The notes under the pieces were generated by a model. That model saw nothing but the letters and a program-made list of their open reading frames with translations, searched no databases and was not told the DNA's origin. Shown here in pieces: positions 1-64,000 of a DNA stretch of 64,000 bases. The stretch is from Hwanghaeella grinnelliae (GTDB lineage Bacteria > Pseudomonadota > Alphaproteobacteria > UBA8366 > Aestuariispiraceae). Positions within the stretch are counted from its first letter, which is position 1. Each line of letters starts with the position of its first letter. Location of the stretch: NCBI RefSeq assembly GCF_004005845.1, contig NZ_SADE01000001.1:992001-1056000 (forward strand), in the 5' to 3' direction. Both the position numbers and the translations under genes were made by a program.

Positions 1-625
1 CCGCCACGGTCAGGCTGACCTTCTCGTAAGATCTGGCATCCTGCGTGTTCGGGCCCTGGGTATGATAGGACACCGCGGTGTTGGCGCCGCCGCTGTCGAC
101 GATGAAAGTTGGGATGTCGTTTGCCGTTTCTACCGCATTGGCGACGCCCAAATCATTGGTCGTATAAACCGGTAAGGCGCGCAAGTTGGCTACCGGGGCG
201 GTGTCGAAGCGGGTTCCGGCAAACAGGAAGCGATCGCCGATCTCAAGGTTCAGGTTCGCGTCGACTTCGATCAGCAGGTTGGTTGCCAGTGTTTCGGTCG
301 TGCTTGTGAAGTTGGGGTCCTGGGTCGACAGGGGTTCCGATGCCTTGATGATGTCATCAATGATTTCGCCCAAGCGTTCCAGCGTGGCGTCATAGGACTG
401 CAGATTCAATTCGGACAGCCCAAGGGAATTCACATACCCTTCGCGCCGATCGATTTCCGACTGAAGGTCCAGAATTCGGGGGGCCTTCGTACCGTAGTTC
501 TTCAACTCCTGGAACTTTTCGCCGGTTGAGACCTGAAAGTTCAAACGGTCGAAATTCAGGTTCTGTCGCCGGATCAGAAAAAGATCCGCCTGCAAGGAGC
601 CGAATGTGCTGACCCGTGTAACCAT
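1..625 (-). CDS. flgL: Flagellar hook-filament junction protein FlgL (partial, C-terminus beyond left edge)
   Basis: This open frame runs without a stop from an ATG at 625 to the window edge, giving about 208 residues. The protein begins MVTRVSTFGSLQADLFLIRR. Its N-terminal coiled-coil part is flagellin-like: a QVSTGEKFQELKNYGTKAPR stretch followed by IDRREGYVNSLG. That is the D0/D1 signature of FlgL and flagellins. FlgL sits between hook (via FlgK) and filament. The start is supported by AAAGG 13 bases upstream and a sigma-54-type promoter at 697-712. The usual partner flgK is on the same strand but about 17 kb away, with the flagellin island between. A third flagellin is possible, but the sequence differs strongly from the two flagellins next door. 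The C-terminal half is not visible. Confidence 0.85.
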   Translation of the reverse strand, partial: MVTRVSTFGSLQADLFLIRRQNLNFDRLNFQVSTGEKFQELKNYGTKAPRILDLQSEIDRREGYVNSLGLSELNLQSYDATLERLGEIIDDIIKASEPLSTQDPNFTSTTETLATNLLIEVDANLNLEIGDRFLFAGTRFDTAPVANLRALPVYTTNDLGVANAVETANDIPTFIVDSGGANTAVSYHTQGPNTQDARSYEKVSLTVA

Positions 626-696
626 GGTTGAAATTTGACCTTTCTGTCGAAGTCGCCGCCAAATTCTATGCGACGCACAATTCCATGGATGGTTAA

Positions 697-712
697 AGCA
701 ATCGCCATGCCA
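697..712 (-). promoter_or_regulatory. Sigma-54-type promoter for flgL
   Basis: Read on the minus strand this is TGGCAT-N5-TTGCT, with the exact -24/-12 spacing and one mismatch to TGGCAC-N5-TTGCW. It lies about 70 bases upstream of the flgL ATG, so the leader would be about 60 bases. RpoN-dependent late flagellar promoters are standard in alphaproteobacteria, so the position fits. Confidence 0.6.
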
Positions 713-760
713 TCCCGATTTTCAAATCATGCGGGCAGCGGCCGGGTGCGCGGTATCTGG

Positions 761-776
761 CGGTGCAGAGGTTGCC
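761..776 (+). promoter_or_regulatory. Weak sigma-54-like candidate for flagellin 1
   Basis: CGGTGC-N5-TTGCC has correct -24/-12 spacing but several mismatches. It would give a leader of about 210 bases before the flagellin ATG. An alternative sigma-70-like candidate (TTGACT at 899-904 and TAGCTA at 923-928) is closer. I cannot decide between them from sequence alone. Confidence 0.3.
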
Positions 777-792
777 TGCATGCACTTTCCGT

Positions 793-811
793 CTGGGAAA
801 ATGATTCCCAG
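793..811. repeat. Inverted repeat in flgL/flagellin intergenic region
   Basis: CTGGGAA-N5-TTCCCAG forms 7-bp arms in the 372-base divergent region between flgL and flagellin 1. It could be an operator for a flagellar regulator. The rest of 626-997 is AT-rich and carries no gene. Confidence 0.35.
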
Positions 812-951
812 TCGTGCCGTACGGCGAAGACTTGAAAGTATCTAACTATATGAAATAAATGTAAAAAGATGGATTTCAGGAAGATCGGCAATTTTCTCTT
901 GACTCGAAAAGTACATTCCGGCTAGCTAATCAACGCTTCAGAAGGAAGCTC

Positions 952-967
952 CCGGACAGAAGTCCGG
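952..967 (+). other. Hairpin in flagellin 1 leader
   Basis: CCGGAC-AGAA-GTCCGG is a perfect 6-bp stem with a four-base loop, ending about 30 bases before the flagellin ATG and just upstream of the AGAAAGGA ribosome-binding site (982-989). Flagellin mRNA leaders in alphaproteobacteria can be post-transcriptionally controlled (FlbT in Caulobacter). Whether that applies here is inference. Confidence 0.35.
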
Positions 968-997
968 ATACATATCGATCCAGAAAGGATTTGTACT

Positions 998-1903
998 ATG
1001 GCTGATATCGCTCTTACAGCGGCGCAACGCTCGTCGCTGCTTTCCCTGCAACAAACTCAGACTCTCAGCGATCGCACGCAGACCCGTCTTACCACCGGTA
1101 AGGCGGTCAACAGTGTTGTCGATGACGCGGTCAACTTCTTCCGGGCCCAGGCGCTGTCCGATCGTGGCAGTGACTTTGCTCTGCGCCGGGATGAAATCGA
1201 CCAGGGGATTAGCTCCCTCAGTACTGCGTTGCAGGCGGTTGAGGCGACCGATAACCTCCTCAGCCAGCTTCAAGGTATCGTGGAAGCGGCGCGTTCCCAG
1301 TCCACTGCGGAACGTCAGTCGGCAACCACGCAGTTCATTGAAGTTGGTAAGCAGATTTCCGAGTTGATCGAGGATGCGTCCTTTGCCGGCTTGAACCTGC
1401 TGAACTCCACAAACTCCACCTTGGACGTTTCGTTCGGTATTCGTACGTCGTCCCGGTTGCAGGTTAATGGGTTCAACCTGAACGCCACTGCCGCGAGCGC
1501 GACGAACGGCAGTATCTTCACGGTTAACGCGTTCACGAGTAACAACTCTACCTTCACGATCTCCAACTTTGGCGTTTCGTCCGGGTCGTTCACCTCCTTC
1601 GGGGCGGATAACTCGAACGTTTCCTTCGCCACGACGGCGGTGCAGCGCATCGCGACCGGTATTTCCAACCTTCGTGCCCGTGGCGCGTCGTTGGGTGCCA
1701 ACGTCGCTATCCTGCAGACCCGTCTGGACTTCACCGACGCCTACGTGAACGAGTTGCAGGTCGGTTCCGACAAGTTGACCTTGGCGGATCTGAACGAAGA
1801 AGGCGCGAACCTGGTGGCGTTGCAGACCCGGCAGCAGTTGGGGATTCAGTCCCTGGCGATCTCCGGTCAGCAGCAGCAGTCCATCCTTGCGCTTCTGAAC
1901 TAA
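998..1903 (+). CDS. Flagellin (paralogue 1)
   Basis: This 301-residue filament subunit is exported by the flagellar type III apparatus, so it has no signal peptide. The N-terminal D0/D1 region shows LTAAQRSSLLSLQQTQ, LSDRTQTRLTTG and the VDDAVNFFRAQALSDR block. The C-terminal D0 is conserved too (LTLADLNEEGANLVALQTRQ, ending QQQQSILALLN). The central variable part (residues about 150-215) is short and rich in Ser, Thr, Asn and Phe, which could accept O-glycans. The start is set by AGAAAGGA 8 bases upstream. It matches paralogue 2 in length exactly and is followed by a strong terminator, so it is monocistronic. Confidence 0.95.
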   Translation: MADIALTAAQRSSLLSLQQTQTLSDRTQTRLTTGKAVNSVVDDAVNFFRAQALSDRGSDFALRRDEIDQGISSLSTALQAVEATDNLLSQLQGIVEAARSQSTAERQSATTQFIEVGKQISELIEDASFAGLNLLNSTNSTLDVSFGIRTSSRLQVNGFNLNATAASATNGSIFTVNAFTSNNSTFTISNFGVSSGSFTSFGADNSNVSFATTAVQRIATGISNLRARGASLGANVAILQTRLDFTDAYVNELQVGSDKLTLADLNEEGANLVALQTRQQLGIQSLAISGQQQQSILALLN

Positions 1904-1963
1904 GGACTAGCGTATCAATCGATCGATCTCTCCTTTCTCTCTCTCGATCGTATCGATCTCCTG

Positions 1964-1990
1964 AAGGGCCCCGTTCGCGGGGCCCTTTTT
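1964..1990 (+). terminator. Intrinsic terminator of flagellin 1
   Basis: A perfect 10-bp stem (AAGGGCCCCG, loop TTCG, CGGGGCCCTT) runs into a T-tract. It lies 60 bases after the flagellin stop. The bases between are rich in CGATCGAT and CTCT repeats. Confidence 0.9.
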
Positions 1991-2087
1991 CTTTTCGGCC
2001 GCTGAGGTCTTTTCAGCCGCTGCGTTCTTTCCGAACGTTGGACCGTTCTTCCTCGCGGCTTGGCCATTGCCGTGGCGGAGGAGGGAG

Positions 2088-2115
2088 CCCTTGGAAATGC
2101 GCTGTTTTCCAAGGG
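2088..2115. repeat. Strong hairpin between the flagellin genes
   Basis: CCCTTGGAAA, an 8-base loop and TTTCCAAGGG form a perfect 10-bp stem. There is no T-run on either side, so it does not look like an intrinsic terminator. It may be an operator or an mRNA structure. The remaining intergenic sequence (1991-2388) has an imperfect 18-base direct repeat near 1990-2026 and no gene. Confidence 0.5.
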
Positions 2116-2241
2116 TGCCGATTCTTGCCGACCTGGCATTCTCACATGATGGGATGAATCTGCCGCAGGCCCGGAATCCTGCCGTTTCTGTTCCCCTCCG
2201 CAGTCTCTCAAAATGACGATAATTCAACGATTTCAATTCGT

Positions 2242-2267
2242 TGCCAAATTTTGGCACGGAAATTGAT
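2242..2267 (+). promoter_or_regulatory. Palindrome overlapping a sigma-54-like promoter for flagellin 2
   Basis: TGCCAAA-T-TTTGGCA (2242-2256) is a palindrome with 7-bp arms. It overlaps TGGCAC-N5-TTGAT (2252-2267), which has a perfect -24 element and correct spacing but an imperfect -12 (GA instead of GC). The predicted leader is about 110 bases. The overlap suggests an operator on the promoter. Confidence 0.4.
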
Positions 2268-2388
2268 GTGTAGTCGCAGATTTGTCGCGCCGTGGCGCAG
2301 GTCGCCTTTCAGCCCGACGACGGATCGAGAGAACGATTGAGAGAGAAGGAGCGGCGGAGAATCCGTCAGCCAGAAAGGTAGAGAGATC

Positions 2389-3294
2389 ATGACTAACGAT
2401 ATCGCGCTTACAGCCGCCCAACGGTCGTCGCTGCTGTCTCTTCAGCGAACGCAGGTATTGAGCGACCGAACGCAGACACGCCTGTCGACAGGGCGGAAGA
2501 TCAACGAAGTTGTTGACGATGCCGTGAACTTCTTCCGAGCCCGGACATTGTCGGACCGCGCCAGCGATTTTCAACTGCGCAAGGACGATATCGACCAAGG
2601 GATCAGTGCCCTCAACACCGCGCTCGACGCGATTGAGGCCATCGACTCCTTGCTGAACCAGCTCAAAGGTATCGTCGAAGCCTCGCGTTCGCAGTCGACG
2701 CAGGAACGTCAGGCCGCAACATCGCAGTTCGTTGAAGTCGGAAAGCAGATTTTCGAACTGGTCGAGGATACGGCCTATCAAGGTCTGAACCTGTTGACCT
2801 CGACGAACTCCACACTTGATGTGGCTTTCGGTATCCGGACGTCTTCCCGCCTGCAGGTTCAGGGCCTCAACCTGAATACAACGGCAGCTGATACCCAGTT
2901 CGGGATTTTCTCAATCTCGGCATTCACGTCGAACAACTCGACATTCACCTTGTCGAATTTCGGGGTTTCCGCCGGGTCGTTCACGTCCTTCGGCCTGGAT
3001 AACTCCAGCGTTACGACCGCCACCAACGCAGTGCAGACGCTTGATGCCGGTATCGGCCGGTTGCGCGGTCTCGCTCAGTCTCTTGGGTCGAACGTCGCTA
3101 TCCTGCAAACCCGTTTGGACTTCACCAAGGAATACGTGAACGAGTTGTCCGTCGGTGCGGACAAGTTGACCTTGGCGGATCTGAACGAAGAAGGCGCAAA
3201 CCTCGTCGCGCTGCAGACCCGGCAACAGTTGGGTATCCAGTCACTGTCGATTTCCGGTCAGCAACAGCAGGCCATCCTGGCGCTGCTGCAGTAA
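2389..3294 (+). CDS. Flagellin (paralogue 2)
   Basis: This second filament subunit of 301 residues is closely related to paralogue 1 over its whole length. The N-terminal block LTAAQRSSLLSLQRTQVLSD and the C-terminal block LTLADLNEEGANLVALQTRQ are nearly the same, while the middle (about 165-225) diverges. The start follows AGAAAGGTAGAGAG. Its own upstream palindrome and promoter candidate suggest it is regulated separately from paralogue 1. Two flagellins of equal length point to tandem duplication and a mixed or conditionally switched filament. Confidence 0.95.
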   Translation: MTNDIALTAAQRSSLLSLQRTQVLSDRTQTRLSTGRKINEVVDDAVNFFRARTLSDRASDFQLRKDDIDQGISALNTALDAIEAIDSLLNQLKGIVEASRSQSTQERQAATSQFVEVGKQIFELVEDTAYQGLNLLTSTNSTLDVAFGIRTSSRLQVQGLNLNTTAADTQFGIFSISAFTSNNSTFTLSNFGVSAGSFTSFGLDNSSVTTATNAVQTLDAGIGRLRGLAQSLGSNVAILQTRLDFTKEYVNELSVGADKLTLADLNEEGANLVALQTRQQLGIQSLSISGQQQQAILALLQ

Positions 3295-3316
3295 GGTTGA
3301 AACCGTTTGCCGGTGG

Positions 3317-3448
3317 TGCGCGAGGGTATCGCGCATCCCGGCTGCGGTCCGTTCGGTCGCGTCACGTCTTGGCGCGGCTATCGATCAGCCAGGCATCGTT
3401 TGTTCCCCCTGGAATCAAGATAAGTATAGCAACACCGGGTGGGTGTTG
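3317..3448 (+). other. Two hairpins downstream of flagellin 2
   Basis: The first is TGCGCGA-GGGTA-TCGCGCA (3317-3335), with 7-bp arms and no T-run. The second is CAACACC-N5-GGTGTTG (3430-3448), followed by TGCTAATTTT. The second may act as a weak terminator between flagellin 2 and the glycosylation genes. It also argues against the GTG at 3439 as the start of the next gene. Confidence 0.45.
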
Positions 3449-3492
3449 TGCTAATTTTGCCCGTTGAACCGCTTACGGAAGGGCGTTTGTGC

Positions 3493-5391
3493 ATGTCGGG
3501 AAATCGCGAAAAGGCCAAAGACCTTTTGGCGACCGCGCTTGCTTCCCTGGAAGCGAGCAAAGCGGAAGATGCGGTGGATGCCACCGGGGAGGCGATCAAG
3601 CTCGCGCCCGGATACGCCGCGGCGATCCATGTTCTGGGATTGACCGCGCTGCAAATGGACTCGGCGCTGCGGGCGGAGGAACTGTTCCGCATCGCCCATG
3701 ATACAGCGCCCGATATTCGCGAACATTGTGAGGCCCTGGCGATCGTCAGCGCTAAATTGGGCCGGCTCAATGATGCGCTGTTCTATGGAAAATTGTCGCC
3801 TTCCTTGCCGCATAGCGCCGATTTTCCAGGGCTGCTGCCGGCCTGGCTCGGGACTTATGAAGATGCCATGCGGTCGATGGACCGAAGCGACAGGGTCGAT
3901 GCCGGGTTGAGCCTGATGCGTGAGGGCCGCTATATCGAAGCGGTGGAAGACCTGCGCGTCGGGGTCGAGACGAAGACCACCGACGATAGAGGGTGGCGCG
4001 CCCTTCGTGATTGCCTTGTCATGATGGATCAGCCCTATGAGGCGTTGCTGGCCGGCCAGGCCCTGGCGTCGATCCGGAAATCCAGTTTCGAGGACATGTC
4101 GGCCGTCGCGGAAATTCTGACCCATATCGGCCGGTTCGACGAGGCCCAGTCCTGCCATATCAAGGCGGTTCAGGAATTGCCGCATTCCGCCGCGGTGCGG
4201 TCCGCTCTGATACGGGATCTTCATGTTCTGCCCGATATCGACCCGGAAGATATCCGGAAGTCAGAGCGGCTATGGGAAATCAGTTTCAAACCGGACTCCG
4301 AACATCTGTTGCCAAGGGAAAAGCCACTTGAAGACGGTGTCCTGCGGGTTGGGATACTCAGTGGCCGTATGCGCGGCTTGCAGGGGATGGAGGCAATTTG
4401 GCCTGCCTTCGCGGCGCATGGCAGGGCCGATGTCAAAGCCCATGTCTATAGCAACAACATCACCGACGATGCTCTGACGCGTAAAATTCGCGGCGAAGTC
4501 GCCGGTTGGACCGATATCAATCGTGTCGACGATGCAACCGCTGCCCGAATCATTCGGAACGACCGGATAGATGTCCTGATCGATTTGGATGGTCATGGCG
4601 CGACCGGGCGCATGGGGATTGCGGGCGCGCGGCCGGCGCCGCTTGTTCTTTCCTGGTTTGGGCTTGTCGACCCCGATGCGGTCATTCACGACGGGACGAT
4701 CAATGGCGAGGGCATTCTTCTGAAGACAGGCGCGCGGGTGGCCTGCAGTCCCTTCTGTTTCCCGTCGGACGTGGTCTTGCCGCCGGTATCTGCAGGGTTG
4801 CCCTGGATGCCGATCCGCGCTGGAATTTCCTGCCCGCCGCGGAAGCTCACCGACGAATTCATTGCCGTGCTGGTCCGGCTCTGCGCCGCGAATCCGACCT
4901 TGCGGATCGTGCTGAACCCCGTCGCCGTCGGCGGCGGACCCGGCTTGGATGCAATTGAACCAAAATTGGACAAGGCTGGCATCCTCGACCGGCTGGACTA
5001 TAGCGAGCCGACGGAAAACTCCGCCAAAACCATCGATAATTTTACGGCCAATGTGGACTTCGTGCTCGACCCGGGGCCCGACGGCGACCTGCAACTTGCC
5101 TGGGAGACACTGACCGCATCCTGTCCGATACTCATTCGCGCGGATGGCCATCCGAGCAATCATGCGGCCTCGGCGCTGCTTCGCCAAACGGGCCTTGCTG
5201 AGATGGCAGTGGCCGATTTCGAGGCGATGCTTGCCCGTGCCTCGGACTGGATTTCCAGTGCCGAAAAAATGAATACAGTGAAAGAGGAAATGAACCGAAA
5301 AATCGGTGACGCCTTTTTGCTGTCCAAATCCAATGAGGCGTCGATGGGCTTCGTCGATGCATTGAGGAAAGCTGCCGCGACACGTGTGTAA
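3493..5391 (+). CDS. TPR protein with O-GlcNAc-transferase-like C-terminal region (putative flagellin glycosyltransferase)
   Basis: The protein is 632 residues from ATG 3493. Residues about 1-250 are helical repeats of TPR type (for example AIKLAPGYAAAIHVLGLTAL and AEELFRIAHDTAPD). From about residue 275 the sequence resembles the catalytic half of GT41 / SPINDLY proteins: LRVGILSGRMRGL, then IDVLIDLDGHGATGRMGIAG, ARPAPLVLSWFG, and a late LVLDPGPDGDLQLAWETL-like segment. The longer frame from GTG 3439 was rejected because it overlaps a hairpin, whereas 3493 has GGAAGGG at a good distance. Its place between flagellin and Maf genes suggests it glycosylates flagellin in the cytoplasm. The sugar donor is unknown. 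The GT41 similarity is weak in the conserved His/Lys region, so activity is uncertain. Confidence 0.7.
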   Translation: MSGNREKAKDLLATALASLEASKAEDAVDATGEAIKLAPGYAAAIHVLGLTALQMDSALRAEELFRIAHDTAPDIREHCEALAIVSAKLGRLNDALFYGKLSPSLPHSADFPGLLPAWLGTYEDAMRSMDRSDRVDAGLSLMREGRYIEAVEDLRVGVETKTTDDRGWRALRDCLVMMDQPYEALLAGQALASIRKSSFEDMSAVAEILTHIGRFDEAQSCHIKAVQELPHSAAVRSALIRDLHVLPDIDPEDIRKSERLWEISFKPDSEHLLPREKPLEDGVLRVGILSGRMRGLQGMEAIWPAFAAHGRADVKAHVYSNNITDDALTRKIRGEVAGWTDINRVDDATAARIIRNDRIDVLIDLDGHGATGRMGIAGARPAPLVLSWFGLVDPDAVIHDGTINGEGILLKTGARVACSPFCFPSDVVLPPVSAGLPWMPIRAGISCPPRKLTDEFIAVLVRLCAANPTLRIVLNPVAVGGGPGLDAIEPKLDKAGILDRLDYSEPTENSAKTIDNFTANVDFVLDPGPDGDLQLAWETLTASCPILIRADGHPSNHAASALLRQTGLAEMAVADFEAMLARASDWISSAEKMNTVKEEMNRKIGDAFLLSKSNEASMGFVDALRKAAATRV

Positions 5392-5438
5392 CAGGTGTTA
5401 GCATTTTGAAATAAATAGAATAATTAAGGCATGAGGAT

Positions 5439-7400
5439 ATGGCCGAAGGACTCTTTGAACGGAATTTGGAGGCGATGCGGAACTATCAACCGCATCTGGC
5501 GCCGCGTTTCGACGGTGTCGTTCAGCCTTATTCCAGAGTTGTCGGAAATGCGGAAGAGGGAACCCTCAACATCGACTTAGGCCATTCGGTTCTCTATGAC
5601 GGCGATGCGGTTACGTCCACGACAAAACAAGTCGAAGCGTATAAGTCTGTCCAGTATCAGCGGATATTGCAGGGATGGCCCGGTGAGCCGGAAGATCACG
5701 ATCGGGTGGCCGAACGTTTGGTGCGGGCCGGTGTGGGCTATCTACAGGGCCGGGATGTCATGGGACGTGATCATGAGGTGGACCCGGACGGCGGTTATCT
5801 GATCGTGTTCGGGTTGGGGCTCGGCCTCCACCTTGAACCCTTGATAGATCGTCTGGATGTCCGCTCCGTCATCGTGGTGGAACAGTTCGACGAGTTCGTC
5901 TTTCATGCAATGCACCAGGTCGAATTGGCGCCGCTGTTCGAGAAGATCCACCGGCGCAACGGTTTGTTGAACTTCGTCATTCACGATACGCCGGAAGTCA
6001 TCGCGAATTTTTTGTTCTATATGATGCGGCAGGATTCCTTCGGCTTGATCGACGGGTCCTATATCTACGACCACTATCCGTCATTCGTTTTGGCCGAAGC
6101 CAAGAAACGCTTTCTGGATCGTCTTCCCCTGCTGTCGTCCAATCCCGGGTTTTTCGAAGACGAGCAGGTGATGATCCGAAACTATGTCGGCAATGTCACC
6201 AGCCAGGACGCGCTGGTCTATGCGGACAAGCCCCGTGTGGCAAAGCGAACGCCGGTGATCGTCTGCGGATCGGGACCGTCGATCGACGACGGAGCGGAAT
6301 TCGTCCGGAAACACAAGGACGATGCCGTGGTGATCAGTTGTGGAACCGGCCTCGGCGCACTGCTGGGCCATGGTATTTATCCCGACTACCATGTTGAAAT
6401 TGAAAACACGCCCGGCCCGGTTGAGATCATCAAATCCTTGGCCGAAACCTACGACCTGTCGCGGATCAGTCTTATCGCCAGCAACACGGTAAGGCCGGAA
6501 CTGGCAGCTTGTTTCGGTAAGCGCATGTTGTTTTTCCGGGATTCCGTTTGTTCCTCGAAGCTGTTCGGTCAACGGTTCGGGGAAATCTACTACGCCGCAC
6601 CCACGGTCGCGAACACGGCGGCACGAATTGCGCTCGGCATGGGGTTCCGTGATTTGTATCTCGTCGGTGTCGATTTGGGATCGCGCGATGCGGAAATGCA
6701 TCATGGCCGGCATTCCGTCTATGTCGCCGATGAAGCGTTTCTTGCGACCCATCCCGAACATCTGAACGCAACGAAATATACGATTTCCGCACCCGGAAAT
6801 TTCGGTGGCACGGTCCAAACCAACCATAGTTTCCTGTATGCAAGCGTCAGCTTCTCCGGCTTGATCGCCCGCTACAAGAATGCGGAGGTTCGGAACCTTA
6901 GTGACGGTATCCGCATTCCAGGTGCCATACCTTGCCTTCCGCAAAGCGCTGTTCTTGAAGGGGATATTTCACGCAAGAGCCGTGAATTGGAACGGCTGCG
7001 TGGCGAATTCGATGCCGCAGAGCGGCGGGAGATGGCGCCGCCGGAGAAATTGGCGATTTTGGCGGAATCGCTGGATCAGTTTTATCAGTCATTCGAGTCG
7101 GTTTTGGAGGCCGCCCCGGCCGAATCCTTGGACCTGCGGCAGTTGTATGATTCGTTCAAGGCGCTGCTCGAGGACAGTGCCGCGCCCGATGTGGATGTTT
7201 GCATTCAGCGCATGCATGTGGGGACGATGATGGTCTGCTTCACCTTTCTGTATCGCGCCTACCGCCGCATGGATGAGGCCGAGCGCGCCCCGTTTTTTGA
7301 GTTCTTCCGCAGTACGATGTTGGAACTTCTGGGGGAAATGCGGCAAAGCAGCGCTGCGCTGGCGGCCGACCTGCATGCCAAGGCGGCGGCTGCCGCATGA
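5439..7400 (+). CDS. Maf-family (DUF115) flagellin glycosyltransferase
   Basis: The protein is 653 residues. The central DUF115/MptE-like domain is recognised by RTPVIVCGSGPSIDDG (about residues 270-285), VVISCGTGLGALLGHGIYPD and the LYLVGVDLGSRDAEMHHGRH segment. Motility-associated factor (Maf) proteins transfer nonulosonic acids such as pseudaminic or legionaminic acid onto flagellin Ser/Thr in the cytoplasm before export. The N-terminal and C-terminal helical domains (the latter from about residue 510) match the usual three-part Maf layout. It follows the TPR gene by 47 bases and precedes asnB by 21, so co-transcription is likely. Confidence 0.85.
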   Translation: MAEGLFERNLEAMRNYQPHLAPRFDGVVQPYSRVVGNAEEGTLNIDLGHSVLYDGDAVTSTTKQVEAYKSVQYQRILQGWPGEPEDHDRVAERLVRAGVGYLQGRDVMGRDHEVDPDGGYLIVFGLGLGLHLEPLIDRLDVRSVIVVEQFDEFVFHAMHQVELAPLFEKIHRRNGLLNFVIHDTPEVIANFLFYMMRQDSFGLIDGSYIYDHYPSFVLAEAKKRFLDRLPLLSSNPGFFEDEQVMIRNYVGNVTSQDALVYADKPRVAKRTPVIVCGSGPSIDDGAEFVRKHKDDAVVISCGTGLGALLGHGIYPDYHVEIENTPGPVEIIKSLAETYDLSRISLIASNTVRPELAACFGKRMLFFRDSVCSSKLFGQRFGEIYYAAPTVANTAARIALGMGFRDLYLVGVDLGSRDAEMHHGRHSVYVADEAFLATHPEHLNATKYTISAPGNFGGTVQTNHSFLYASVSFSGLIARYKNAEVRNLSDGIRIPGAIPCLPQSAVLEGDISRKSRELERLRGEFDAAERREMAPPEKLAILAESLDQFYQSFESVLEAAPAESLDLRQLYDSFKALLEDSAAPDVDVCIQRMHVGTMMVCFTFLYRAYRRMDEAERAPFFEFFRSTMLELLGEMRQSSAALAADLHAKAAAAA

Positions 7401-7421
7401 CGCGATTGCCGGGCTAAAGCC

Positions 7422-9254
7422 ATGTGCGGGATTGCCGGCGCGATAACCACAAAACCTCTCGATGGGGCACGGCTCCTCCGCGTTCTCGATCGGATGCGGT
7501 CGCGCGGACCGGATGGCTGCGGCCACGCCGTGCTGCCGCTGGGGCAGCGCGCGCTGTCACTGATGCATACGCGCTTGTCGATCGTTGATTTGGATGCCCG
7601 GTCGGATCAGCCGTTCCGAAAGCACGGAATGACCCTGATCTATAATGGGGAGGTCTACAATTACCCGGAGCTGCGCGATGAACTGAAAAGCCTGGGTGCT
7701 GTTTTCGAAACCACCGGCGATACGGAAGTCATTCTGGAGGCCTACCGGCAATGGGGGACTGACGCGGTCAAGCGTTTCGAGGGGATGTGGGCCTTTGCGC
7801 TGCACGACCCGGCGCGGGACATCCTGCTGTTGAGCCGGGACCGGTTCGGCGAAAAACCGCTTTATGTATGGTCCCGCCCTGACGGCTTTTACTTCGCATC
7901 GGAGGTGAAGGCGTTGGCGGTCATGGTGGGCGAAAAACCGGGGGTGAATACCGGCCAAATCCGCCGCTATCTGGTTAACGGCTATAAGTCTCTCTATGCC
8001 GCAGGCGAGACGTTCTACCAAGGCGTCGTTGAATTTCCGGCGGGTTCCGTCGCTGTGATCCGGGATGATGGCGGGGTCGTCCCGCATTCCTATTGGTCTG
8101 TCGGCTACGCCCCGGTTGAGATGACGCTGGAGGACGCGGCCGCGCAGACCCGCGACCATGTGGTGAATGCCATCGAATATCGTCTTAGGGCGGATGTGCC
8201 GGTCGCTGTGCGCCTCAGCGGGGGGATCGACTCGAACATCATTGCCGGCGTGGCACAAAACGTCCTCGGGCGGAAGGTGACCGCGTTCTCGGTTCTCGAC
8301 GACGACCCGCGGTATGACGAAACGGCCAGTATCGTGCGGGCGGTCGACTATTTCGGCTGCGACCATCACGCCATCCGCATTCCCAAGACCGGGTTTCTCG
8401 ATCGCATGGAACGCCTTATCGACTATTTCGACGGGCCGTTGATGACGATTTCCTATTACCTTCACGCCCTTGTTTCCGAAGCGATCCATGAGGCAGGCTT
8501 CAAGGTTTCCCTTGGGGGGACCGGGGCCGATGAATTGTTCTCGGGCTACTACGACCATTACCTCTTCTGGCTGGCGTCGCAGAAAGACAGGCCCGATTTC
8601 GAAAACTTGGTCGAGGAATGGCGTGGAACCTATGGGCGGTTCGTCCGGAACCCCTTCCTGCAGAACCCACGCGCTTTCATCGAGCGTCCGGCGGCGCGCG
8701 ACCACATCTTCCTGGGCGCGGAACGCTTCGCGGGTTTCCTAAAGGAACCCTTCGCCGAACCGCATAGCGAGGGACACTATTCGGAAGACCCGCTTAGAGG
8801 GCGAATGCTGAACGAATTGTTCGTCGAAACGGTGCCCGTGATGTTGCATGAAGACGACCTCGCCGCCATGGCGTTTTCGGTCGAAAACCGGGCGGCCTTT
8901 CTGGACAGCCGTTTGGCTGAATTCCTATCCACGGTGCCGACACGGCATCTTGTCCACGGGGGATTGCCGAAATACCTGCTTCGGCAGGCAGGGCAGGGCA
9001 TTGCCGCGCCGGACATCATGGAAAATCCGCGCAAGCAGGGAATCAATGCGCCGGTCACAAATATGATCGATGTCACAGACCCCACGGTCAGGGCTGCTAT
9101 TCTGGATAACTCGCCTTTCTACGACATCGTAGACCGGGCGAAGGTGGAAACGTTCCTGGGACAGGGGACGACATTGAACAGTGAAAGCAAGTTCCTGTTC
9201 TCATTGATATCGGCCAAACTGTTTATGGACGGGGCGGCTGCGGCCGATTTGTAA
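7422..9254 (+). CDS. asnB: Asparagine synthase (glutamine-hydrolysing) family amidotransferase
   Basis: The protein is 610 residues. It begins MCGIAGAI, so Cys2 is the N-terminal nucleophile of the class II glutaminase domain (about 1-200, with YNGEVYNY and DRFGEKPLY). The C-terminal synthetase domain has the PP-loop SGGIDSN and the later GTGADELFSGY motif. Classic AsnB makes asparagine. Copies inside surface-sugar clusters usually amidate a sugar carboxylate or similar acceptor. Its position between Maf and the PseA-like gene supports the sugar role, but that is inference. Confidence 0.88.
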   Translation: MCGIAGAITTKPLDGARLLRVLDRMRSRGPDGCGHAVLPLGQRALSLMHTRLSIVDLDARSDQPFRKHGMTLIYNGEVYNYPELRDELKSLGAVFETTGDTEVILEAYRQWGTDAVKRFEGMWAFALHDPARDILLLSRDRFGEKPLYVWSRPDGFYFASEVKALAVMVGEKPGVNTGQIRRYLVNGYKSLYAAGETFYQGVVEFPAGSVAVIRDDGGVVPHSYWSVGYAPVEMTLEDAAAQTRDHVVNAIEYRLRADVPVAVRLSGGIDSNIIAGVAQNVLGRKVTAFSVLDDDPRYDETASIVRAVDYFGCDHHAIRIPKTGFLDRMERLIDYFDGPLMTISYYLHALVSEAIHEAGFKVSLGGTGADELFSGYYDHYLFWLASQKDRPDFENLVEEWRGTYGRFVRNPFLQNPRAFIERPAARDHIFLGAERFAGFLKEPFAEPHSEGHYSEDPLRGRMLNELFVETVPVMLHEDDLAAMAFSVENRAAFLDSRLAEFLSTVPTRHLVHGGLPKYLLRQAGQGIAAPDIMENPRKQGINAPVTNMIDVTDPTVRAAILDNSPFYDIVDRAKVETFLGQGTTLNSESKFLFSLISAKLFMDGAAAADL

Positions 9255-9264
9255 CGGGTAGAAC

Positions 9265-10425
9265 ATGCGCTATTGCATAAGATGTATATTGCCGGATACC
9301 AGGCCGGGGCTGACCATCGATGATGAGGGCGTCTGTTCCGCATGCCGCGGGCATGAGGATAAGGAATTTCATATTGACTGGCCGGCGCGGAAACGCGCCT
9401 TCGAGGCACTCGTCGCGGATGCGAAAGACCGCAGCAGCGGCTATGACTGCATCGTCCCGGTCAGCGGTGGCAAAGACAGCTGGTACCAGATCATCAAGGC
9501 GCAGGAATACGGTCTCAACGTCCTGGCGGTAACTTGGCGCACCCCTGCACGGACCGAGATCGGACAGCAGAACCTGGACAATATGATCAGCCGCCTGGGC
9601 GTCGATCATATCGACTACACCATCAACCCGGATGTCGAGCGCCGCTTTATGAAGACCGCATTTGAAAAGGTGGGCGCGACAGGCCTTCCCATGCATATGG
9701 CGTTGTTCGTCATCCCCATTCGGTTCGCTTTGAAGTTGCGCATCCCTCTGATCATCTGGGGGGAGAATGCGCAGCTCGAATACGGCGGTGGGAAGGATGA
9801 ACGGCTGGCAACGGATCTCGACAGGGAATGGTTGGCGAAGCACGGCTGTCTGCAGTCGACCAATGCGGCGGATTGGGTCGGGGAGGAAGACCTCACCGAA
9901 GCGGATCTTGCGGCTTATTCCTTGGGGGATACGGGCGAGGCGGCTGCCGAATTCAAGCTGGAATCCGTGTTCCTGGGATCGTTCTTTAAATGGAACAGTT
10001 TTGAAAACGCACGGATCGCCTCAGAGCACGGTTTCGAGTCCAATGCCGGTCACCTTAAAACAGGCACTTGGGAGTTCGCCGACATCGATTGCCGCTTCAT
10101 CTCCCTGCATCACTTTCTGAAGTGGTATAAGTTCGGGATCACGCGAAGCTTTGATAACCTGTCGGTTCAGATTAGAATGGGCATGACAACCAGAGAAGAA
10201 GCGATTGAAATCATTCGCCAAAAAGGGTGGGAAGCTCCTCATGATGACATCAAGGCGTTCTGCGCCTTTCAAGGGCTGCCCGAAGAATGGTTCTGGCAAG
10301 TTTGCGAGAGCTTTCGGAATCCGGCAATCTGGCATCGTGAATCCGACATTTGGAAGATACGGGGCTTTTTAATTGAGGATTGGGCATGGCTGAACAGCCA
10401 ACCGACATGCGCGTCGCCGTCCTGA
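9265..10425 (+). CDS. N-acetyl sugar amidotransferase, PseA/WbpG family
   Basis: The protein is 386 residues. Four N-terminal cysteines (C4, C7, C24, C27) form a zinc-ribbon-like element. The ATP-pyrophosphatase motif SGGKDS is at 67-72. IIWGENAQLEYGG is typical of WbpG/PseA. Family members install acetamidino groups on nonulosonic or related sugars using ammonia from a partner glutaminase. The usual HisH/HisF-type partner genes are not nearby, so the AsnB upstream or genes elsewhere may supply nitrogen. It is 10 bases after asnB and overlaps the next gene by 40 bases. Confidence 0.85.
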   Translation: MRYCIRCILPDTRPGLTIDDEGVCSACRGHEDKEFHIDWPARKRAFEALVADAKDRSSGYDCIVPVSGGKDSWYQIIKAQEYGLNVLAVTWRTPARTEIGQQNLDNMISRLGVDHIDYTINPDVERRFMKTAFEKVGATGLPMHMALFVIPIRFALKLRIPLIIWGENAQLEYGGGKDERLATDLDREWLAKHGCLQSTNAADWVGEEDLTEADLAAYSLGDTGEAAAEFKLESVFLGSFFKWNSFENARIASEHGFESNAGHLKTGTWEFADIDCRFISLHHFLKWYKFGITRSFDNLSVQIRMGMTTREEAIEIIRQKGWEAPHDDIKAFCAFQGLPEEWFWQVCESFRNPAIWHRESDIWKIRGFLIEDWAWLNSQPTCASPS

Positions 10426-11117
10426 CGACGGAAACCATTCACCATTGCCACTTCGTGCGGGAGATCGCGAAACAAGTGGCGCATGTGATGGTTTTTGAGG
10501 AACGGCGTCCGATTTCGGCGGAATTCGACACACAGCACGAATTTGAAGCCGAGAGCGATGCGTATGAATTGAAGCTCTGGTTCGACGGCAAGACGCCAGC
10601 CTTGGGTGATTATGCGCCGACGCATACCTATCACGACATCAATGACCCCGATTGTATCCAAAAAGTCAGGGAATTCGATCCGGATGCGATTATCGTGTAT
10701 GGCACCGGTAGGTTGTCGGAAGAGTTGATCGACGTAAGGCCGGACCGGATCGTGAACCTGCATGGTGCGAACCCGGAAGACTATTTCGGAATCGATACGC
10801 ATCTTTGGGCGATATATCACAAGGATTTCGATGGGCTGGTGTCCACGTTGCATCGTGTCGAGTCCAACAATGATCGTGGCGGCGTAGTTCTCAGTGCAGC
10901 GATTCCGATCGAACCCGATATGGAAATGCATGAGTTTCGTGCCGCGAACACGGAAGTCTGCGTGCAGTTGGTGATGCAGGGGCTGCATATGCTGGAAACA
11001 TTCGGTCAGTTCATCAGCCGTCCGCAGAACCGAAGCGGGCGTTTCTACGGTTTTATGCCGTCGGTGCTGAAGGAATTATGCAAGCAGCGCTTCGAGCGAT
11101 ATACGAGCGAGCTCTGA
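10386..11117 (+). CDS. Formyltransferase-fold enzyme, probably sugar N-formyltransferase
   Basis: The protein is 243 residues from ATG 10386, chosen because GAGGA sits 6 bases upstream. An ATG at 10407 is an alternative. The fold is seen in FDPDAIIVYGTGRLSEELID, then NLHGANPEDYFGIDTHLWAI, TLHRVESNNDRGGVVL and IPIEPD. These match the Asn-His-Asp triad layout of 10-formyl-tetrahydrofolate enzymes such as methionyl-tRNA formyltransferase and the sugar N-formyltransferases (NH.G..P.YFG..., H....D.G). It lacks the C-terminal tRNA-binding domain of Fmt. In this cluster it would add an N-formyl group to an amino sugar. Confidence 0.75.
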   Translation: MAEQPTDMRVAVLTTETIHHCHFVREIAKQVAHVMVFEERRPISAEFDTQHEFEAESDAYELKLWFDGKTPALGDYAPTHTYHDINDPDCIQKVREFDPDAIIVYGTGRLSEELIDVRPDRIVNLHGANPEDYFGIDTHLWAIYHKDFDGLVSTLHRVESNNDRGGVVLSAAIPIEPDMEMHEFRAANTEVCVQLVMQGLHMLETFGQFISRPQNRSGRFYGFMPSVLKELCKQRFERYTSEL

Positions 11118-11127
11118 CAGGCCCACC

Positions 11128-11961
11128 TTGACCGAACATTCCCCCCCTTCTTCGTCTTGCCGTTTCTGTGGGGCGGACGATTGGTCGTTTCTGGCCGGTT
11201 TCGAGGCCCCCCCACCGGGTGAGACGGATTTCGGGTTTACGCCCTACCATCGAGCTCTGTGGCAATGCGGCCGGTGCCGCCATATCGTGAATGTCCATGC
11301 AATGGACTTGGAAGGGATCTATGACGCCGATTATTGGGACCGCACCTATGGCGGCACCAAGATGGCGGAAACCTTCGAGCGGATCATGTCGCTCCCACCG
11401 GAAAAATCCGACAATCGTGCACGGGTCGAACGGGTCGATGGCGTGGCCCGAGCCATGGCGTCATTGCCGGCGCCGGGCGACCTGTTGGATGTAGGGTCGG
11501 GTTTGGCGGTGTTTCCGGCGGCAATGCGGGAAAAGGGGTGGTCCTGTGTTGCATTGGATCCGGATGCCCGGGGCGCGCAGCACGCCCGCGACAGGGCAGG
11601 CGTTCAAGCCGTCGCCGGTGATTTCATGCGCGTCGACCTGGACAAGCATTTCGACCTGATCACCTTCAACAAAGTGCTGGAACACGTTCTGGACCCTGTC
11701 GCAATGTTGACCCGTGCCGCCGGTTTTCTCAAAACCAATGGCGTCGTTTATGTGGAACTTCCGGATGGCGAGGGGGCCATCGTGGAAAGTGCCGGGCGGG
11801 AAGAGTTCTTCGTTGAGCATTATGACGCCTATTCCGTTGCTTCCTTGAGTTTGCTGGCGGTGCAAGCCGGGTTACAAGTCGACTTGATCGAACGGGTGCG
11901 GGAGCCGAGCACGAAGTATACTCTGCGCGCCTTCCTGGTGCGGCCCGGCATTGCCGGTTGA
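11128..11961 (+). CDS. Class I SAM-dependent methyltransferase with N-terminal zinc ribbon
   Basis: The protein is 277 residues from TTG 11128, the only in-frame start that keeps the zinc-ribbon cysteines (CRFCG and WQCGRCRH, about residues 11-50). The Rossmann SAM site is GDLLDVGSGLAVFP (about 113-126), with ALDPD as the acidic loop and FNKVLEHVLDP as motif IV/V. This architecture is common among sugar C- or O-methyltransferases in surface-polysaccharide loci. The stop shares bases with the next gene's ATG (TGATG), so the two are translationally coupled. Confidence 0.8.
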   Translation: MTEHSPPSSSCRFCGADDWSFLAGFEAPPPGETDFGFTPYHRALWQCGRCRHIVNVHAMDLEGIYDADYWDRTYGGTKMAETFERIMSLPPEKSDNRARVERVDGVARAMASLPAPGDLLDVGSGLAVFPAAMREKGWSCVALDPDARGAQHARDRAGVQAVAGDFMRVDLDKHFDLITFNKVLEHVLDPVAMLTRAAGFLKTNGVVYVELPDGEGAIVESAGREEFFVEHYDAYSVASLSLLAVQAGLQVDLIERVREPSTKYTLRAFLVRPGIAG

Positions 11962-12659
11962 TGGGGAAAAGCCCCGACATTTTGACCGAAAGAGCTTTCG
12001 AGGCCGCGCATCTCGGCGGGCCGGTCTTCGACTGCGCTGATACCGGCAATGCCGTGCAGGCCGTTTCACAGGGACGAGAAGCCGGCGCCGTCTTGATCAG
12101 CTGCCGTACGGAAGGCGAGGGGGATGCTCTTGCGGCCGCCGGCTTCCGCAAAGTTGAAACGCTTGTGACGCTGGAACGCAGATCCTTAAAGCCCCTTGAC
12201 GGTCGACTAGGTCGGGGGTTGGTTCGCGCCGGCGGCGTGGCGGATGTCCCGGCCTGCCGACGCGTTGCCGTAGAGGCCTTGCGGTGGGATCGATTTCATG
12301 CGGATCCCCGGATCGACGACCAAGCGGCCGATGCGTTGAAGGCCGAATGGATCGAGAACGACCTTAGGGGCCGTGCCGACCGGGTTTTCGTGGCAGAAGT
12401 GGACGGCGCTGTTGCAGGGTTCTGCGCCATGCTGCTGCGTGCCGATCTTGCCGTGATCGATCTTATCGCGGTGGCCCCGGACAAGCAGGGAAAGGGTATT
12501 GGCCGTGCCCTCGTTGCGGCCGCGGTCGACCACTACCGTGAACAAATGACGGCGATGCTGGTGGGTACCCAGGCCGGCAACCCGGCGTCTGTTTCATTTT
12601 ACAAATCAATGGGGTTTCAAGAGGTGAAGCGCGCCGATACTTGGCATTGGACGCCTTGA
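11961..12659 (+). CDS. GNAT-family N-acetyltransferase
   Basis: The protein is 232 residues, starting at the ATG that overlaps the upstream TGA. The C-terminal half carries the acetyl-CoA loop QGKGIGRALV, preceded by VIDLIAVAPD, with the SVSFYKSMGFQEV motif at the end. The N-terminal 100 residues are less conserved, as in WecD/PseH-type sugar acetyltransferases. In context it probably acetylates (or acylates) the amino group made by the aminotransferase encoded on the opposite strand. It is the last gene of the plus-strand sugar operon. Confidence 0.8.
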   Translation: MGKSPDILTERAFEAAHLGGPVFDCADTGNAVQAVSQGREAGAVLISCRTEGEGDALAAAGFRKVETLVTLERRSLKPLDGRLGRGLVRAGGVADVPACRRVAVEALRWDRFHADPRIDDQAADALKAEWIENDLRGRADRVFVAEVDGAVAGFCAMLLRADLAVIDLIAVAPDKQGKGIGRALVAAAVDHYREQMTAMLVGTQAGNPASVSFYKSMGFQEVKRADTWHWTP

Positions 12660-12666
12660 TCGCGGA

Positions 12667-13005
12667 TTAGACGTCTTCGTCGAGCCAAAGATCGACCACC
12701 ATGTCCTGCTCGCGGCAATAAGCTTCGAACGCCTCCATTTTTGAGGCTTCGACCAACAGCACATATCGCATGCCGGTTTGTTCGCTGCGCGCCAGGGCCG
12801 TTCGGAAACCATGGTTCTTCAAACGGCCATTGGTGGACGGTGTGGCGTAAAAGCCCCAGTCCTTTGCGGTTACGTCGTATTCCGCCTCGCTGGGCGTCTT
12901 GAATGTGACCATCTCGCCCTTGTCCAGGTGCATATCGGCGACATGGTTTATGGCGACGCCTTTTACACTGAACTGGCGGGGGGGATCCAGGCGGTCGATC
13001 TTCAT
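12667..13005 (-). CDS. Conserved-looking small protein of unknown function in sugar cluster
   Basis: The protein is 112 residues with no family I recognise. It is soluble and acidic, with a beta-rich first half (FSVKGVAINHVADMHLDKGE, MVTFKTPSEAEYDV) and a helical second half (VLLVEASKMEAFEAYCREQD). It is the last gene of the minus-strand sugar operon, 39 bases after the cytidylyltransferase, and converges with the GNAT gene at a distance of 7 bases. Operon membership suggests a role in sugar synthesis or transfer. Confidence 0.7.
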   Translation of the reverse strand: MKIDRLDPPRQFSVKGVAINHVADMHLDKGEMVTFKTPSEAEYDVTAKDWGFYATPSTNGRLKNHGFRTALARSEQTGMRYVLLVEASKMEAFEAYCREQDMVVDLWLDEDV

Positions 13006-13044
13006 AAGCGCTCCAAAGGGCTATCCGCCCGCACCGGGTTGCGT

Positions 13045-13758
13045 CTAGACGAGTTTCTTGTCGTCCTTGCCGCCCCAGCGCTCCGACGTTTCGACAATTT
13101 CTTCGACCGGCGCGGTCAGCGGATCGCTCAGATGGTTGTAAACCCATCGTGCGCGTTCGTAGTCGGCTGGCGTGTCGACCGCAATCGAAACCCCTTCATA
13201 CCGGTTATCGGGGACGGCAACATTCTCGATACTGAATATTTCTTCGTTCTCGTAGAAGAAGGCCGTTACATGTTCGCGATAGCGGATGTCTTTCGTGGTT
13301 GCGCAAAGCCGGCGCAGGGCCGCGGTTTCAACCACCTCTGCGCTGCAACCGATGGGGTAGGTTCGTGGATGTACGTTTGTTGCAACATCGGGCCGGTCAT
13401 CCAGATATTTCTCGCAAACCAAGTCGACCACGGCCGGGTCAATGAAGGGGCTGTCGCCACAGATCCGCACGAACCAGTTCAATCTGAACTGCGTTGCACA
13501 GGCCAGGCAGCGCCCGGCGACGTCCCGCCAATTGCCCCGGAAACACTCAATGCCTTGCTGTTCGGCAAAATCGGCCAGGGGATCGTCACGGTCGGAATCG
13601 GTGGTCGCCAGTATGATGCGGTCGACATGCTTGGTCTGCCGAAGTCGGGCAATGGTCAGGCCGAGCAGGACGGTGTTGCCCAGCGGCAGCAGCGCTTTTC
13701 CGGGCAACCGTGTTGAGCCCATTCGCGCCAGGACGATATGCGCCGCATCTTTTGACAT
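13045..13758 (-). CDS. SpsF/PseF-type sugar cytidylyltransferase
   Basis: The protein is 237 residues. The nucleotide-binding start IVLARMGSTRLPGKALLPLG is the COG1861 (SpsF) signature, followed by VDRIILATTDSDRDD, GIECFRGN and FVRICGDSPFIDPA. The family activates acidic or other sugars as CMP derivatives; PseF is the pseudaminic acid case. It lies between the epimerase gene and the unknown 112-residue protein, in one operon. The presence of a CMP-transferase fits a Maf enzyme that uses a CMP-activated donor. Confidence 0.85.
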   Translation of the reverse strand: MSKDAAHIVLARMGSTRLPGKALLPLGNTVLLGLTIARLRQTKHVDRIILATTDSDRDDPLADFAEQQGIECFRGNWRDVAGRCLACATQFRLNWFVRICGDSPFIDPAVVDLVCEKYLDDRPDVATNVHPRTYPIGCSAEVVETAALRRLCATTKDIRYREHVTAFFYENEEIFSIENVAVPDNRYEGVSIAVDTPADYERARWVYNHLSDPLTAPVEEIVETSERWGGKDDKKLV

Positions 13759-13797
13759 TCGAATTCCTTAGTTCACTTCACGTCGTAGAAACATCCG

Positions 13798-14877
13798 TCA
13801 CGCCAGGTTTGCTTCCCGTTGGGCTCGACGCCAAGCATCGACATACCATTCGCAGTATTGGCGATATCCGTCTTCCAACCCGTATTCGGGTTCGAAGCCA
13901 AGAACCGATTGGGCGCGTTCGATCGACAGCGTGCCGCGAACGGGTTTGTCCACGGCGCGCGGACGTTCTTCCAATATGGCTTCCGGCACGATCGACTTCA
14001 CGACCGCGGCCAGGTCGGCGATCGTCCGCGCGTTTCCGAAGGTCAGGTTGAAAGTGTTCGACGCGTCGGGGCCATCATGCAGGGCAAGCGCGCGAACCTG
14101 TCCCTGCACCAAGTCGCGGATATAGGTAAAGTCGAGGCGTCCGTCGCCGCCGCCTTCCAGCAGCAACGGTTTGCCGGTCAGGGCGTTTTCGATGAACATC
14201 TGACTGACCCGGCGGGAAATACAACGCTCCCCATACAGGGCGGAGGGGCGGATCACCGTGGTACCCAGGCCGTATTGGGTGCGGTAGGTTCTGATCAACC
14301 GTTCACCCATGAACTTGGCATTGGCATAGATACCTTCCGGGCGGGGGAATGCGCGTTCGTCGACGCTATCGCCCTCGAAATCGCCGTAAACGGTGCTTGA
14401 GGACATGAACATGACCTGGTTGATCCGGTCGGTTTTCGGTCGGACCAGTTCAAGCGTGTTGCGCAAGGTGATCAACTGAAGATCAAAGGCTAGGCCTGGT
14501 TCCTTCTTCGCATCGACGGCGCTGGCAATCGCGGCCATATGGACGACCTTGGTCGGATCGAATTCCTCAAAACAGCGGCCCAGATCGGCGAGCAGCCGCG
14601 CATCCGCATTGCGCAGCTGGACATGGCCGGACCGAAGCAACGAGAAACGTTCGTTCAGGAAGTTTCGATAGGCCGTCCGTTGGACGGGATCCTGTTCCTC
14701 AACGAAGGAATTCTCGATCAGGCTATTGACCATCAAATTGTCGACGATCATCACCGTCGCGCCCATCCGGGCCAGTTCAAGGGCCAGGTTGTGGCCGATG
14801 AATCCGGCGCCGCCGATCAGCATGATCCGTTGGTCGGCCAGCTTCGGCCCTAGTGAGTCATACGGGATGTGGCTCAT
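13798..14877 (-). CDS. NAD-dependent nucleotide-sugar epimerase/dehydratase (SDR extended family)
   Basis: The protein is 359 residues from ATG 14877, which has AGGAAA upstream; a longer frame to 14931 overlaps the preceding gene. The NAD loop is GGAGFIGHN (22-30). The catalytic region has SSSTVYG and Y184-x3-K188 (IYANAKF). It belongs to the GalE/RmlB/WbpP group; 4-epimerase versus 4,6-dehydratase cannot be settled by eye. It would act on the nucleotide sugar before or after transamination by the upstream aminotransferase, whose stop is 14 bases away. Confidence 0.82.
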   Translation of the reverse strand: MSHIPYDSLGPKLADQRIMLIGGAGFIGHNLALELARMGATVMIVDNLMVNSLIENSFVEEQDPVQRTAYRNFLNERFSLLRSGHVQLRNADARLLADLGRCFEEFDPTKVVHMAAIASAVDAKKEPGLAFDLQLITLRNTLELVRPKTDRINQVMFMSSSTVYGDFEGDSVDERAFPRPEGIYANAKFMGERLIRTYRTQYGLGTTVIRPSALYGERCISRRVSQMFIENALTGKPLLLEGGGDGRLDFTYIRDLVQGQVRALALHDGPDASNTFNLTFGNARTIADLAAVVKSIVPEAILEERPRAVDKPVRGTLSIERAQSVLGFEPEYGLEDGYRQYCEWYVDAWRRAQREANLA

Positions 14878-14891
14878 GGAATCGTTTCCTA

Positions 14892-16055
14892 TTATCCCCG
14901 TTTCACGGTTTTTATAGCATCGTCCACGCAATCCGCGATGTAGCGGGCGTCACTTTCGCTTACATGCGGCGCGACGGGCAGGGAGATGGTTTGTTCCCCC
15001 AGCCATTCGGCGACCGGGAATTGGCCCGGTGTGTATCCGTATTTCGACCGGTAATATTCGAACATCGGCACCGCGGAGGGATAGTGAACCGATGTGCCGA
15101 CGCCCCTGGCTTTCAGAAAGTCGACGACCGCATCCCGTGGAATGGACCCGTCCCGCGGCAGGACGATGTTGAAACAATAATGGCTGGAGCGGGCCTGAGC
15201 GTTGCTATCCGGAAAGATCGTCAATTCGGGAATGTCGCTTAGTCCTTCCCGCAGGATTGCGTCGTTCCGGGCGCGTGCTTCCTGAAAATCATCAAGATGG
15301 GAAAGCTGGCTCAAGCCGACGGCCGCTTCAACCTCGCTCATCCGGTAATTATAGCCCAGCGCGTCGACATCATAGATGCCGGGGCGCGTGCGTTCGCCCA
15401 AAGCGCGGTTATAGCTGAAGGCGCGGCGCTTGCGGATCGCGGCGGCGAGGTCGCCGTCATCGGTCGTCACCATGCCACCCTCGATGGCGGTCATATGTTT
15501 TACAGGGTAAAAGGAAAAAGCGCCGGCCAATCCCAAGCCGCCTGCCTTGCGCCCGTTATAGGTCGCGTCGACGGCAAGGGCGCAGTCTTCCAAAACATAG
15601 GCCCCGACATCGCTGGCGACGACGTTGACGGCATCCATGTCGCAAGGAAGACCTAGATAATGAACGGGCATGATCGCGGCGGGTTTCGCGCCGTCCTCGA
15701 CCGCCTTTGCCAACAAGGACGCATCCATGTTGCCGGTGCCTGCCTCTACATCGATGAACAGCGGGCGGGCGCCCGCCAACTCGACCGCATGCGCGGTGGC
15801 AACATGGGTCATCGCCGGGACGGCAACCGTGTCGCCGGGGCCTATGCCGCGGGCGAAATGAACCAGATGCAATCCGGCAGTGCAGCTTGATACGGCAACA
15901 GCGTGTTCAACGCCGATCCGTGCCGCGAAAGCGTCTTCAAATGCTTCGGTGACCTTGCCGTGCACCAGTATGCCGCTTTCAAGAACGCTTCGGACCGCCG
16001 AGAAAGCGTCTTCGGCCAAGATGGGCTTGCCGAAGGGGATGTTCGCAGCCGTCAT
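14892..16055 (-). CDS. DegT/DnrJ/EryC1/StrS-family sugar aminotransferase
   Basis: The protein is 387 residues. It is PLP-dependent, with SFYPVKHMTAIEGG placing the Schiff-base lysine at K186. Other marks are VSSCTAGLHLVHFA, VLEDCALAVDATYNG and NYRMSEVEAAVGLSQL. Family members transaminate keto-sugars (PseC, WecE, ArnB). It is the first gene of the minus-strand sugar operon and diverges from the cupin gene. It could be the PseC-like step, although no PseB dehydratase or PseI synthase is in the window. Confidence 0.88.
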   Translation of the reverse strand: MTAANIPFGKPILAEDAFSAVRSVLESGILVHGKVTEAFEDAFAARIGVEHAVAVSSCTAGLHLVHFARGIGPGDTVAVPAMTHVATAHAVELAGARPLFIDVEAGTGNMDASLLAKAVEDGAKPAAIMPVHYLGLPCDMDAVNVVASDVGAYVLEDCALAVDATYNGRKAGGLGLAGAFSFYPVKHMTAIEGGMVTTDDGDLAAAIRKRRAFSYNRALGERTRPGIYDVDALGYNYRMSEVEAAVGLSQLSHLDDFQEARARNDAILREGLSDIPELTIFPDSNAQARSSHYCFNIVLPRDGSIPRDAVVDFLKARGVGTSVHYPSAVPMFEYYRSKYGYTPGQFPVAEWLGEQTISLPVAPHVSESDARYIADCVDDAIKTVKRG

Positions 16056-16110
16056 ATTTTTCGGCCTCTACACACAGTTTTTTTCAGCTTACCAAATGCT
16101 TAGCAAATAT

Positions 16111-16131
16111 TGCGCCATGCATTAAGGCGCA
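16111..16131. repeat. Inverted repeat in divergent promoter region
   Basis: TGCGCC-N9-GGCGCA lies in the 204-base AT-rich gap between the aminotransferase and cupin genes. It may be an operator shared by both directions. Confidence 0.3.
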
Positions 16132-16259
16132 GTTACAGTTAATGAAAGCATAACGGACAAGGCGCGGATTCGCTTGTTTCAGGCAAGTCCGGCAAATCCG
16201 GGGCGGGGGCGGGACGCTCAAGACAGCAGGCAGGTTCAAACCGGTGGAGACCGACCGTC

Positions 16260-16901
16260 ATGCGACTTTCAAACGTACCGAGTTGGCAATACCTGCTCCG
16301 CGATGTCTTGGAGCTTTATTACATGGGATCCGCCGGCGGCAGCGCGAAGATCCGCACCCATATGGCGGAAGTGCGCCGCGCCTTGGGCAAGGTTTTCGAG
16401 GACGATCCAGAAATCGACTATGGTCCGGCGAAGATGTTGCCGGTCTGCGAACATTTGGACCGGGCGATCAGCAGTTCGACCGGGCTGCGCACCGCCAAGG
16501 TGGCGCGGTCCCTGGAGTCCGTTCGCGGCCTGCTGAACTGGAAATACGGGTATGAAAAGGTGCCGCGCGGGCTGACCCGAAAATACGGATACACCGAAAT
16601 CCTGGGGCCGAACGGCCCCGTGGTCAGCGACAGGATCATCGTCGGATGCGTTCTGTTCGCCCCGAAGACGACCTACCCCGCCCATAGCCATAAGGGGATC
16701 ACGGAAAGCTATGTCTGCATCGCCGGGAATACCTCGGAAAACGATGCCGGCGTTTATGCCCCCGGTTCGCTTATTTTCAACCCGCCGGGACAAATGCACC
16801 GCATCACGACCGCCGATCGCGAGCCCTGCCTGCTGGTCTATGCATGGACCGGCAATCCGGAGGATTTGCGGAATCAGAAGATGAGTTTTTCGAAGAAGTA
16901 G
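16260..16901 (+). CDS. Cupin protein resembling DMSP lyases (DddL/DddQ group)
   Basis: The protein is 213 residues. The C-terminal cupin has H142-S-H144, E149-S-Y151 and H180 (QMHR), ending in LLVYAWTGN. The HxH...ExY...H set with a tyrosine two residues after the glutamate is the metal-binding and catalytic pattern of the cupin DMSP lyases, which cleave dimethylsulfoniopropionate to dimethylsulfide and acrylate. The long helical N-terminal part also matches the DddL/DddQ layout in length. GGTGGAGA precedes the start. The neighbours are sugar genes, so a different substrate is possible. I am fairly sure of the fold and moderately sure of the family. Confidence 0.65.
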   Translation: MRLSNVPSWQYLLRDVLELYYMGSAGGSAKIRTHMAEVRRALGKVFEDDPEIDYGPAKMLPVCEHLDRAISSSTGLRTAKVARSLESVRGLLNWKYGYEKVPRGLTRKYGYTEILGPNGPVVSDRIIVGCVLFAPKTTYPAHSHKGITESYVCIAGNTSENDAGVYAPGSLIFNPPGQMHRITTADREPCLLVYAWTGNPEDLRNQKMSFSKK

Positions 16902-16912
16902 CGCGGCCGGGA

Positions 16913-17923
16913 TCAGAATAAATTAGGAACCGTGATCGACCGGCCGGACTCTGCGCTTTCCCAGGCGGTGAGGCAGATGTTCATGACCTGGAAGACGTCC
17001 TGTGCGCTGACCGCCGGTTCCCGGTGTTCACGGATGGCGGCGATGAAGTCTGGCAGCAGATCGCCTTTCTCTATTCCCGGATAGGGCACGTCGAACGCTG
17101 TCTCGTCTTCCGGCTGGTCGCCGCTGTAAAGGCGGGCGGGGCCGTTGGCGTTTTCGAAACTCAACTTCGTGCCATAGACATTCAAGGTATGGATCTGCCG
17201 CCGTTGCGGGGCGAAGGTCGTCGTCGACTTGGCAAGCAGGTCGCTGTCAAAGCGCAGCAGGCTGACCATCGTGTCGGGGTATTTGAAGGCGCTGTCTCGG
17301 GTGACTTTCTTCGCCGCCATGGCGGTGACCTCGGTGACTTCCTCGCCCGCGATCCAACGCATCAGGTCGATCAGATGGATGCCGCCGCCATAGGTGACGC
17401 AATAGAAGTCCATCTTGCCGCGCCAGCCTTCGGTGATCTTCCACAGGATCTGATGGATGTAATCGCCTTCCATGTAGTGAAGGTCGCCGAAGTCTCCGGC
17501 CCGAACCATGTCCCGGACGCGCTGGAAGCGGGGGCTCTGCCGAAGGATCAGGTTTGAGGCGAGGCGGGTGCCCGCATCCGCCTGCGCGCGCATCACGCGG
17601 TCCAGGTCCGTGCGGTTGAGGACAATCGGCTTTTCGCACATCACATGCAGCCCGGCGTCGAAGGCGGCGACGGCCTGATCCGCATGGGCATCGTCGTAGG
17701 AACAGATCGAGAGCGCATCCAGCTCCGCACCCTCGAGCATGGCGCGGTAGTCTGTATAGCGATCGGCGACGTTCTGACGGTCTGCGACATCTTTCAACTT
17801 GGCGGGATCGGTATCGCAAACGGCCGTGACCTCGACACCGTCGATCTGCCGATAGCCGACGACGTGGCGCTCACCGACGCCAAGGCCGATAATACCAACC
17901 TTGATGGGTTTGATGGGGAACAA
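16913..17923 (-). CDS. Gfo/Idh/MocA-family oxidoreductase
   Basis: The protein is 336 residues from a TTG at 17923, which has AGAAGGAA 8 bases upstream. The GTG at 17950 is possible but has no ribosome-binding site. The Rossmann motif is GIIGLGVGERH near the start, then the family hallmark CEKPI about residue 90. GGGIHLIDLMRWIAG supplies the histidine of the second domain. Such enzymes oxidise sugar alcohols or nucleotide sugars. Its 3' end faces the cupin gene, 12 bases apart. It may take part in the island sugar pathway, for example as a WlbA-type 3-dehydrogenase. Confidence 0.82.
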   Translation of the reverse strand: MFPIKPIKVGIIGLGVGERHVVGYRQIDGVEVTAVCDTDPAKLKDVADRQNVADRYTDYRAMLEGAELDALSICSYDDAHADQAVAAFDAGLHVMCEKPIVLNRTDLDRVMRAQADAGTRLASNLILRQSPRFQRVRDMVRAGDFGDLHYMEGDYIHQILWKITEGWRGKMDFYCVTYGGGIHLIDLMRWIAGEEVTEVTAMAAKKVTRDSAFKYPDTMVSLLRFDSDLLAKSTTTFAPQRRQIHTLNVYGTKLSFENANGPARLYSGDQPEDETAFDVPYPGIEKGDLLPDFIAAIREHREPAVSAQDVFQVMNICLTAWESAESGRSITVPNLF

Positions 17924-18002
17924 CGGGAAGGTTCCTTCTGGTGGCCGCACCGGCTAACGCGCGCCGGCAGAATACCCTAATCCTTACCGGTCGCCAAAGG
18001 CG

Positions 18003-20048
18003 CTACTGAACGATCGTCTCAAGGGTGCCGAACAACTCGTCGACGACGCTCAACACCCGCGCGGTGGCGGCGAAGGAGTTCTGCAGCACGGTCAGCCGTG
18101 CAAGTTCTTCATCCACATTCACACCGACCTCGTCGCGCAACGCTTGGGACAGATTGTCGCGCAGCGTTTCCGAACGGAGCGATTGGCGGGTTGAGATTTC
18201 ACCCTGGCGCGTCACTTCAACAAGGATGCCGGAAGCAAGGCCGGTATAATCCTCGTTCTGGATGTTGATCCCGGAACCAACCACGGCGCGGGCCTCGCTG
18301 TTCAAAGCGGTCAGAACACGGCTGCCGACCAGCAGTTTCACTTCTTCCGCATTCGATGTCAGCGTGTCATTCACCCGGAAATTGACGCGGGAAACATTGC
18401 CTGGTGTTGACCCGGTTTCCGCCTCGAAGAACCGTGCGGCTTCGCCCGTATTCGGGCTGCCTTCCAGAACGGCAACGCCGCCTGACGTGATGAAGCCCAG
18501 GGACGCGAGTGGCGTATTCGCACCATCGGTGATGACCAGCGACCCTTCGGCGCTGGAAATTTCCAGAAAGCCGTTGGCATTCAATTCCGCGCGGACGCCT
18601 TCGACATCGTTCAAGGCGGCGATCAGATCGCCCGCGGTCTGCGCCTCACCGGCGCCTGTTCCGATCGTGATCGTCGTCGCGCCGGCGCCGGCGGCGGTGA
18701 CTGTGAAGGTCGACGGATCAGTCAAGCCTGTCGTGGCGATCAAGTCCGTCGTCGTCGTCAGTGCCGTCGAGCCGACCCCGATTTCGTTCTGATACGCGCG
18801 GGCGAAACTGACGGCGACATTCTGCGCAAAGGTCTGCGGGCTGCTGCTGACGATACCCAACCCCGCGGCGGCGCCGTCCGGGTCGGTGATGGTAAGGGCG
18901 CCCGCATTCGACATGATCACGACCTGGCCATGGGAATCGATACGGGCATCCACGTTGGTCAGGGCATCCAGTGCGGCGACCAGGGAGGCCGCGGTCTGGT
19001 TGGCGCCGACGGTCACTGTCTGGTTGCTGCCGCCGACATTGATCGTAATGACGTCACCGGCATCCACGCCGGTGAACGTGGTGATGTCCGTGTCGCTTTC
19101 CACGAATTGCGTACCGCGCGCCTGGGCGACGGAAACATCGACGAAGGAAAAGGTGAGCTCGTCGAGCTGGTCGCGCAATTTCTGGATCGGCGCGACACCG
19201 TTCTGAGTGCTCTGAAGCGATGTCCCGTCGGTGCGCAAAAGATTGATTTCCGCGGCGAGGCGGCCGTCGGTCAATTGGCTGGACAGATCGTTCGATCCTG
19301 ATCCCGTCTTGGTCAGGGTGAAGTCCGCTTCGTTGAAGGTGAACTCCGATGCCGTCGAGTCGACAAGGTCTAGGCCCGTTGTCGTGTAGACGGCAACCGA
19401 CCCGTCCGACTTATTCAGCACCTGGATATCGAAGACCTCCGCAACCTTCAGGATTTCCGCGTCGCGCAGGTTTTCCAGTTCGGCGGTCGGACGGAACGAG
19501 GCTTTCTCGTTGATGATGGAATCGTTCAACCGTTCGATTTCGGCCAAGGCGTCATTCACGTCGCCGATCGTGTCCCGCAGGTTGGTGCGGATTTGACGTT
19601 CAATAACGTCCAGGCCGTCGGAAAGCCGTTGAATTTCGATGGCGACGGATTGGCCGAGCAAAACCACATCGGTACGTGCCGCGTCGTTTTCCGGGGCTGC
19701 TTCAAAGGCTTTCCAAGCGCTTCGGAATTCCTCGATAGCATCCGTAAGGGGCGTCTGTCCGGTCAGAGTTCCGGTCAGCTGTTCGATAAGCTCGTAGGCT
19801 TCGTTGCGGGCCGAACTGGCCGCGGCGGTGTTAATTTCGCCCAGCAATTCGTTCCGCAGACCGACATTCACCCGCCGAATGATCTCGGCAATACGAACGC
19901 CGCCATTGGTGACGTCTGAGAAGATCGCTTCCTGGGTGTTGTAGTCCTTGTTGGTCGCGTTGGCGACGTTCTGCGAAGTGACGTTAACCGCCGTGTTGAT
20001 CGAGTTGAGGCTCGATATGGCGGATTGCAGCGCGGCTGTAAGTGTCAT
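18003..20048 (-). CDS. flgK: Flagellar hook-associated protein 1 FlgK
   Basis: The protein is 681 residues. The N-terminal D0 region reads LQSAISSLNSINTAVNVTSQ then NVANATNKDY, the rod/hook/HAP signature. A large inner region (about 300-600) contains repeated Ig-like, Thr/Ala-rich segments with DVITINVGGSNQ and ATTITIGTGAGEAQ, probably surface-exposed domains. The C-terminal D0 is LTVLQNSFAATARVLSVVDE. It forms the first hook-filament junction ring. It has its own sigma-54-type promoter (20098-20113). flgL does not follow directly, which is unusual. Confidence 0.93.
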   Translation of the reverse strand: MTLTAALQSAISSLNSINTAVNVTSQNVANATNKDYNTQEAIFSDVTNGGVRIAEIIRRVNVGLRNELLGEINTAAASSARNEAYELIEQLTGTLTGQTPLTDAIEEFRSAWKAFEAAPENDAARTDVVLLGQSVAIEIQRLSDGLDVIERQIRTNLRDTIGDVNDALAEIERLNDSIINEKASFRPTAELENLRDAEILKVAEVFDIQVLNKSDGSVAVYTTTGLDLVDSTASEFTFNEADFTLTKTGSGSNDLSSQLTDGRLAAEINLLRTDGTSLQSTQNGVAPIQKLRDQLDELTFSFVDVSVAQARGTQFVESDTDITTFTGVDAGDVITINVGGSNQTVTVGANQTAASLVAALDALTNVDARIDSHGQVVIMSNAGALTITDPDGAAAGLGIVSSSPQTFAQNVAVSFARAYQNEIGVGSTALTTTTDLIATTGLTDPSTFTVTAAGAGATTITIGTGAGEAQTAGDLIAALNDVEGVRAELNANGFLEISSAEGSLVITDGANTPLASLGFITSGGVAVLEGSPNTGEAARFFEAETGSTPGNVSRVNFRVNDTLTSNAEEVKLLVGSRVLTALNSEARAVVGSGINIQNEDYTGLASGILVEVTRQGEISTRQSLRSETLRDNLSQALRDEVGVNVDEELARLTVLQNSFAATARVLSVVDELFGTLETIVQ

Positions 20049-20097
20049 GGTGCAGAGCCCGGTAATGGTTGTCCGAAACTACGGTCGGACTCTCCAT

Positions 20098-20113
20098 TGC
20101 AAAGGCCGGACCA
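20098..20113 (-). promoter_or_regulatory. Sigma-54-type promoter for flgK
   Basis: On the minus strand this is TGGTCC-N5-TTGCA with correct spacing and an intact -12 element. It lies about 50 bases upstream of the flgK ATG, in the 88-base gap after flgN. Confidence 0.5.
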
Positions 20114-20136
20114 GTTTGGGATCCGTCGCTATGAAA

Positions 20137-20679
20137 CTAGAGTGTTTCGTTCACGGCGACCGGAGCACTGGCCTTGGATGTATAGGAAACCGCGCCTTTG
20201 TTGCCGTAACCCTGGACCGGCTGCGCCATTTTGCGGGCGACATCGGACATAACGCGCATGACTTGCTCGCTTGAGCGCACCATGGCGTCGAGTTTTATTT
20301 CGTTCTCCCTCAGCGCGGCGTCGAAAACCTTCGCCCGGTCCAGAATTTCAGCTTTCCGGTCCGGCGATATTTCCGCCATCAAGGCGCTTAAATTGCCGGT
20401 CTGCCGCAACATCGCTTCGTACTCGGCAAAAAGGCCCTGCTTCTCGGCAACGACCGGCCCCAGGTCCCGTGAGCGCGGTTTGTCGAGCAAGGCGTTTTCA
20501 CGGTCCAAGACGCTGATTAGCTTGTCCACAAGATTGATCATCGCGATCGCGCGAACATTGGCCGCGGCCTGGGCGTCCGTGGCGTCTCCGCCAGCTGAGG
20601 TGCCTGCTCCCGTCGTCGCATCCTGCGTCGCTTGATTGGCGAGATACGGGTTGGACGTTTCTTTCGACATGTCGGTCAT
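20137..20679 (-). CDS. flgN: FlgN-like flagellar export chaperone
   Basis: The protein is 180 residues. The predicted all-helical core runs from about residue 45 to 150, with INLVDKLISVLDRENALLDK, VVAEKQGLFAEYEAMLRQTG and MVRSSEQVMRVMSDVARKMA. This matches the FlgN pattern of a Glu-rich helical hairpin. FlgN escorts FlgK and FlgL to the export gate, and flgK is the next gene. The flanks are low-complexity. Its ATG overlaps the flgJ stop (ATGA), so translation is coupled. Confidence 0.8.
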   Translation of the reverse strand: MTDMSKETSNPYLANQATQDATTGAGTSAGGDATDAQAAANVRAIAMINLVDKLISVLDRENALLDKPRSRDLGPVVAEKQGLFAEYEAMLRQTGNLSALMAEISPDRKAEILDRAKVFDAALRENEIKLDAMVRSSEQVMRVMSDVARKMAQPVQGYGNKGAVSYTSKASAPVAVNETL

Positions 20680-21005
20680 TGGTTTGCCAGCTCCTGCATG
20701 CGGATGATTTCCGTACTCACCATTTTTGCGACACCGATACCGCCTTGTTCGGCGATTGATTTGCCGTATTCCTGGTGCAGCAGGCCACGATATGTTTTTT
20801 CCGCTTCGCCGCCGCCGAACATGCCGTCCACCTCTATGCCCGCATACATCTGGTCCAGCATATTGGCGATGAAGAAGGATTCGAATTCCTTGGCGGCACC
20901 TTCCGGGTCTTTCCGCGATTTGGCGGAGTCGAGTGTGGCGCTTGCCGGGCGGTAAATACCGCTGGTCGCCATTTCGAAGGCTTGGTTTGGCAGGATGTCG
21001 CTCAT
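20676..21005 (-). CDS. flgJ: Rod-binding protein FlgJ (N-terminal domain only)
   Basis: The protein is 109 residues from ATG 21005, which overlaps the flgI stop (TGATG). The core AAKEFESFFIANMLDQMYAG followed by GGGEAEKTYRGLLHQEYGKS is the rod-binding domain of FlgJ. The C-terminal muramidase domain of enterobacterial FlgJ is absent, as is normal for alphaproteobacteria. It helps rod assembly in the periplasm and lies in the flgI-flgJ-flgN order. Confidence 0.9.
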   Translation of the reverse strand: MSDILPNQAFEMATSGIYRPASATLDSAKSRKDPEGAAKEFESFFIANMLDQMYAGIEVDGMFGGGEAEKTYRGLLHQEYGKSIAEQGGIGVAKMVSTEIIRMQELANQ

Positions 21006-22174
21006 CACATCACCTCGATATCGGCTTGCAGGGCGCCGGCGAATTTTATCGCCTGCAGGATGGTGATCATGTCGCGTGGGCCGATGCCGAGCGCGTTCAA
21101 CCCGTTGACGACCTCTTGCAGGCTGACGCCCGTACTTAAGACAGTCAGCCGTTGATCCCCGCCTTCGTCGATTTCGATGTTGGTGCGGTCTACGGTTTCG
21201 GTCGTACCGGTGTTGGAGAAGGGCAGGGGCTGTGACACCTGCGGTGTCTCGGTGATGCGGATCGTCAGACTGCCCTGGGCAATGGCGACTTGGTTGATGC
21301 GCACATTTTCGCCCATCACGATCACGCCTGATTGCTCGTCGATAACGACCCGGGCAATCTGGTCGGGTTCGACACGCAATTGTTCGATATCGGTAATCAT
21401 CTCGACGACCCGGCCATTATAGGCATCCGGGATGTCCATTTCGATTGTTCCCGGGTCCAGGACACGCGTCGTTTCCAAGCCGACAAAGGCGTTTATGGCC
21501 CGACTGACCCGCCGCGCGGTGGTGAAGTCCGGGTTGCGGAGGGTCATTTTTACCCGCTGCAGGTCTTCCAGCCTGAAATTGATTTCACGCTCGACGATGG
21601 CCCCGTTTGCAATGCGGGCGCTTGTCGGCACCCCTTTGATAACCGTTTCCGCCGCCCCTTGGGCGGAAAAGCCGCCGACGGCGAGTGTTCCCTGCGCAAC
21701 GGCATAAATTTCGCCATCTGCGCCGACAAGTGGCGTCACCAGCAAGGTGCCGCCCAGCAAACTGCTTGCATCACCCAAGGCGGATGCATTCACGTCGATC
21801 CGCGCCCCTTGCCGCGAAAACGGCGGCAGGGTGGCCGTGACCATGACGGCCGCGACGTTATTTGTATCCAGCGCATCGTCATCGGCGTTAACGCCCAGGC
21901 GTTGAAGCATTCCGATCAGGCTTTCCCGCGTGAAGATCGCGGAATTCAGTCCGTCGCCGGTCCCGTTCAGGCCGACGACCAAGCCATAACCGACGAGCAT
22001 GTTGTCCCGGACGCCTTCGAAATCGACGATGTCCTTGATGCGCGATTGGCTGAAGCCGGGGCTGGCCCATAGCAGGGCGATGGCAAAGACAGCTAATACC
22101 ATGGCGCTCCGGCGGACGGACGCCCCGAAAAAGGCGCGTCCGGAATGGCTGCGGTGGTGAGGGTAGGTGAACAT
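21005..22174 (-). CDS. flgI: Flagellar P-ring protein FlgI
   Basis: The protein is 389 residues with a long N-terminal signal region (hydrophobic stretch about residues 24-40, ending near PGFSQS). The mature part has RIKDIVDFEGVRDNMLVGYG, LVVGLNGTGDGLNS and MVTATLPPFSRQGARIDV, all diagnostic for FlgI. It polymerises into the periplasmic P-ring around the rod. It is the first gene of the flgI-flgJ-flgN set and has a sigma-54-type promoter about 45 bases upstream. fliX is divergent. Confidence 0.96.
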   Translation of the reverse strand: MFTYPHHRSHSGRAFFGASVRRSAMVLAVFAIALLWASPGFSQSRIKDIVDFEGVRDNMLVGYGLVVGLNGTGDGLNSAIFTRESLIGMLQRLGVNADDDALDTNNVAAVMVTATLPPFSRQGARIDVNASALGDASSLLGGTLLVTPLVGADGEIYAVAQGTLAVGGFSAQGAAETVIKGVPTSARIANGAIVEREINFRLEDLQRVKMTLRNPDFTTARRVSRAINAFVGLETTRVLDPGTIEMDIPDAYNGRVVEMITDIEQLRVEPDQIARVVIDEQSGVIVMGENVRINQVAIAQGSLTIRITETPQVSQPLPFSNTGTTETVDRTNIEIDEGGDQRLTVLSTGVSLQEVVNGLNALGIGPRDMITILQAIKFAGALQADIEVM

Positions 22175-22218
22175 TCCTGCCTCGCATCTCTCAAAATAAT
22201 CTCTCTCACGCCTTTCAA

Positions 22219-22234
22219 TGCGAATAGCGTGCCA
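22219..22234 (-). promoter_or_regulatory. Sigma-54-type promoter for flgI operon
   Basis: On the minus strand this is TGGCAC-N5-TCGCA: a perfect -24 element, correct spacing and one mismatch at -12. It is about 45 bases from the flgI ATG. FliX, encoded divergently, is known in Caulobacter to act on the sigma-54 activator FlbD, which fits this context. Confidence 0.6.
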
Positions 22235-22447
22235 TCGTCTGTCGAATCTTAGGGTTTTGATATTTATAGATAATTTGCCCGGCGCTGCGGGGGTCGAATT
22301 GCCGTTCTCCGATAGGGGGCGTTATCGGTGGGGATGCGGGCAAATTCTTCCGCCTTGGCGCCGGATATTGATGGCGGTCCTTTCCCGATAGCGGGAATCC
22401 GGTTAGGTTTCAGGACGGTACGGCAGTTTATTCAGGAATTACGGGAT

Positions 22448-22906
22448 ATGAAGGTCGAAGGACCAAGAAAGAGTAACGCCACGACAGGCGCTAAGAAGGC
22501 CGGGGCGGCAAAGCGCGCCGGCGGTGCATCCTTCGCGTCTTCGCTCGATCCGTCCGGCGGCTCTGACGGGATAGAGAAGACGGCGCCGGCTGCCGGTGGC
22601 CTTGTTGGCGCCGTCGACGCCTTGATCGCGCTTCAAGAAGTCGACGCACCCGATGGCACCGAAGGTGAGGCGGGTTATGACGGCGACCGGGAGCAGCGGG
22701 CCCGGAAATGGGGCCAGGAAATGCTCGACGGGTTGGATGAAATTCGGGTCGGCCTGCTGTTGGGACGGATTCCGGTCCAACGCTTGAACGAAATCGCCAA
22801 TGCTGCGTCCCGCGGGAAGACACAGTCGAACGATCCGCGATTGGCGGCGGTCCTTGAGGAAATCGAGGTGCGAGCCCTGGTCGAACTGGCCAAATTACAG
22901 CGGTAA
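22448..22906 (+). CDS. fliX: Flagellar assembly regulator FliX
   Basis: The protein is 152 residues from ATG 22448 (MKVEGP, AGGAAT upstream); the longer frame from 22328 is rejected. The N-terminal third is low-complexity and rich in Ala, Gly and Lys. The conserved C-terminal part is GQEMLDGLDEIRVGLLLGRI followed by LAAVLEEIEVRALVELAKLQ, which is the FliX family. In Caulobacter FliX links early basal-body assembly to FlbD activity and late gene expression. Its position divergent from flgI is the usual alphaproteobacterial layout. Confidence 0.88.
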   Translation: MKVEGPRKSNATTGAKKAGAAKRAGGASFASSLDPSGGSDGIEKTAPAAGGLVGAVDALIALQEVDAPDGTEGEAGYDGDREQRARKWGQEMLDGLDEIRVGLLLGRIPVQRLNEIANAASRGKTQSNDPRLAAVLEEIEVRALVELAKLQR

Positions 22907-23049
22907 TACGTTCCGTATTGGGGAATTCTCCATGAGGAAAAACTTTGTTTACCGTGAAAATTTTTCATTGTGTTTGAGGGACCGACGCCCTATACCCGCC
23001 GCGCGAGGGAATTAAGATCACTTTCCGTAGCGTGGGTTAGGAGTAGGTT

Positions 23050-23517
23050 ATGTCGTCTGGCCAGTCTACAGGTTCCGCACAAAGCAAGAGTTCCCATCTT
23101 TCCGCTACATTGCTTCCCCCTGATTACCAGCCGTCCGATGAAGAAGAGTTCATGAACCCTCTTCAGCAGGAATACTTCCGTCAGAAGTTGCTGCGCTGGC
23201 GGGTTGAGCTGTTGCGTGAATCCTCGGACACCTTGGAAAGCATGCAGGAAGAAAATCTCGCCCAACCGGATTTAACCGACCGGGCGAGTATGGAAACCGA
23301 CCGAAGCATCGAATTGCGGACACGGGATCGTGAGCGCAAGCTGATCGCCAAAATCGATGAAGCGCTTCAGCGCATCGTGGACGGTATCTACGGATACTGC
23401 GAAGAAACCGGCGATCCGATCTCTCTGCGTCGACTGGAAGCGCGGCCGATCGCAACGTTGTCGTTGGAAGCGCAAGAGCGTCACGAAAGAGCGGAGCGGA
23501 CCCGCCGGGACGACTGA
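23050..23517 (+). CDS. dksA: DksA-type RNA polymerase-binding regulator
   Basis: The protein is 155 residues. The coiled coil (about residues 40-110: FRQKLLRWRVELLRESSDTL onward) is followed by the C-terminal zinc-finger region GIYGYCEETGDPISLRRLEA. Only one of the four zinc cysteines remains; the second pair is replaced by LSLEAQE, as in many alphaproteobacterial DksA proteins. The secondary-channel acidic residues are in the coiled-coil tip (DRASMETDRS). It modulates transcription with ppGpp, including rRNA and flagellar genes. It is monocistronic with a strong terminator. Confidence 0.93.
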   Translation: MSSGQSTGSAQSKSSHLSATLLPPDYQPSDEEEFMNPLQQEYFRQKLLRWRVELLRESSDTLESMQEENLAQPDLTDRASMETDRSIELRTRDRERKLIAKIDEALQRIVDGIYGYCEETGDPISLRRLEARPIATLSLEAQERHERAERTRRDD

Positions 23518-23558
23518 TTCCGTAAATCACGGGTCGGCCGGTTGCCGGTGAGATTTCT

Positions 23559-23587
23559 GGGCGGGGTTTTCCCCGCCCTTTTCTTTT
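23559..23587 (+). terminator. Intrinsic terminator of dksA
   Basis: GGGCGGGG, loop TTTT, CCCCGCCC, then a T-rich run (TTTTCTTTT). The stem is a perfect 8 bp. Confidence 0.92.
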
Positions 23588-23629
23588 GCCATCTCTTTGC
23601 GTCCCCTGGTTCTTGTCACAGTTTTTTGC

Positions 23630-23647
23630 GCTTCATCGGGCTGTCAT
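23630..23647 (+). promoter_or_regulatory. Possible Pho box upstream of phoD
   Basis: GCTTCAT-CGGG-CTGTCAT resembles the PhoB site CTGTCAT-N4-CTGTCAT. The second half is perfect and the first has four of seven matches. A third copy-like TTGTCAC is at 23613-23619. It is 105 bases upstream of phoD. Confidence 0.4.
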
Positions 23648-23751
23648 GGATTCTTCCCGGTTCGGACTCGGGGTTGTAACGGGGCCTACATCCGGCCGTC
23701 ACGGACGCGCTCATAGGGTGCGGTCCTCTTTACGAACCGGGAGTTCAATCC

Positions 23752-25305
23752 ATGACCATTAACCGTCGTCAAATCCTCCGAGGGACCGCTGCCGCGGGTA
23801 TCGTGCTGGCCGCCCCTGCGATCAGCTACGCATCCAGCCGCCCTATCATCACACACGGCATTCAAACGGGCGATGTCGATGCCTCTTCGGGTGTCGTTTG
23901 GGCTCGCACCGATCGCCCCGCAAAGGCTTTCCTGGAAGTGGCCACGACCGACAGCTTCAAGAACAGCACCCACCTGGCGCCCCTGAACGTCTTGCCCGAA
24001 AGCGATTTCGCGATGAAGCGGCTGCTGACGGACCTGCCGTCAGACCAGGAAATCTTCTACCGGGTTTCCTTCAGCGATTTGACCGGCGGACATGCGAAAT
24101 CCGAACCGGTCGTCGGGCATTTCCGGACTGCGCCGTCGTCGCGCCGTGATGTTCGTTTCGTCTGGTCCGGGGATACCGGCGGGCAAGGCTGGGGAATCGA
24201 CCGCGACCGCGGAGGCATGGCGACCTATGGGGTGATGGCAAAACACAATCCGGATTTCTTCCTTCACAGCGGGGACACCATCTATGCCGATGGCCCGATT
24301 GCCGAAACCAAGGAAATGCCGAACGGCGAGATCTGGAAAAGCGTGGTCGCCGAAGGCGTGCACAAGGTGGCTGAGACGCTCGACGAATTCCGAGGCCGCT
24401 GGAAGTACAATATGCTCGACGACCATGTCCGGGCCTTCAACGCCCAGGTTCCGACCTTCTTCCAATGGGACGATCATGAGGTCGTCAACAACTGGTCGGC
24501 GTCCAAGGACCTGTCGGCCGATGACCGTTATACGGTCAAGGACATCCAGCTGCTTTCAGCGCGCGCCGGCCGTGCCTTCCATGAGATGACGCCGATCCGC
24601 TACACACCCGCGGAACCGGGGCGGGTCTATCGCAAAATCTCCTATGGGCCGATGCTGGATGTCTTCTTCATCGATCTACGGTCTTATCGCGGGCCGAACG
24701 GTGCGTCGATGCAGACAGAAATGACCGAGGAAAGCCGTATCCTGGGCGCGGCCCAACTTGCCTGGCTGAAGCGCGAACTGGCCAATTCCAAGGCAACCTG
24801 GAAAGTGATCGCATCGGATATGCCGATCGGCCTGATGGTCTGGGACAGGGCCGGCGACGAAAAGCGCGTGGAAGCCGTTGCCAACGGGGACCACGGCCCG
24901 GCCAAGGGCCGCGAGTTGGAAATCGCGAACCTGCTGCGCTTCATCAAGGCGGCTGGCATCAAGAATACCGTCTGGCTGACGGCTGACGTGCATTACACCG
25001 CCGCCCATTACTACAACCCGAACAAGGCGCAGGAGCAGGACTTCGATCCGTTCTGGGAATTCGTCAGCGGCCCGCTGCATGCGGGGACCTTTGGGCCGAA
25101 CGACCTGGACATGACCTTTGGGCCGGAAGTGAAATACGTGAAAGCGCCGACCAAGGAGCAAGGGGCGAACCTGCCGCCGTCCGACGGGCTGCAGTTCTTC
25201 GGTCTTGTCGATATCGACAGCCAATCGGAAGCCATGACGGTCCGCCTGATGGACCGTGCCGATGCGGAACTGTGGTCGACGACCCTGGTGCCTGAACGCG
25301 TGTAA
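23752..25305 (+). CDS. phoD: PhoD-family alkaline phosphatase/phosphodiesterase, Tat-exported
   Basis: The protein is 517 residues. The twin-arginine signal is NRRQILRGTAAAGIVLAAPA, with cleavage expected after about residue 28. The N-terminal PhoD domain has THGIQTGDVDASSGVVWART. The metallophosphatase part has WSGDTGGQGWGIDRD, FFLHSGDTIYADGP, WDDHEVVNNWS and WLTADVHYTAAHYY, providing the Fe/Ca-binding Asp, Asn and His residues. It releases phosphate from phosphomono- and diesters in the periplasm. The Pho-box-like site suggests induction by phosphate starvation. Confidence 0.93.
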   Translation: MTINRRQILRGTAAAGIVLAAPAISYASSRPIITHGIQTGDVDASSGVVWARTDRPAKAFLEVATTDSFKNSTHLAPLNVLPESDFAMKRLLTDLPSDQEIFYRVSFSDLTGGHAKSEPVVGHFRTAPSSRRDVRFVWSGDTGGQGWGIDRDRGGMATYGVMAKHNPDFFLHSGDTIYADGPIAETKEMPNGEIWKSVVAEGVHKVAETLDEFRGRWKYNMLDDHVRAFNAQVPTFFQWDDHEVVNNWSASKDLSADDRYTVKDIQLLSARAGRAFHEMTPIRYTPAEPGRVYRKISYGPMLDVFFIDLRSYRGPNGASMQTEMTEESRILGAAQLAWLKRELANSKATWKVIASDMPIGLMVWDRAGDEKRVEAVANGDHGPAKGRELEIANLLRFIKAAGIKNTVWLTADVHYTAAHYYNPNKAQEQDFDPFWEFVSGPLHAGTFGPNDLDMTFGPEVKYVKAPTKEQGANLPPSDGLQFFGLVDIDSQSEAMTVRLMDRADAELWSTTLVPERV

Positions 25306-25339
25306 CGAAAGCCCGCGCCAAATGTCGGATATGCAAAAG

Positions 25340-25373
25340 AGCCCCCGAGCCTGTGGCTTGGGGGCTTCTTCTT
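25340..25373 (+). terminator. Intrinsic terminator of phoD
   Basis: AGCCCCCGAGCC, loop TGT, GGCTTGGGGGCT form a 12-bp stem with one G-T pair, then CTTCTTCTTT. It could also serve the convergent 78-residue gene. Confidence 0.85.
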
Positions 25374-25396
25374 TCAGGAAAACCTCGCCGTTGGGC

Positions 25397-25633
25397 TTAC
25401 GCGGAAAGCGCGGGGATCATTTTTTCCAGGCGCTGTTCTTCGGTAAGAACGATGTTCACGAAGCGCTCGCGATCTTCTTCGCTGATCGTGGGGAAGTCGC
25501 GCAACAATTCCGCCGCGGACCGGATGGCGGCGAGCGACGTGCGAAAAGCAATTTCCTTATCCAAAACGTTTGCTTCCTTTTCGTCCGTTACCGAGAAATT
25601 CGTCAAATCCTGTGCAATGTTGTCTCTAGGCAT
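25397..25633 (-). CDS. Small stand-alone HisKA-like helical protein lacking the phospho-histidine
   Basis: The protein is 78 residues, with TAGGA 5 bases before the ATG. The middle reads EIAFRTSLAAIRSAAELLRD and the end FVNIVLTEEQRLEKMIPALS. This resembles the dimerisation hairpin of histidine kinases (consensus SHELRTPLxxIxxxxELL...) with the H-box His-Glu replaced by Ile-Ala. There is no ATPase domain. It may dimerise with a kinase or act as a structural relic. It is monocistronic between phoD and fumarase. The HisKA relationship is my reading of the motif. Confidence 0.7.
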   Translation of the reverse strand: MPRDNIAQDLTNFSVTDEKEANVLDKEIAFRTSLAAIRSAAELLRDFPTISEEDRERFVNIVLTEEQRLEKMIPALSA

Positions 25634-25805
25634 AATCCTACCTCATTCGGCTTATAATACCGTGCCGCAAAAAAGATAACTATCTGATAAGACGAATAAA
25701 GCACTGGGTTTGTTGCGGTGCAATAAAAATCGAAAGGGCCGCCGGATGGGCCCGCCGGTCTTGATGGTGGGTGGCATAGGTCTCGGTAGTTAAAAAGGTG
25801 GCGTC

Positions 25806-25840
25806 AAAAAGAAACGGCGGCGACCAATGGCCGCCGCCGT
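25806..25840 (-). terminator. Intrinsic terminator of fumarase gene
   Basis: On the minus strand ACGGCGGCG, a 9-base loop and CGCCGCCGT form a perfect 9-bp stem followed by TTCTTTTT. It is 43 bases after the fumarase stop. Confidence 0.88.
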
Positions 25841-25882
25841 CCTCAGAAAAACGTCCTGCAGGCTTTTAAACCCGCGTTGGGA

Positions 25883-27499
<1,617 letters not shown>

Positions 27500-27687
27500 C
27501 GTTCATCCCCTTTCGCCTGTCGCGGCTGGTTATCCGGATTCTCGTGGAAATCCGCGTTGGCGAAAGCAACACGGACCCGTCCTCAATTGTCTTACCATCG
27601 TATATGTCGGCAGCCCAAGCGAAAGGTCCGCATGACTATGGTCCGCGCCGGTTCCAGGGAGGGCGCGATGGTCTTACGGAATGCCGG

Positions 27688-28203
27688 CTATTTCTTTCGG
27701 AAAGCGTCCAAGGTGACGACATTATCCCCGTCGGGGCCTTTGCCGTCGGGATCGGATGCGTCATCCGCGGCCTCGGCCAGATCGCCTGAAGTGTCGACGG
27801 TTTCATCGTCACTGATCTCAAGAATGTCGTCTTCCTCGTCCTCCGGGGTGGAGGGGTGGAATTGCAGGCCGAAATTGACCGACGGATCCGCGAAGGTGAT
27901 CAGGGCGTCGAGCGGAACACGCAACCGTTCAAGCTTCTGGTTGAAGCTAAGGTCGACTTCCAGCGCTTCGTCGTCGATCGACAGATTCCAGAACTGATGC
28001 TGCAGCACGATCGTCATTTCACGCGGATAGCGTTTATGCAGGTGGTCCGGCAGGTTCGTATCCGGGTGGTCGGTGCGGAAGGTGATGTAAAAATGATGTT
28101 CGGCCGGCAGGCCTTCGGATGCGGCCAACTCGACGGCTTTGCGGACGACGCTACGCATCGCTTCCTCAACCATCGCATTATACCCAATCCGGTCTTCGGA
28201 CAT
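27688..28203 (-). CDS. sspB: SspB ClpXP adaptor (alpha type)
   Basis: The protein is 171 residues from ATG 28203 (MSEDRIGYN), with GGGGAG just upstream. The folded part (about 10-120) has HHFYITFRTDHPDTNLPDHL, YPREMTIVLQHQFWNLSIDD and FNQKLERLRVPLDALITFAD. An acidic linker follows, and the C-terminus ends NVVTLDAFRKK, the conserved ClpX-docking tail (XB motif). SspB delivers SsrA-tagged proteins to ClpXP. The ssrA gene lies directly upstream on the same strand, an informative pairing. Confidence 0.94.
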   Translation of the reverse strand: MSEDRIGYNAMVEEAMRSVVRKAVELAASEGLPAEHHFYITFRTDHPDTNLPDHLHKRYPREMTIVLQHQFWNLSIDDEALEVDLSFNQKLERLRVPLDALITFADPSVNFGLQFHPSTPEDEEDDILEISDDETVDTSGDLAEAADDASDPDGKGPDGDNVVTLDAFRKK

Positions 28204-28434
28204 TCGGCTCCCCACCTAAACGAAAATGATGCACCAGAATCATAAAGGCGCGATGTGCGAAAGCGTTGCGCCTGTGGTCGCACATCACGTTGTTGCTATA
28301 GAATTGCAGTCTCAGTGCCGGGTGAAAAGACCCAAATGACGGCATTTTTCGATTAACGGCGATGCACCACAATTTTACCGCATCCGCGGTATGCGAAATG
28401 CGCGTTTGAACTGCGTTTTGTGTGGATAAAGTGG

Positions 28435-28755
28435 GGGGTTCTGTTGCTAGGTCCCCCATACCCCACCTAGACGGCGATGAACCGCCTAGGAATTCCGAAG
28501 TGTCGCTTTGACCGCGTTACGCGGCGACGGCAACCATCTCTTCGTTATCATTGGCATTTATAGCCGTGGCCCGATAACGGCGGATACCATACCGAACGCA
28601 GAAAGCATCTTTACTACACGCGTCGATCCTATTTCGCCCCCATCATCAGAACCGACCCTAAAACACTGAGTTATCAGGATAAATCGGTTCTCATGGTGGA
28701 GGCGCCGGGTACCGCCCCCGGGTCCGCTGCGCTTATTCCATGCCACCCTTTAGCG
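28435..28755 (-). ncRNA. ssrA: Two-piece (circularly permuted) tmRNA
   Basis: Read on the minus strand, the acceptor piece comes first (about 28750 to the CCA at 28694). It has a T-arm-like hairpin (CCGGG, 7-base loop, CCCGG) and the 3' acceptor strand CGCCTCC-ACCA. A 52-base intervening segment closed by AGAACCGA/TCGGTTCT follows. The coding piece then starts at 28641 with GGGGGCGAAATAGGATCGAC. GGGGGCG pairs with CGCCUCC, leaving a G-U at the third pair, the alanine identity element. The tag frame (28555-28517) encodes ANDNEEMVAVAA plus stop TAA, so the full tag is (A)ANDNEEMVAVAA. The outer ends (about 28755 and 28435) are estimates; a CTAGGCGG/CCGTCTAG hairpin lies after the tag. It rescues stalled ribosomes. 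Confidence 0.93.
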
Positions 28756-28782
28756 TCATAACCGGCCGAAGCCGGCACGCGT

Positions 28783-28813
28783 AATATAGGGATTGGAAAG
28801 CGGTTCTGAAAGG
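28783..28813 (-). promoter_or_regulatory. Probable ssrA promoter
   Basis: On the minus strand TATATT (28788-28783) is a good -10 element, with a poor -35 (TTTCAG) 17 bases upstream. A hairpin CCGGC-TTCG-GCCGG (28775-28762) lies just downstream, at the start of the precursor. Confidence 0.45.
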
Positions 28814-28930
28814 GGGAAGAAGAAAGGGCTTCGTAGAATTGCAGATGCGTGCCGATTATATCGTAGAAGAGGTTTTGCGGTTACTGTCGGCTGCTTAAAA
28901 GATAGAGACGAGGGAGTCGGACCGGTATCC

Positions 28931-29653
28931 ATGCCACCGCAGAACCAAACGCACTGGTCCGGCCAGACCCATAATGCGGAATTCTTGGCCCACTATGCCA
29001 TCGTACCCTACATGGGTGGAGGGTACTGTTATCTGCCAAACTATGTCGGGACTCGGGGATTTGCTCTGACGGAAAGTCAATGCAATGCCCTGGTGAGTAT
29101 TTTCCTGGCAAAGGAAGGGAAGTCCGGCCGAATTCTGTCGAACCTGCTTCTGGGAGCGGTGTTTATTCTGCTCATGATTATTCTTCCCAGGGTTGTCGAG
29201 TTCTACATGGGGACGAAGAGCCCGTCATTTATAGCGATTTTGGGTGTCTTTGCCGGAGTGGTTTGGCTGTCGAACCATCGCAAGAATAAGCGTTTTCTTG
29301 ACGTCGTACCCGACGCCATTCGTTGCCGCCATGGCCGCCCATGGCGCTATTTTATCTTGAGGTTAGTCACGCAGGACGCGCTTTGGGCTCTTGGCTTGAA
29401 GGCTGTTGGGTTTCTGTTGATGGGGCTGTGTTTCATCGTGTTCGCGATCGCCGGCGCTGTGGACGACAGTATGCGCAACAGTTCATGGGCATTCGCCCTT
29501 TTCACCCTTGCGCCTATCGGGCTCGGCTGTTGGGCGACGGTATCGGCATTACTGTTCGGACTTCGGTTCCGTATGAAAAACGGACGGCTGTTTACCGCTT
29601 ACGACCTGCCCCAGATCTCGCCGGTGACCGGGAAATGCGTCCCACCGATGTAG
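28931..29653 (+). CDS. Predicted inner-membrane protein of unknown function
   Basis: The protein is 240 residues from ATG 28931; longer frames run into the ssrA promoter. A soluble N-terminal part of about 60 residues (AHYAIVPYMGGGYCYLPNYV) is followed by four predicted membrane helices: LLLGAVFILLMIILP, FIAILGVFAGVVWLS, KAVGFLLMGLCFIVFAIAGA and FTLAPIGLGCWATVSALLFG. I recognise no family. The gene is flanked by ssrA and a convergent flavoprotein and does not look like part of an operon. Confidence 0.7.
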   Translation: MPPQNQTHWSGQTHNAEFLAHYAIVPYMGGGYCYLPNYVGTRGFALTESQCNALVSIFLAKEGKSGRILSNLLLGAVFILLMIILPRVVEFYMGTKSPSFIAILGVFAGVVWLSNHRKNKRFLDVVPDAIRCRHGRPWRYFILRLVTQDALWALGLKAVGFLLMGLCFIVFAIAGAVDDSMRNSSWAFALFTLAPIGLGCWATVSALLFGLRFRMKNGRLFTAYDLPQISPVTGKCVPPM

Positions 29654-29665
29654 ATCGCGCTGCCG

Positions 29666-30748
29666 CTAGGGGCGTAGCCTTTCTTCCGCGACGCTCAAAG
29701 CTTCGCCCGCTTCAGCTACCAGTTTTGCAATCAGTTCCGCCGCAGGGATTTGCCGGTTGAGCGGCGCGGCCTGGCCGCCCCAGAGGGCCGCAAAATTGCC
29801 ATCGCCCTTGGCTTTCGCGGCGCCGGCAAGTGCCTTTCCCACATCGTAGGCGACCGGATAGGCGGGCACTTCCGCTTCGCGCCCGCGCATGTCGGCCATC
29901 AATCGGTTGACGATGCCGCGTGCCGGACGACCGGACAGGATGCCGGTGATTTCCGTTGCCTCGCCGGGGGCGCCGACAAGCAGGTCGTGATGGGCTTGCC
30001 CTGCGGCGGATTCAGGGCTGCTGATGAAGGCGGTGCCGATCTGCACCCCGTCCGCGCCGAGGGCGAAAGCCGCCGCGATCCCGGCGCCGGTCCCGATTCC
30101 GCCGGCGGCGACCACCGGTATGCGGACGGCGGCGCAGACTTGCGGAAGAAGGGCGAAGGTGCCGATGGCGGCGTCATGATCGGCTGAGAAGGTGCCGCGA
30201 TGGCCGCCCGCTTCATAGCCCTGGGCGACGACGATATCGATTCCGGCCTTTTCCACCTGTCGCGCTTCCTCGACCGTGGTGGCGGAGCAAAGTGTCAGGA
30301 TTCCTGCGGCTTTTAGCGCGTCCATCGCCTGTGGCGTCGGCAGGCCGAAATGGAAGCTGACCGCCGCGGGGCGCTGACGCACCAGCATATCCAGCATGTC
30401 CGGATCGTCGTTGAACGAGGTGTAGATCTCCGCCAATTCCGTCGGCGGTTCCGCGCCGAATTCCTCGAAATAGGGGCGCAGGGCCTCGATCCAGGCGGCT
30501 TCCCGTGCCGCGTCGCGTTTCGGCGTTTCATGGGTGAACAGGTTCACGTTGATCGGCCGGTTGGTCATGGTTTTCAGCTTGGTGAGCGCGGCGTCGGCCT
30601 GGTCCGCCGTCATCGTGCCAATCGCGAGCGAGCCGAGGCCGCCCGCATTGGCGACGGCGACGGCCAGTTCCGGTGTCGATACGCCCGCCATCGGCGCTTG
30701 GATGATGGGGTAATCAATGTCGAGCAGTTCCGTGATACGCGAGCGCAT
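29666..30748 (-). CDS. Nitronate monooxygenase / 2-nitropropane dioxygenase-like flavoprotein
   Basis: The protein is 360 residues from ATG 30748 (MRSRITELLDIDYPIIQAPM). It is an FMN-binding TIM barrel with IIQAPMAGVSTPELA, DIVVAQGYEAGGHRGTF (containing the catalytic-type His) and VVAAGGIGTGAGIAAAFALG for the phosphate loop. Relatives oxidise alkyl nitronates such as propionate-3-nitronate; FabK enoyl-ACP reductases share the fold. AAGGAATAAC precedes the start. It is 22 bases downstream of the Rieske gene, so one operon is likely. Confidence 0.88.
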   Translation of the reverse strand: MRSRITELLDIDYPIIQAPMAGVSTPELAVAVANAGGLGSLAIGTMTADQADAALTKLKTMTNRPINVNLFTHETPKRDAAREAAWIEALRPYFEEFGAEPPTELAEIYTSFNDDPDMLDMLVRQRPAAVSFHFGLPTPQAMDALKAAGILTLCSATTVEEARQVEKAGIDIVVAQGYEAGGHRGTFSADHDAAIGTFALLPQVCAAVRIPVVAAGGIGTGAGIAAAFALGADGVQIGTAFISSPESAAGQAHHDLLVGAPGEATEITGILSGRPARGIVNRLMADMRGREAEVPAYPVAYDVGKALAGAAKAKGDGNFAALWGGQAAPLNRQIPAAELIAKLVAEAGEALSVAEERLRP

Positions 30749-30770
30749 GGTCTTGTTATTCCTTAAAGTT

Positions 30771-32438
30771 TCAGCCTTCTCGACCAACGAAGTCGAGGGA
30801 TTGGTTCGCCGTGCGCAGCACGTGTTTGCGCTTGATCGGATGGGCGATCAGCCGGTTCAGTCCGGCCGTCAGGACGGGCACGAATCCGGCATCCGGCGCG
30901 TTATCAATTTCGTCCCGCATCGCGGTCGCCAGTTTCACGTAATGGCAGGCGACGATGTATTCCGGGAAATCATGATCCAGCATGCCGTGCAATATGGTGT
31001 TCAGATAGATGTCGGGGGTGTCGGAAACCCGCCATTCCTCAAGGCATACGCCGTCGTCCAGGAAACCGGCATTGCGACCCAGGAAACACCCGATTTGCAG
31101 CAGAACCGCCGGCCAAAGTTCCGGATAGTGTTCCGCCGCCCAGCGCCCCGCATTGGCAAAGGTGATGGCATGGGTGAAATCGAGCCAATTGACGTTTTCC
31201 GACACCGAATTGTCGGTCCGGGCATCCATGTCGACCCGGAAGGCCAGCAATTGCAGCGCCGCCGCTTCCAGCAGAACGTGATACAGTTCCGGGCCGCGCT
31301 GCGCGCTTTCCCGTATCAGGTCTAGGGTCTTGGAAACGGAAAGTCTGGTATAGTCCGTCGCGGGACGCGGCGGGGCGTTGCCCCCGTCCGACCATGACTG
31401 AATGGCGGGACGATAGGCCTTGAATTCGGGGATCAGATCCTCGCGGCTGGCATAGATCAGTCCACGGACCAGACACAGCAATAGCGGTTCCAGCGCGTCC
31501 GGTCCCAGCCGGTCGGCGAGTTGTTCGGTTTTGTAGACATAGATCGGCGCGTGGCCGAACATCTGATAGTGGGCGAGCGCGGCCCGCAGCAGCCCCCTGC
31601 GCAAAGCCGGCATGCCGAGATTTTCCGCCAAGGCGCCGTTGATATAGGCGATCGCCGTGTCCTCGTCCTCATCCTCGATGGCTTGAACGAAGCCGTCTTC
31701 GTCATAGGGGCGGCTTTCCGATGTGAAGGGATATCGGCGTTCGCGCATCGTATCCCAGGACATATGGCCGATGACTTCCACGACGCTCGCCAAGCGTTCG
31801 GCCTCGTTCACGGCCAGTTCGTCCCCGGTGCGCAGCCAATCGGCGGCGGCCGCGAAGGCGTGGGTATAGCCGAATTCGAACCGGTCGAAACTGTGTTGCG
31901 CCGCTTTCAGTATGCCCTGTTCAGGGTTGCCGCCGGCCTTTTTCAGGCGCGCGACTTCCCGGGCGATGCGATCGTATTCGTGGCGCGGCATCGCATCCGC
32001 GATATTGTCCAGCGCGGTCTTGATCAGTTCTTCCGGCGCGGGATCGGTGATATCCACCAGCACAGCGCCGTCCTCGACCCGGACCGGATAACGCCGCAGC
32101 TTGTCGCCGCCGATTTCCGTCTCGCCGCTGTCCAGATCGAATTTCCAGTTATGCCAATTGCAGGTCAGTTTGCAGGCCGCACCGTCAGCACCGCCGCTCA
32201 ACGCGCCTTCGATCAGTGGATATCCTTCATGGGGACATCGATTGTTGCATGCTTGTATGGCGCCATCCTCGGTGCCGCGATCCGCCACATGGAACAGAGC
32301 GATCTGCTTGCCGTTCGCCTTCACGACTTTCCGGCCTTTCGCAATCAGCGAATCCAGATCAGTAACGCGGACCCAATTGCGCCTGGATTCGTCCGTTGGA
32401 TTTGCGGCTTGGTCAGGGGCGGGGCGGGCGGAAGACAT
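30771..32438 (-). CDS. Rieske [2Fe-2S] domain fused to a large helical domain
   Basis: The protein is 555 residues. The N-terminal Rieske ferredoxin (about 20-130) has C68-x-H70 and C93-x2-H96 (CPHEGYPL and CNWHNWKF), the two Cys and two His ligands. Residues about 140-555 are alpha-helical, with several His-rich spots (FGYTHAFAAAADWL, ALAHYQMFGHAPIY, DFTHAITFANAG). I recognise no catalytic family there with confidence; a metal-dependent oxygenase is one idea. It pairs with the NMO-like gene downstream and diverges from an MFS gene. Confidence 0.8.
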   Translation of the reverse strand: MSSARPAPDQAANPTDESRRNWVRVTDLDSLIAKGRKVVKANGKQIALFHVADRGTEDGAIQACNNRCPHEGYPLIEGALSGGADGAACKLTCNWHNWKFDLDSGETEIGGDKLRRYPVRVEDGAVLVDITDPAPEELIKTALDNIADAMPRHEYDRIAREVARLKKAGGNPEQGILKAAQHSFDRFEFGYTHAFAAAADWLRTGDELAVNEAERLASVVEVIGHMSWDTMRERRYPFTSESRPYDEDGFVQAIEDEDEDTAIAYINGALAENLGMPALRRGLLRAALAHYQMFGHAPIYVYKTEQLADRLGPDALEPLLLCLVRGLIYASREDLIPEFKAYRPAIQSWSDGGNAPPRPATDYTRLSVSKTLDLIRESAQRGPELYHVLLEAAALQLLAFRVDMDARTDNSVSENVNWLDFTHAITFANAGRWAAEHYPELWPAVLLQIGCFLGRNAGFLDDGVCLEEWRVSDTPDIYLNTILHGMLDHDFPEYIVACHYVKLATAMRDEIDNAPDAGFVPVLTAGLNRLIAHPIKRKHVLRTANQSLDFVGREG

Positions 32439-32445
32439 GGCGTTT

Positions 32446-32491
32446 CCTTTCTAAAGGGTTTTCTTTCGAAAATTGATATGGCCTTTCTAAA
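32446..32491. promoter_or_regulatory. Direct repeats in divergent promoter region (candidate operators)
   Basis: CCTTTCTAAA occurs twice (32446-32455 and 32482-32491), 36 bases apart, in the 118-base gap between the Rieske and MFS genes. A small inverted repeat TTTTC-TTTC-GAAAA lies between them. These are plausible sites for the HTH regulator encoded after the MFS gene. Confidence 0.4.
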
Positions 32492-32556
32492 AGAATGTCT
32501 ATAGAAATGTCGGCGAAAACCCGATGCGAGGATAACATGCTGGTGAGTGAACAACG

Positions 32557-34005
32557 GTGACCGACAGCGCGACGGCACAATTGACGGGCGAGTCCAACTG
32601 GACCGACCTGTGGCATGCCGGTGTGTTGCAGCGCTTCATCGTGCTCGGTTTCGGCGTCTGGCTGCACGCCTCGAACGCCAGTTTGATCTCGACACTCGTT
32701 CCCGCCGCGGTGCTGGATATCGGCGGTCTGGAATTTCTCAGTTGGGCCTCCGTCCTCTATCAGGTCGGTTCGATTGTTGCGGGGGCGGCCGCCGGCCTGA
32801 TCGCCGTCCGTTACGGCTTGCGCAGCGCGATGATGTTCTCCGCCGGCGCCTTCGGTATCGGCTGCGCGATTTGCGCGCTGGCGCCGGACATGACGGTGTT
32901 GCTGGCGGGCCGCCTGATCAAGGGGGCCGGAGGCGGGGCCCTCGTCGCGCTGACCCATGTCGCGATCGTCGAGTTGTTTCCGGCCAAAATCATGCCCCGG
33001 CTCATCGCGCTCGTCTCGGCGATCTGGGGCGCGTCCGCTTTTTGCGGCCCGGCGGTGGGCGGCGGCTTTGCCGAATTCGGTCTTTGGCGCGCCGGTTTCT
33101 GGGCCTATGCCGCCCAAGCCCTGGTCTATACCCTGGCCGTCGGTTGGATGCTGAAGGGCAAGGCCGAGGCCATGGCCTCCCATGGCGAGGGATTTCCAAA
33201 GGTTCGGCTTGTTCTGCTTTCCGCCGCGATCATGGCGATCGCGTCAGCCGGGGTGATTGGATTCACCTGGCAGTCGGGCGCCTTGACCGTCATTGGGCTG
33301 GGCCTGTTGGCGGCATTCTTCCGGCGCGACGCTCAGGCCGGGGGCAGCCGCCTTTACCCAAGGTCCGCCTATGATCCTCGCAGTGCTACCTTCTGGGGGC
33401 TTTCGATGATCGGTTTGTGCTTCCTGGGCACGGTCACTTTCATGATTTACGGCCCCTTGTTGACCCAGCTTCTACACGGGGCGCGGCCGATCACCGGCGG
33501 GGTTCTGGTCGCCGTAGAATCCGTCGGCTGGACGGTTGCGGCAATGACGTTTTCGGGTGCTTCGGCGATCTGGCATCCCAGACTGATCCGCCTTGCGGCG
33601 GCCCTTATGGTCCTCGGCGTCGTGGGATTGGCGGTCGTCATGCCGCAAGGTCCGGTTTGGGCACTGACACCCTTCCTCGTCTGCGTCGGCGGGGCCTTCG
33701 GCATGTGTTTCGGTTATGTCACCCAACGGATCGTCGCCGGGGCGGAGGGAGACGACCGGGCGCGGGCCTCGTCTGCCATTCCGACGACGCAGATGATCGG
33801 CTATGCGCTGGGCGCGTCGACAGTGGGATTTATCGCAAACGGTTTGGGTTTCTCGGAAACCGCGACCCGCGCTGAATTGGAAGCCGTCGGGTTTTGGTTG
33901 TTCGCGGCTTTTCTGCCGGTCGTGATCCTCGGTGCGGTTGCCGCCTTGCGCATAGCGGGCCCCATCGGTGAGGACGCGGTGGCGCGCACGGCGGAAGACG
34001 GCTGA
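32557..34005 (+). CDS. Major facilitator superfamily transporter
   Basis: The protein is 482 residues from GTG 32557. It is strongly hydrophobic with about 12-14 predicted helices. The motif-A-like loop AAGLIAVRYGLRSAMMFSAG follows the second helix and GRLIKGAGGGALVALTHVAI lies in the fourth region. The layout (14 helices possible) suits the drug/H+ antiporter DHA2 group, so efflux is a reasonable guess. It diverges from the Rieske/NMO operon and precedes the HTH regulator by 26 bases. Confidence 0.85.
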   Translation: MTDSATAQLTGESNWTDLWHAGVLQRFIVLGFGVWLHASNASLISTLVPAAVLDIGGLEFLSWASVLYQVGSIVAGAAAGLIAVRYGLRSAMMFSAGAFGIGCAICALAPDMTVLLAGRLIKGAGGGALVALTHVAIVELFPAKIMPRLIALVSAIWGASAFCGPAVGGGFAEFGLWRAGFWAYAAQALVYTLAVGWMLKGKAEAMASHGEGFPKVRLVLLSAAIMAIASAGVIGFTWQSGALTVIGLGLLAAFFRRDAQAGGSRLYPRSAYDPRSATFWGLSMIGLCFLGTVTFMIYGPLLTQLLHGARPITGGVLVAVESVGWTVAAMTFSGASAIWHPRLIRLAAALMVLGVVGLAVVMPQGPVWALTPFLVCVGGAFGMCFGYVTQRIVAGAEGDDRARASSAIPTTQMIGYALGASTVGFIANGLGFSETATRAELEAVGFWLFAAFLPVVILGAVAALRIAGPIGEDAVARTAEDG

Positions 34006-34026
34006 GGGAACGGTTGAGGGAACGGT
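34003..34026 (+). repeat. Perfect 12-base tandem repeat spanning stop and ribosome-binding site
   Basis: TGAGGGAACGGT occurs twice in tandem (34003-34014, 34015-34026), and a third copy begins TGAGGATGG. The first copy contains the MFS stop and each copy supplies a GAGGG Shine-Dalgarno-like element for the regulator gene. Confidence 0.6.
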
Positions 34027-34031
34027 TGAGG

Positions 34032-34700
34032 ATGGCAAAGACAGCAAGGCAGGCTATGGCGAAACAACCGGCAAAACCGGCTACCAGGCAGGCGATCCTG
34101 GACATGCTGAAACTGGACGGGCCGAGCGAGGCGGCGGACCTTTCGGCCAAGCAAGGCATCTCGACAATGGCCGTGCGCCAGCATCTTTATGCGCTGCAGG
34201 AGGAAGGTTTCGTCCGGTACACGGAAAGCCCGCGCCCGGTGGGGCGGCCGGCGAAGATCTGGGCCCTGACCGAGTCCGCGGACCGGTTTTTCCCCGACGC
34301 CCATGCGGAATTGACCGCCGGGTTGCTGGGCGCGATGCGCGCGACCTTTGGCGAGGAAGGCCTGCAGAAACTGATCGCCGAACGCACGTCGCAGCAAATC
34401 CGTTCCTATGCGGACCTTGTCGACCGTGAAGACAGCGTGAAGGGGAAACTGAAAGTACTCGCCGGCATACGGGACGCGGAAGGCTATATGGCCTCGGTCG
34501 AGGAGACGGAGGACGGCGCTTTCCTGCTGGTCGAAAACCACTGCCCGATTTGCGTCGCGGCGCAGGCTTGTTCCCGGCTGTGCGACGGGGAACTAACCGT
34601 TTTCCGCGCTGTCCTCGGCCCACATGTGGCGGTTGAGCGCGCCGATCATCTGCTGGCCGGCGCGAGGCGCTGCGCTTACCGCGTCACGCCGCGGAAATAA
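34032..34700 (+). CDS. Winged-helix transcriptional regulator with C-terminal cysteine cluster (SufR-like)
   Basis: The protein is 222 residues from ATG 34032; a TTG at 34014 and an ATG at 34056 are alternatives. The N-terminal HTH (about 18-75) has QGISTMAVRQHLYALQEEGF and the wing RPVGRPAKIWALT, as in COG2345/SufR proteins. The C-terminal region has C171-x2-C174-x5-C180-x3-C184 and C214, compatible with a [4Fe-4S] or similar sensor. It lies immediately after the MFS gene and likely regulates both divergent operons. Cluster binding is inferred from cysteine spacing only. Confidence 0.8.
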   Translation: MAKTARQAMAKQPAKPATRQAILDMLKLDGPSEAADLSAKQGISTMAVRQHLYALQEEGFVRYTESPRPVGRPAKIWALTESADRFFPDAHAELTAGLLGAMRATFGEEGLQKLIAERTSQQIRSYADLVDREDSVKGKLKVLAGIRDAEGYMASVEETEDGAFLLVENHCPICVAAQACSRLCDGELTVFRAVLGPHVAVERADHLLAGARRCAYRVTPRK

Positions 34701-34863
34701 TTCAAGCCGGACAAGTCCGGAAATCGGGCGTGAATGTCGGTGATGAAGGTGACGGCGGGGGAACAGTTTTTTTCTTATGCCCCAGGTTGTATCGATCATC
34801 TGAATCCACGCAATCTTGCGGTGTTTTAGTATGTCGCCTCGGTATGTTTCGGAGAATGCTTCC

Positions 34864-35550
34864 ATGACCAGATTGATGTCTGCGGCTTTTGTCGCTTTGG
34901 CCGTTCTTGCTTCGGTGACGGGCGCCAAAGCGCAGTCCGACAACAGTGTTGTCAACGAAATGGCGCGGAACACGGCGGCCTGCGCCAACTGGGCCGAAAT
35001 CGACTGCATGAATGTGTGCAATACCGCCTATCGGTCGTTCTCCGATAAGGTTGCGGGCGACCCGGCGGCCATTGCGGATTGCCGGGCTTCCTACGGACCG
35101 GCGAAAACCCGCGGCGAGGCCAAACTAAAGGCAGAGGCGGATGAGCGAGCCGTTCGGAATGAGGTCCAGCAACTTATAATGCAGTGCGGCGGCGAGAACC
35201 GGGGCGCTTGCATGAACGCTTGTCGCAAGGCGTCGAAGAGGCCTGGGGATAGCGCACTGGTGGAAAGCTGCCGGGCCGCACAGCCGGCGCCGGGCACGCC
35301 GCCAAAGCCGGAAGATACAATGAGTTTTGCCCAACGCGCGGCGGCGCGGGAGGGAAAGGCAGCCTATTGCGAGGCGAAGAAAAACGGTGGCGGTTTGGCG
35401 CGCGGCGATCGGCGACAATTAGAGCACTGCATTTCAACCTGCCGGGACCCCCGCGTCTTTGATGACCGGTTTCCGCAATCCCAGAGGGACACCTTCCTCG
35501 CCACTTGCGAACAGTTTTATGACATATTGCGTGCGCATTTCAAAGACTAG
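34864..35550 (+). CDS. Secreted protein with three cysteine modules (CX7CX3C type)
   Basis: The protein is 228 residues from ATG 34864, with GGAGA 9 bases upstream. A Sec signal peptide (LMSAAFVALAVLASVTGAKA) should be cut before QSDN. The mature protein has three repeats: CANWAEIDC-MNV-C, CGGENRGAC-MNA-C and a longer-spaced third with CISTC, each followed by a further Cys. Disulfide-bonded periplasmic repeats are likely. I know no function or family. The gene stands alone. Confidence 0.72.
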   Translation: MTRLMSAAFVALAVLASVTGAKAQSDNSVVNEMARNTAACANWAEIDCMNVCNTAYRSFSDKVAGDPAAIADCRASYGPAKTRGEAKLKAEADERAVRNEVQQLIMQCGGENRGACMNACRKASKRPGDSALVESCRAAQPAPGTPPKPEDTMSFAQRAAAREGKAAYCEAKKNGGGLARGDRRQLEHCISTCRDPRVFDDRFPQSQRDTFLATCEQFYDILRAHFKD

Positions 35551-35667
35551 GGTCATGCGTTGCCTATTGGGATGTGGTTTTCGTGACTTGCATGTGGCGG
35601 TCGACCGCACCGCGATAAAGGGATTTACCGAGCCACGGCTTTTTCGGCGCAACGTCCCGGCTCATTT

Positions 35668-35961
35668 TTATGAGTCGCTTTCATCGTGATCGACAATCCG
35701 GACCTCAACGGTATCCATGTTTGCTCCATGATGCCCGTAGATCGACTTCACGAAGTCGACCGATAGCTCCAGGGCCTATTCGCGATCCACACCTGCAATT
35801 TTCTTTTCGCCTTTGAGAAGGGACGGAATGGAAACCGGGCAACACCAGACATCCTTCATGTCGCCGTGAATGACGGCCTGCCCGATTTCAGCAAAGAACG
35901 CGCCGGCAGGCTCACCAGCGGTAACCACCAAATGGGGCTTCCAAGGTTCTGCTATGGTCAT
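35668..35961 (-). pseudogene. Short ORF broken by an in-frame amber codon
   Basis: From ATG 35961 (GGGAGATAGGGG upstream) the frame reads MTIAEPWKPHLVVTAGEPAG onward for 61 codons to a TAG at 35776-35778. It then continues in the same frame with ALELSVDFVKSIYGHHGANM to a TAA at 35668-35670. The join KKIAGVDRE-[TAG]-ALELSVDFVK looks like a single Gln, Glu or Lys codon lost to mutation. The intact product would be 97 residues of unknown function. A sequencing error or true stop followed by chance coding is possible. Confidence 0.5.
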
Positions 35962-36031
35962 GCCCCTATCTCCCATGGCGCAATGCCCCAACCAGAGTGT
36001 CTTTCTGAAGTGATTTCCAGGAAACCGATTT

Positions 36032-36089
36032 AAGCGACAGCGATCAAGCAAAAAGAACATAAAAAGAACAAATGCTGAGGGCTGTCGCT
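36032..36089. repeat. 9-bp inverted repeat enclosing AT-rich direct repeats
   Basis: AGCGACAGC (36032-36040) and GCTGTCGCT (36081-36089) are perfect inverted arms 40 bases apart. Between them AAAAAGAACA occurs twice (36049-36058, 36061-36070). The gap 35962-36288 has no convincing gene. This may be a regulatory element or small mobile-element scar. Confidence 0.4.
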
Positions 36090-36288
36090 CCAGATATCGC
36101 TTCTGATACTGTTTTTCCTGTCCGACAGTGACGCGCAGCAGTCGAATACCGTGCTTGGGCTGAGGTGCGGTTCCGTCGAATCGTATAATTTCCGATTTGG
36201 TATCCGGGCCGGGTTGCGCCGTCGTTTTCGGTAGCGCTTATTGGCCTTCTCAAACATCGGATTTCAGCAACCTCAGGCGGGCGCATAA

Positions 36289-37083
36289 GTGCGGCAATAT
36301 CTAGATCTTCTGCGCCGGGTGCGCGAAACCGGCGCGCAAAAGGGCGACCGGACCGGAACCGGAACCGTCAGTGTGTTCGGGCATCAGATGCGGTTCGATC
36401 TGGCCGACGGTTTCCCGATGCTGACGACCAAGAAGCTGCACCTGCGGTCGATCATCCACGAACTTTTGTGGTTCCTGCAGGGCGACACGAATATCAAGTA
36501 CTTGAAGGAAAACGGCGTTTCGATTTGGGACGACTGGGCCGACGAGAACGGCGATCTGGGGCCGGTCTATGGCCATCAATGGCGGTCCTGGCCGGCGAAG
36601 GACGGGGGCACGATCGACCAGATTTCCAACCTGGTCGAGCAGATCAAGAAGAACCCGAATTCGCGCCGGTTGATCGTGACGGCCTGGAACCCGGCCGATG
36701 TGGATGCCATGGCCCTGCCACCCTGCCACTGCCTGTTCCAATTCTATGTCGCCGACGGCCGGCTTTCCTGCCAGCTCTATCAGCGCAGCGCGGATATTTT
36801 CCTGGGCGTGCCGTTCAACATCGCCTCTTACGCCTTGCTGACCATGATGGTGGCGCAGGTAACCGGCCTGCAGCCGGGCGAGTTCATCCATACGCTGGGC
36901 GACGCCCATCTCTATTCGAACCATCTGGAGCAGGCCGACCAGCAGATGTCGCGGGAGCCGCGCGCCCTGCCGATCATGGTGCTGAACCCGGACGTGGACG
37001 ATTTGTTCTCCTTCACCTTCGACGATTTTCAATTGCGGGACTATGACCCGTTGCCGCATATCTCCGCGCCCGTGGCGGTCTGA
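36289..37083 (+). CDS. thyA: Thymidylate synthase
   Basis: The protein is 264 residues from GTG 36289, the same length as E. coli ThyA, with the nucleophile at C146 ([10 protein letters not shown]). Other marks are [18 protein letters not shown], the dUMP-binding [10 protein letters not shown] and [18 protein letters not shown]. It converts dUMP to dTMP using methylene-tetrahydrofolate. folA follows after 26 bases and regenerates the folate, the classic pairing. Confidence 0.97.
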
Positions 37084-37109
37084 CCCAACACGTCTTTGTC
37101 TGAAGGAAG

Positions 37110-37619
37110 ATGCCTGTGTCGAAACTGGTGATCGTCGTGGCTATGGCCGAAAACCGCGTCATCGGGCGGGATGGCGACTTGCCCTGGCACCTGCCCGAAG
37201 ACCTGAAACGGTTCAAGGCGGTCACCATGGGCAAACCCCTGGTGATGGGCCGCAAGACTTGGGAATCCCTGCCGCGAAAGCCATTGCCCGGCCGCCCCAA
37301 TCTGGTCGTCACGCACCAGCCCGGCTTCCAAGCCGATGGGGCGCTGGTTTTCGATGACCTGGACGCGGCCCTGGCGGAAGCCGACCGGCTTGCCGGTGAG
37401 CTTGGCGTGGACGAGGTTTGCCTGATCGGCGGCGGCAGTCTGTACCGGCAGGCTTTCGACAAGGTCGACCGGATCGACCTTACCGAAGTGCGCCTGAACC
37501 CTGACGGGGATACGGTCTTTCCGGCGTTGGACCCGGCGGACTGGCGCGAACTGTCGCGAACGCCCGCGACGGCGGCGGACGGAACCGAATTCGATCATGT
37601 CATCCTGGAGCGGCACTAA
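37110..37619 (+). CDS. folA: Dihydrofolate reductase
   Basis: The protein is 169 residues. AMAENRVIGRDGDLPWHLPE contains the substrate-binding segment, LVMGRKTWESLP the NADPH region, and CLIGGGSLYRQAF the GG loop. It reduces dihydrofolate made by ThyA, encoded just upstream. AAGGA precedes the ATG. Confidence 0.97.
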   Translation: MPVSKLVIVVAMAENRVIGRDGDLPWHLPEDLKRFKAVTMGKPLVMGRKTWESLPRKPLPGRPNLVVTHQPGFQADGALVFDDLDAALAEADRLAGELGVDEVCLIGGGSLYRQAFDKVDRIDLTEVRLNPDGDTVFPALDPADWRELSRTPATAADGTEFDHVILERH

Positions 37620-37672
37620 AAATCAGCCATAGCGGCGCATCACGGGGATTTTCAGTGCCGTTTGGATTGCAC

Positions 37673-37687
37673 TCACCGGTCCGGTGA
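37673..37687. promoter_or_regulatory. Palindrome upstream of trxB
   Basis: TCACCGG-T-CCGGTGA has 7-bp arms and lies 84 bases before the trxB ATG. It could be an operator or the folA transcript end; no T-run follows. Confidence 0.35.
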
Positions 37688-37770
37688 CTAAGTTTGGCAC
37701 TTAACTAAGATGATGAGGCCCCGGTCCTGGCAAAACTTTGCGGGCCGGATGCGTTTTGAGAGAGGGCAGT

Positions 37771-38733
37771 ATGGCAGAGCGGCATTGTAAAACCTTGATT
37801 ATCGGATCCGGGCCGGCGGGATATACCGCCGCGGTCTATGCCGCGCGGGCCAATCTGGAGCCGGTGGTCATTGCCGGTCTGCAGCCCGGCGGTCAGCTGA
37901 CGATCACGACGGATGTCGAGAACTATCCCGGTTTCGCCGATCCGATCCAGGGCCCTTGGCTGATGGAAGAAATGCGCAAGCAGGCGGAAAATGTCGGTAC
38001 GGAAATCATTTATGACATTGTGACCGATGTGGATTTCAGCGCCACGCCCCTTCGCGCGGTGACCGATGGCGGCTCTGTCTATACCGCTGACGCGGTGATC
38101 ATCACCACGGGCGCCCAGGCGCGCTGGCTGGGGTTGGACTCGGAACAGAAATTCCAGGGATACGGCGTTTCGGCCTGTGCCACCTGCGACGGCTTCTTCT
38201 TCCGCGGCAAAGAGGTCATCGTGGTCGGCGGCGGCAATACCGCGGTCGAGGAAGCGCTTTACCTGATCAACCATGCCAGCAAAGTGACCCTGGTTCATCG
38301 CCGCGACGCGCTGCGGTCCGAAAAGATCCTGCAGGACCGTCTGATGGAAAACGAGAAGATCGAAGTGGTCTGGAACGCTGCAATTGACGAGATTGTCGGC
38401 GACGATGAACCGCTTGGTGTCACCGGCGTGAAACTGCGCGACACCCAGACGGGCGAGATCACGGAACGTCAGGTGCACGGCGTTTTTGTCGCCATCGGGC
38501 ACGATCCCGCGACCAAGGTGTTCAAGGGCAAGGTCGAGATGGATGGTGAAGGCTATATCCTGACCAAGACGGGGACGACGCATACAAACGTTCCAGGTGT
38601 TTTCGCTGCGGGCGATGTTGTGGACAAGCATTATCGTCAGGCTGTGACGGCGGCCGGTATGGGGTGCATGGCCGCGCTGGACGCCGAGAAGTATTTGGGG
38701 GAATTGTCCGTCACACAACGCGCGGCGGAGTAG
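37771..38733 (+). CDS. trxB: Thioredoxin-disulfide reductase
   Basis: The protein is 320 residues from ATG 37771, which has AGAGGG upstream. The FAD loop GSGPAG is at 12-17, the redox centre C136-A-T-C139 ([11 protein letters not shown]) is intact, and the NADPH motif is [15 protein letters not shown]. The C-terminal FAD motif is [10 protein letters not shown]. It reduces thioredoxin with NADPH in the cytoplasm. Length and motifs match the low-molecular-weight bacterial enzyme. Confidence 0.97.
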
Positions 38734-38875
38734 GGGGCTGAGGCTAGAGTAAGATGTACCCCGGTTCCGGCATTCTGTACGCCGGTTTAATCTTACAGTT
38801 TCAGTAAATGTTGGGTGATTCCTGTCGCAAAGGCGTATCCAGTGCGATAATGTCATCCCAACGAGGGGGTTCCTG

Positions 38876-39415
38876 ATGGGTCTTTTTAGCGATAACGCGC
38901 CGAAAACGGCGCCCCGATCAACGGCCATGCCGACGGTTATTGCGGCGGGTACGGTTATTACCGGCGATCTGTCGGGCGGGGCGGATGTCCAGCTTGACGG
39001 CATTCTGCATGGCAATGTCGATTGCGCGCAATTGACCATCGGGGCCACCGGGCAATTGCATGGCGAAGCGGTTGTCGAGAATCTCGTGGTATTTGGCGAA
39101 GTTCACGGCGAGATCAGGGCACGGAAAGTGCGCCTGGGCGATACGGCGAAGGTCTATGGCGATGTCGACCACGAGATCCTCGAAGTCGAGGCGGGCGCCG
39201 AGGTTGAAGGCCGTTACAGCCGCGCTGGTGTAGAAAAGACAGCCGGGGACGGCGTGAAAGCGCATATTCCGATCGGCCTGAAATCGGGCGCCATGCAGCG
39301 GGAAGCGCCGCCTGCCGCCCCGTCCCGCAAGTCCAACGGCGCCGGTGACGGCGCCATTTCAACCGCTAAAACGCCGGCGGGCGATGGCACCGACAAGGGC
39401 GCCACCACCCACTAA
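38876..39415 (+). CDS. Bactofilin
   Basis: The protein is 179 residues. The core beta-helix (about 20-120) has repeating hydrophobic strands: VIAAGTVITGDLSGGADVQL, DGILHGNVDCAQLTIGATGQ, and EVHGEIRARKVRLGDTAKVY. The ends are disordered and rich in Ala, Pro, Lys and Ser. Bactofilins polymerise into cytoskeletal filaments that place cell-wall or stalk enzymes. No M23 peptidase gene is adjacent, unlike some bactofilin operons. Confidence 0.92.
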   Translation: MGLFSDNAPKTAPRSTAMPTVIAAGTVITGDLSGGADVQLDGILHGNVDCAQLTIGATGQLHGEAVVENLVVFGEVHGEIRARKVRLGDTAKVYGDVDHEILEVEAGAEVEGRYSRAGVEKTAGDGVKAHIPIGLKSGAMQREAPPAAPSRKSNGAGDGAISTAKTPAGDGTDKGATTH

Positions 39416-39456
39416 TTCCTTATCTTTCGGCCTAAGGCCGCTATTCGGGCATCGCT

Positions 39457-40020
39457 TTAATGCAGATGATGCTTGCCGATAAGGTGTACGGAAGTCGCCT
39501 GCGGGCCTTTCGCGCTTTCATTGTCGATGGCCGTATAGCGCACCTCGGTCCCGACGGCCACATCGTCGAATTTGCCGTCCACCACGCTGTTGGCGTGGAA
39601 ATAGATTTCCAGCCCCTCTGAATCCCGAATGAAACCGTGATCGGGGAAAACCGATTTCACGACGCCATGCGGCGGGGTCTCGTGGTGTTTCACATCCAGG
39701 TTCTTTTTATCGACAAAGGTGTGAAGCCGGCTTTCCAGGGCATTGAAGGAGTCCCGCAAGGCGACGAAGAAATCTGCATGGGAATCCTTGTCGGCATGGC
39801 TTTTGTCGATGGTGATTTCGCCGCCCGGCATCACCGCGTCCAGTCGGACCTGGTAGAGCTTTCCTTTATGTTTGCTGTGTTGGATCTGTTCGGAAACGAC
39901 GCGCAGGGACTGAAGCCTTGGAAACAGGCGCTCCAGCTTCTCGATGCGTTCGCCGATGCGTTCTTCCGCCAGGATGGGTTCAGGGAAATCGCGATAGGTG
40001 ATTTCGAGATTAATGGCCAT
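39457..40020 (-). CDS. HPF/RaiA-like ribosome hibernation domain fused to a cold-shock domain
   Basis: The protein is 187 residues from ATG 40020 (MAINLEITYRD, GAGG upstream). Residues 1-110 form an S30AE/HPF-like domain: ILAEERIGERIEKLERLFPR, LYQVRLDAVMPGGEITI, DFFVALRDSFNALESRL. Residues about 118-182 are a cold-shock fold with GVVKSVFPDHGFIRD (RNP1-like) and LEIYFHANSV (RNP2-like). The first part would contact the 30S decoding region and the second single-stranded RNA. It is monocistronic and opposite in direction to bactofilin. Confidence 0.88.
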   Translation of the reverse strand: MAINLEITYRDFPEPILAEERIGERIEKLERLFPRLQSLRVVSEQIQHSKHKGKLYQVRLDAVMPGGEITIDKSHADKDSHADFFVALRDSFNALESRLHTFVDKKNLDVKHHETPPHGVVKSVFPDHGFIRDSEGLEIYFHANSVVDGKFDDVAVGTEVRYTAIDNESAKGPQATSVHLIGKHHLH

Positions 40021-40232
40021 GTGAGGTGCCTCTCGGTCTGATTTTGACGATACAAACTCACGCCGTCGATCCGATGGCTGCCGTCCTGTTCCGGCGATGA
40101 CTTTTGTCAATGTGCCGACGGAACGGAAACCGGTTCGGCAGGTGAGACATTACATGTGGGGGGCAAAGCGTATCACCGCCATAGCGGACGCCCGGACTTT
40201 GCAATACTGCTTGGCGATTGTGTCGGGGCGGA

Positions 40233-40748
40233 TTAGCCGCGGCGGCGGAATCCCGCGAAAGCGGGCAATTTGGGTATGACAACACGCCGCAGGCCTTGGG
40301 TCCGTTCTACACCGAAGCTGCGTGTCCGTGCCGGCGGGTGTTGAATGCTGATGGAGGTATCGTCGGGATCGGCCGCCTCGAGCCGGATATTGCCGGGCAC
40401 ATCCGGAATCGCGAAGCGGATCCGCATCGGTTCGTGCAGAACCATGGGCGCGATATCCGCCAGGGAAACGCCGGTGACGCAACAGACCACGGATAGGGCC
40501 GGCACACGCGTGCCATGATCGGCGGACAAGTCGAGTGCCGCTTGGCTTTCTCCGCGTTCGGACGGAACGACGCGATAAAACAGGTTTGGCGCATCGTCGG
40601 ATGGTGCCGGGCGCTGCGGCGTCCGGAAGACAATCGGGGGCGGGGGGGCGAGAAGCGGGCCGACACGGCGGATGGATCGCGGGGTCGCACGGTCCTTGTT
40701 CGGGGCGCCGGGGCCACCCCGTTTCGACTTGCCAATGGGTTGGGTCAT
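40233..40748 (-). CDS. Unknown protein translationally coupled to the PP2C-like gene
   Basis: The protein is 171 residues from ATG 40748, which overlaps the upstream stop (ATGA). The first 45 residues are basic and Pro-rich (SKRGGPGAPNKDRATPRSIR), probably disordered. The rest is a small beta-rich segment (PALSVVCCVTGVSLADIAPM, MRIRFAIPDVPGNIRLEAAD). I recognise no family. The tight coupling implies it works with the PP2C-like protein. Confidence 0.6.
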   Translation of the reverse strand: MTQPIGKSKRGGPGAPNKDRATPRSIRRVGPLLAPPPPIVFRTPQRPAPSDDAPNLFYRVVPSERGESQAALDLSADHGTRVPALSVVCCVTGVSLADIAPMVLHEPMRIRFAIPDVPGNIRLEAADPDDTSISIQHPPARTRSFGVERTQGLRRVVIPKLPAFAGFRRRG

Positions 40749-41503
40749 CCGGCGCGGTTCTCCCAACCGGGTTCGCTGCGCCAACCGCAGAGCATCAATG
40801 TCATATCGTCATCGACGCGTTCGGCCAGCCGGTCCGAGCGCAGGAATTCCCGAATGCCCATATGGATTTCATCATCGCTTTCGGCCGTGCTGAGATAACG
40901 GTTCAGCGGGCGCAGGAAGGGGGAATGCGGGCGGCCGTCCTCGGCGCTGATGGAAAGTGTCTGCAAGCCGTTCGTCCCGGCGGCGATGAAGGAAACGGGG
41001 CCTTCGTCGACGGCGATCGCGACGGCGTCTTCCGCGTCCTCATCCGTCACGAAACGGGGGGCGCCGGTGTCGTTTCCGCCAACGCTGTGATACGGGCGCG
41101 CGGGCGAGGCCGCGATCAGAAAACCTTCACCCAGTTGCAATGCCGCTATCTTATCCGGCGTCAACGCGAAGGCGATCAGTGTCGTCGCCAGGTCGGACAA
41201 ATCGCAGTTCCGTTCAGCGGCTTCATGGGTCAATACAAGCCGGACCCGTTTCAGGATACGGCGCAGGTCCGTTTCATCCGGAAGGGTTCCGGTACGGGTA
41301 ATCTCGTCCAAACTTTCGGCGGCGGTTTTCGCGGCCACTTGCGCGCCGATATGGGACAGACGCCCCCGCGCAGTACCTTCGGCGATCGACCCGACGACGC
41401 TATCCCAAGTTGGTTTGGCGACCGTGCCGAAGTCATGGCAAGGCATCTGGTGCGCCTTGTGACGCGTTCCCTGCCGGTAATCGACGGCTGCCAGCCAAGC
41501 CAC
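40745..41503 (-). CDS. PP2C-type protein phosphatase domain, metal site degenerate
   Basis: The protein is 252 residues. The PP2C_2 fold is suggested by MPCHDFGTVAKPTWDSVVGS, GRLSHIGAQVAAKTAAESL, ATTLIAFALTPDKIAALQLG and the closing DDDMTLMLCGW. The usual Asp-Gly of motif II (ADGAG) appears as AEGTA and the SDG motif as GTN. Two of the metal-binding aspartates therefore seem lost, though the final Asp pair is kept. It may be a pseudophosphatase that binds rather than dephosphorylates a partner. No kinase gene is adjacent. Confidence 0.7.
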   Translation of the reverse strand: MAWLAAVDYRQGTRHKAHQMPCHDFGTVAKPTWDSVVGSIAEGTARGRLSHIGAQVAAKTAAESLDEITRTGTLPDETDLRRILKRVRLVLTHEAAERNCDLSDLATTLIAFALTPDKIAALQLGEGFLIAASPARPYHSVGGNDTGAPRFVTDEDAEDAVAIAVDEGPVSFIAAGTNGLQTLSISAEDGRPHSPFLRPLNRYLSTAESDDEIHMGIREFLRSDRLAERVDDDMTLMLCGWRSEPGWENRAG

Positions 41504-41595
41504 GGAAATTCCCCTAGTGAATTTGTGTTACGCGAATTCATGATGTGCGATTCGAGATTCGACGGGGTCTAGTCTAAGGGGATGTTAAGTAAAAC

Positions 41596-41682
41596 ACCAA
41601 GTCAAAACTAGAGTTACTTGGTAATATTAATTTTTTACTGTGACATTTTCACAGCAACCATTTGCCTTTCCTTATGGAAAGG
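41596..41682. promoter_or_regulatory. Three successive inverted repeats in an AT-rich gap
   Basis: The repeats are ACCAAGT/ACTTGGT (41596-41622, 13-base loop), CTGTGA/TCACAG (41638-41654, 5-base loop) and CCTTTCC/GGAAAGG (41665-41682, 4-base loop). The 384-base gap (41504-41887) has no convincing gene and is the most AT-rich stretch nearby. It precedes the RraA-family gene, so leader structures or operators are plausible. Confidence 0.5.
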
Positions 41683-41887
41683 ACATTTGTTGCTCCCAAT
41701 CAAAGATATGGTGCCGCAATGCCGGTTTTCCGCCGGTGACGTTCGGGCAGGGGACCGGTACTGTTCAGATAGAACAACACAGTCGGCCCGCCTTATGTAT
41801 GAAACGTCGGGGGCCTGAAAATGGACTGGAAAAAGCACTGGAAAATACACCGGCTAAATCAGGCCGGGTAAATCAGGGGGATTAACG

Positions 41888-42610
41888 ATGACCGCATCCG
41901 TATCGGCCGAAAGCCTCGCCTTGTTGAAGCATGTTTCGACGGCGACCATCACCATGCAATTGCTGAAGCGTGGCATCCGCGCCTGTGCGATGTTTGGGCC
42001 GAAGCCGTTTTCCGGGCCGGATGAACGTTTGGTCGGCCAAGCCTACACGCTACGTTTGGTGCCGATGAGAGAGGATATCGCCACGCCCGCATATCTTGGA
42101 TCGGATCTGAACGCCCAGCGCAAAGCGATTGAGGAATGCCCGGAAGGCCAAGTTCTTGTCATCTCCGGCGGCGGGGAACTGCGCGCCGGGGTGCTTGGGG
42201 ATATTCTGGTCGCGCGCTTGAAGGCGCGCGGTGTCGCCGGCGTCGTCAGCGATGCCTCGATGCGGGACAAAGCGGGCATTCTGCCGGTCAATTTCCCGAT
42301 CTTCTGCCCGGGCGCTGTGGCGCCGGCCAATATTGGAGCGCTGACCCCGGCCGACGTGCAATGCCGTGTCGGCTGCGGCGGTGCGCTGGTGGATCCGGGC
42401 GATGTCGTGGTTGCCGATGGCGACGGGGCGGTCGTCATCCCCCTGGAACTTGCCGATGAGGTCGCCCGCGACGGGACCGAACAGGAACGCCTCGAGCGTT
42501 TCGTGCAGCGGGAGGTTTCCAAGGGCAGGCCAACCCAGGGCCTATACCCGCCGAATGACGACGCGCGGGCGGAATACGAGCAATGGCTGAAGGATGGGGA
42601 GCCGGACTGA
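41888..42610 (+). CDS. RraA / 4-hydroxy-4-methyl-2-oxoglutarate aldolase family protein
   Basis: The protein is 240 residues. The family core is GQAYTLRLVP, LGDILVARLKARGVAGVVSD and DASMRDKAG, with VDPGDVVVADGDGAVVIP at the C-terminal side. Conserved Gly, Asp and Arg residues bind divalent metal and pyruvate in the aldolases; RraA homologues inhibit RNase E. This clade is longer than RraA and usually sits with catabolic genes. Here hutF faces it, 19 bases away. Confidence 0.85.
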   Translation: MTASVSAESLALLKHVSTATITMQLLKRGIRACAMFGPKPFSGPDERLVGQAYTLRLVPMREDIATPAYLGSDLNAQRKAIEECPEGQVLVISGGGELRAGVLGDILVARLKARGVAGVVSDASMRDKAGILPVNFPIFCPGAVAPANIGALTPADVQCRVGCGGALVDPGDVVVADGDGAVVIPLELADEVARDGTEQERLERFVQREVSKGRPTQGLYPPNDDARAEYEQWLKDGEPD

Positions 42611-42629
42611 TCCGATCCCCAATCTCCGT

Positions 42630-44000
42630 TTAGGCAAGCAGACGCGTTAGGGTAAGGCGGAAATCGTCCGCCGCCTTTTCTTCCAAGGCGTGGCGGCCGT
42701 CCTTGACGGTCCATTTGCCGCCGACCATCACGTCGCGGACAAAACCGTGCCCGCCGGAAAATACGACGGTGTCGGTGACCGCGTCGCCCGTGCGGCCAGT
42801 CAGGTCCGTATGGGTGCCGTTCAGGACGACAAGGTCAGCTCGCTGGCCCACTTCGATGCCCGCGATTGAGCGGCCACAGGCCTTGGCCCCGCCGGCGACC
42901 GCCGCTCGCCACAGGCTCCCGCCCGTGGAAGGGTCCAATTCGCTCGCCGCGATATTGCGGGCGCGCAACGTCAAACGTTGTCCGTATTCAAGCAGGCGCA
43001 GTTCTTCCGCCGGGTCGCGGCAGACATGGCTGTCCGAACCGATGCCGAATGCGCCCTTTGCGTCCCGGTAGGGAACCAGGGGGAACAACCCGTCGCCCAG
43101 ACTGGCCTCGGTCGTCGGGCATAGGCCCGCGATCGCGCCGCTTTCGGCGATGCGTGTCGTTTCCGCGTCCGTCAGATGGGTTGCGTGGACAAGGCACCAG
43201 GTGTCGTCCAGGTCCTGCGTGTCGGCCAATAGGTCGACCGGACGCTTGCCGCACCACGCCAGGCAATCCTCGACCTCCTTCACCTGTTCGGCGATATGAA
43301 TGTGCAGCGGCGCGGCCGGATCAATCCGGCGCAGGCCTTGGGCAAGATCGGCGATCATGTCCGGGTCGGCGGCGCGCAGGGAATGCGGTGCGGCCCCCAC
43401 GGCGATGTCCGGACTGCCATCCGCAGCCGACCGGATGGCCGCCGCGATTTCCAGAATACGCTCAGGGTCGGTGCGGAAACGCGCCTGCGCCTCGCCCAAG
43501 GGTTGGTTGCCGAATCCGCCATGGGCGTAAAGAACCGGCAGATGGGTCAGGCCGATACCGGCATCCTGCGCGGCGGCGAGAATTTGAAGGCTGGTTTCAG
43601 CCGGATTGTCATAAGATTCACCGCCGGCCTGATTATGCAAATAGTGAAACTCCGCCACAGCCGTATAGCCTTGTTTCAGGCATTCGATATAGAGCTGCAG
43701 GGCGATGGTGCGGATGTCGTCCGGCGTCAGCCGCCCGACGAAGCGATACATCAGATCGCGCCAGGACCAGAACGAGTCGGTGGGCGAGCCCCAGCGTTCG
43801 GTCAAGCCGGCCATCGCGCGCTGGAAAGCATGGGAATGCAGGTTCGGCATGCCGGGCAGCACCGGGCCCAGTGCTTTTTCCGCACCGTTCGGCGGATGGT
43901 CTGCATTTTCAATGGCCGTGATCCAGCCGTCTTCGATGCGAATGACGCTATTGGACCGCCAACCGGTGGGGGTCATCAGGCTCGGTGTGAAGAGTTCCAT
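42630..44000 (-). CDS. hutF: Formimidoylglutamate deiminase
   Basis: The protein is 456 residues. It is an amidohydrolase with LPGMPNLHSHAFQRAMAG (H55 and H57 as metal ligands), HIHIAEQVKEVEDCLAWCG, LVHATHLTDAE and FGIGSDSHVCRDPAEELRLL. It converts N-formimidoyl-glutamate to N-formyl-glutamate in the five-step histidine degradation route. The next enzyme, N-formylglutamate deformylase (hutG), is at 53.9 kb. hutI is divergent, 128 bases away. Confidence 0.95.
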   Translation of the reverse strand: MELFTPSLMTPTGWRSNSVIRIEDGWITAIENADHPPNGAEKALGPVLPGMPNLHSHAFQRAMAGLTERWGSPTDSFWSWRDLMYRFVGRLTPDDIRTIALQLYIECLKQGYTAVAEFHYLHNQAGGESYDNPAETSLQILAAAQDAGIGLTHLPVLYAHGGFGNQPLGEAQARFRTDPERILEIAAAIRSAADGSPDIAVGAAPHSLRAADPDMIADLAQGLRRIDPAAPLHIHIAEQVKEVEDCLAWCGKRPVDLLADTQDLDDTWCLVHATHLTDAETTRIAESGAIAGLCPTTEASLGDGLFPLVPYRDAKGAFGIGSDSHVCRDPAEELRLLEYGQRLTLRARNIAASELDPSTGGSLWRAAVAGGAKACGRSIAGIEVGQRADLVVLNGTHTDLTGRTGDAVTDTVVFSGGHGFVRDVMVGGKWTVKDGRHALEEKAADDFRLTLTRLLA

Positions 44001-44128
44001 ATGCCTCGTCTTCTCGGCTGTGCTTCGTTAGGATCGGCCAGCATTTTGTCAAAGGCAATGTCTGACGGGAAACGCGCGGCGGCAAGCACCTGTTTCCCTG
44101 TTGCGTGCCTATCTGGGAGGTCTACTGC

Positions 44129-45355
44129 GTGTGGGATGAAATTTGGATCAACGTGAACCTGGCTACGATGGTGCCGGGCGGCGAGCGTTACGGTGCGATC
44201 AAGGATGGGGCGATTGCGGTTGAGCACGGCGACATCGCCTGGGTCGGCACCGCGGCGGAGCTACCCGGCGAGCCCGGCAAACTTGCCTGGAGCGTGGCGG
44301 ATGGCGACGGTAGATGGGTCACCCCCGGGCTTGTCGATTGCCACACCCATATCGTCCATGGCGGCAGCCGCGGGGCCGAGTTCGAGTTGCGGCTGGAAGG
44401 GGCGAGCTATGAGGAAATCGCGCGCGCCGGCGGCGGCATCCTCTCCACGGTGAAGGCAACCCGGGCGGCGACGGAACAGGAGCTTTTCGATACCGCCAAA
44501 CAGCGGGTGCGCCGCTTGCTGGCGGAAGGCGTGACGGTCATGGAGGTCAAATCCGGTTACGGCCTGGACCTCGACACCGAAGTGAAGATGCTGCGGGTCG
44601 CCCGGCGGCTGGCGCTGGAATTGCCGGTGACGGTGCGCACCACCTTCCTGGGGGCGCATGCCCTGCCGCCGGAATACACGGATCGGGCGGATGATTATAT
44701 CGATCTTGTCTGCGGTGAGGTTCTGCCTGCTGTCGCAGAGGAGGGATTGGCGGATGCGGTCGATGCCTTCTGTGAGGGGATCGGGTTCACGCCGGAGCAG
44801 ACGGCGCGGGTTTTTGAAACGGCGCGCGGCCTGGGCCTGCCGGTGAAGCTTCATGCCGATCAACTCTCGGACCTGGATGGCGCGGCGCTGGCGGCGTCCT
44901 TCGATGCCCTCTCCGCCGACCATTTGGAATATACCAGCGATGCCGGGATTGCCGCGATGGCATCCGCCGGCACGGTCGCGGTCCTGTTGCCCGGCGCGTT
45001 CTATTTCCTGCGGGAGAAAACCCTGCCGCCGGTGGACGGGTTTCGCCGCCATGGCGTGCCGATCGCCTTGGCGACGGATAACAATCCCGGGTCTAGCCCG
45101 GCCGTTTCCCTGTTGCTGATGCTGAACATGGCCTGCACCCTGTTCCGGATGACGCCGGAGGAAGCCTTGGCCGGCATCACCCGTAACGGCGCGGCGGCGC
45201 TTGGCCTGTCCAAGAAATACGGGACATTGGAGGTCGGCAAAACCGGTGACTTCGTCTTTTGGGATGTGGAAAGCCCGGCGGATCTTAGCTATCGGATCGG
45301 CGACAACCCGTGCAAGGAAGTGGTGCGGCATGGCAAGACTGTTTGGTCGGATTAG
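44129..45355 (+). CDS. hutI: Imidazolonepropionase
   Basis: The protein is 408 residues from GTG 44129, chosen for GGGAGG 8 bases upstream and the typical family length; a GTG at 44105 is less likely. Motifs are [18 protein letters not shown] (metal histidines), [27 protein letters not shown] and [12 protein letters not shown]. It hydrolyses imidazolone-5-propionate to formimidoylglutamate, the substrate of HutF encoded next door. Its 3' end overlaps the next gene by 26 bases. Confidence 0.95.
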
Positions 45356-46106
45356 CGGCCTTCTGATCGCGATTTTACTCTTTGCCGCCGGGTTCGGATT
45401 CACGGCGTGGGCGGATGAACCGTTCAAGGATTGCGGGTTGTGCCCCGAAATGGTGCCGATCCACCCGGAACCCTTTCTGATGGGATACGACCATGGCAAG
45501 GCCGCCGAACGCCCGGCGCGAATGGTGACCCTGGCGCGGCCCTTCGCCATCGCGCGAACCGAAACGACCTATGCGCAATGGAACATGTGCGTTGCCGATG
45601 GGGGCTGCACGCCGCCACGCCATACCAGGGGCTGGGATCAACCCGACCGGCCTGTCATCTATGTGGACTATCATCAGGTCCAAGCCTTCATCGACTGGTT
45701 GAGCGCGCAGACGGGGCGGGCTTATCGCCTGCCGACCGAAGAGGAATGGGAATTCGCCGCCCATGGCGGGGCCAACGGCCCCGCGCGAAAAAGGGTGGAC
45801 GGCATGGGCCGCGCCAATTGCAACAAATGCACCCCCGACTGGCATCACCAGACCTTCCCCGTCGCCAGCCTGAAGCCGAACGGTTACGGCCTTTACGACA
45901 TGCTGGGGAATGTCATGGAATGGACCTCCAGCTGCTGGGTGGAGGATTATCAGTCCGACCGGGAAGCCGATTGCACCCGCCGCACCCGCCGCGGCGGGTC
46001 ATGGTATTTCGACCGTTACGTCTCCACGGCAACCTATCGGTACGGCGGGCTGATGGACCGCGTTTCCTATGATGTGGGATTCCGGGTCGCGACCGACTAC
46101 CCTTAA
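45330..46106 (+). CDS. Secreted SUMF1/FGE-domain protein
   Basis: The protein is 258 residues from ATG 45330, inside the hutI 3' end. A signal peptide ([20 protein letters not shown]) should be cut near WADEP. The SUMF1 fold is clear: [54 protein letters not shown] and [10 protein letters not shown], ending GFRVATDY. The catalytic cysteine pair of true formylglycine-generating enzymes is not evident after RRGGSW. It is therefore probably a structural or binding member of the family. Confidence 0.85.
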
Positions 46107-47485
46107 GCGGCGGCCAAATGGCGTCCGTCCATCTGGGTCAACGCTTCGGTCAGGACATCCGTCATCGGGTCGATGTCCGACTGAAAGCGTGTGTCTTTAA
46201 GCCAATTGGCAATCTTCCCGGACCCGTCAATGTGGGCGAGGAGGCGTTCGAGCGGTTCCATTTCAGGCGCGAACCGGGCGCGGCTCAAGTTGATGACAAG
46301 GTCAAGCGCTAGCCGGATGATCATTTCCAAGTTCTCGATGGTCAACCGGTCACCGGCGCAGTGGCGGCTCAAAAGATCGATGCATTCGCCCGGCAGTCGT
46401 TGAAGTTCGCTCGCCAGGACGCTGCGGACGGACAGCATCTCGCTACGGGACCGGCAAGACCCGATGCAGGATCCGTTCGCCGCATGGACCGGCAAGCGTT
46501 TGGTGCAGTCCGGCATATGCAATGCGGCCAACATCACCAAGTCGCCTTCCAGCGGCATGCTGCGATTGCAAACCCGTTCCAGCATCCGGCGCAGATAGGG
46601 GTCACCGTCTTCATGGTTTGTGGCGCTGGCAACGTCCTTCAACGATTCCACAAGGCCCGGGCGCGAAAGGCGGGTAAACAGTTCGATCAAGCCCAAGTCG
46701 ATCTGTCGGGGCAGGTGTACGCCAAAAATCTTCGCTTCCGTCCGCATGGCGCGGACGATGTCGATCGCGGCTTTTTCGGCGTTGTTCTCTCCTTCCACCC
46801 GGAAAACGTCGACTTCACAATAGCGCTGGCAGACCTTGCGCCAGGCTGCATCGACCTCAGCAGCGTTCTTTCGGAAGCGTGGGATGAACTTTTCCGCGAT
46901 GCTGTCGAAGGCTTTGCTTGATCCTTCCGCCTCTGCGTTCGGAAAGGGGATGCTGCCGTAGATTACGGCCGCCATATACTTGTCACGCATGGTGCGCTGA
47001 ATGATGGTCCGCACCGCATGTTGTATCATCATATCGGCGGCGTCGGTCAGCAGATAGTTCGGGCGCACAGGCAAGGGGGTGAAGGTCTTCCGAACGCCAG
47101 TTTCCGTTACGGTGTCGGTCGGATAGAATTCCCGAAGCAGCTGCAGCTTGTCGACCATGCGTTGCGTCAGCCGGTCGATCAGATAGGCTTCCTGCTGCGC
47201 GAAATCATAGTCGTCGCCTTTCTCTTCCAAGGCCGCCAACGGTTCCAATACTTGGACTATGTCATGGGCGAGTTGCCGCCGTGTCGTACCGCGCGCCGTG
47301 GAGGATGTGCCGAGGAATTCAATCAACGAGAGCAGGTCGCGGCGAATGTTGTGCCGGCCGGCTTGCGAACGCACTTTTTCCCAAATTGCTTTTTGAATGC
47401 GCGAAACGGCTGAAGTCTCTTCCTTTTTGGAAGGGCACGCCTTCAAGACAGCCAGTTCCTGCTGGATCGCTTTGGTCCATTTCAT
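46103..47485 (-). CDS. Large helical protein of unknown function
   Basis: The protein is 460 residues from ATG 47485. It is soluble and largely helical (DYDFAQQEAYLIDRLTQRMV, NAEKAAIDIVRAMRTEAKIF, LTIENLEMIIRLALDLVINL). There is a cysteine-containing insert at VCQRYCEVD and another at HMPDCTKRLPVHAANGSCIG. I recognise no family or motif. It stands alone, converges with the SUMF1 gene and shares the TTAA at 46103-46106 with it as both stop codons. A palindrome upstream (47632-47649) may be its operator. Confidence 0.75.
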   Translation of the reverse strand: MKWTKAIQQELAVLKACPSKKEETSAVSRIQKAIWEKVRSQAGRHNIRRDLLSLIEFLGTSSTARGTTRRQLAHDIVQVLEPLAALEEKGDDYDFAQQEAYLIDRLTQRMVDKLQLLREFYPTDTVTETGVRKTFTPLPVRPNYLLTDAADMMIQHAVRTIIQRTMRDKYMAAVIYGSIPFPNAEAEGSSKAFDSIAEKFIPRFRKNAAEVDAAWRKVCQRYCEVDVFRVEGENNAEKAAIDIVRAMRTEAKIFGVHLPRQIDLGLIELFTRLSRPGLVESLKDVASATNHEDGDPYLRRMLERVCNRSMPLEGDLVMLAALHMPDCTKRLPVHAANGSCIGSCRSRSEMLSVRSVLASELQRLPGECIDLLSRHCAGDRLTIENLEMIIRLALDLVINLSRARFAPEMEPLERLLAHIDGSGKIANWLKDTRFQSDIDPMTDVLTEALTQMDGRHLAAA

Positions 47486-47631
47486 CTGAAATCTCACTAC
47501 CACTTCTTAAATTAGTTCGGTCGGGTTGGGCTTTCCTGAACGTGGAAAGCAAGCCCGCTGTGTTGGGAAGCGGTGTGTATCAAGTGCGGTGTCAAACATG
47601 CGTCAAAGCGAGGCGAAAATGCTGCAGACTA

Positions 47632-47649
47632 TGTCAACGGCTGTTGACA
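47632..47649. promoter_or_regulatory. Palindrome TGTCAAC-N4-GTTGACA
   Basis: Arms of 7 bp are separated by GGCT. Half-site-like TGTCAAA and CGTCAAA copies lie about 40 and 30 bases away (47590-47606). It is in the 243-base gap between the unknown gene and the rhodanese gene, about 150 bases from the former's start. Confidence 0.4.
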
Positions 47650-47728
47650 AAACTATGTTATCCGAAAAATTTTTCGCTTAAACGGACAAGGGTATGTTTA
47701 TTAGAGAATTGGGATCGACGTCTTGAAG

Positions 47729-48055
47729 TCAGCTCTCGGTGGGATGTCCCTGCGCCTTCCAGTCCAGGATACCGCCTTCCATGTGGAAGACTTCCTTATA
47801 GTCGTTCAATTCGAAAAACCGGAAATAGTCATAGGTGCGGCGGCCGCTGCGGCAATGGAATATGCCGATCTTATCGGGGGAGCCTTGCGGACGGCGCTGG
47901 CCGAAATTGGACAGGGGGTAAAGATCCGCGCCAGGAATGCGCTCGACCTGCCATTCGTTTTCTTCGCGCACGTCGATCAGTTCCGCCTCACCCGATTCGA
48001 TAAGTTTGGCGCACTCATCCGCGGTCAAACCACGAACACCGCTGGAATCACTCAC
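47729..48055 (-). CDS. Single-domain rhodanese-like sulfurtransferase
   Basis: The protein is 108 residues from GTG 48055, which has GGGAG upstream; a TTG at 48070 is possible. The fold shows ELIDVREENEWQVERIPGAD, the active loop FHCRSGRRT with the catalytic Cys, and VFHMEGGILDWKAQGHP at the end. It carries sulfur as a persulfide. It is 51 bases downstream of metZ and ends the sulfur operon. Confidence 0.9.
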   Translation of the reverse strand: MSDSSGVRGLTADECAKLIESGEAELIDVREENEWQVERIPGADLYPLSNFGQRRPQGSPDKIGIFHCRSGRRTYDYFRFFELNDYKEVFHMEGGILDWKAQGHPTES

Positions 48056-48106
48056 TTGGCCGTCTCCCAATCAATCATTACCCGTCACCCTTAACGCGCG
48101 ATCACG

Positions 48107-49339
48107 TCAATTCAGGGCGTCGTTCAGATCCTTGGCCAAATCGTCATAATGCTCAAGCCCAACCGACAGGCGGATCATGCCTTCGGAAATGCCGACGCGG
48201 GCGCGTTCCTCTGGCGTCAGGCGCGAATGGGTGGTCGAGGCCGGATGGGTCACCAGACTTTTGGCGTCGCCGAGGTTGTTGGAAATACGGATCAGCCGAA
48301 GCTTGTTCAGGACCCGGAAGGCAGCTGCCCGTCCGCCGTCGATCTCGAAGGTGACGACCGTGCCGCCCTGGCGCATCTGCGTGACGGCCAGGTTGTGTTG
48401 CGGGTGCGACTTCAGGAACGGGTAGGAGACGGTCCGCACGCGGGTATCGGCTTCCAGCCACCCGGCCAGCGCCAACGCCGACTGGCATTGCCGGTCGACC
48501 CGCAGGTTCAGCGTTTCCAAGCCTTTCAGCAGCACCCAGGCATTGAAGGGGCTCATGCTGGGGCCGGTATGGCGGATGAAAGGCATCAGGTCTTCGGTGC
48601 AGTATTTTTTCGTGCCCAGGATCGCACCGCCCAGGCAGCGCCCCTGACCGTCGATATGCTTGGTCGCTGAATAGACGACGACATCCGCGCCAAGGTCGAT
48701 CGGTTTCTGTAGCAGCGGTGTCGCGAACACGTTGTCGATAACCAGTTTTGCGCCGGCGGATTTTGCCAAGGCCGCTACGAATTCAAGGTCGATCAATTCC
48801 AGGCCCGGATTGGTCGGGGTTTCAAGGAATACGACATCGGTGGATTTTGAAAGCGCCTCGCGCCATTGATCCGGGTCGGTTCCGTCGACGAATTCCGTCT
48901 CAACACCGTAGCGCGGCAGGATATCGTTGCAGATGAAGAAACAGGATCCGAACAGCGCGCGGCTCGCCACCAGTCGGTCGCCCGCCTTCAGCAAGGAAAT
49001 CAAGGCCGTGAAAACGGCGGACATCCCGCTTGCTGTCGCGAAACATTGTTCCGCGCCTTCAATCTGCGCCAGGCGTTCCTGGAACATGTCGACGGTGGGA
49101 TTGCCATAGCGGCTATAGATATAGCGATCGAGATCGCCCTTGAAGGCGGCTTCCGCCTCTTCCGCCTTCCCATAGACATAGCCGGAGGTCAGGTAGACCG
49201 CTTCCGCGGTTTCCTCAAACCCGCTGCGCCGGATGCCGCCATGCACGCCGACCGTATCGGGATGCCATTGCGCGGCTTTCGTTTCCGGCAGCGCCGGGTC
49301 GCCTGTTTGCGATGTCGTATCGATGTCCTTCATGGTCAT
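48107..49339 (-). CDS. metZ: O-succinylhomoserine sulfhydrylase
   Basis: The protein is 410 residues. It is a Cys/Met-metabolism PLP enzyme with the Schiff-base lysine K227 (VYSATKHIDGQG). Other marks are YSRYGNPTVDMFQERLAQIE, FLETPTNPGLELIDL and a C-terminal SNNLGDAKSLVTHPASTTHS. It makes homocysteine directly from O-succinylhomoserine and sulfide. Its ATG overlaps the upstream stop by one base (TAATG). Placement downstream of sulfite reductase links sulfide production to its use. Confidence 0.93.
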   Translation of the reverse strand: MTMKDIDTTSQTGDPALPETKAAQWHPDTVGVHGGIRRSGFEETAEAVYLTSGYVYGKAEEAEAAFKGDLDRYIYSRYGNPTVDMFQERLAQIEGAEQCFATASGMSAVFTALISLLKAGDRLVASRALFGSCFFICNDILPRYGVETEFVDGTDPDQWREALSKSTDVVFLETPTNPGLELIDLEFVAALAKSAGAKLVIDNVFATPLLQKPIDLGADVVVYSATKHIDGQGRCLGGAILGTKKYCTEDLMPFIRHTGPSMSPFNAWVLLKGLETLNLRVDRQCQSALALAGWLEADTRVRTVSYPFLKSHPQHNLAVTQMRQGGTVVTFEIDGGRAAAFRVLNKLRLIRISNNLGDAKSLVTHPASTTHSRLTPEERARVGISEGMIRLSVGLEHYDDLAKDLNDALN

Positions 49340-49860
49340 TACGACGCCAAACGTTCGGAGCCGGCCGCACCGCGGCGGCGCAGGTTGATGATGGTCGTCC
49401 GTCCATCGCGCGCCGGCTGGTAGAACAGGTCGATCCCGGCCAGCCTGCCTTCCCGCAAGCGGCGGATCGTGGGCTCATTGGTTACGTGAAAGGCGTCGAT
49501 GCCGCAGCGCTGCATGAAGTGAATTTGATCCAGCAGCACGTCGCCGGTGGCGCGGATTTCGCCCTTGAAGCCATGCCGTTCGCGCAGGGCGCGCGCGGTC
49601 GAGAAAGCCCGGCCGTCTGCGAAGTTTGGGAAGTGGACCTGCACAAGCGCCAGATGCGGCAAGTCTTCGACAATTTCGTCCGCGAGTTCACCGGCGGCCA
49701 GCGCGACCCCGGCCTGGGCCGGACGACTGATCAACTCATGACGAACCTCACGCCATCGGGATAGCGGCACGATGACATGGGATGCATCGGGCAGGGCGGC
49801 GCCGTCTTCGGCCGGGACCCATTCGTCGGCGATCTCTTTTCCATATTTGAACAAAGGCAT
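49339..49860 (-). CDS. DUF934 protein of the sulfite-reduction operon
   Basis: The protein is 173 residues from ATG 49860. DUF934 is recognised by HVIVPLSRWREVRHELISRP, DLPHLALVQVHFPNFADGRA, FSTARALRERHGFKGEIRAT and QIHFMQRCGIDAFHV. The family nearly always sits beside assimilatory sulfite or nitrite/sulfite reductase genes and probably supports that step. The biochemical role is not known to me. It is translationally coupled to metZ. Confidence 0.88.
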   Translation of the reverse strand: MPLFKYGKEIADEWVPAEDGAALPDASHVIVPLSRWREVRHELISRPAQAGVALAAGELADEIVEDLPHLALVQVHFPNFADGRAFSTARALRERHGFKGEIRATGDVLLDQIHFMQRCGIDAFHVTNEPTIRRLREGRLAGIDLFYQPARDGRTTIINLRRRGAAGSERLAS

Positions 49861-49887
49861 CGATTGATCCTCCAACAATAGGGTGCG

Positions 49888-50115
49888 CTAAAACGCGCCG
49901 TGAATGTCGCCCGGCGCGACGGCGGGCAGGGCGGGTGTCACGCCGATCGCAAACGCGTGGTTTGCATCCGGGTGCTTGCCGTCCGGCAGGGTGACGGTGT
50001 CCACCGGTTTCCGAAGTCCGATACCGACGCCCCATTTGGCTTCGGTCCGGTTCGCGGCGTGGTACTTGTGGGACGCGTTCCAATCGATAAGCGGTTTCCA
50101 GAAACTCATGATCAT
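49888..50115 (-). CDS. Small protein encoded between sulfite reductase and DUF934
   Basis: The protein is 75 residues. Its ATG overlaps the sulfite reductase stop (ATGA), a strong sign of a real coupled gene. The sequence is soluble, with WKPLIDWNASHKYHAANRTE and DTVTLPDGKHPDANHAFAIG. I recognise no family. In this operon position a PAPS reductase is often found, but this is far too short. Confidence 0.6.
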   Translation of the reverse strand: MIMSFWKPLIDWNASHKYHAANRTEAKWGVGIGLRKPVDTVTLPDGKHPDANHAFAIGVTPALPAVAPGDIHGAF

Positions 50116-51770
50116 GCCCTCCCGTATAGCCGTTCCTTGAACGGCGTTTCGCCGACGCGGCGGTATGCATCGATGAAGCTTTCATCCGGCGATGTGCGGA
50201 TATCGATATAGGTGTCGACCACATTCTCCACGGCGTCGGTTATCTCGTCGCTGGAGAAACCCTGGCCGATGATCTTGCCGATTGAGGTGTTTTCATCGGC
50301 ACTGCCGCCGAGCGTGATTTGGTAGAACTCCTCGTTCTTCCGATCGACGCCCAGAATCCCGATATGGCCGACATGATGGTGCCCGCATGCATTGATGCAG
50401 CCGGAAATCTTCAGCTTCAACGGACCGATTTCCTTTTGACGGTCTGGATCGGCGAAGCGCTTGCTGATGTTCTGAGCCACCGGGATCGACCGCGCATTCG
50501 CAAGGGCGCAATAGTCCAGACCGGGGCAGGCGATGATGTCGGTCACGAAACCGACATTCGATGTCGCCAGGTCCACGTCGCGCAATCCGTTCCAAACCGC
50601 GAACAGATCGTCGAGCGCGACATGCGGAAGAACAAGGTTCTGTTCGTGGGAAACACGAACCTCATCATAGCTGTAACGTTCGGTCAGATCCGCGACCGCG
50701 TCCATCTGTTCCGCGCTTGCATCGCCGGGCGCCTCGCCGATCCCTTTCAGTGAGATCGTGACGATGCCGTAGCCGGCCTGCTTGTGCGGGGCGACGTTGC
50801 GATCGACCCAATCGGCAAAGTCGGGGTTGGCGTCCTTGTCCGCCTGCAATTTGGCGGATGTAATCGGACGGGTTTCGAAACGCGGCGGTTCGAAATAGGC
50901 CGCGATCCGATCCACTTCCTCCTGCGGCAGGGTGAAGACCGTATCCTTGATCTCTTCCCACTCCGCTTCGATTGCGTCGGTCAATTCCTGGGTGCCGGTT
51001 TCGTGCACGAGGATCTTGATCCGTGCCTTGTACTTGTTGTCGCGCCGGCCGAATTGGTTGTAGACGCGCAGGATCGCTTCCAGATAGCTCAGCAGGTGTT
51101 CCTTGGGCAGGAAATCGCGGACCTTCTTCGCGATCATCGGCGTGCGGCCCTGGCCACCGCCGACATAGACGGCAAAGCCGGTTTCGCCCGCATAATTGCG
51201 AACCAGCGCCAAGCCGATGTCATGGACCTGGATGGCCGCGCGGTCCTCTTTCGTGCCGATGACGGCGATTTTGAACTTGCGCGGCAGGAAGGCGAATTCC
51301 GGGTGCAGGGTCGACCATTGCCGGATGATTTCGCACCAAACCCGCGGGTCCTCGATTTCGTCTGCCGCGGCGCCTGCGAAATGATCCGCGGTGGTGTTTC
51401 GAATGCAATTCCCACTGGTTTGGATCGCATGCATTTCGACTTCGGCCAGTTCTTCCAGAATGGCGGGCGTGTCGACCAGGGTCGGCCAGTTGTACTGGAT
51501 GTTCTGGCGGGTGGTGAAATGGCCATAGCCCTTGTCGTATTTGCGCGCGATATGCGCCAGTTTGCGCATTTGCTTGGACGACAAGGTGCCGTAGGGGACG
51601 GCCACGCGCAGCATGTAGGCATGCAGTTGCAGGTACAGGCCGTTCTGCAGGCGCAGAGGTTTGAATTCATCTTCGGTCAAGTCGCCGGACAGGCGCCGTT
51701 CCACTTGGTCCTTGAATTGCGCGACGCGCTGGCGAACAAAGTCATGGTCGAATTCATCGTAACGATACAT
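50112..51770 (-). CDS. cysI: Sulfite (nitrite/sulfite) reductase hemoprotein
   Basis: The protein is 552 residues. The siroheme and [4Fe-4S] ligands are C-x5-C (CPGLDYC) and C-x3-C (CINAC, in LKISGCINACGHHHVGHIGI). The ferrite reductase repeats are GYGHFTTRQNIQYNWP and DEVRVSHEQNLVLPH. It reduces sulfite to sulfide for cysteine and methionine synthesis. cysG, two genes upstream, makes its siroheme. It sits 38 bases after the DUF2849 gene. Confidence 0.92.
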   Translation of the reverse strand: MYRYDEFDHDFVRQRVAQFKDQVERRLSGDLTEDEFKPLRLQNGLYLQLHAYMLRVAVPYGTLSSKQMRKLAHIARKYDKGYGHFTTRQNIQYNWPTLVDTPAILEELAEVEMHAIQTSGNCIRNTTADHFAGAAADEIEDPRVWCEIIRQWSTLHPEFAFLPRKFKIAVIGTKEDRAAIQVHDIGLALVRNYAGETGFAVYVGGGQGRTPMIAKKVRDFLPKEHLLSYLEAILRVYNQFGRRDNKYKARIKILVHETGTQELTDAIEAEWEEIKDTVFTLPQEEVDRIAAYFEPPRFETRPITSAKLQADKDANPDFADWVDRNVAPHKQAGYGIVTISLKGIGEAPGDASAEQMDAVADLTERYSYDEVRVSHEQNLVLPHVALDDLFAVWNGLRDVDLATSNVGFVTDIIACPGLDYCALANARSIPVAQNISKRFADPDRQKEIGPLKLKISGCINACGHHHVGHIGILGVDRKNEEFYQITLGGSADENTSIGKIIGQGFSSDEITDAVENVVDTYIDIRTSPDESFIDAYRRVGETPFKERLYGRA

Positions 51771-51808
51771 CGGTCAAATCCTCGAAAGAATGCGTCTGTC
51801 TTATTGGC

Positions 51809-52126
51809 TTACGCGTAGATTTCGGCTTGTTTGCCAAGGTCGCGGCGGACCGTCGGCCCGCGTGAGCGGATCGCTTCCTTGTTCTTGACCGCGGTCAATT
51901 TTCCGTCCCGGTGTTCAACCTCGGCGATTTCCCAATGGGTGATCAGTTGTCCCGCCAAGCCCGCATTGGCCTTTGCTTCCAATGGCTGCCGTTCGTCGGG
52001 GCTGTTTGCGACGGCGGCTTCCTCGACCTTTTCGGTCCACCCCCCGACAGGGTTGAGGTAGACGACGGCACCATCGGTCAGCCGGTTGCCCGTAATCGCT
52101 TCGGCGTAAATCTGCTTTTTGGCCAT
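51809..52126 (-). CDS. DUF2849 protein
   Basis: The protein is 105 residues from ATG 52126. DUF2849 is seen in MAKKQIYAEAITGNRLTDGA, VVYLNPVGGWTEKVEEAAVA and ITHWEIAEVEHRDGKLTAVK. This small alphaproteobacterial family lies between siroheme synthase and sulfite reductase genes and is presumed to assist sulfite reduction. Spacing to cysG is 32 bases. Confidence 0.88.
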   Translation of the reverse strand: MAKKQIYAEAITGNRLTDGAVVYLNPVGGWTEKVEEAAVANSPDERQPLEAKANAGLAGQLITHWEIAEVEHRDGKLTAVKNKEAIRSRGPTVRRDLGKQAEIYA

Positions 52127-52158
52127 GACTGTCTTCTCCACAATGCGGGGCGGCGTCG

Positions 52159-53583
52159 TCACGCGACGGCCCGGTCCTTTGTCGCTGTTTGCGCGAAGGT
52201 CTCCGCGCCGGTCAGGTCTGCTTCGGCCACCACGTCGCCGATCACGATCAAGGCGGGACCGGTTAGATCCGAAATAGCTGCAATGCCCGGCAAGTCGCAT
52301 AACGGTCCGGTCAAAATTCGTTGATTGGATAAAGTCGCGTTCTCAATGACGGCCACCGGTGTATCCGGGCGTCGGCCAAGCTTGATCAAAGCGGTGGTGA
52401 TTTCCGCCGCCTTCGTCTTGCCCATGTAGATCACGGCGGTTTGGTTCGGGTCGGCCAGGGCGGCGAAGTCGGGCTCGTCCTTGCCGGCCGCGGGATGGGC
52501 TGTTGCGAAGCTGACCACATTCGCCAGGTCGCGTTGGGTCAACGGCAGGCGCAGCGCAGCCGCCGCGCCGGTCGCCGCAGTGATGCCCGGGATGACATCG
52601 ACATCGATTTCGGCGTTGCGCAGGGCGGCGACTTCTTCCCCACCGCGTCCGAAGACGAATGGGTCGCCACCTTTAAGCCGTACGACAGATGAACCGCGAC
52701 GGGCTTCGTCGATGAGGATTCCGTTTATGCGGTCCTGGCTGTAGCTATGGCGACCCTTCGCCTTCCCGACAAAGAGCCGGAAAGCATCGCGACGCGCGAG
52801 GTCCAGGATCTCGGGCCCGACCAGGGCATCATAGACAATGATATCGGCTTGCTGAAGCGCCCGCAGCGCGCGGAGCGTGAGCAGATCGGCCGCACCGGGG
52901 CCGGCGCCGACCAAGGTGACGCGACCCTTCGGCTTTTCGTCCCGGGCCAGGGCGCCGAGAAGTTCATCCGCCGCCTGCCGTCCGGCATCGGGCCGGTTTT
53001 CAAGCACGCCTTCCGCGCCGTATCCATCCAGGAAGAGTTCCCAGAACGCTCGCCTTTTCCGTCCGTCGTTCAGCCGTTCGGCCACCGTGCTGCGCAGCGA
53101 GGCCGCGAATTCAGCGAGTTTGCCTAGATTTGGGGAAAGAGATGCTTCTATCCGTTCACGGATCCGTCGCGCCAGGACAGGGGAGGTGCCGGCGCTTGAA
53201 ATGGCGACAAGGATGGGCGAACGATCGACGATCGACGGAACGATGAAACTCGACAGGTCCGGCCGGTCGACGACGTTCACTTTTACGCCATGGGCCTGGG
53301 CGATAGCGGCGCAATATGAATCGACGTCATTGTCGCCTGTCGCTGCGATCACGATGGCCGCCCCAGCGATGTCGTCTTCACCGACGGGCCGGCGCGACAA
53401 AATTATCCGGTCTTCCTCGGCAAATGCCTGGATTTCTTCGCCCGCCGTGGGGGCGACGACATGAACGCGGGCGCGCGCGGCGACAAGCAGGCGGACCTTG
53501 CGGGCAGCATTTTCGCCGCCGCCTACGACCAGCGCCGTGCCGGAGTCGGTGTCCCAGAAAATCGGAAAATAGGATTGAGTCAT
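52159..53583 (-). CDS. cysG: Siroheme synthase (trifunctional CysG)
   Basis: The protein is 474 residues from ATG 53583, preceded by GGAGG at 5 bases; a longer frame to 53703 runs through a leader element and is rejected. The N-terminal Met8-like dehydrogenase/ferrochelatase has ALVVGGGENAARKVRLLVAA. The C-terminal uroporphyrinogen-III methyltransferase has GRVTLVGAGPGAADLLTLRA and VRLKGGDPFVFGRGGEE. It makes siroheme using two SAM molecules. It is the first gene of the operon and appears to be controlled by SAM-responsive leader elements. Confidence 0.95.
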   Translation of the reverse strand: MTQSYFPIFWDTDSGTALVVGGGENAARKVRLLVAARARVHVVAPTAGEEIQAFAEEDRIILSRRPVGEDDIAGAAIVIAATGDNDVDSYCAAIAQAHGVKVNVVDRPDLSSFIVPSIVDRSPILVAISSAGTSPVLARRIRERIEASLSPNLGKLAEFAASLRSTVAERLNDGRKRRAFWELFLDGYGAEGVLENRPDAGRQAADELLGALARDEKPKGRVTLVGAGPGAADLLTLRALRALQQADIIVYDALVGPEILDLARRDAFRLFVGKAKGRHSYSQDRINGILIDEARRGSSVVRLKGGDPFVFGRGGEEVAALRNAEIDVDVIPGITAATGAAAALRLPLTQRDLANVVSFATAHPAAGKDEPDFAALADPNQTAVIYMGKTKAAEITTALIKLGRRPDTPVAVIENATLSNQRILTGPLCDLPGIAAISDLTGPALIVIGDVVAEADLTGAETFAQTATKDRAVA

Positions 53584-53587
53584 GCGC

Positions 53588-53632
53588 ACCTCCGTCGAGC
53601 CAAAACACGGGCCCACGGAGGTAACTCCGTGG
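53588..53632 (-). promoter_or_regulatory. cysG: Alternative pairing switch at the cysG ribosome-binding site
   Basis: On the minus strand the order is CCACGGAG (53632-53625), ACCTCCGT (53622-53615) and the Shine-Dalgarno ACGGAGGT (53595-53588). The middle element can pair with the first (perfect 8-bp hairpin, CCACGGAG-TTAC-CTCCGTGG) or fully with the Shine-Dalgarno. Exclusive pairing would switch translation. The first arm abuts the aptamer-like element. Confidence 0.6.
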
Positions 53633-53680
53633 CGCTTTAGCAGTGGTAACGCGGATGCAAGCTGCCCATCAAATCCCGCG
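53633..53680 (-). promoter_or_regulatory. SAM-II-like riboswitch, promoter-distal copy
   Basis: On the minus strand a P1 stem CGCGGG/TCCGCG encloses ATTTGAT and CTTGCA, followed by TTACCACTG and CTAAAGCG. GATTTG, CTTGCA and GCTAAA in this order, with a GCAG/CTGC pseudoknot option, match the SAM-II (metA) aptamer as I know it. The pseudoknot is short. An aptamer in front of a SAM-consuming, sulfur-assimilation operon with metZ is functionally sensible. Confidence 0.6.
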
Positions 53681-53711
53681 GGTCCGTAACTGTGGTGGAC
53701 CAATCCGGCAT

Positions 53712-53744
53712 AAAAAAACCTGTCACAGCTACAAGCTGGACAGG
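53712..53744 (-). terminator. Intrinsic terminator inside the cysG leader
   Basis: On the minus strand CCTGTC-CAGCT, loop TGT, AGCTG-T-GACAGG form 11 bp with one bulge, then seven Ts. It lies about 130 bases upstream of cysG and between the two aptamer-like elements, so it can attenuate the operon. It is not the end of hutG, which is upstream of the promoter. Confidence 0.8.
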
Positions 53745-53750
53745 GTCCTC

Positions 53751-53801
53751 CGCTTTAGCTGCATTTATAAAGCGCCCGCAAGTTGGCTTTAACTCGGCGC
53801 T
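53751..53801 (-). promoter_or_regulatory. SAM-II-like element, promoter-proximal copy
   Basis: On the minus strand P1 AGCGCC/GGCGCT encloses GAGTTAAAG and CTTGCG, then TTATAAATGCAG and the same CTAAAGCG ending as the second copy. The pseudoknot is not obvious, so the class assignment is weaker. It begins at the predicted transcription start and is followed 6 bases later by the terminator. Confidence 0.4.
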
Positions 53802-53810
53802 GTGAGAGGA

Positions 53811-53839
53811 GAAATAACGCCTCTCCCATTACGTGTCAA
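53811..53839 (-). promoter_or_regulatory. Sigma-70-type promoter of the cysG-metZ operon
   Basis: On the minus strand a perfect -35 TTGACA (53839-53834), a 17-base spacer and -10 TATTTC (53816-53811). Transcription should start near 53804, immediately before the first aptamer-like element. Confidence 0.6.
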
Positions 53840-53861
53840 TGTTACACGCTGCACAAATCCG

Positions 53862-54653
53862 TTACCCGGACGGTTTCCACGCCAACATGGTTTCCAAAAG
53901 AAGCTGCAGGGTGGGTCTAATTCTGTCCGCTTTTTCGGGTCTGAAATTGTATGGCGGGGTCTCGTCCATATAGGTCGCCTGTGACAACTCCAACTGAACG
54001 GCGTGGATATCCAGGTCCGGGTTTCCATAGTTCCGCGTAATGAAACCACCCTTGAAGCGGCCGTTCAAAACGTGGGTGAATTCGGTGACATCTTCCGCGA
54101 CGGCCAATATCCGTTTCGTCAGCTTCGTGTCGCAGCTGCGCCCTTCATTGGTCCCGAAATTCATATCCGGAAGACCGCCGTCGAACAGCCGTGGGACACG
54201 CGATCTGATGGAATGGGCGTCCCATAAAAGCGCGTAGCCGTATTGCCGTTTCAAATGCTCCAATTCATCCAGAAGCTTCGTGTGATAGGGGTGCCAATAC
54301 AGATCGACGCGGATATCGATCTCGCGGGCGTCGGGTTCTTCGCCCTTTTGGTAAAGCGGTTCGCCGTCGAAGGTCGTGGTGGGTGCAAGCCCCGTCGTTG
54401 CTTGTCCCGGATACAGCGATGCACCGTCTGGCGGGCGGTTCAGATCGACGACATAGCGCGACTGTGTGGCGGCCAGAACGGATGCGCCCATCGCGTGCAA
54501 AAAATCATACAGTTCAGGGACATGCCAATCCGTATCCCCCAACTCCCGCGCTTTGTCCGTCATGCGTGCCGCGATGGGCTCGGGTATGCCGAGACCGGCA
54601 TGGGGAATGCTGACGAGCAGCGGCGTCGTCCCTTCCCGAAACTCGTATGTCAT
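53862..54653 (-). CDS. hutG: N-formylglutamate amidohydrolase
   Basis: The protein is 263 residues from ATG 54653. Family marks are PLLVSIPHAGLGIPEPIAAR, YVVDLNRPPDGASLYPGQAT, RVDLYWHPYHTKLLDELE, LLWDAHSIRS and THVLNGRFKGGFITRNYGNP. It hydrolyses N-formylglutamate to glutamate and formate, completing the HutF branch of histidine degradation. It is separated from hutF/hutI by about 8.5 kb. A sulfur operon starts just downstream from its own promoter. Confidence 0.92.
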   Translation of the reverse strand: MTYEFREGTTPLLVSIPHAGLGIPEPIAARMTDKARELGDTDWHVPELYDFLHAMGASVLAATQSRYVVDLNRPPDGASLYPGQATTGLAPTTTFDGEPLYQKGEEPDAREIDIRVDLYWHPYHTKLLDELEHLKRQYGYALLWDAHSIRSRVPRLFDGGLPDMNFGTNEGRSCDTKLTKRILAVAEDVTEFTHVLNGRFKGGFITRNYGNPDLDIHAVQLELSQATYMDETPPYNFRPEKADRIRPTLQLLLETMLAWKPSG

Positions 54654-54741
54654 GTGTCCCCGCCCTTTGAACCTTCTTATCTCGGCCATGCTAACCTTGC
54701 CGGGACACACTGGCTACCGCGTGCGGGGCTTTCAATCGATT

Positions 54742-55959
54742 TCAGGGCGGATCGCGGCGATATCCTTTTTCCCAGACGATTTGGCCGACATCCGTAAAGC
54801 GCCTTATACGATCCAGTTCCGCTTCCAACGCGGTTTGCCGGCCCTTGCCCGTCTTGACCCCGGGTTCCAGCCACAAGCCGGTGACGGTCAGGGCATCCGC
54901 CGATTTATCGGCCTTCATGTCGATCCGCCCGATCAGCCGATCGCCTTCCAACAAGGGAAATACGTAATAGCCGTATTGGCGCTTCGGGGCGGGTACGAAG
55001 ATCTCGATCCGATAGTCATAGTCGAACAGTCGCTTCAACCGCACCCTGTCGCGGATCACGGGATCGAAAGGGCTCAGCACGCGGACACGGCTGGGCGCGT
55101 CGGGTGTATTCGCCAGCAGGGTTTCGATATCCGGGCGCGCAACGGCCTTTCGTGGTTTCGATCCGTCCTGTGCGTGGACCAAGACCGGCACCGCATCTTC
55201 AGGGCCGGCTTGGTCGCACCAAGCCTTTGCCTCAGCCACGGTGATAAGATCGAAGAAACGGGATATCTCCCCGGGCGTGCCGGTGCCAAGGCGCTGAAGC
55301 GCCGCGCGGCAAGCCCAATCCACGAAGGCGTCGTGGTCATGACGTTCCGAAAAATGCGGGTCGGGGATGACGTGTTCGGACAGGTCGTAGACCTTCTGAA
55401 ATCCTTCCCGGCGGGCGACGGAGAGATGTCCTGTGCGCCAGAGAAACTCCAGCGCGATCTTGCTGTCGTGCCAGTTCCACCAACCGGCGGACTTCTTGGG
55501 TTCGTCAGCCTCGAAATGCCGGGACATCAAGGGACCTTCATCCCGGATCCGTCCGACGACACCGTCGACGACCGCGCGAAAATCCTTTTCGTGCCACCGG
55601 GTGAACCTGACCGCCAGGCTTTCCGCTTCGCGCTCGAATTTGTGCCGCCAATAGGGGAAGAATTTCGTCGGTATCAGGCTGGCATCGTGAGTCCAGTTTT
55701 CAAACAGGCGGGCGTCTTTTTCATGCAGATGTGCAAGATGTTTGGGCCGGTAGGTTTGGTTGCGCGAAAACAGGATCATGTGATGGGCGCGCGCGACTGT
55801 ATTGACGCTGTCCAGTTGCACATAACCCATGCGTTCGATCAGGTCGTACAACCCGTCGACGCCGATCCGCCGCCCCGGCGCATCGGACAGGCCCTGCAAG
55901 GCCAGCACAAGGGATCTGGCCTGTTTGGCGGAAATCTCCAAAAGGGTCGGTTCGATCAT
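54742..55959 (-). CDS. YcaQ/AlkX-family winged-helix DNA glycosylase (interstrand crosslink repair)
   Basis: The protein is 405 residues from ATG 55959. The HTH_42 family is recognised by ISAKQARSLVLALQGLSDAP, the catalytic Q-x-D motif in RMGYVQLDSVNTVARAHHMI, and LSPFDPVIRDRVRLKRLFDY and YYVFPLLEGDRLIGRIDMKA near the end. Homologues unhook DNA interstrand crosslinks and excise alkylated bases. It is monocistronic and diverges from the ABC-F gene. Confidence 0.9.
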   Translation of the reverse strand: MIEPTLLEISAKQARSLVLALQGLSDAPGRRIGVDGLYDLIERMGYVQLDSVNTVARAHHMILFSRNQTYRPKHLAHLHEKDARLFENWTHDASLIPTKFFPYWRHKFEREAESLAVRFTRWHEKDFRAVVDGVVGRIRDEGPLMSRHFEADEPKKSAGWWNWHDSKIALEFLWRTGHLSVARREGFQKVYDLSEHVIPDPHFSERHDHDAFVDWACRAALQRLGTGTPGEISRFFDLITVAEAKAWCDQAGPEDAVPVLVHAQDGSKPRKAVARPDIETLLANTPDAPSRVRVLSPFDPVIRDRVRLKRLFDYDYRIEIFVPAPKRQYGYYVFPLLEGDRLIGRIDMKADKSADALTVTGLWLEPGVKTGKGRQTALEAELDRIRRFTDVGQIVWEKGYRRDPP

Positions 55960-56118
55960 GATTGAATGCAACTTTAGTTCTTGTTTCGTTCCCATCAATG
56001 GACCGTGACTCAGGGTTTGATTCAAGTGTTTTGGGTAAGCCCTTGCCCGCAATGCCATTGTTCGCGCAGGCCGCGTCTAGTAGACAGGCGCTCTTTTCCG
56101 CAGGAGCGCCGTTCGACT

Positions 56119-57957
56119 ATGTCCCCCCCCATTCTTCATCTTCGCGACATTCACATCACCTTTGGTGGGACGCCGCTGCTCACGGGGGCTGAACTCGCGG
56201 TTGAGGAAGGCGCGCGCGTCTGCCTGGTCGGTCGCAACGGTTCCGGCAAATCGACCCTTTTGAAGGTGGCTGCCGGTTTGCTGGACCCGGATGGCGGCGA
56301 GGTGTTCCGGCAACCGGGCACGACCGTCGCTTTCCTGCCGCAGGAGCCCGACTTCACGGGCTATGCCACAGCATATGATTATGTAGCCGCCGGGTTCGTG
56401 GAAGGGCATGACCCCCATCCGGGCCGTGTGATCCTGGAAGCGCTCGGCCTGACCGGGGACGAAGACCCGGCAACCTTTTCCGGTGGGGAGGCGCGGCGCT
56501 GCGCGCTGGCCCGCGTGCTTGGGCCCGAACCGGATATCCTGCTGCTGGACGAGCCGACCAACCATTTGGATCTGTCCGCTATCGAATGGCTTGAGCAAGA
56601 GCTGCGCGGTCTGCGTTCCGCCATCGTCCTGATCAGCCACGATCGCCGTGTTCTCGATACGCTCTCGCGCGAAACCGTCTGGCTCTATCAAGGTGTCAGC
56701 CGCAAACTCGACAAGGGGTTCAAGCACTTCGAAGACTGGCGCGATACATTGGTTGAGCAAATGGAGCAGGAAAAACACAAGCTGGACCGGAAATTCCTGC
56801 GGGAGATGGAATGGCTGCGCCGCGGGGTTACGGCCCGACGCAAACGGAACCAGGGACGCTTGCGCGCGTTGAACGGTATTCGTGAAGAGAAGCGGAACCG
56901 CAAGAAAGTGCCGGGGGCGGCCCAAATGAAGGCGGCCGAGGGGCAAACCTCGGGCAAGCTGGTCGCCGAGATGAAAGGCGTGACGAAGTCGTTCGACGGC
57001 AGGGCAGTGATCCGCGACCTGGACCTTCGGGTTCAACGTGGGGATCGGGTTGGCATTGTCGGCCCAAACGGTGCGGGCAAGACAACCTTGCTGAAGACCC
57101 TGCTGGGCGACCTGCAACCCGATAGCGGCGTGGTGCGTTTGGGCGCCAACTTGCAGATCATCACGCTCGATCAAAGCAGGGAAAGTCTGAAGCCCACATG
57201 GACGCTGGCGGAAGCGATCACCCATGGCGGCGGGGAAACCGTTTCGGTCGGCGGTGAAACGAAGCATGTGATGGGCTATCTGCAGGATTTCCTGTTTTCC
57301 CCGGAACAGGTCCGAACGCCGATAAGCAGACTATCCGGCGGCGAACGCGGCAGGCTGATGCTTGCGCGCGCACTGGCCCAACCCTCGAACCTGATGATCC
57401 TCGACGAACCGACCAATGATCTGGATCTGGAAACACTCGACCTGTTGCAGGAAATGATCGGCGATTATGCCGGAACGGTCATTCTGGTCAGCCATGACCG
57501 AGATTTTTTGGACCGTACCGTCAGCAATGTGCTTTTCAGCACGGGCGATGGGGTTTGGACCGAATATGCCGGCGGTTATTCCGACATGGCCGCCCAGCGC
57601 CTCGCCGCGCGGCGCGTTGCGGCCCAGACCGAAACGGAGGGGGGCGGTCAGCCGGGGAAGTCCGACGCGAAGAAAGACAAGAATGCGCAAGGCAAACCGG
57701 TGCAAACCGGCGCCAAGCGGAAGCTGAGCTTCAATCAGCAACATGCCTTGAAGACCTTGCCGGACCGGGTCGCCAAGACACAGACGGAGGTGGCCCGGCT
57801 GCAAGACGTTCTGGCCGATCCGGGACTATATGCAAACGATCCGAAACGGTATGAGACGACGGCGACGGCCTTGGGGCAAAAGCAAGCCGAACTGGAACAG
57901 CTTGAGGAAGAATGGCTGGAACTCGAGATCCTTCGTGAAGAGATCGAAGGTAACTAA
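56119..57957 (+). CDS. uup: ABC-F family ATPase, Uup-like
   Basis: The protein is 612 residues from ATG 56119. It has two ATPase domains without membrane helices: Walker A GRNGSGKST and GPNGAGKTT, signatures FSGGEARR and LSGGERGR, Walker B ILLLDEPTNHLDL and MILDEPTNDLDL. A charged linker lies between them (about 200-280). The C-terminal domain from about residue 540 is a Lys/Glu-rich coiled coil (LPDRVAKTQTEVARLQDVLA), typical of Uup. It probably acts on ribosomes or branched DNA. The second codon onward has an eight-cytosine run. Confidence 0.93.
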   Translation: MSPPILHLRDIHITFGGTPLLTGAELAVEEGARVCLVGRNGSGKSTLLKVAAGLLDPDGGEVFRQPGTTVAFLPQEPDFTGYATAYDYVAAGFVEGHDPHPGRVILEALGLTGDEDPATFSGGEARRCALARVLGPEPDILLLDEPTNHLDLSAIEWLEQELRGLRSAIVLISHDRRVLDTLSRETVWLYQGVSRKLDKGFKHFEDWRDTLVEQMEQEKHKLDRKFLREMEWLRRGVTARRKRNQGRLRALNGIREEKRNRKKVPGAAQMKAAEGQTSGKLVAEMKGVTKSFDGRAVIRDLDLRVQRGDRVGIVGPNGAGKTTLLKTLLGDLQPDSGVVRLGANLQIITLDQSRESLKPTWTLAEAITHGGGETVSVGGETKHVMGYLQDFLFSPEQVRTPISRLSGGERGRLMLARALAQPSNLMILDEPTNDLDLETLDLLQEMIGDYAGTVILVSHDRDFLDRTVSNVLFSTGDGVWTEYAGGYSDMAAQRLAARRVAAQTETEGGGQPGKSDAKKDKNAQGKPVQTGAKRKLSFNQQHALKTLPDRVAKTQTEVARLQDVLADPGLYANDPKRYETTATALGQKQAELEQLEEEWLELEILREEIEGN

Positions 57958-58118
57958 ATACTAAATTTAGCATCTTTGTATCCAAACTGATTTGGACCTA
58001 TCATACTCCTTCCGTCGTGTGAGGGGGAGTTTAGAGGGTTCCGCCTCGCTTAATTCCTGTTCGTTGCAGGAGCCGGATCTTTCCGGTGTAGCAAACCTGG
58101 CTTTTGCCGGGGAGGTCA

Positions 58119-60926
58119 GTGGGCTTGCGGTCGTTCCGTTCTCTTAAGAGTCGCATCCTTCTCAGTGCGCTGATTCCATTGGTCCTGCTGCTGAGTTTCG
58201 TCGTCATCGAGTCCTATCTGGATTGGCGATCCGCGCAATCGCTACGCGCGGTGGGGCCGTTGAAGGAAATGGCTCAATCGGCGACGGAGGTTTTGGCCGG
58301 GTTCCGGAATGAACGGGCCTGGTCGGTTCTGGCCCAGGTTAGCAAGCGTGGCGACGGGCCCGATCAAACGCAGCTTCGCAATAATGTCTTGCATGGATTG
58401 ACGGCCCGCCGGCGAACGACGGATCGCGCCTTAGCGCATTTCAGGGCCGTGTCCTATGGTGAGGAACCCTTGGCCGCCGCGTCGCCCAACCTTCGGCGGA
58501 CGCTTACCGCGGTGAATAACGCACTTCTGGAAATCCCGCGTCGGCGCGCCGCTTTCGACAACCAGGCACCCGATTGGAAATCCGTCTACGACTACTACAC
58601 CCACCTCAACAACAGCATCCAGCGATTGACCGTGCTGATCGCGCAAGGCGTCGAGTACAAGGAGGTGGTCCAGACATTGACCGCATTTTCCCTCCTCCAG
58701 CGAGGGAGTGAAGAGGCGAGCAAGGCGTCGGCACTTGGTGCCGCGGTCATCGGCTTGATGACCCTTGGTGATCCGTCGGGCCGGCCCTTCGTCGGTTTTT
58801 TCGAGGCCAATGCGGCCGATAAGGCAACGCTCGAGGCCTTTCTGGGGATGACAACGCACGAACAGCGCGCGGTTTTCGACAGCTTGATGACGGGGCCGGC
58901 GATGGCTGAGTTTGCCGATGCTTTGACCCGGTTGGCGACCTTGCCGGGAACCAGGAACCTGGACGGGTTGTCGCCGATCGGGTGGCTGGACGTGTCGCTC
59001 AAACGGTTGGACAACCTGAACGCCATCTCCTGGAGATTGCTGGCTGACGCGACGACGCGGGTCCAGATCGAATTGGAAATGGCGGAGCGGGATTTACGGA
59101 TCCGGTTGGCGATTTCAGTGGCGATTCTGGCCGTCGCAACCCTGGCGGCCTTGGGCGCCGCACTGCCGTTGACGCGGCGGATACAAAATCTGCAGCGTGC
59201 ATTGATCGGCATTGCACATGGCAGGTTCGATCGACCCGTGCCGCATACGGAAAATGACGATGAGGTCGGGGAAACGGCGCGTGCCTTGGAAACCTTGCGG
59301 GAGGCCGCGGCGGACAGGGCGGCCAGCCAGGAATTGCTGAAAGGCACGTTGGGATCAATCAGCGAAGGGGTTTTCGTCGTTCGACGGGACGGTTTGATCC
59401 GGAATACGAACGAGGGGGCGATAACGCTTTTTCACCTGCCCGCCGATGACCTGATCGGCCGGCATATCGGCGACTTCCTGCCGGGCGATCCGTTGGAGCA
59501 GCTGGGCGGGACGCCGGCCCCTGCGGCCGCAACCCTGCTGTCCCAAGACAGGGATGCTTTCGCGTCCCTGCCGGATGGAACCCGCATTCCCGTGCGACTT
59601 TCCGTTTCCGCGATGAGCGTCCGTGAGAGCTTGCTTTACACCGTTGTCGTTTCGGACATGTCGATACGGCAACGACTGGCGGACAATTTGCGTGACGCGG
59701 CAAGCGTCGCCCAGGCAGCGGATCGGGCGAAGAGCTCGTTTTTAGCGAATATGAGCCACGAAATCAGAACACCGCTCAACGGGATCATGGGAATCTCGAG
59801 GCTGTTGGCGATGTCGCCGCTGAATACGGAACAACAGGAACATATTCGGAAGATACTCAACTCGTCCGAAGTTCTGCTCGGTGTGATCAACGATATCCTC
59901 GATTTCTCCAAGATCGAGGCGGGCGAGCTCGAATTCGAGACGATCGACTTCAGCTTGGCGAGCCAGTTGGGAACGATCAAGGATATGTTCGACCTGCAGG
60001 CGCGTCAGAAGGGTATCGATCTGCGGATCAACGTGGCACCTGATGTGCCTGAGGGATTGCGCGGCGATCCGCTGCGGATAAAGCAGATCCTGATCAACCT
60101 GGTTGGCAATGCGATCAAGTTTACGGAACGGGGGACGGTGAACCTCAGCGTCGATTTCGGCATGGGGAAGGACGGTCGCAATCAACTCACGATGATTGTC
60201 AGCGATACGGGCATCGGTATGTCGATGGACGAAACCAGCAAGCTGTTCCAGCCGTTCACCCAGATGGATGCTTCGACGACGCGCCGCTTCGGTGGCAGCG
60301 GTCTAGGCTTGGCCATTTCCCAAGGGTTGACGATGCAGATGGGCGGCTCGATCAAGGTTGAAAGCGAAATCGGAATGGGCACGGCGTTTACGCTTACCAT
60401 TCCCATTCTGCGCGCTTCCGGCGATTTTCGGCTCAAGGCGGCGGATCGCGGCGCAAGGCTGGAAGGCAGCTTGAAGAATTTGCGGGTGCTAGTTGCCGAG
60501 GACAATTCGGTAAATCAGGCGGTCGCACGCGGCCTTTTGCAGAAATTGGGCGCTCAGGTGGATATTGCCGAAGATGGGCAACAGGCCGTCAATCGCCTGA
60601 TGAGCGAAGCCGACAAGGATGGCTATGACATCGTGCTGATGGATATTCAGATGCCGGTCATGGACGGGTATGAGGCGACGGCCGCTATTCGCGCGGATGA
60701 ACGGTTCGACTCGATTCCGATCATCGCCATGACCGCGCATGCGCAATCGACCGAGCGGGACAAATGCTTGGCGGCCGGTATGCAGGATCACATCACCAAA
60801 CCGGTCCGGTTCGAGGGGTTGGCTGAGAAATTGAAGTACTGGCACCCGGACAAAAGGCCGCCACCGATCATAATACCCGGCCGCGCGCGGACCGGACAGG
60901 CGCAAACGACCGAGCCGGGCGTATAG
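58119..60926 (+). CDS. NIT-domain hybrid sensor histidine kinase
   Basis: The protein is about 935 residues. The start is unclear: GTG 58119 or TTG 58125, both near GGGGAGG. TM1 is about residues 13-33 (ILLSALIPLVLLLSFVVIES). The periplasmic region (about 45-310) resembles the nitrate/nitrite-sensing NIT domain (SATEVLAGFRNERAWSVLAQ). TM2 (LAISVAILAVATLAALGAAL), HAMP and a PAS domain follow. HisKA has MSHEIRTPLNGI with His about 547. HATPase has NLVGNAIKFTERG and GGSGLGLAIS. The receiver domain at the C-terminus has DIVLMDIQMPVMDG with Asp about 842. No cognate regulator is adjacent. Confidence 0.9.
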   Translation: MGLRSFRSLKSRILLSALIPLVLLLSFVVIESYLDWRSAQSLRAVGPLKEMAQSATEVLAGFRNERAWSVLAQVSKRGDGPDQTQLRNNVLHGLTARRRTTDRALAHFRAVSYGEEPLAAASPNLRRTLTAVNNALLEIPRRRAAFDNQAPDWKSVYDYYTHLNNSIQRLTVLIAQGVEYKEVVQTLTAFSLLQRGSEEASKASALGAAVIGLMTLGDPSGRPFVGFFEANAADKATLEAFLGMTTHEQRAVFDSLMTGPAMAEFADALTRLATLPGTRNLDGLSPIGWLDVSLKRLDNLNAISWRLLADATTRVQIELEMAERDLRIRLAISVAILAVATLAALGAALPLTRRIQNLQRALIGIAHGRFDRPVPHTENDDEVGETARALETLREAAADRAASQELLKGTLGSISEGVFVVRRDGLIRNTNEGAITLFHLPADDLIGRHIGDFLPGDPLEQLGGTPAPAAATLLSQDRDAFASLPDGTRIPVRLSVSAMSVRESLLYTVVVSDMSIRQRLADNLRDAASVAQAADRAKSSFLANMSHEIRTPLNGIMGISRLLAMSPLNTEQQEHIRKILNSSEVLLGVINDILDFSKIEAGELEFETIDFSLASQLGTIKDMFDLQARQKGIDLRINVAPDVPEGLRGDPLRIKQILINLVGNAIKFTERGTVNLSVDFGMGKDGRNQLTMIVSDTGIGMSMDETSKLFQPFTQMDASTTRRFGGSGLGLAISQGLTMQMGGSIKVESEIGMGTAFTLTIPILRASGDFRLKAADRGARLEGSLKNLRVLVAEDNSVNQAVARGLLQKLGAQVDIAEDGQQAVNRLMSEADKDGYDIVLMDIQMPVMDGYEATAAIRADERFDSIPIIAMTAHAQSTERDKCLAAGMQDHITKPVRFEGLAEKLKYWHPDKRPPPIIIPGRARTGQAQTTEPGV

Positions 60927-61012
60927 CTTTTAGCCGATCGCCGGTTGCTCGCTGGGCGAGGGAGACGCAAAATACCGCGCGCTTTTGCCGGTTCCCCGAA
61001 GGAGTGAGTTCC

Positions 61013-62584
61013 ATGGTCACCTGGTCACCGTCCAATTTTTCGCAAACACAAACTGTCCGAAAGGGGGCGGTCCGGTCTGAAAACGGCGTGGTCGCGGCCC
61101 AGCATGGCGGGGCGGCAGCGGTTGGGGCCCGTGTGTTGGAGCAGGGCGGCAATGCGGTGGATGCCGCCATTGCCGTCAGCTTTGCGATCGGGGTGGTCGA
61201 ACCGTGGATGTCCGGCCCTGGCGGCGGCGGATACATGGTGATTCGGCGACCTGGGGACGACAATGCGAATGTTATCGACTTCGGGATGCGCAGTCCTGCC
61301 GGGCTCGACCTCTCGAACTATCCATTGTCGGGTGGCGTCGCTTCCGATCTGTTCCCGTGGCCCAGCGTTCTGGATGATAGGAACGTAACCGGCGCCCATT
61401 CGGTCGCCCTGCCGGGGCAGGTCGCCGGGATGGGATTGGCGCATGAAACCTACGGCACGAAGCCGTGGGCCGACTTGTTGGAGCCGGCCGTCGGTCTGGC
61501 CGGCGAGGGGCTGTTGGTTGACTGGTACGCGCAGCTCTTGATCGCCGGCGTCGTTGGGGACCTTCGAAAATTCCCCAAATCCCAGGAAACTTTTCTCGAC
61601 GCCGATGGCAATCCACGTGCGTCGGCTTGGACGGCGTTGGCGGATCAGCGTTGCGATATGTCTGCCATGCAGGCCACTTTGGCCAAAATCGCGGCCGGCG
61701 GCCCGCGTGAGTTTTATGAAGGTGATTTGGCGCGGTCCATCGTTAAGGACCTGCAGGCTGCGGGCAGTTCGATAACGGAAGCCGATCTGGCGGCGTATAA
61801 GGCGTCGATCGTACCGGCCCATAAGCTGGACCATCGGGAAGGAACGGTCTTCCTGACACCGGAATTGACGGCAGGGCCAACCTATATCCGGACATACGAA
61901 CTGCTGCAGAAGGCGTTCGAAGGCGTCAACTTCCTCGGCGCCGACACTTATGTCGAATATGCCAATGCCCTGTTCACCGCCTACGCGGAAAGATTGGCGC
62001 AAATGGGCGACGTGGAAGGCCATCGCGGCTGTACAACGCATTTCAACGTCGTCGATAGCGACGGGATGATGGTGTCGGTAACCCAGACATTGTTGTCGAT
62101 TTTCGGATCGAAGCTCATGCTGCCCGAAAGCGGCGTCTTGATGAACAACGGCATCATGTGGTTCGACCCGGAGCAAGGCAAACCGAACTCGCTGGCGCCG
62201 GGCAAACGATGCCTGTCCAATATGTGTCCGATTATCGGCGAACGGTCCGATGGTTTCCAATTCGCGCTCGGCGCGTCGGGCGGGCGGAAAATCATGCCTG
62301 CCGTGCTTCAGATATCTTCGTTCATCATGGATTACGGCATGGACCTGGAAGCCGCTTTCCATACACCCAGGATCGATGTCAGCGGCGGTGATACAGTCGT
62401 GGCCGACAATGCCTTGCCGGGGTCAATCCTGCAGGCCTTGGACCAGCGGTTCCGCTGCGTGGCGGCCCCCAGGACGGTCTATCCCTACAATTTCGGCTGT
62501 CCCAGCGCCGTCGCCCGGGATGGCGACGAAAACCAAGGGGCGACGGAAATCATGTCGCCGTGGGGCGACGCGGCCACGTACTAG
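61013..62584 (+). CDS. ggt: Gamma-glutamyltransferase family protein
   Basis: The protein is 523 residues from ATG 61013, which has GGAG 8 bases upstream. It is an Ntn-hydrolase precursor: the nucleophile Thr341 begins TTHFNVVDSDGMMVSVTQT, where self-cleavage gives large and small subunits. AAQHGGAAAVGARVLEQGGN and SGPGGGGYMVIR are typical of the large subunit, and GASGGRKIMPAVLQ of the small one. No signal peptide is visible, so it may be cytoplasmic. Downstream is a peptide-type ABC binding protein, which suggests use of gamma-glutamyl compounds. Confidence 0.9.
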   Translation: MVTWSPSNFSQTQTVRKGAVRSENGVVAAQHGGAAAVGARVLEQGGNAVDAAIAVSFAIGVVEPWMSGPGGGGYMVIRRPGDDNANVIDFGMRSPAGLDLSNYPLSGGVASDLFPWPSVLDDRNVTGAHSVALPGQVAGMGLAHETYGTKPWADLLEPAVGLAGEGLLVDWYAQLLIAGVVGDLRKFPKSQETFLDADGNPRASAWTALADQRCDMSAMQATLAKIAAGGPREFYEGDLARSIVKDLQAAGSSITEADLAAYKASIVPAHKLDHREGTVFLTPELTAGPTYIRTYELLQKAFEGVNFLGADTYVEYANALFTAYAERLAQMGDVEGHRGCTTHFNVVDSDGMMVSVTQTLLSIFGSKLMLPESGVLMNNGIMWFDPEQGKPNSLAPGKRCLSNMCPIIGERSDGFQFALGASGGRKIMPAVLQISSFIMDYGMDLEAAFHTPRIDVSGGDTVVADNALPGSILQALDQRFRCVAAPRTVYPYNFGCPSAVARDGDENQGATEIMSPWGDAATY

Positions 62585-62594
62585 ATTTCGCAGG

Positions 62595-62613
62595 TGCAGC
62601 AAAAAATGCTGCA
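62595..62613. repeat. Inverted repeat after ggt
   Basis: TGCAGCA-AAAAA-TGCTGCA has perfect 7-bp arms 11 bases after the ggt stop. No T-run follows, so it is either a weak terminator or an operator for the downstream gene. A second repeat, GTGTTC-N15-GAACAC, is at 62744-62770. The 263-base gap holds no gene. Confidence 0.45.
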
Positions 62614-62847
62614 TACGCACAAAAGTTCTTCATTGTGTTACGGTTTGATGACAATATCCTATCATCATCGACATTTTCTGGGCTAAGGTACGGTAAGGGG
62701 GTGCAACAAAAACGTAACGTAAATGCCCTATCGTGGGGGTGAAGTGTTCCACTGAACAGGGAGAGAACACTCGGGCATGCGGGCAATCCGTGTGTGCCGC
62801 CCGGTAGGGATGGGGTAAAAAAGACAAATCTTGAGGAGTAAGCCGCA

Positions 62848-64000
62848 ATGAGCATTAGAAAGCTCGGATTGCTGGCGTGCGTCGGACTTGGTGTCATGGC
62901 GTTCGCGGCAACACGAAGCGATTCCGTTCGGGCAGCAGATTGCCCGGCAATAACGGTTGAAGACATGGGGGGCCTTTCCAGTGAGTTTCCGCAACAGTTC
63001 GAACTGGCTGAGTTCGAAGCCGCGGCTGGATGCACGCTGACCTTCCAGGAAAATCCCGAGATCGCCAAACTGAACGGTATGATCCGCGGCAACCCGGACC
63101 TTCCGCCGCTTGCGGACCGTCTGCCGGAAGAGCCATTGGTTTATGTGCCATATGGCGCGGTCGGTAAGTACGGCGGCACCTTCGATGTCTTGTCGAACGC
63201 GACCGAAGCCGGCACCTCAGACTTCCTGTCTGTACGCCACGTGAATCTTGTTCGTTATTCCGACGACCTTCAGACGATCGTTCCGATGGTCGCCAAGGGG
63301 TGGGAATGGAATGACGACTACACCCAACTGACCTTCTTCCTGCGCAAGGGCCATAAATGGTCCGATGGCGCGCCGTTCACCGCGGAAGACGTCAAATTCT
63401 GGTATGACAATCTGGCCCTGGACAGCAAAGTTCGGGAAAAGCCGAAGGATTACGCGCTTGTCGCGGGTGAGCGGATGACCGTCGATGTGGTCGACCCGCA
63501 CACCGTCCGCTTCAATCTGCCGGCGCCGAAGCCGGGCCTTTTGGCTCACTTCGCGACATCCTATGCCCAGGCCTTCCAGCCGAAGCATTTCCTTGGTCAA
63601 TGGCATCCCGCCATCACGGCCGATGGTGACGCGAAAGCTCAGGCCCTTGGGTTCAAGGACGGTTACGACGCCGTTGCCGCCTATTACGGCAACTCCGACT
63701 GGACCGATACGCCGACGCCGATGCTGGCGAAGCCGGACATGCTGCCGAAGCTGCCCAAGGATGCGATGCCCAGCCTGGAAAGCCATGTTGTCATCAAGGA
63801 AAGCACGGAAGGCCGCCACTTCGTTGCCAACCCGTATTTCCACATCGTCGATACGGCCGGCAATCAGCTTCCCTATATCAGCGAACAGGACGAGTTGTTC
63901 ATCAACGAGAACGAAGTCCGCCTGCTGAAGCTGGTGAATGCGGAAGTCGACTACAAGTCCCAGTCGGTTCAGCTTCCTGCCGCGCCGATGCTTATGGACG
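62848..64000 (+). CDS. Peptide/oligopeptide-type ABC transporter substrate-binding protein (partial, right edge)
   Basis: The frame is open to the window end, giving 384 residues so far. GAGGAG precedes ATG 62848. The signal peptide (LGLLACVGLGVMAFAATRSD) should be cut near VRAADC. The SBP_bac_5 family is shown by VAKGWEWNDDYTQLTFFLRK, GHKWSDGAPFTAEDVKFWYD and VVDPHTVRFNLPAPKPG. It would bind peptides or related solutes in the periplasm for an importer whose genes should follow downstream. Two copies of conserved DWTD/TPTPM-like segments suit the large DppA/OppA-like subgroup. Confidence 0.88.
   Translation, partial: MSIRKLGLLACVGLGVMAFAATRSDSVRAADCPAITVEDMGGLSSEFPQQFELAEFEAAAGCTLTFQENPEIAKLNGMIRGNPDLPPLADRLPEEPLVYVPYGAVGKYGGTFDVLSNATEAGTSDFLSVRHVNLVRYSDDLQTIVPMVAKGWEWNDDYTQLTFFLRKGHKWSDGAPFTAEDVKFWYDNLALDSKVREKPKDYALVAGERMTVDVVDPHTVRFNLPAPKPGLLAHFATSYAQAFQPKHFLGQWHPAITADGDAKAQALGFKDGYDAVAAYYGNSDWTDTPTPMLAKPDMLPKLPKDAMPSLESHVVIKESTEGRHFVANPYFHIVDTAGNQLPYISEQDELFINENEVRLLKLVNAEVDYKSQSVQLPAAPMLMD

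Follow-up and report, generated by a model that had tools for sequence, protein, structure and literature searches.

Two SAM-II-like elements, one carrying an inserted hairpin, in the leader of a siroheme/sulfite/methionine operon of Hwanghaeella grinnelliae

The cysG operon of Hwanghaeella grinnelliae is preceded by a leader that we read as a two-stage regulator sensing one metabolite, most likely SAM, twice, with a second (proximal) aptamer that is a SAM-II variant containing an inserted hairpin; we give this reading a probability of about 0.7. The leader lies in the window, that is, the whole stretch of 64,000 nucleotides that was analyzed (G000:C1:992001-1056000, from a genome of 5.3 Mb). 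The sequence confirms a tandem SAM-II-like leader on the minus strand upstream of cysG. Within 260 bases it runs from a promoter through one SAM-II-like element, a terminator, and another SAM-II-like element to the start of cysG. One 5′ UTR holds a first aptamer with a terminator and a second with apparent control of the ribosome-binding site (RBS). This anatomy is conserved, and its antiterminator, the pseudoknot helix P2a, and two mutually exclusive pairings around the Shine-Dalgarno (SD) sequence, A:B and B:C, covary. SAM would be the ligand, acting on termination and then on translation. All features of the leader and operon described below are on the minus strand.

The operon has the order cysG-DUF2849-cysI-DUF934-metZ. 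Siroheme synthase, cysG (52159–53583, ATG at 53583), was assigned with NF007922 (573.5 bits, cut-off 400) and Pfam, and is followed by a DUF2849 protein (51809–52171; PF11011), a cysI-type sulfite/nitrite reductase (50112–51770; PF01077 and PF03460), a DUF934 protein (49339–49878; PF06073), and metZ, encoding O-succinylhomoserine sulfhydrylase (48107–49339; NF005870, 640.6 bits, cut-off 618). A gene for a rhodanese-domain protein (47729–48070; PF00581) lies behind metZ and is possibly the last gene of the operon. A preliminary description of this DNA had named a sulfur/methionine target, which the NF and Pfam models for cysG, the cysI-type gene, and metZ support.

The promoter given there, TTGACA-17-TATTTC, is present (53811–53839, with TTGACA at 53839–53834 and TATTTC at 53816–53811), and its spacing to P1 of the first (distal) element is kept: 43 of 45 collected distal elements have TTGAC 34–43 nt ahead of P1, against 1.8% for mononucleotide shuffles. 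A simple promoter/terminator scan picked up neither the promoter nor the terminator of the leader, the former because TATTTC breaks the T-at-position-6 rule of the scan, and the latter because the rule as printed (loop 3–8) names no bulge, which the hairpin has.

Searching the leader alone with RF00521 (SAM_alpha) gave 27.2 bits (E = 2.2e-4) for the proximal stretch 53617–53689 and 26.7 bits (E = 3.2e-4) for the distal stretch 53737–53810. Neither element reaches the gathering score of 36, which is why a default Rfam scan is silent on both, and they are filed here as SAM-II-like only, not as members of RF00521. The covariance-model check proposed with the preliminary description gave matches below the cut-off for both of its aptamer-like elements, the one starting at 53801 and the second, which we extend to 53680–53609. 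Over the whole window, the default scan reported tmRNA only (two overlapping families); the locus, at 28426–28815, is an alphaproteobacterial two-piece (permuted) tmRNA with the tag ANDNEEMVAVAA.

The distal SAM-II-like aptamer (53751–53801) comprises P1 (AGCGCC, 53801–53796, paired with GGCGCU, 53776–53771) and the core ACUUGC / GCUAAAGC. Behind it stands an intrinsic terminator (53712–53744; CCUGUC-CAGC..GCUG-U-GACAGG + T7), consisting of a hairpin at 53744–53719 and seven T at 53718–53712. The strand UGCAGCUA inside the distal aptamer (53756–53763) can form eight pairs, wobbles included, with UAGCUGUG of the terminator (53731–53724). In a swap test with 45 distal elements, own partners scored 14.96 and swapped partners 12.39 (sd 0.33), a value that 0 of 5000 swaps reached, and when each distinct aptamer segment was represented by a single leader (n = 11) the count was 1 of 5000. 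The partners change together, as in GCAGC/GCUGC, AACGGC/GCCGUU, CCAGCU/AGCUGG, and GCGGC/GCCGC. Because the antiterminator covaries, SAM should promote termination at the distal element, which would follow the usual SAM-II OFF logic. Without SAM, UGCAGCUA would pair with UAGCUGUG and transcription would read through; with SAM, the pseudoknot would retain the same strand, allowing the terminator to form. P1 and the letters of P2b are present in the distal core; its third strand (53791–53795) reads GAGUU and departs from the GAUUU of the remaining 60 among 61 cores that a regular expression counted on L001–L034 and L065–L084, loci brought in through Rfam matches. As this strand is nearly invariant, the SAM sensitivity of the distal copy is uncertain, and in the window it may bind SAM poorly.

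The proximal element, a hairpin-inserted SAM-II variant (53609–53680), is directly preceded by a hairpin termed P0 (GGUCC..GGACC, 53681–53701), in which, among six aligned elements, GGUCC is invariant and the partner is GGACC or GGGCC. The element itself contains P1 (53680–53676 / 53654–53650), GAUUUGA (53675–53669), the L1 segment GGGC (53667–53664), CUUGC (53661–53657), and GCUAAAG (53641–53635), so the GAUUU / CUUGC / GCUAAAG core with its P1 and P2b pseudoknot is present by sequence. GAUUUGA, CUUGC, and GCUAAAG are unchanged in the window and 32 aligned rows, although most of these rows were found with patterns requiring the core, and invariant core pairs yield no covariation evidence. Right behind the core follows the inserted hairpin A:B, CCACGGAG-UUAC-CUCCGUGG (53613–53632), with segment A, CCACGGAG, at 53632–53625 and segment B, ACCTCCGT, at 53622–53615. 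Beyond it lies the P2a 3′ strand GCCC (53612–53609), complementary to L1 GGGC. No clear pseudoknot had been seen in this element before; judged by its letters, the predicted pseudoknot is present, with the P2b core intact and a covarying P2a (GGGC:GCCC) that would close across hairpin A:B.

Other assignments were considered for this element. A canonical P2a, between L1 GGC and the GCC that starts segment A, can be drawn by eye in the cysG type; we found no specific pairing there, in a test that is weak, and the reading is broken in the metY type and in some other elements. SAM-V, whose model the preliminary description had proposed to search with, was dropped, as the leader gave no RF01826 match at E values up to 10, and the SAM-II long loops model (RF01726) stayed at 16.1 bits (E = 1.5), its cut-off being 44.

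Six proximal elements, five before cysG-type genes and one before metY, have long invariant stretches in common. A pattern built from their L1 and core matched at least 118 stretches in the genome collection, including some from Nisaea, Thalassobaculum, Ancylobacter, Kiloniellales, and Rhodospirillaceae. Taking the first six elements and those among the matches listed, 63 of 81 distinct elements have a hairpin of at least five pairs right behind GCUAAAGCG, mostly CCACGG..CCGUGG, and GCCC comes next after the hairpin in 50 of these 63. L1 and the post-hairpin strand change together (GGGGC/GCCCC, CGGAA/UUCCG, CGGAG/CUCCG, GAGGAUC/GAUCCUC, GAGGG/CCCUC, and CCCGG/UCGGG in Ancylobacter); GAGGAUC/GAUCCUC and GAGGG/CCCUC belong to metY-type leaders, which were first found by Rfam and not by the L1/core pattern.

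The first swap test, covering the 12–60 nt after the core in 135 proximal-type elements, gave 13.84 for own and 12.58 for swapped partners, with 13.12 as the highest of 2000 swaps. At the adjacent canonical site the same elements had no excess (8.51 versus 8.56 swapped). For canonical P2a this L1 swap test is weak, because distal elements show little there too: among 43 of them the adjacent site scored 8.38 own versus 8.13 swapped (sd 0.27) and the far site 9.81 versus 9.97. The adjacent site of the variant scored 6.57 own and 6.75 swapped, a value that 4927 of 5000 swaps reached, again in a test of low power with the distal elements likewise flat. All swap tests carry the shared ancestry of the sequences within them.

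The two helices were then considered jointly in an alignment of 32 sequences (the window plus 31 of the 79 hairpin-selected elements described below, one per distinct type, with hairpins above 24 nt excluded). P2a and A:B together had 90.4% of their cells paired, and 7 of 11 pairs had changed on both sides (matched in 2 of 500 shuffles), among them 4 of the 6 pairs of A:B; 0 of 500 shuffles reached the covariation score, and 29 of 500 reached the number of further pair types. When the partner was shifted by 1–3 columns, pairing fell to 28–58%. For P2a by itself, 79.0% of cells were paired, two of its five pairs being often open (15/29 and 11/32 cells). In an all-against-all comparison of 15 segments in 68 leaders, the top pairs were A–B (z = 9.1), loop+B–SD (7.3), and L1–P2a strand (6.1), followed by the P0 stem (5.0), A–loopB (4.5), and six more pairs at 2.6–3.2. 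The 68 leaders were drawn from 79 elements, each kept only with a following hairpin of at least five pairs, so A:B is favored by selection, its 100% pairing included; P2a is favored too, since most of the 79 elements came from a pattern that fixes part of L1.

The preliminary description had also proposed an SD switch with two exclusive pairings, and here the comparative data bear it out. In the window, the exclusive anti-SD pairing (53588–53622) joins ACCUCCGU at 53622–53615 to the SD, ACGGAGGU, at 53595–53588; segment C, ACGGAGGT (53595–53588), holds the SD. For the 68 leaders, loop+B (the last 14 nt of the hairpin) tested against the 20 nt before the start gave 14.57 versus 12.69 swapped (0/5000), and against the 23 nt after the start codon there was no excess (10.93 versus 10.66, 535/5000). 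The A side also pairs with the SD region above expectation (11.36 versus 10.29, 0/5000, n = 68), an excess smaller than that of loop+B and unexplained. For this test, 11 of the 79 leaders were dropped as their predicted start was less than 40 or more than 75 nt away; some first-pass start codons, being the GUG of CCGUGG, fell within the hairpin. In homologous leaders A:B, P2a, loop+B:SD, and the antiterminator all covary; neither this conservation check nor the covariance-model check refuted the preliminary description.

The two states of this platform have similar predicted energies. In the window leader, A:B amounts to -20.9 and B:C to -23.5 kcal/mol; over the 68 leaders the median difference is -1.4 kcal/mol, 46 lie within 5 kcal/mol, B:C is the more stable pairing in 32, and A:B is at least as stable in 36. 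This near balance suggests a bistable platform, and the energies, calculated for the segment from A to the start, do not decide the direction in which the SD is switched.

Tandem and variant elements recur well beyond the window. RF00521 run over the whole genome located a second tandem 0.7 Mb away, before metY. SAM_alpha matches at E up to 0.01 occur in 61 of 114 genomes, that of the window among them, and in 11 of the 114 two matches start less than 250 bases apart. Four further genomes have the cysG-type tandem: it precedes cysG in G001, which belongs to the same genus, and in G113, where the second element was recognized by sequence, and it precedes the methyltransferase homologue of cysG in G021 and G030. 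Hairpin-inserted copies mostly escape the standard model, with 3 of 20 copies at 19 loci (L086, L115, and L118) passing the RF00521 gathering score and 17 below it; a fourth SAM_alpha match among these loci, in L130, is a distal element. Model R1 scores the proximal element of the window, one of its training members, at 86.7 bits. A covariance model with P1 and A:B and without the P2a pairing, in which the letters of the P2a columns stay, found matches with E no higher than 1e-6 in 73 of 385 alphaproteobacterial genomes, a figure somewhat high because the weakest matches include canonical SAM-II (L307 and L312). Among good-quality genomes the count is 65 of 315, and the best match has an E of 1e-9 or better in 61 of the 73 positive genomes.

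Parsing 62 of the model matches gave 56 distinct elements, 14 of them already in earlier sets and 42 new. The P2a signal replicated in the new elements, where L1 against the 13–50 nt after the core scored 12.24 own and 11.21 swapped (1/5000), or 7/5000 with one element per distinct L1 (n = 25). No excess was seen for L1 against the 51–88 nt after the core (10.56 versus 10.73) or at the adjacent site (7.62 versus 7.83, reached by 4583/5000, in a low-power test). The 23 model matches without a GGGC L1 also had an excess (11.65 versus 10.23, 0/5000), several of them combining little L1 pairing with a kept hairpin. A regular-expression parse of the model matches yielded only 7 new elements, two of which are canonical SAM-II; their adjacent site scored 9.71 versus 7.15 (3/5000), and their far site was not outstanding (278/5000). 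As a separate observation, L277, L280, L288, L290, L291, L293, and L297 keep a CCACGA/UCGUGG-type hairpin while L1 has diverged and little complementarity is found behind it; in several of this set, L277–L297, the post-hairpin strand looks SD-complementary by eye.

The genes behind the variant are cysG, cysI-like, cysH, metY, and metZ genes, with metN, metQ, and metA as best matches below curated cut-offs. By regular expression, 48 of 127 elements are tandem and 79 have no second SAM-II core 60–330 nt upstream, a count that overlooks the window's own distal element and wrongly places the window among the 79. Some loci have further features. L134 holds two hairpin-inserted elements 1.2 kb apart (3848–3892 and 5087–5131), one before cysH and the other ahead of an ORF clustering with cysG. 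Five congeneric genomes (L067, L070, L071, L072, and L073) have a metY-type leader with a longer insert, whose loop has a CUUUCAUUCGG or CUUCCAUUCGG motif in common with sequence lying upstream of P1; L071 differs in that another ORF stands first. L069 (G007:C7:19899) and L080 (G113:C616:3264) are single canonical-looking SAM-II elements with terminators, followed by what appear by eye to be sulfonate-type ABC transporter genes. At 15 loci (L110, L116, L118, L123, L126, L135, L152, L159, L161, L163, L167, L170, L177, L191, and L208), the variant is followed by a short peptide whose coding sequence has many consecutive Cys codons (examples are MTATRKTRLCCCR, MTMCCRRPKRA, and MTKMCCPCCV); it begins at the first start codon with an SD, 43–62 nt behind the core, and the next predicted ORF lies about 100–220 nt further on. 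This combination seems to be a SAM sensor gating an attenuator that reads cysteine codons; for Rhodobacterales, leader peptides with Cys codons have been described before cysS (PMC8632094).

How the second stage would respond to SAM is the point at which the alternatives diverge. P2a would close across A:B, and A:B together with P2a would leave the SD free, whereas pairing of loop and B with C would hide it. Because the genes serve sulfite reduction and methionine synthesis, high SAM is expected to hide the SD. The enclosure of A:B by P2a implies, on the contrary, that SAM would favor the SD-free state, and an OFF model would have to break A:B through the canonical P2a site, where the variant has no specific pairing in a low-power test. 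For the second stage we lean towards the OFF direction, weighing gene logic above anatomy. The earlier claim of successive control by one metabolite stands as to the succession of terminator and SD platform, given the anatomy and covariation; that both switches respond in the same direction is only plausible from the genes, and the proximal anatomy does not settle it.

If the proximal element were instead a SAM ON switch, binding would lock P2b, P2a, and the enclosed A:B and withdraw the anti-SD, and with the terminator the result would be a band-pass leader that is translated at intermediate SAM and at no other level. Since P2a lies on both sides of A:B and covaries across it, the bound fold should include A:B; something must open the SD, as the platform on its own favors the hairpin that hides it (P 0.99 for pairing of the SD with the hairpin); and in the metY leaders of the window's genome and of G001, the P2a strand CCCUC matches both L1 GAGGG and SD GAGGG. 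Yet the variant without a second element, on the regular-expression count, stands before metZ, cysG, cysH, metN-like, and metA-like genes, which SAM should switch off, and the A:B stabilities given above need no such help in 36 of the 68 leaders. We therefore regard an ON switch as quite unlikely, and place slightly less belief still in the wider proposition that hairpin-inserted SAM-II is a translational ON switch capturing the anti-SD, forming a band-pass leader behind a SAM terminator, and constitutes a widespread subclass (73/385 at E ≤ 1e-6 and 61 at E ≤ 1e-9), most of which escapes the standard model. A decaying distal element, with regulation by the proximal element alone, would explain why GAGUU is unique among 61 cores, but the promoter, P1, the P2b letters, the antiterminator, and the terminator are all intact, and the pocket change may be tolerated; decay is unlikely, though we keep it in view. 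Hardly credible to us is a proximal element that serves as a constitutive scaffold or detects a different signal, leaving only the distal terminator to answer SAM. A tandem aptamer need not respond, as the Pelagibacter SAM-II/SAM-V linker silences the SAM-II half in vitro (PMC11508383), but the constancy of the proximal core (most finding patterns required it), the covarying switch pairings kept in 68 leaders, and the 79 of 127 elements classed as lacking an upstream second core (the window wrongly so) argue against it.

These data add a structural SAM-II variant in which a hairpin doubling as the expression platform interrupts the pseudoknot helix. Between about a sixth and a fifth of the sampled alphaproteobacterial genomes carry it. 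The gene contexts suggest direct SAM control of siroheme synthesis and of sulfite/PAPS reduction, and an anti-SD inside an aptamer raises the question of whether the start site is opened or closed by SAM.

Among the open literature searched, we found no hairpin inserted between P2b and P2a and no SAM-II before cysG/cysI. The SAM-II structure and its P2a are described in PMC6061858, PMC3764141, and PMC2258182, and SAM-II precedes metA and metZ of Sinorhizobium (PMC9373788). In a regulon study of about 200 proteobacterial genomes (PMC4239095), SAM_alpha was restricted to Rhizobiales and Rhodobacterales, where it is associated with metY and further methionine genes; the words "cysI" and "sulfite" are absent from its main text, and the passages compared here do not name the cysG/cysI/cysH targets. 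The present leader resembles SAM-II (RF00521) in P1, the third strand GAUUU (proximal), CUUGC, GCUAAAG, and P2b, as well as in its alphaproteobacterial host, methionine genes, and terminator platform in the distal element; unlike it, the proximal element has its P2a 3′ strand not adjacent to P2b and placed after a conserved hairpin with an anti-SD. SAM-II long loops (RF01726), likewise a SAM-II variant, is listed for Bacteroidetes and marine sequences (PMC2864571), and differs by the low score given above. In SAM-V, P2a includes part of the SD itself (PMC6061858), whereas here segment B and the region beyond act as the anti-SD. The SAM-II/SAM-V tandems known from SAR11 (PMC11508383) likewise place control of transcription before control of translation by one metabolite, with a second element that, unlike ours, is SAM-V. 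Tandem SAM-II is not as rare, or as confined to SAR11-type leaders, as the preliminary description implied: Sherlock et al. 2022 (PMC9481103) reported 44 examples, some with a terminator first and apparent RBS control second. Our leader shares with those a first aptamer before a terminator and a second that apparently governs RBS access, and differs in its inserted hairpin, displaced P2a, and sulfite-reduction operon, which its section on tandem SAM-II and the other passages compared do not describe. Tandem SAM-II with mixed platforms has been published before, and the present tandem is a further member of that known kind; its proximal aptamer adds a new SAM-II variant.
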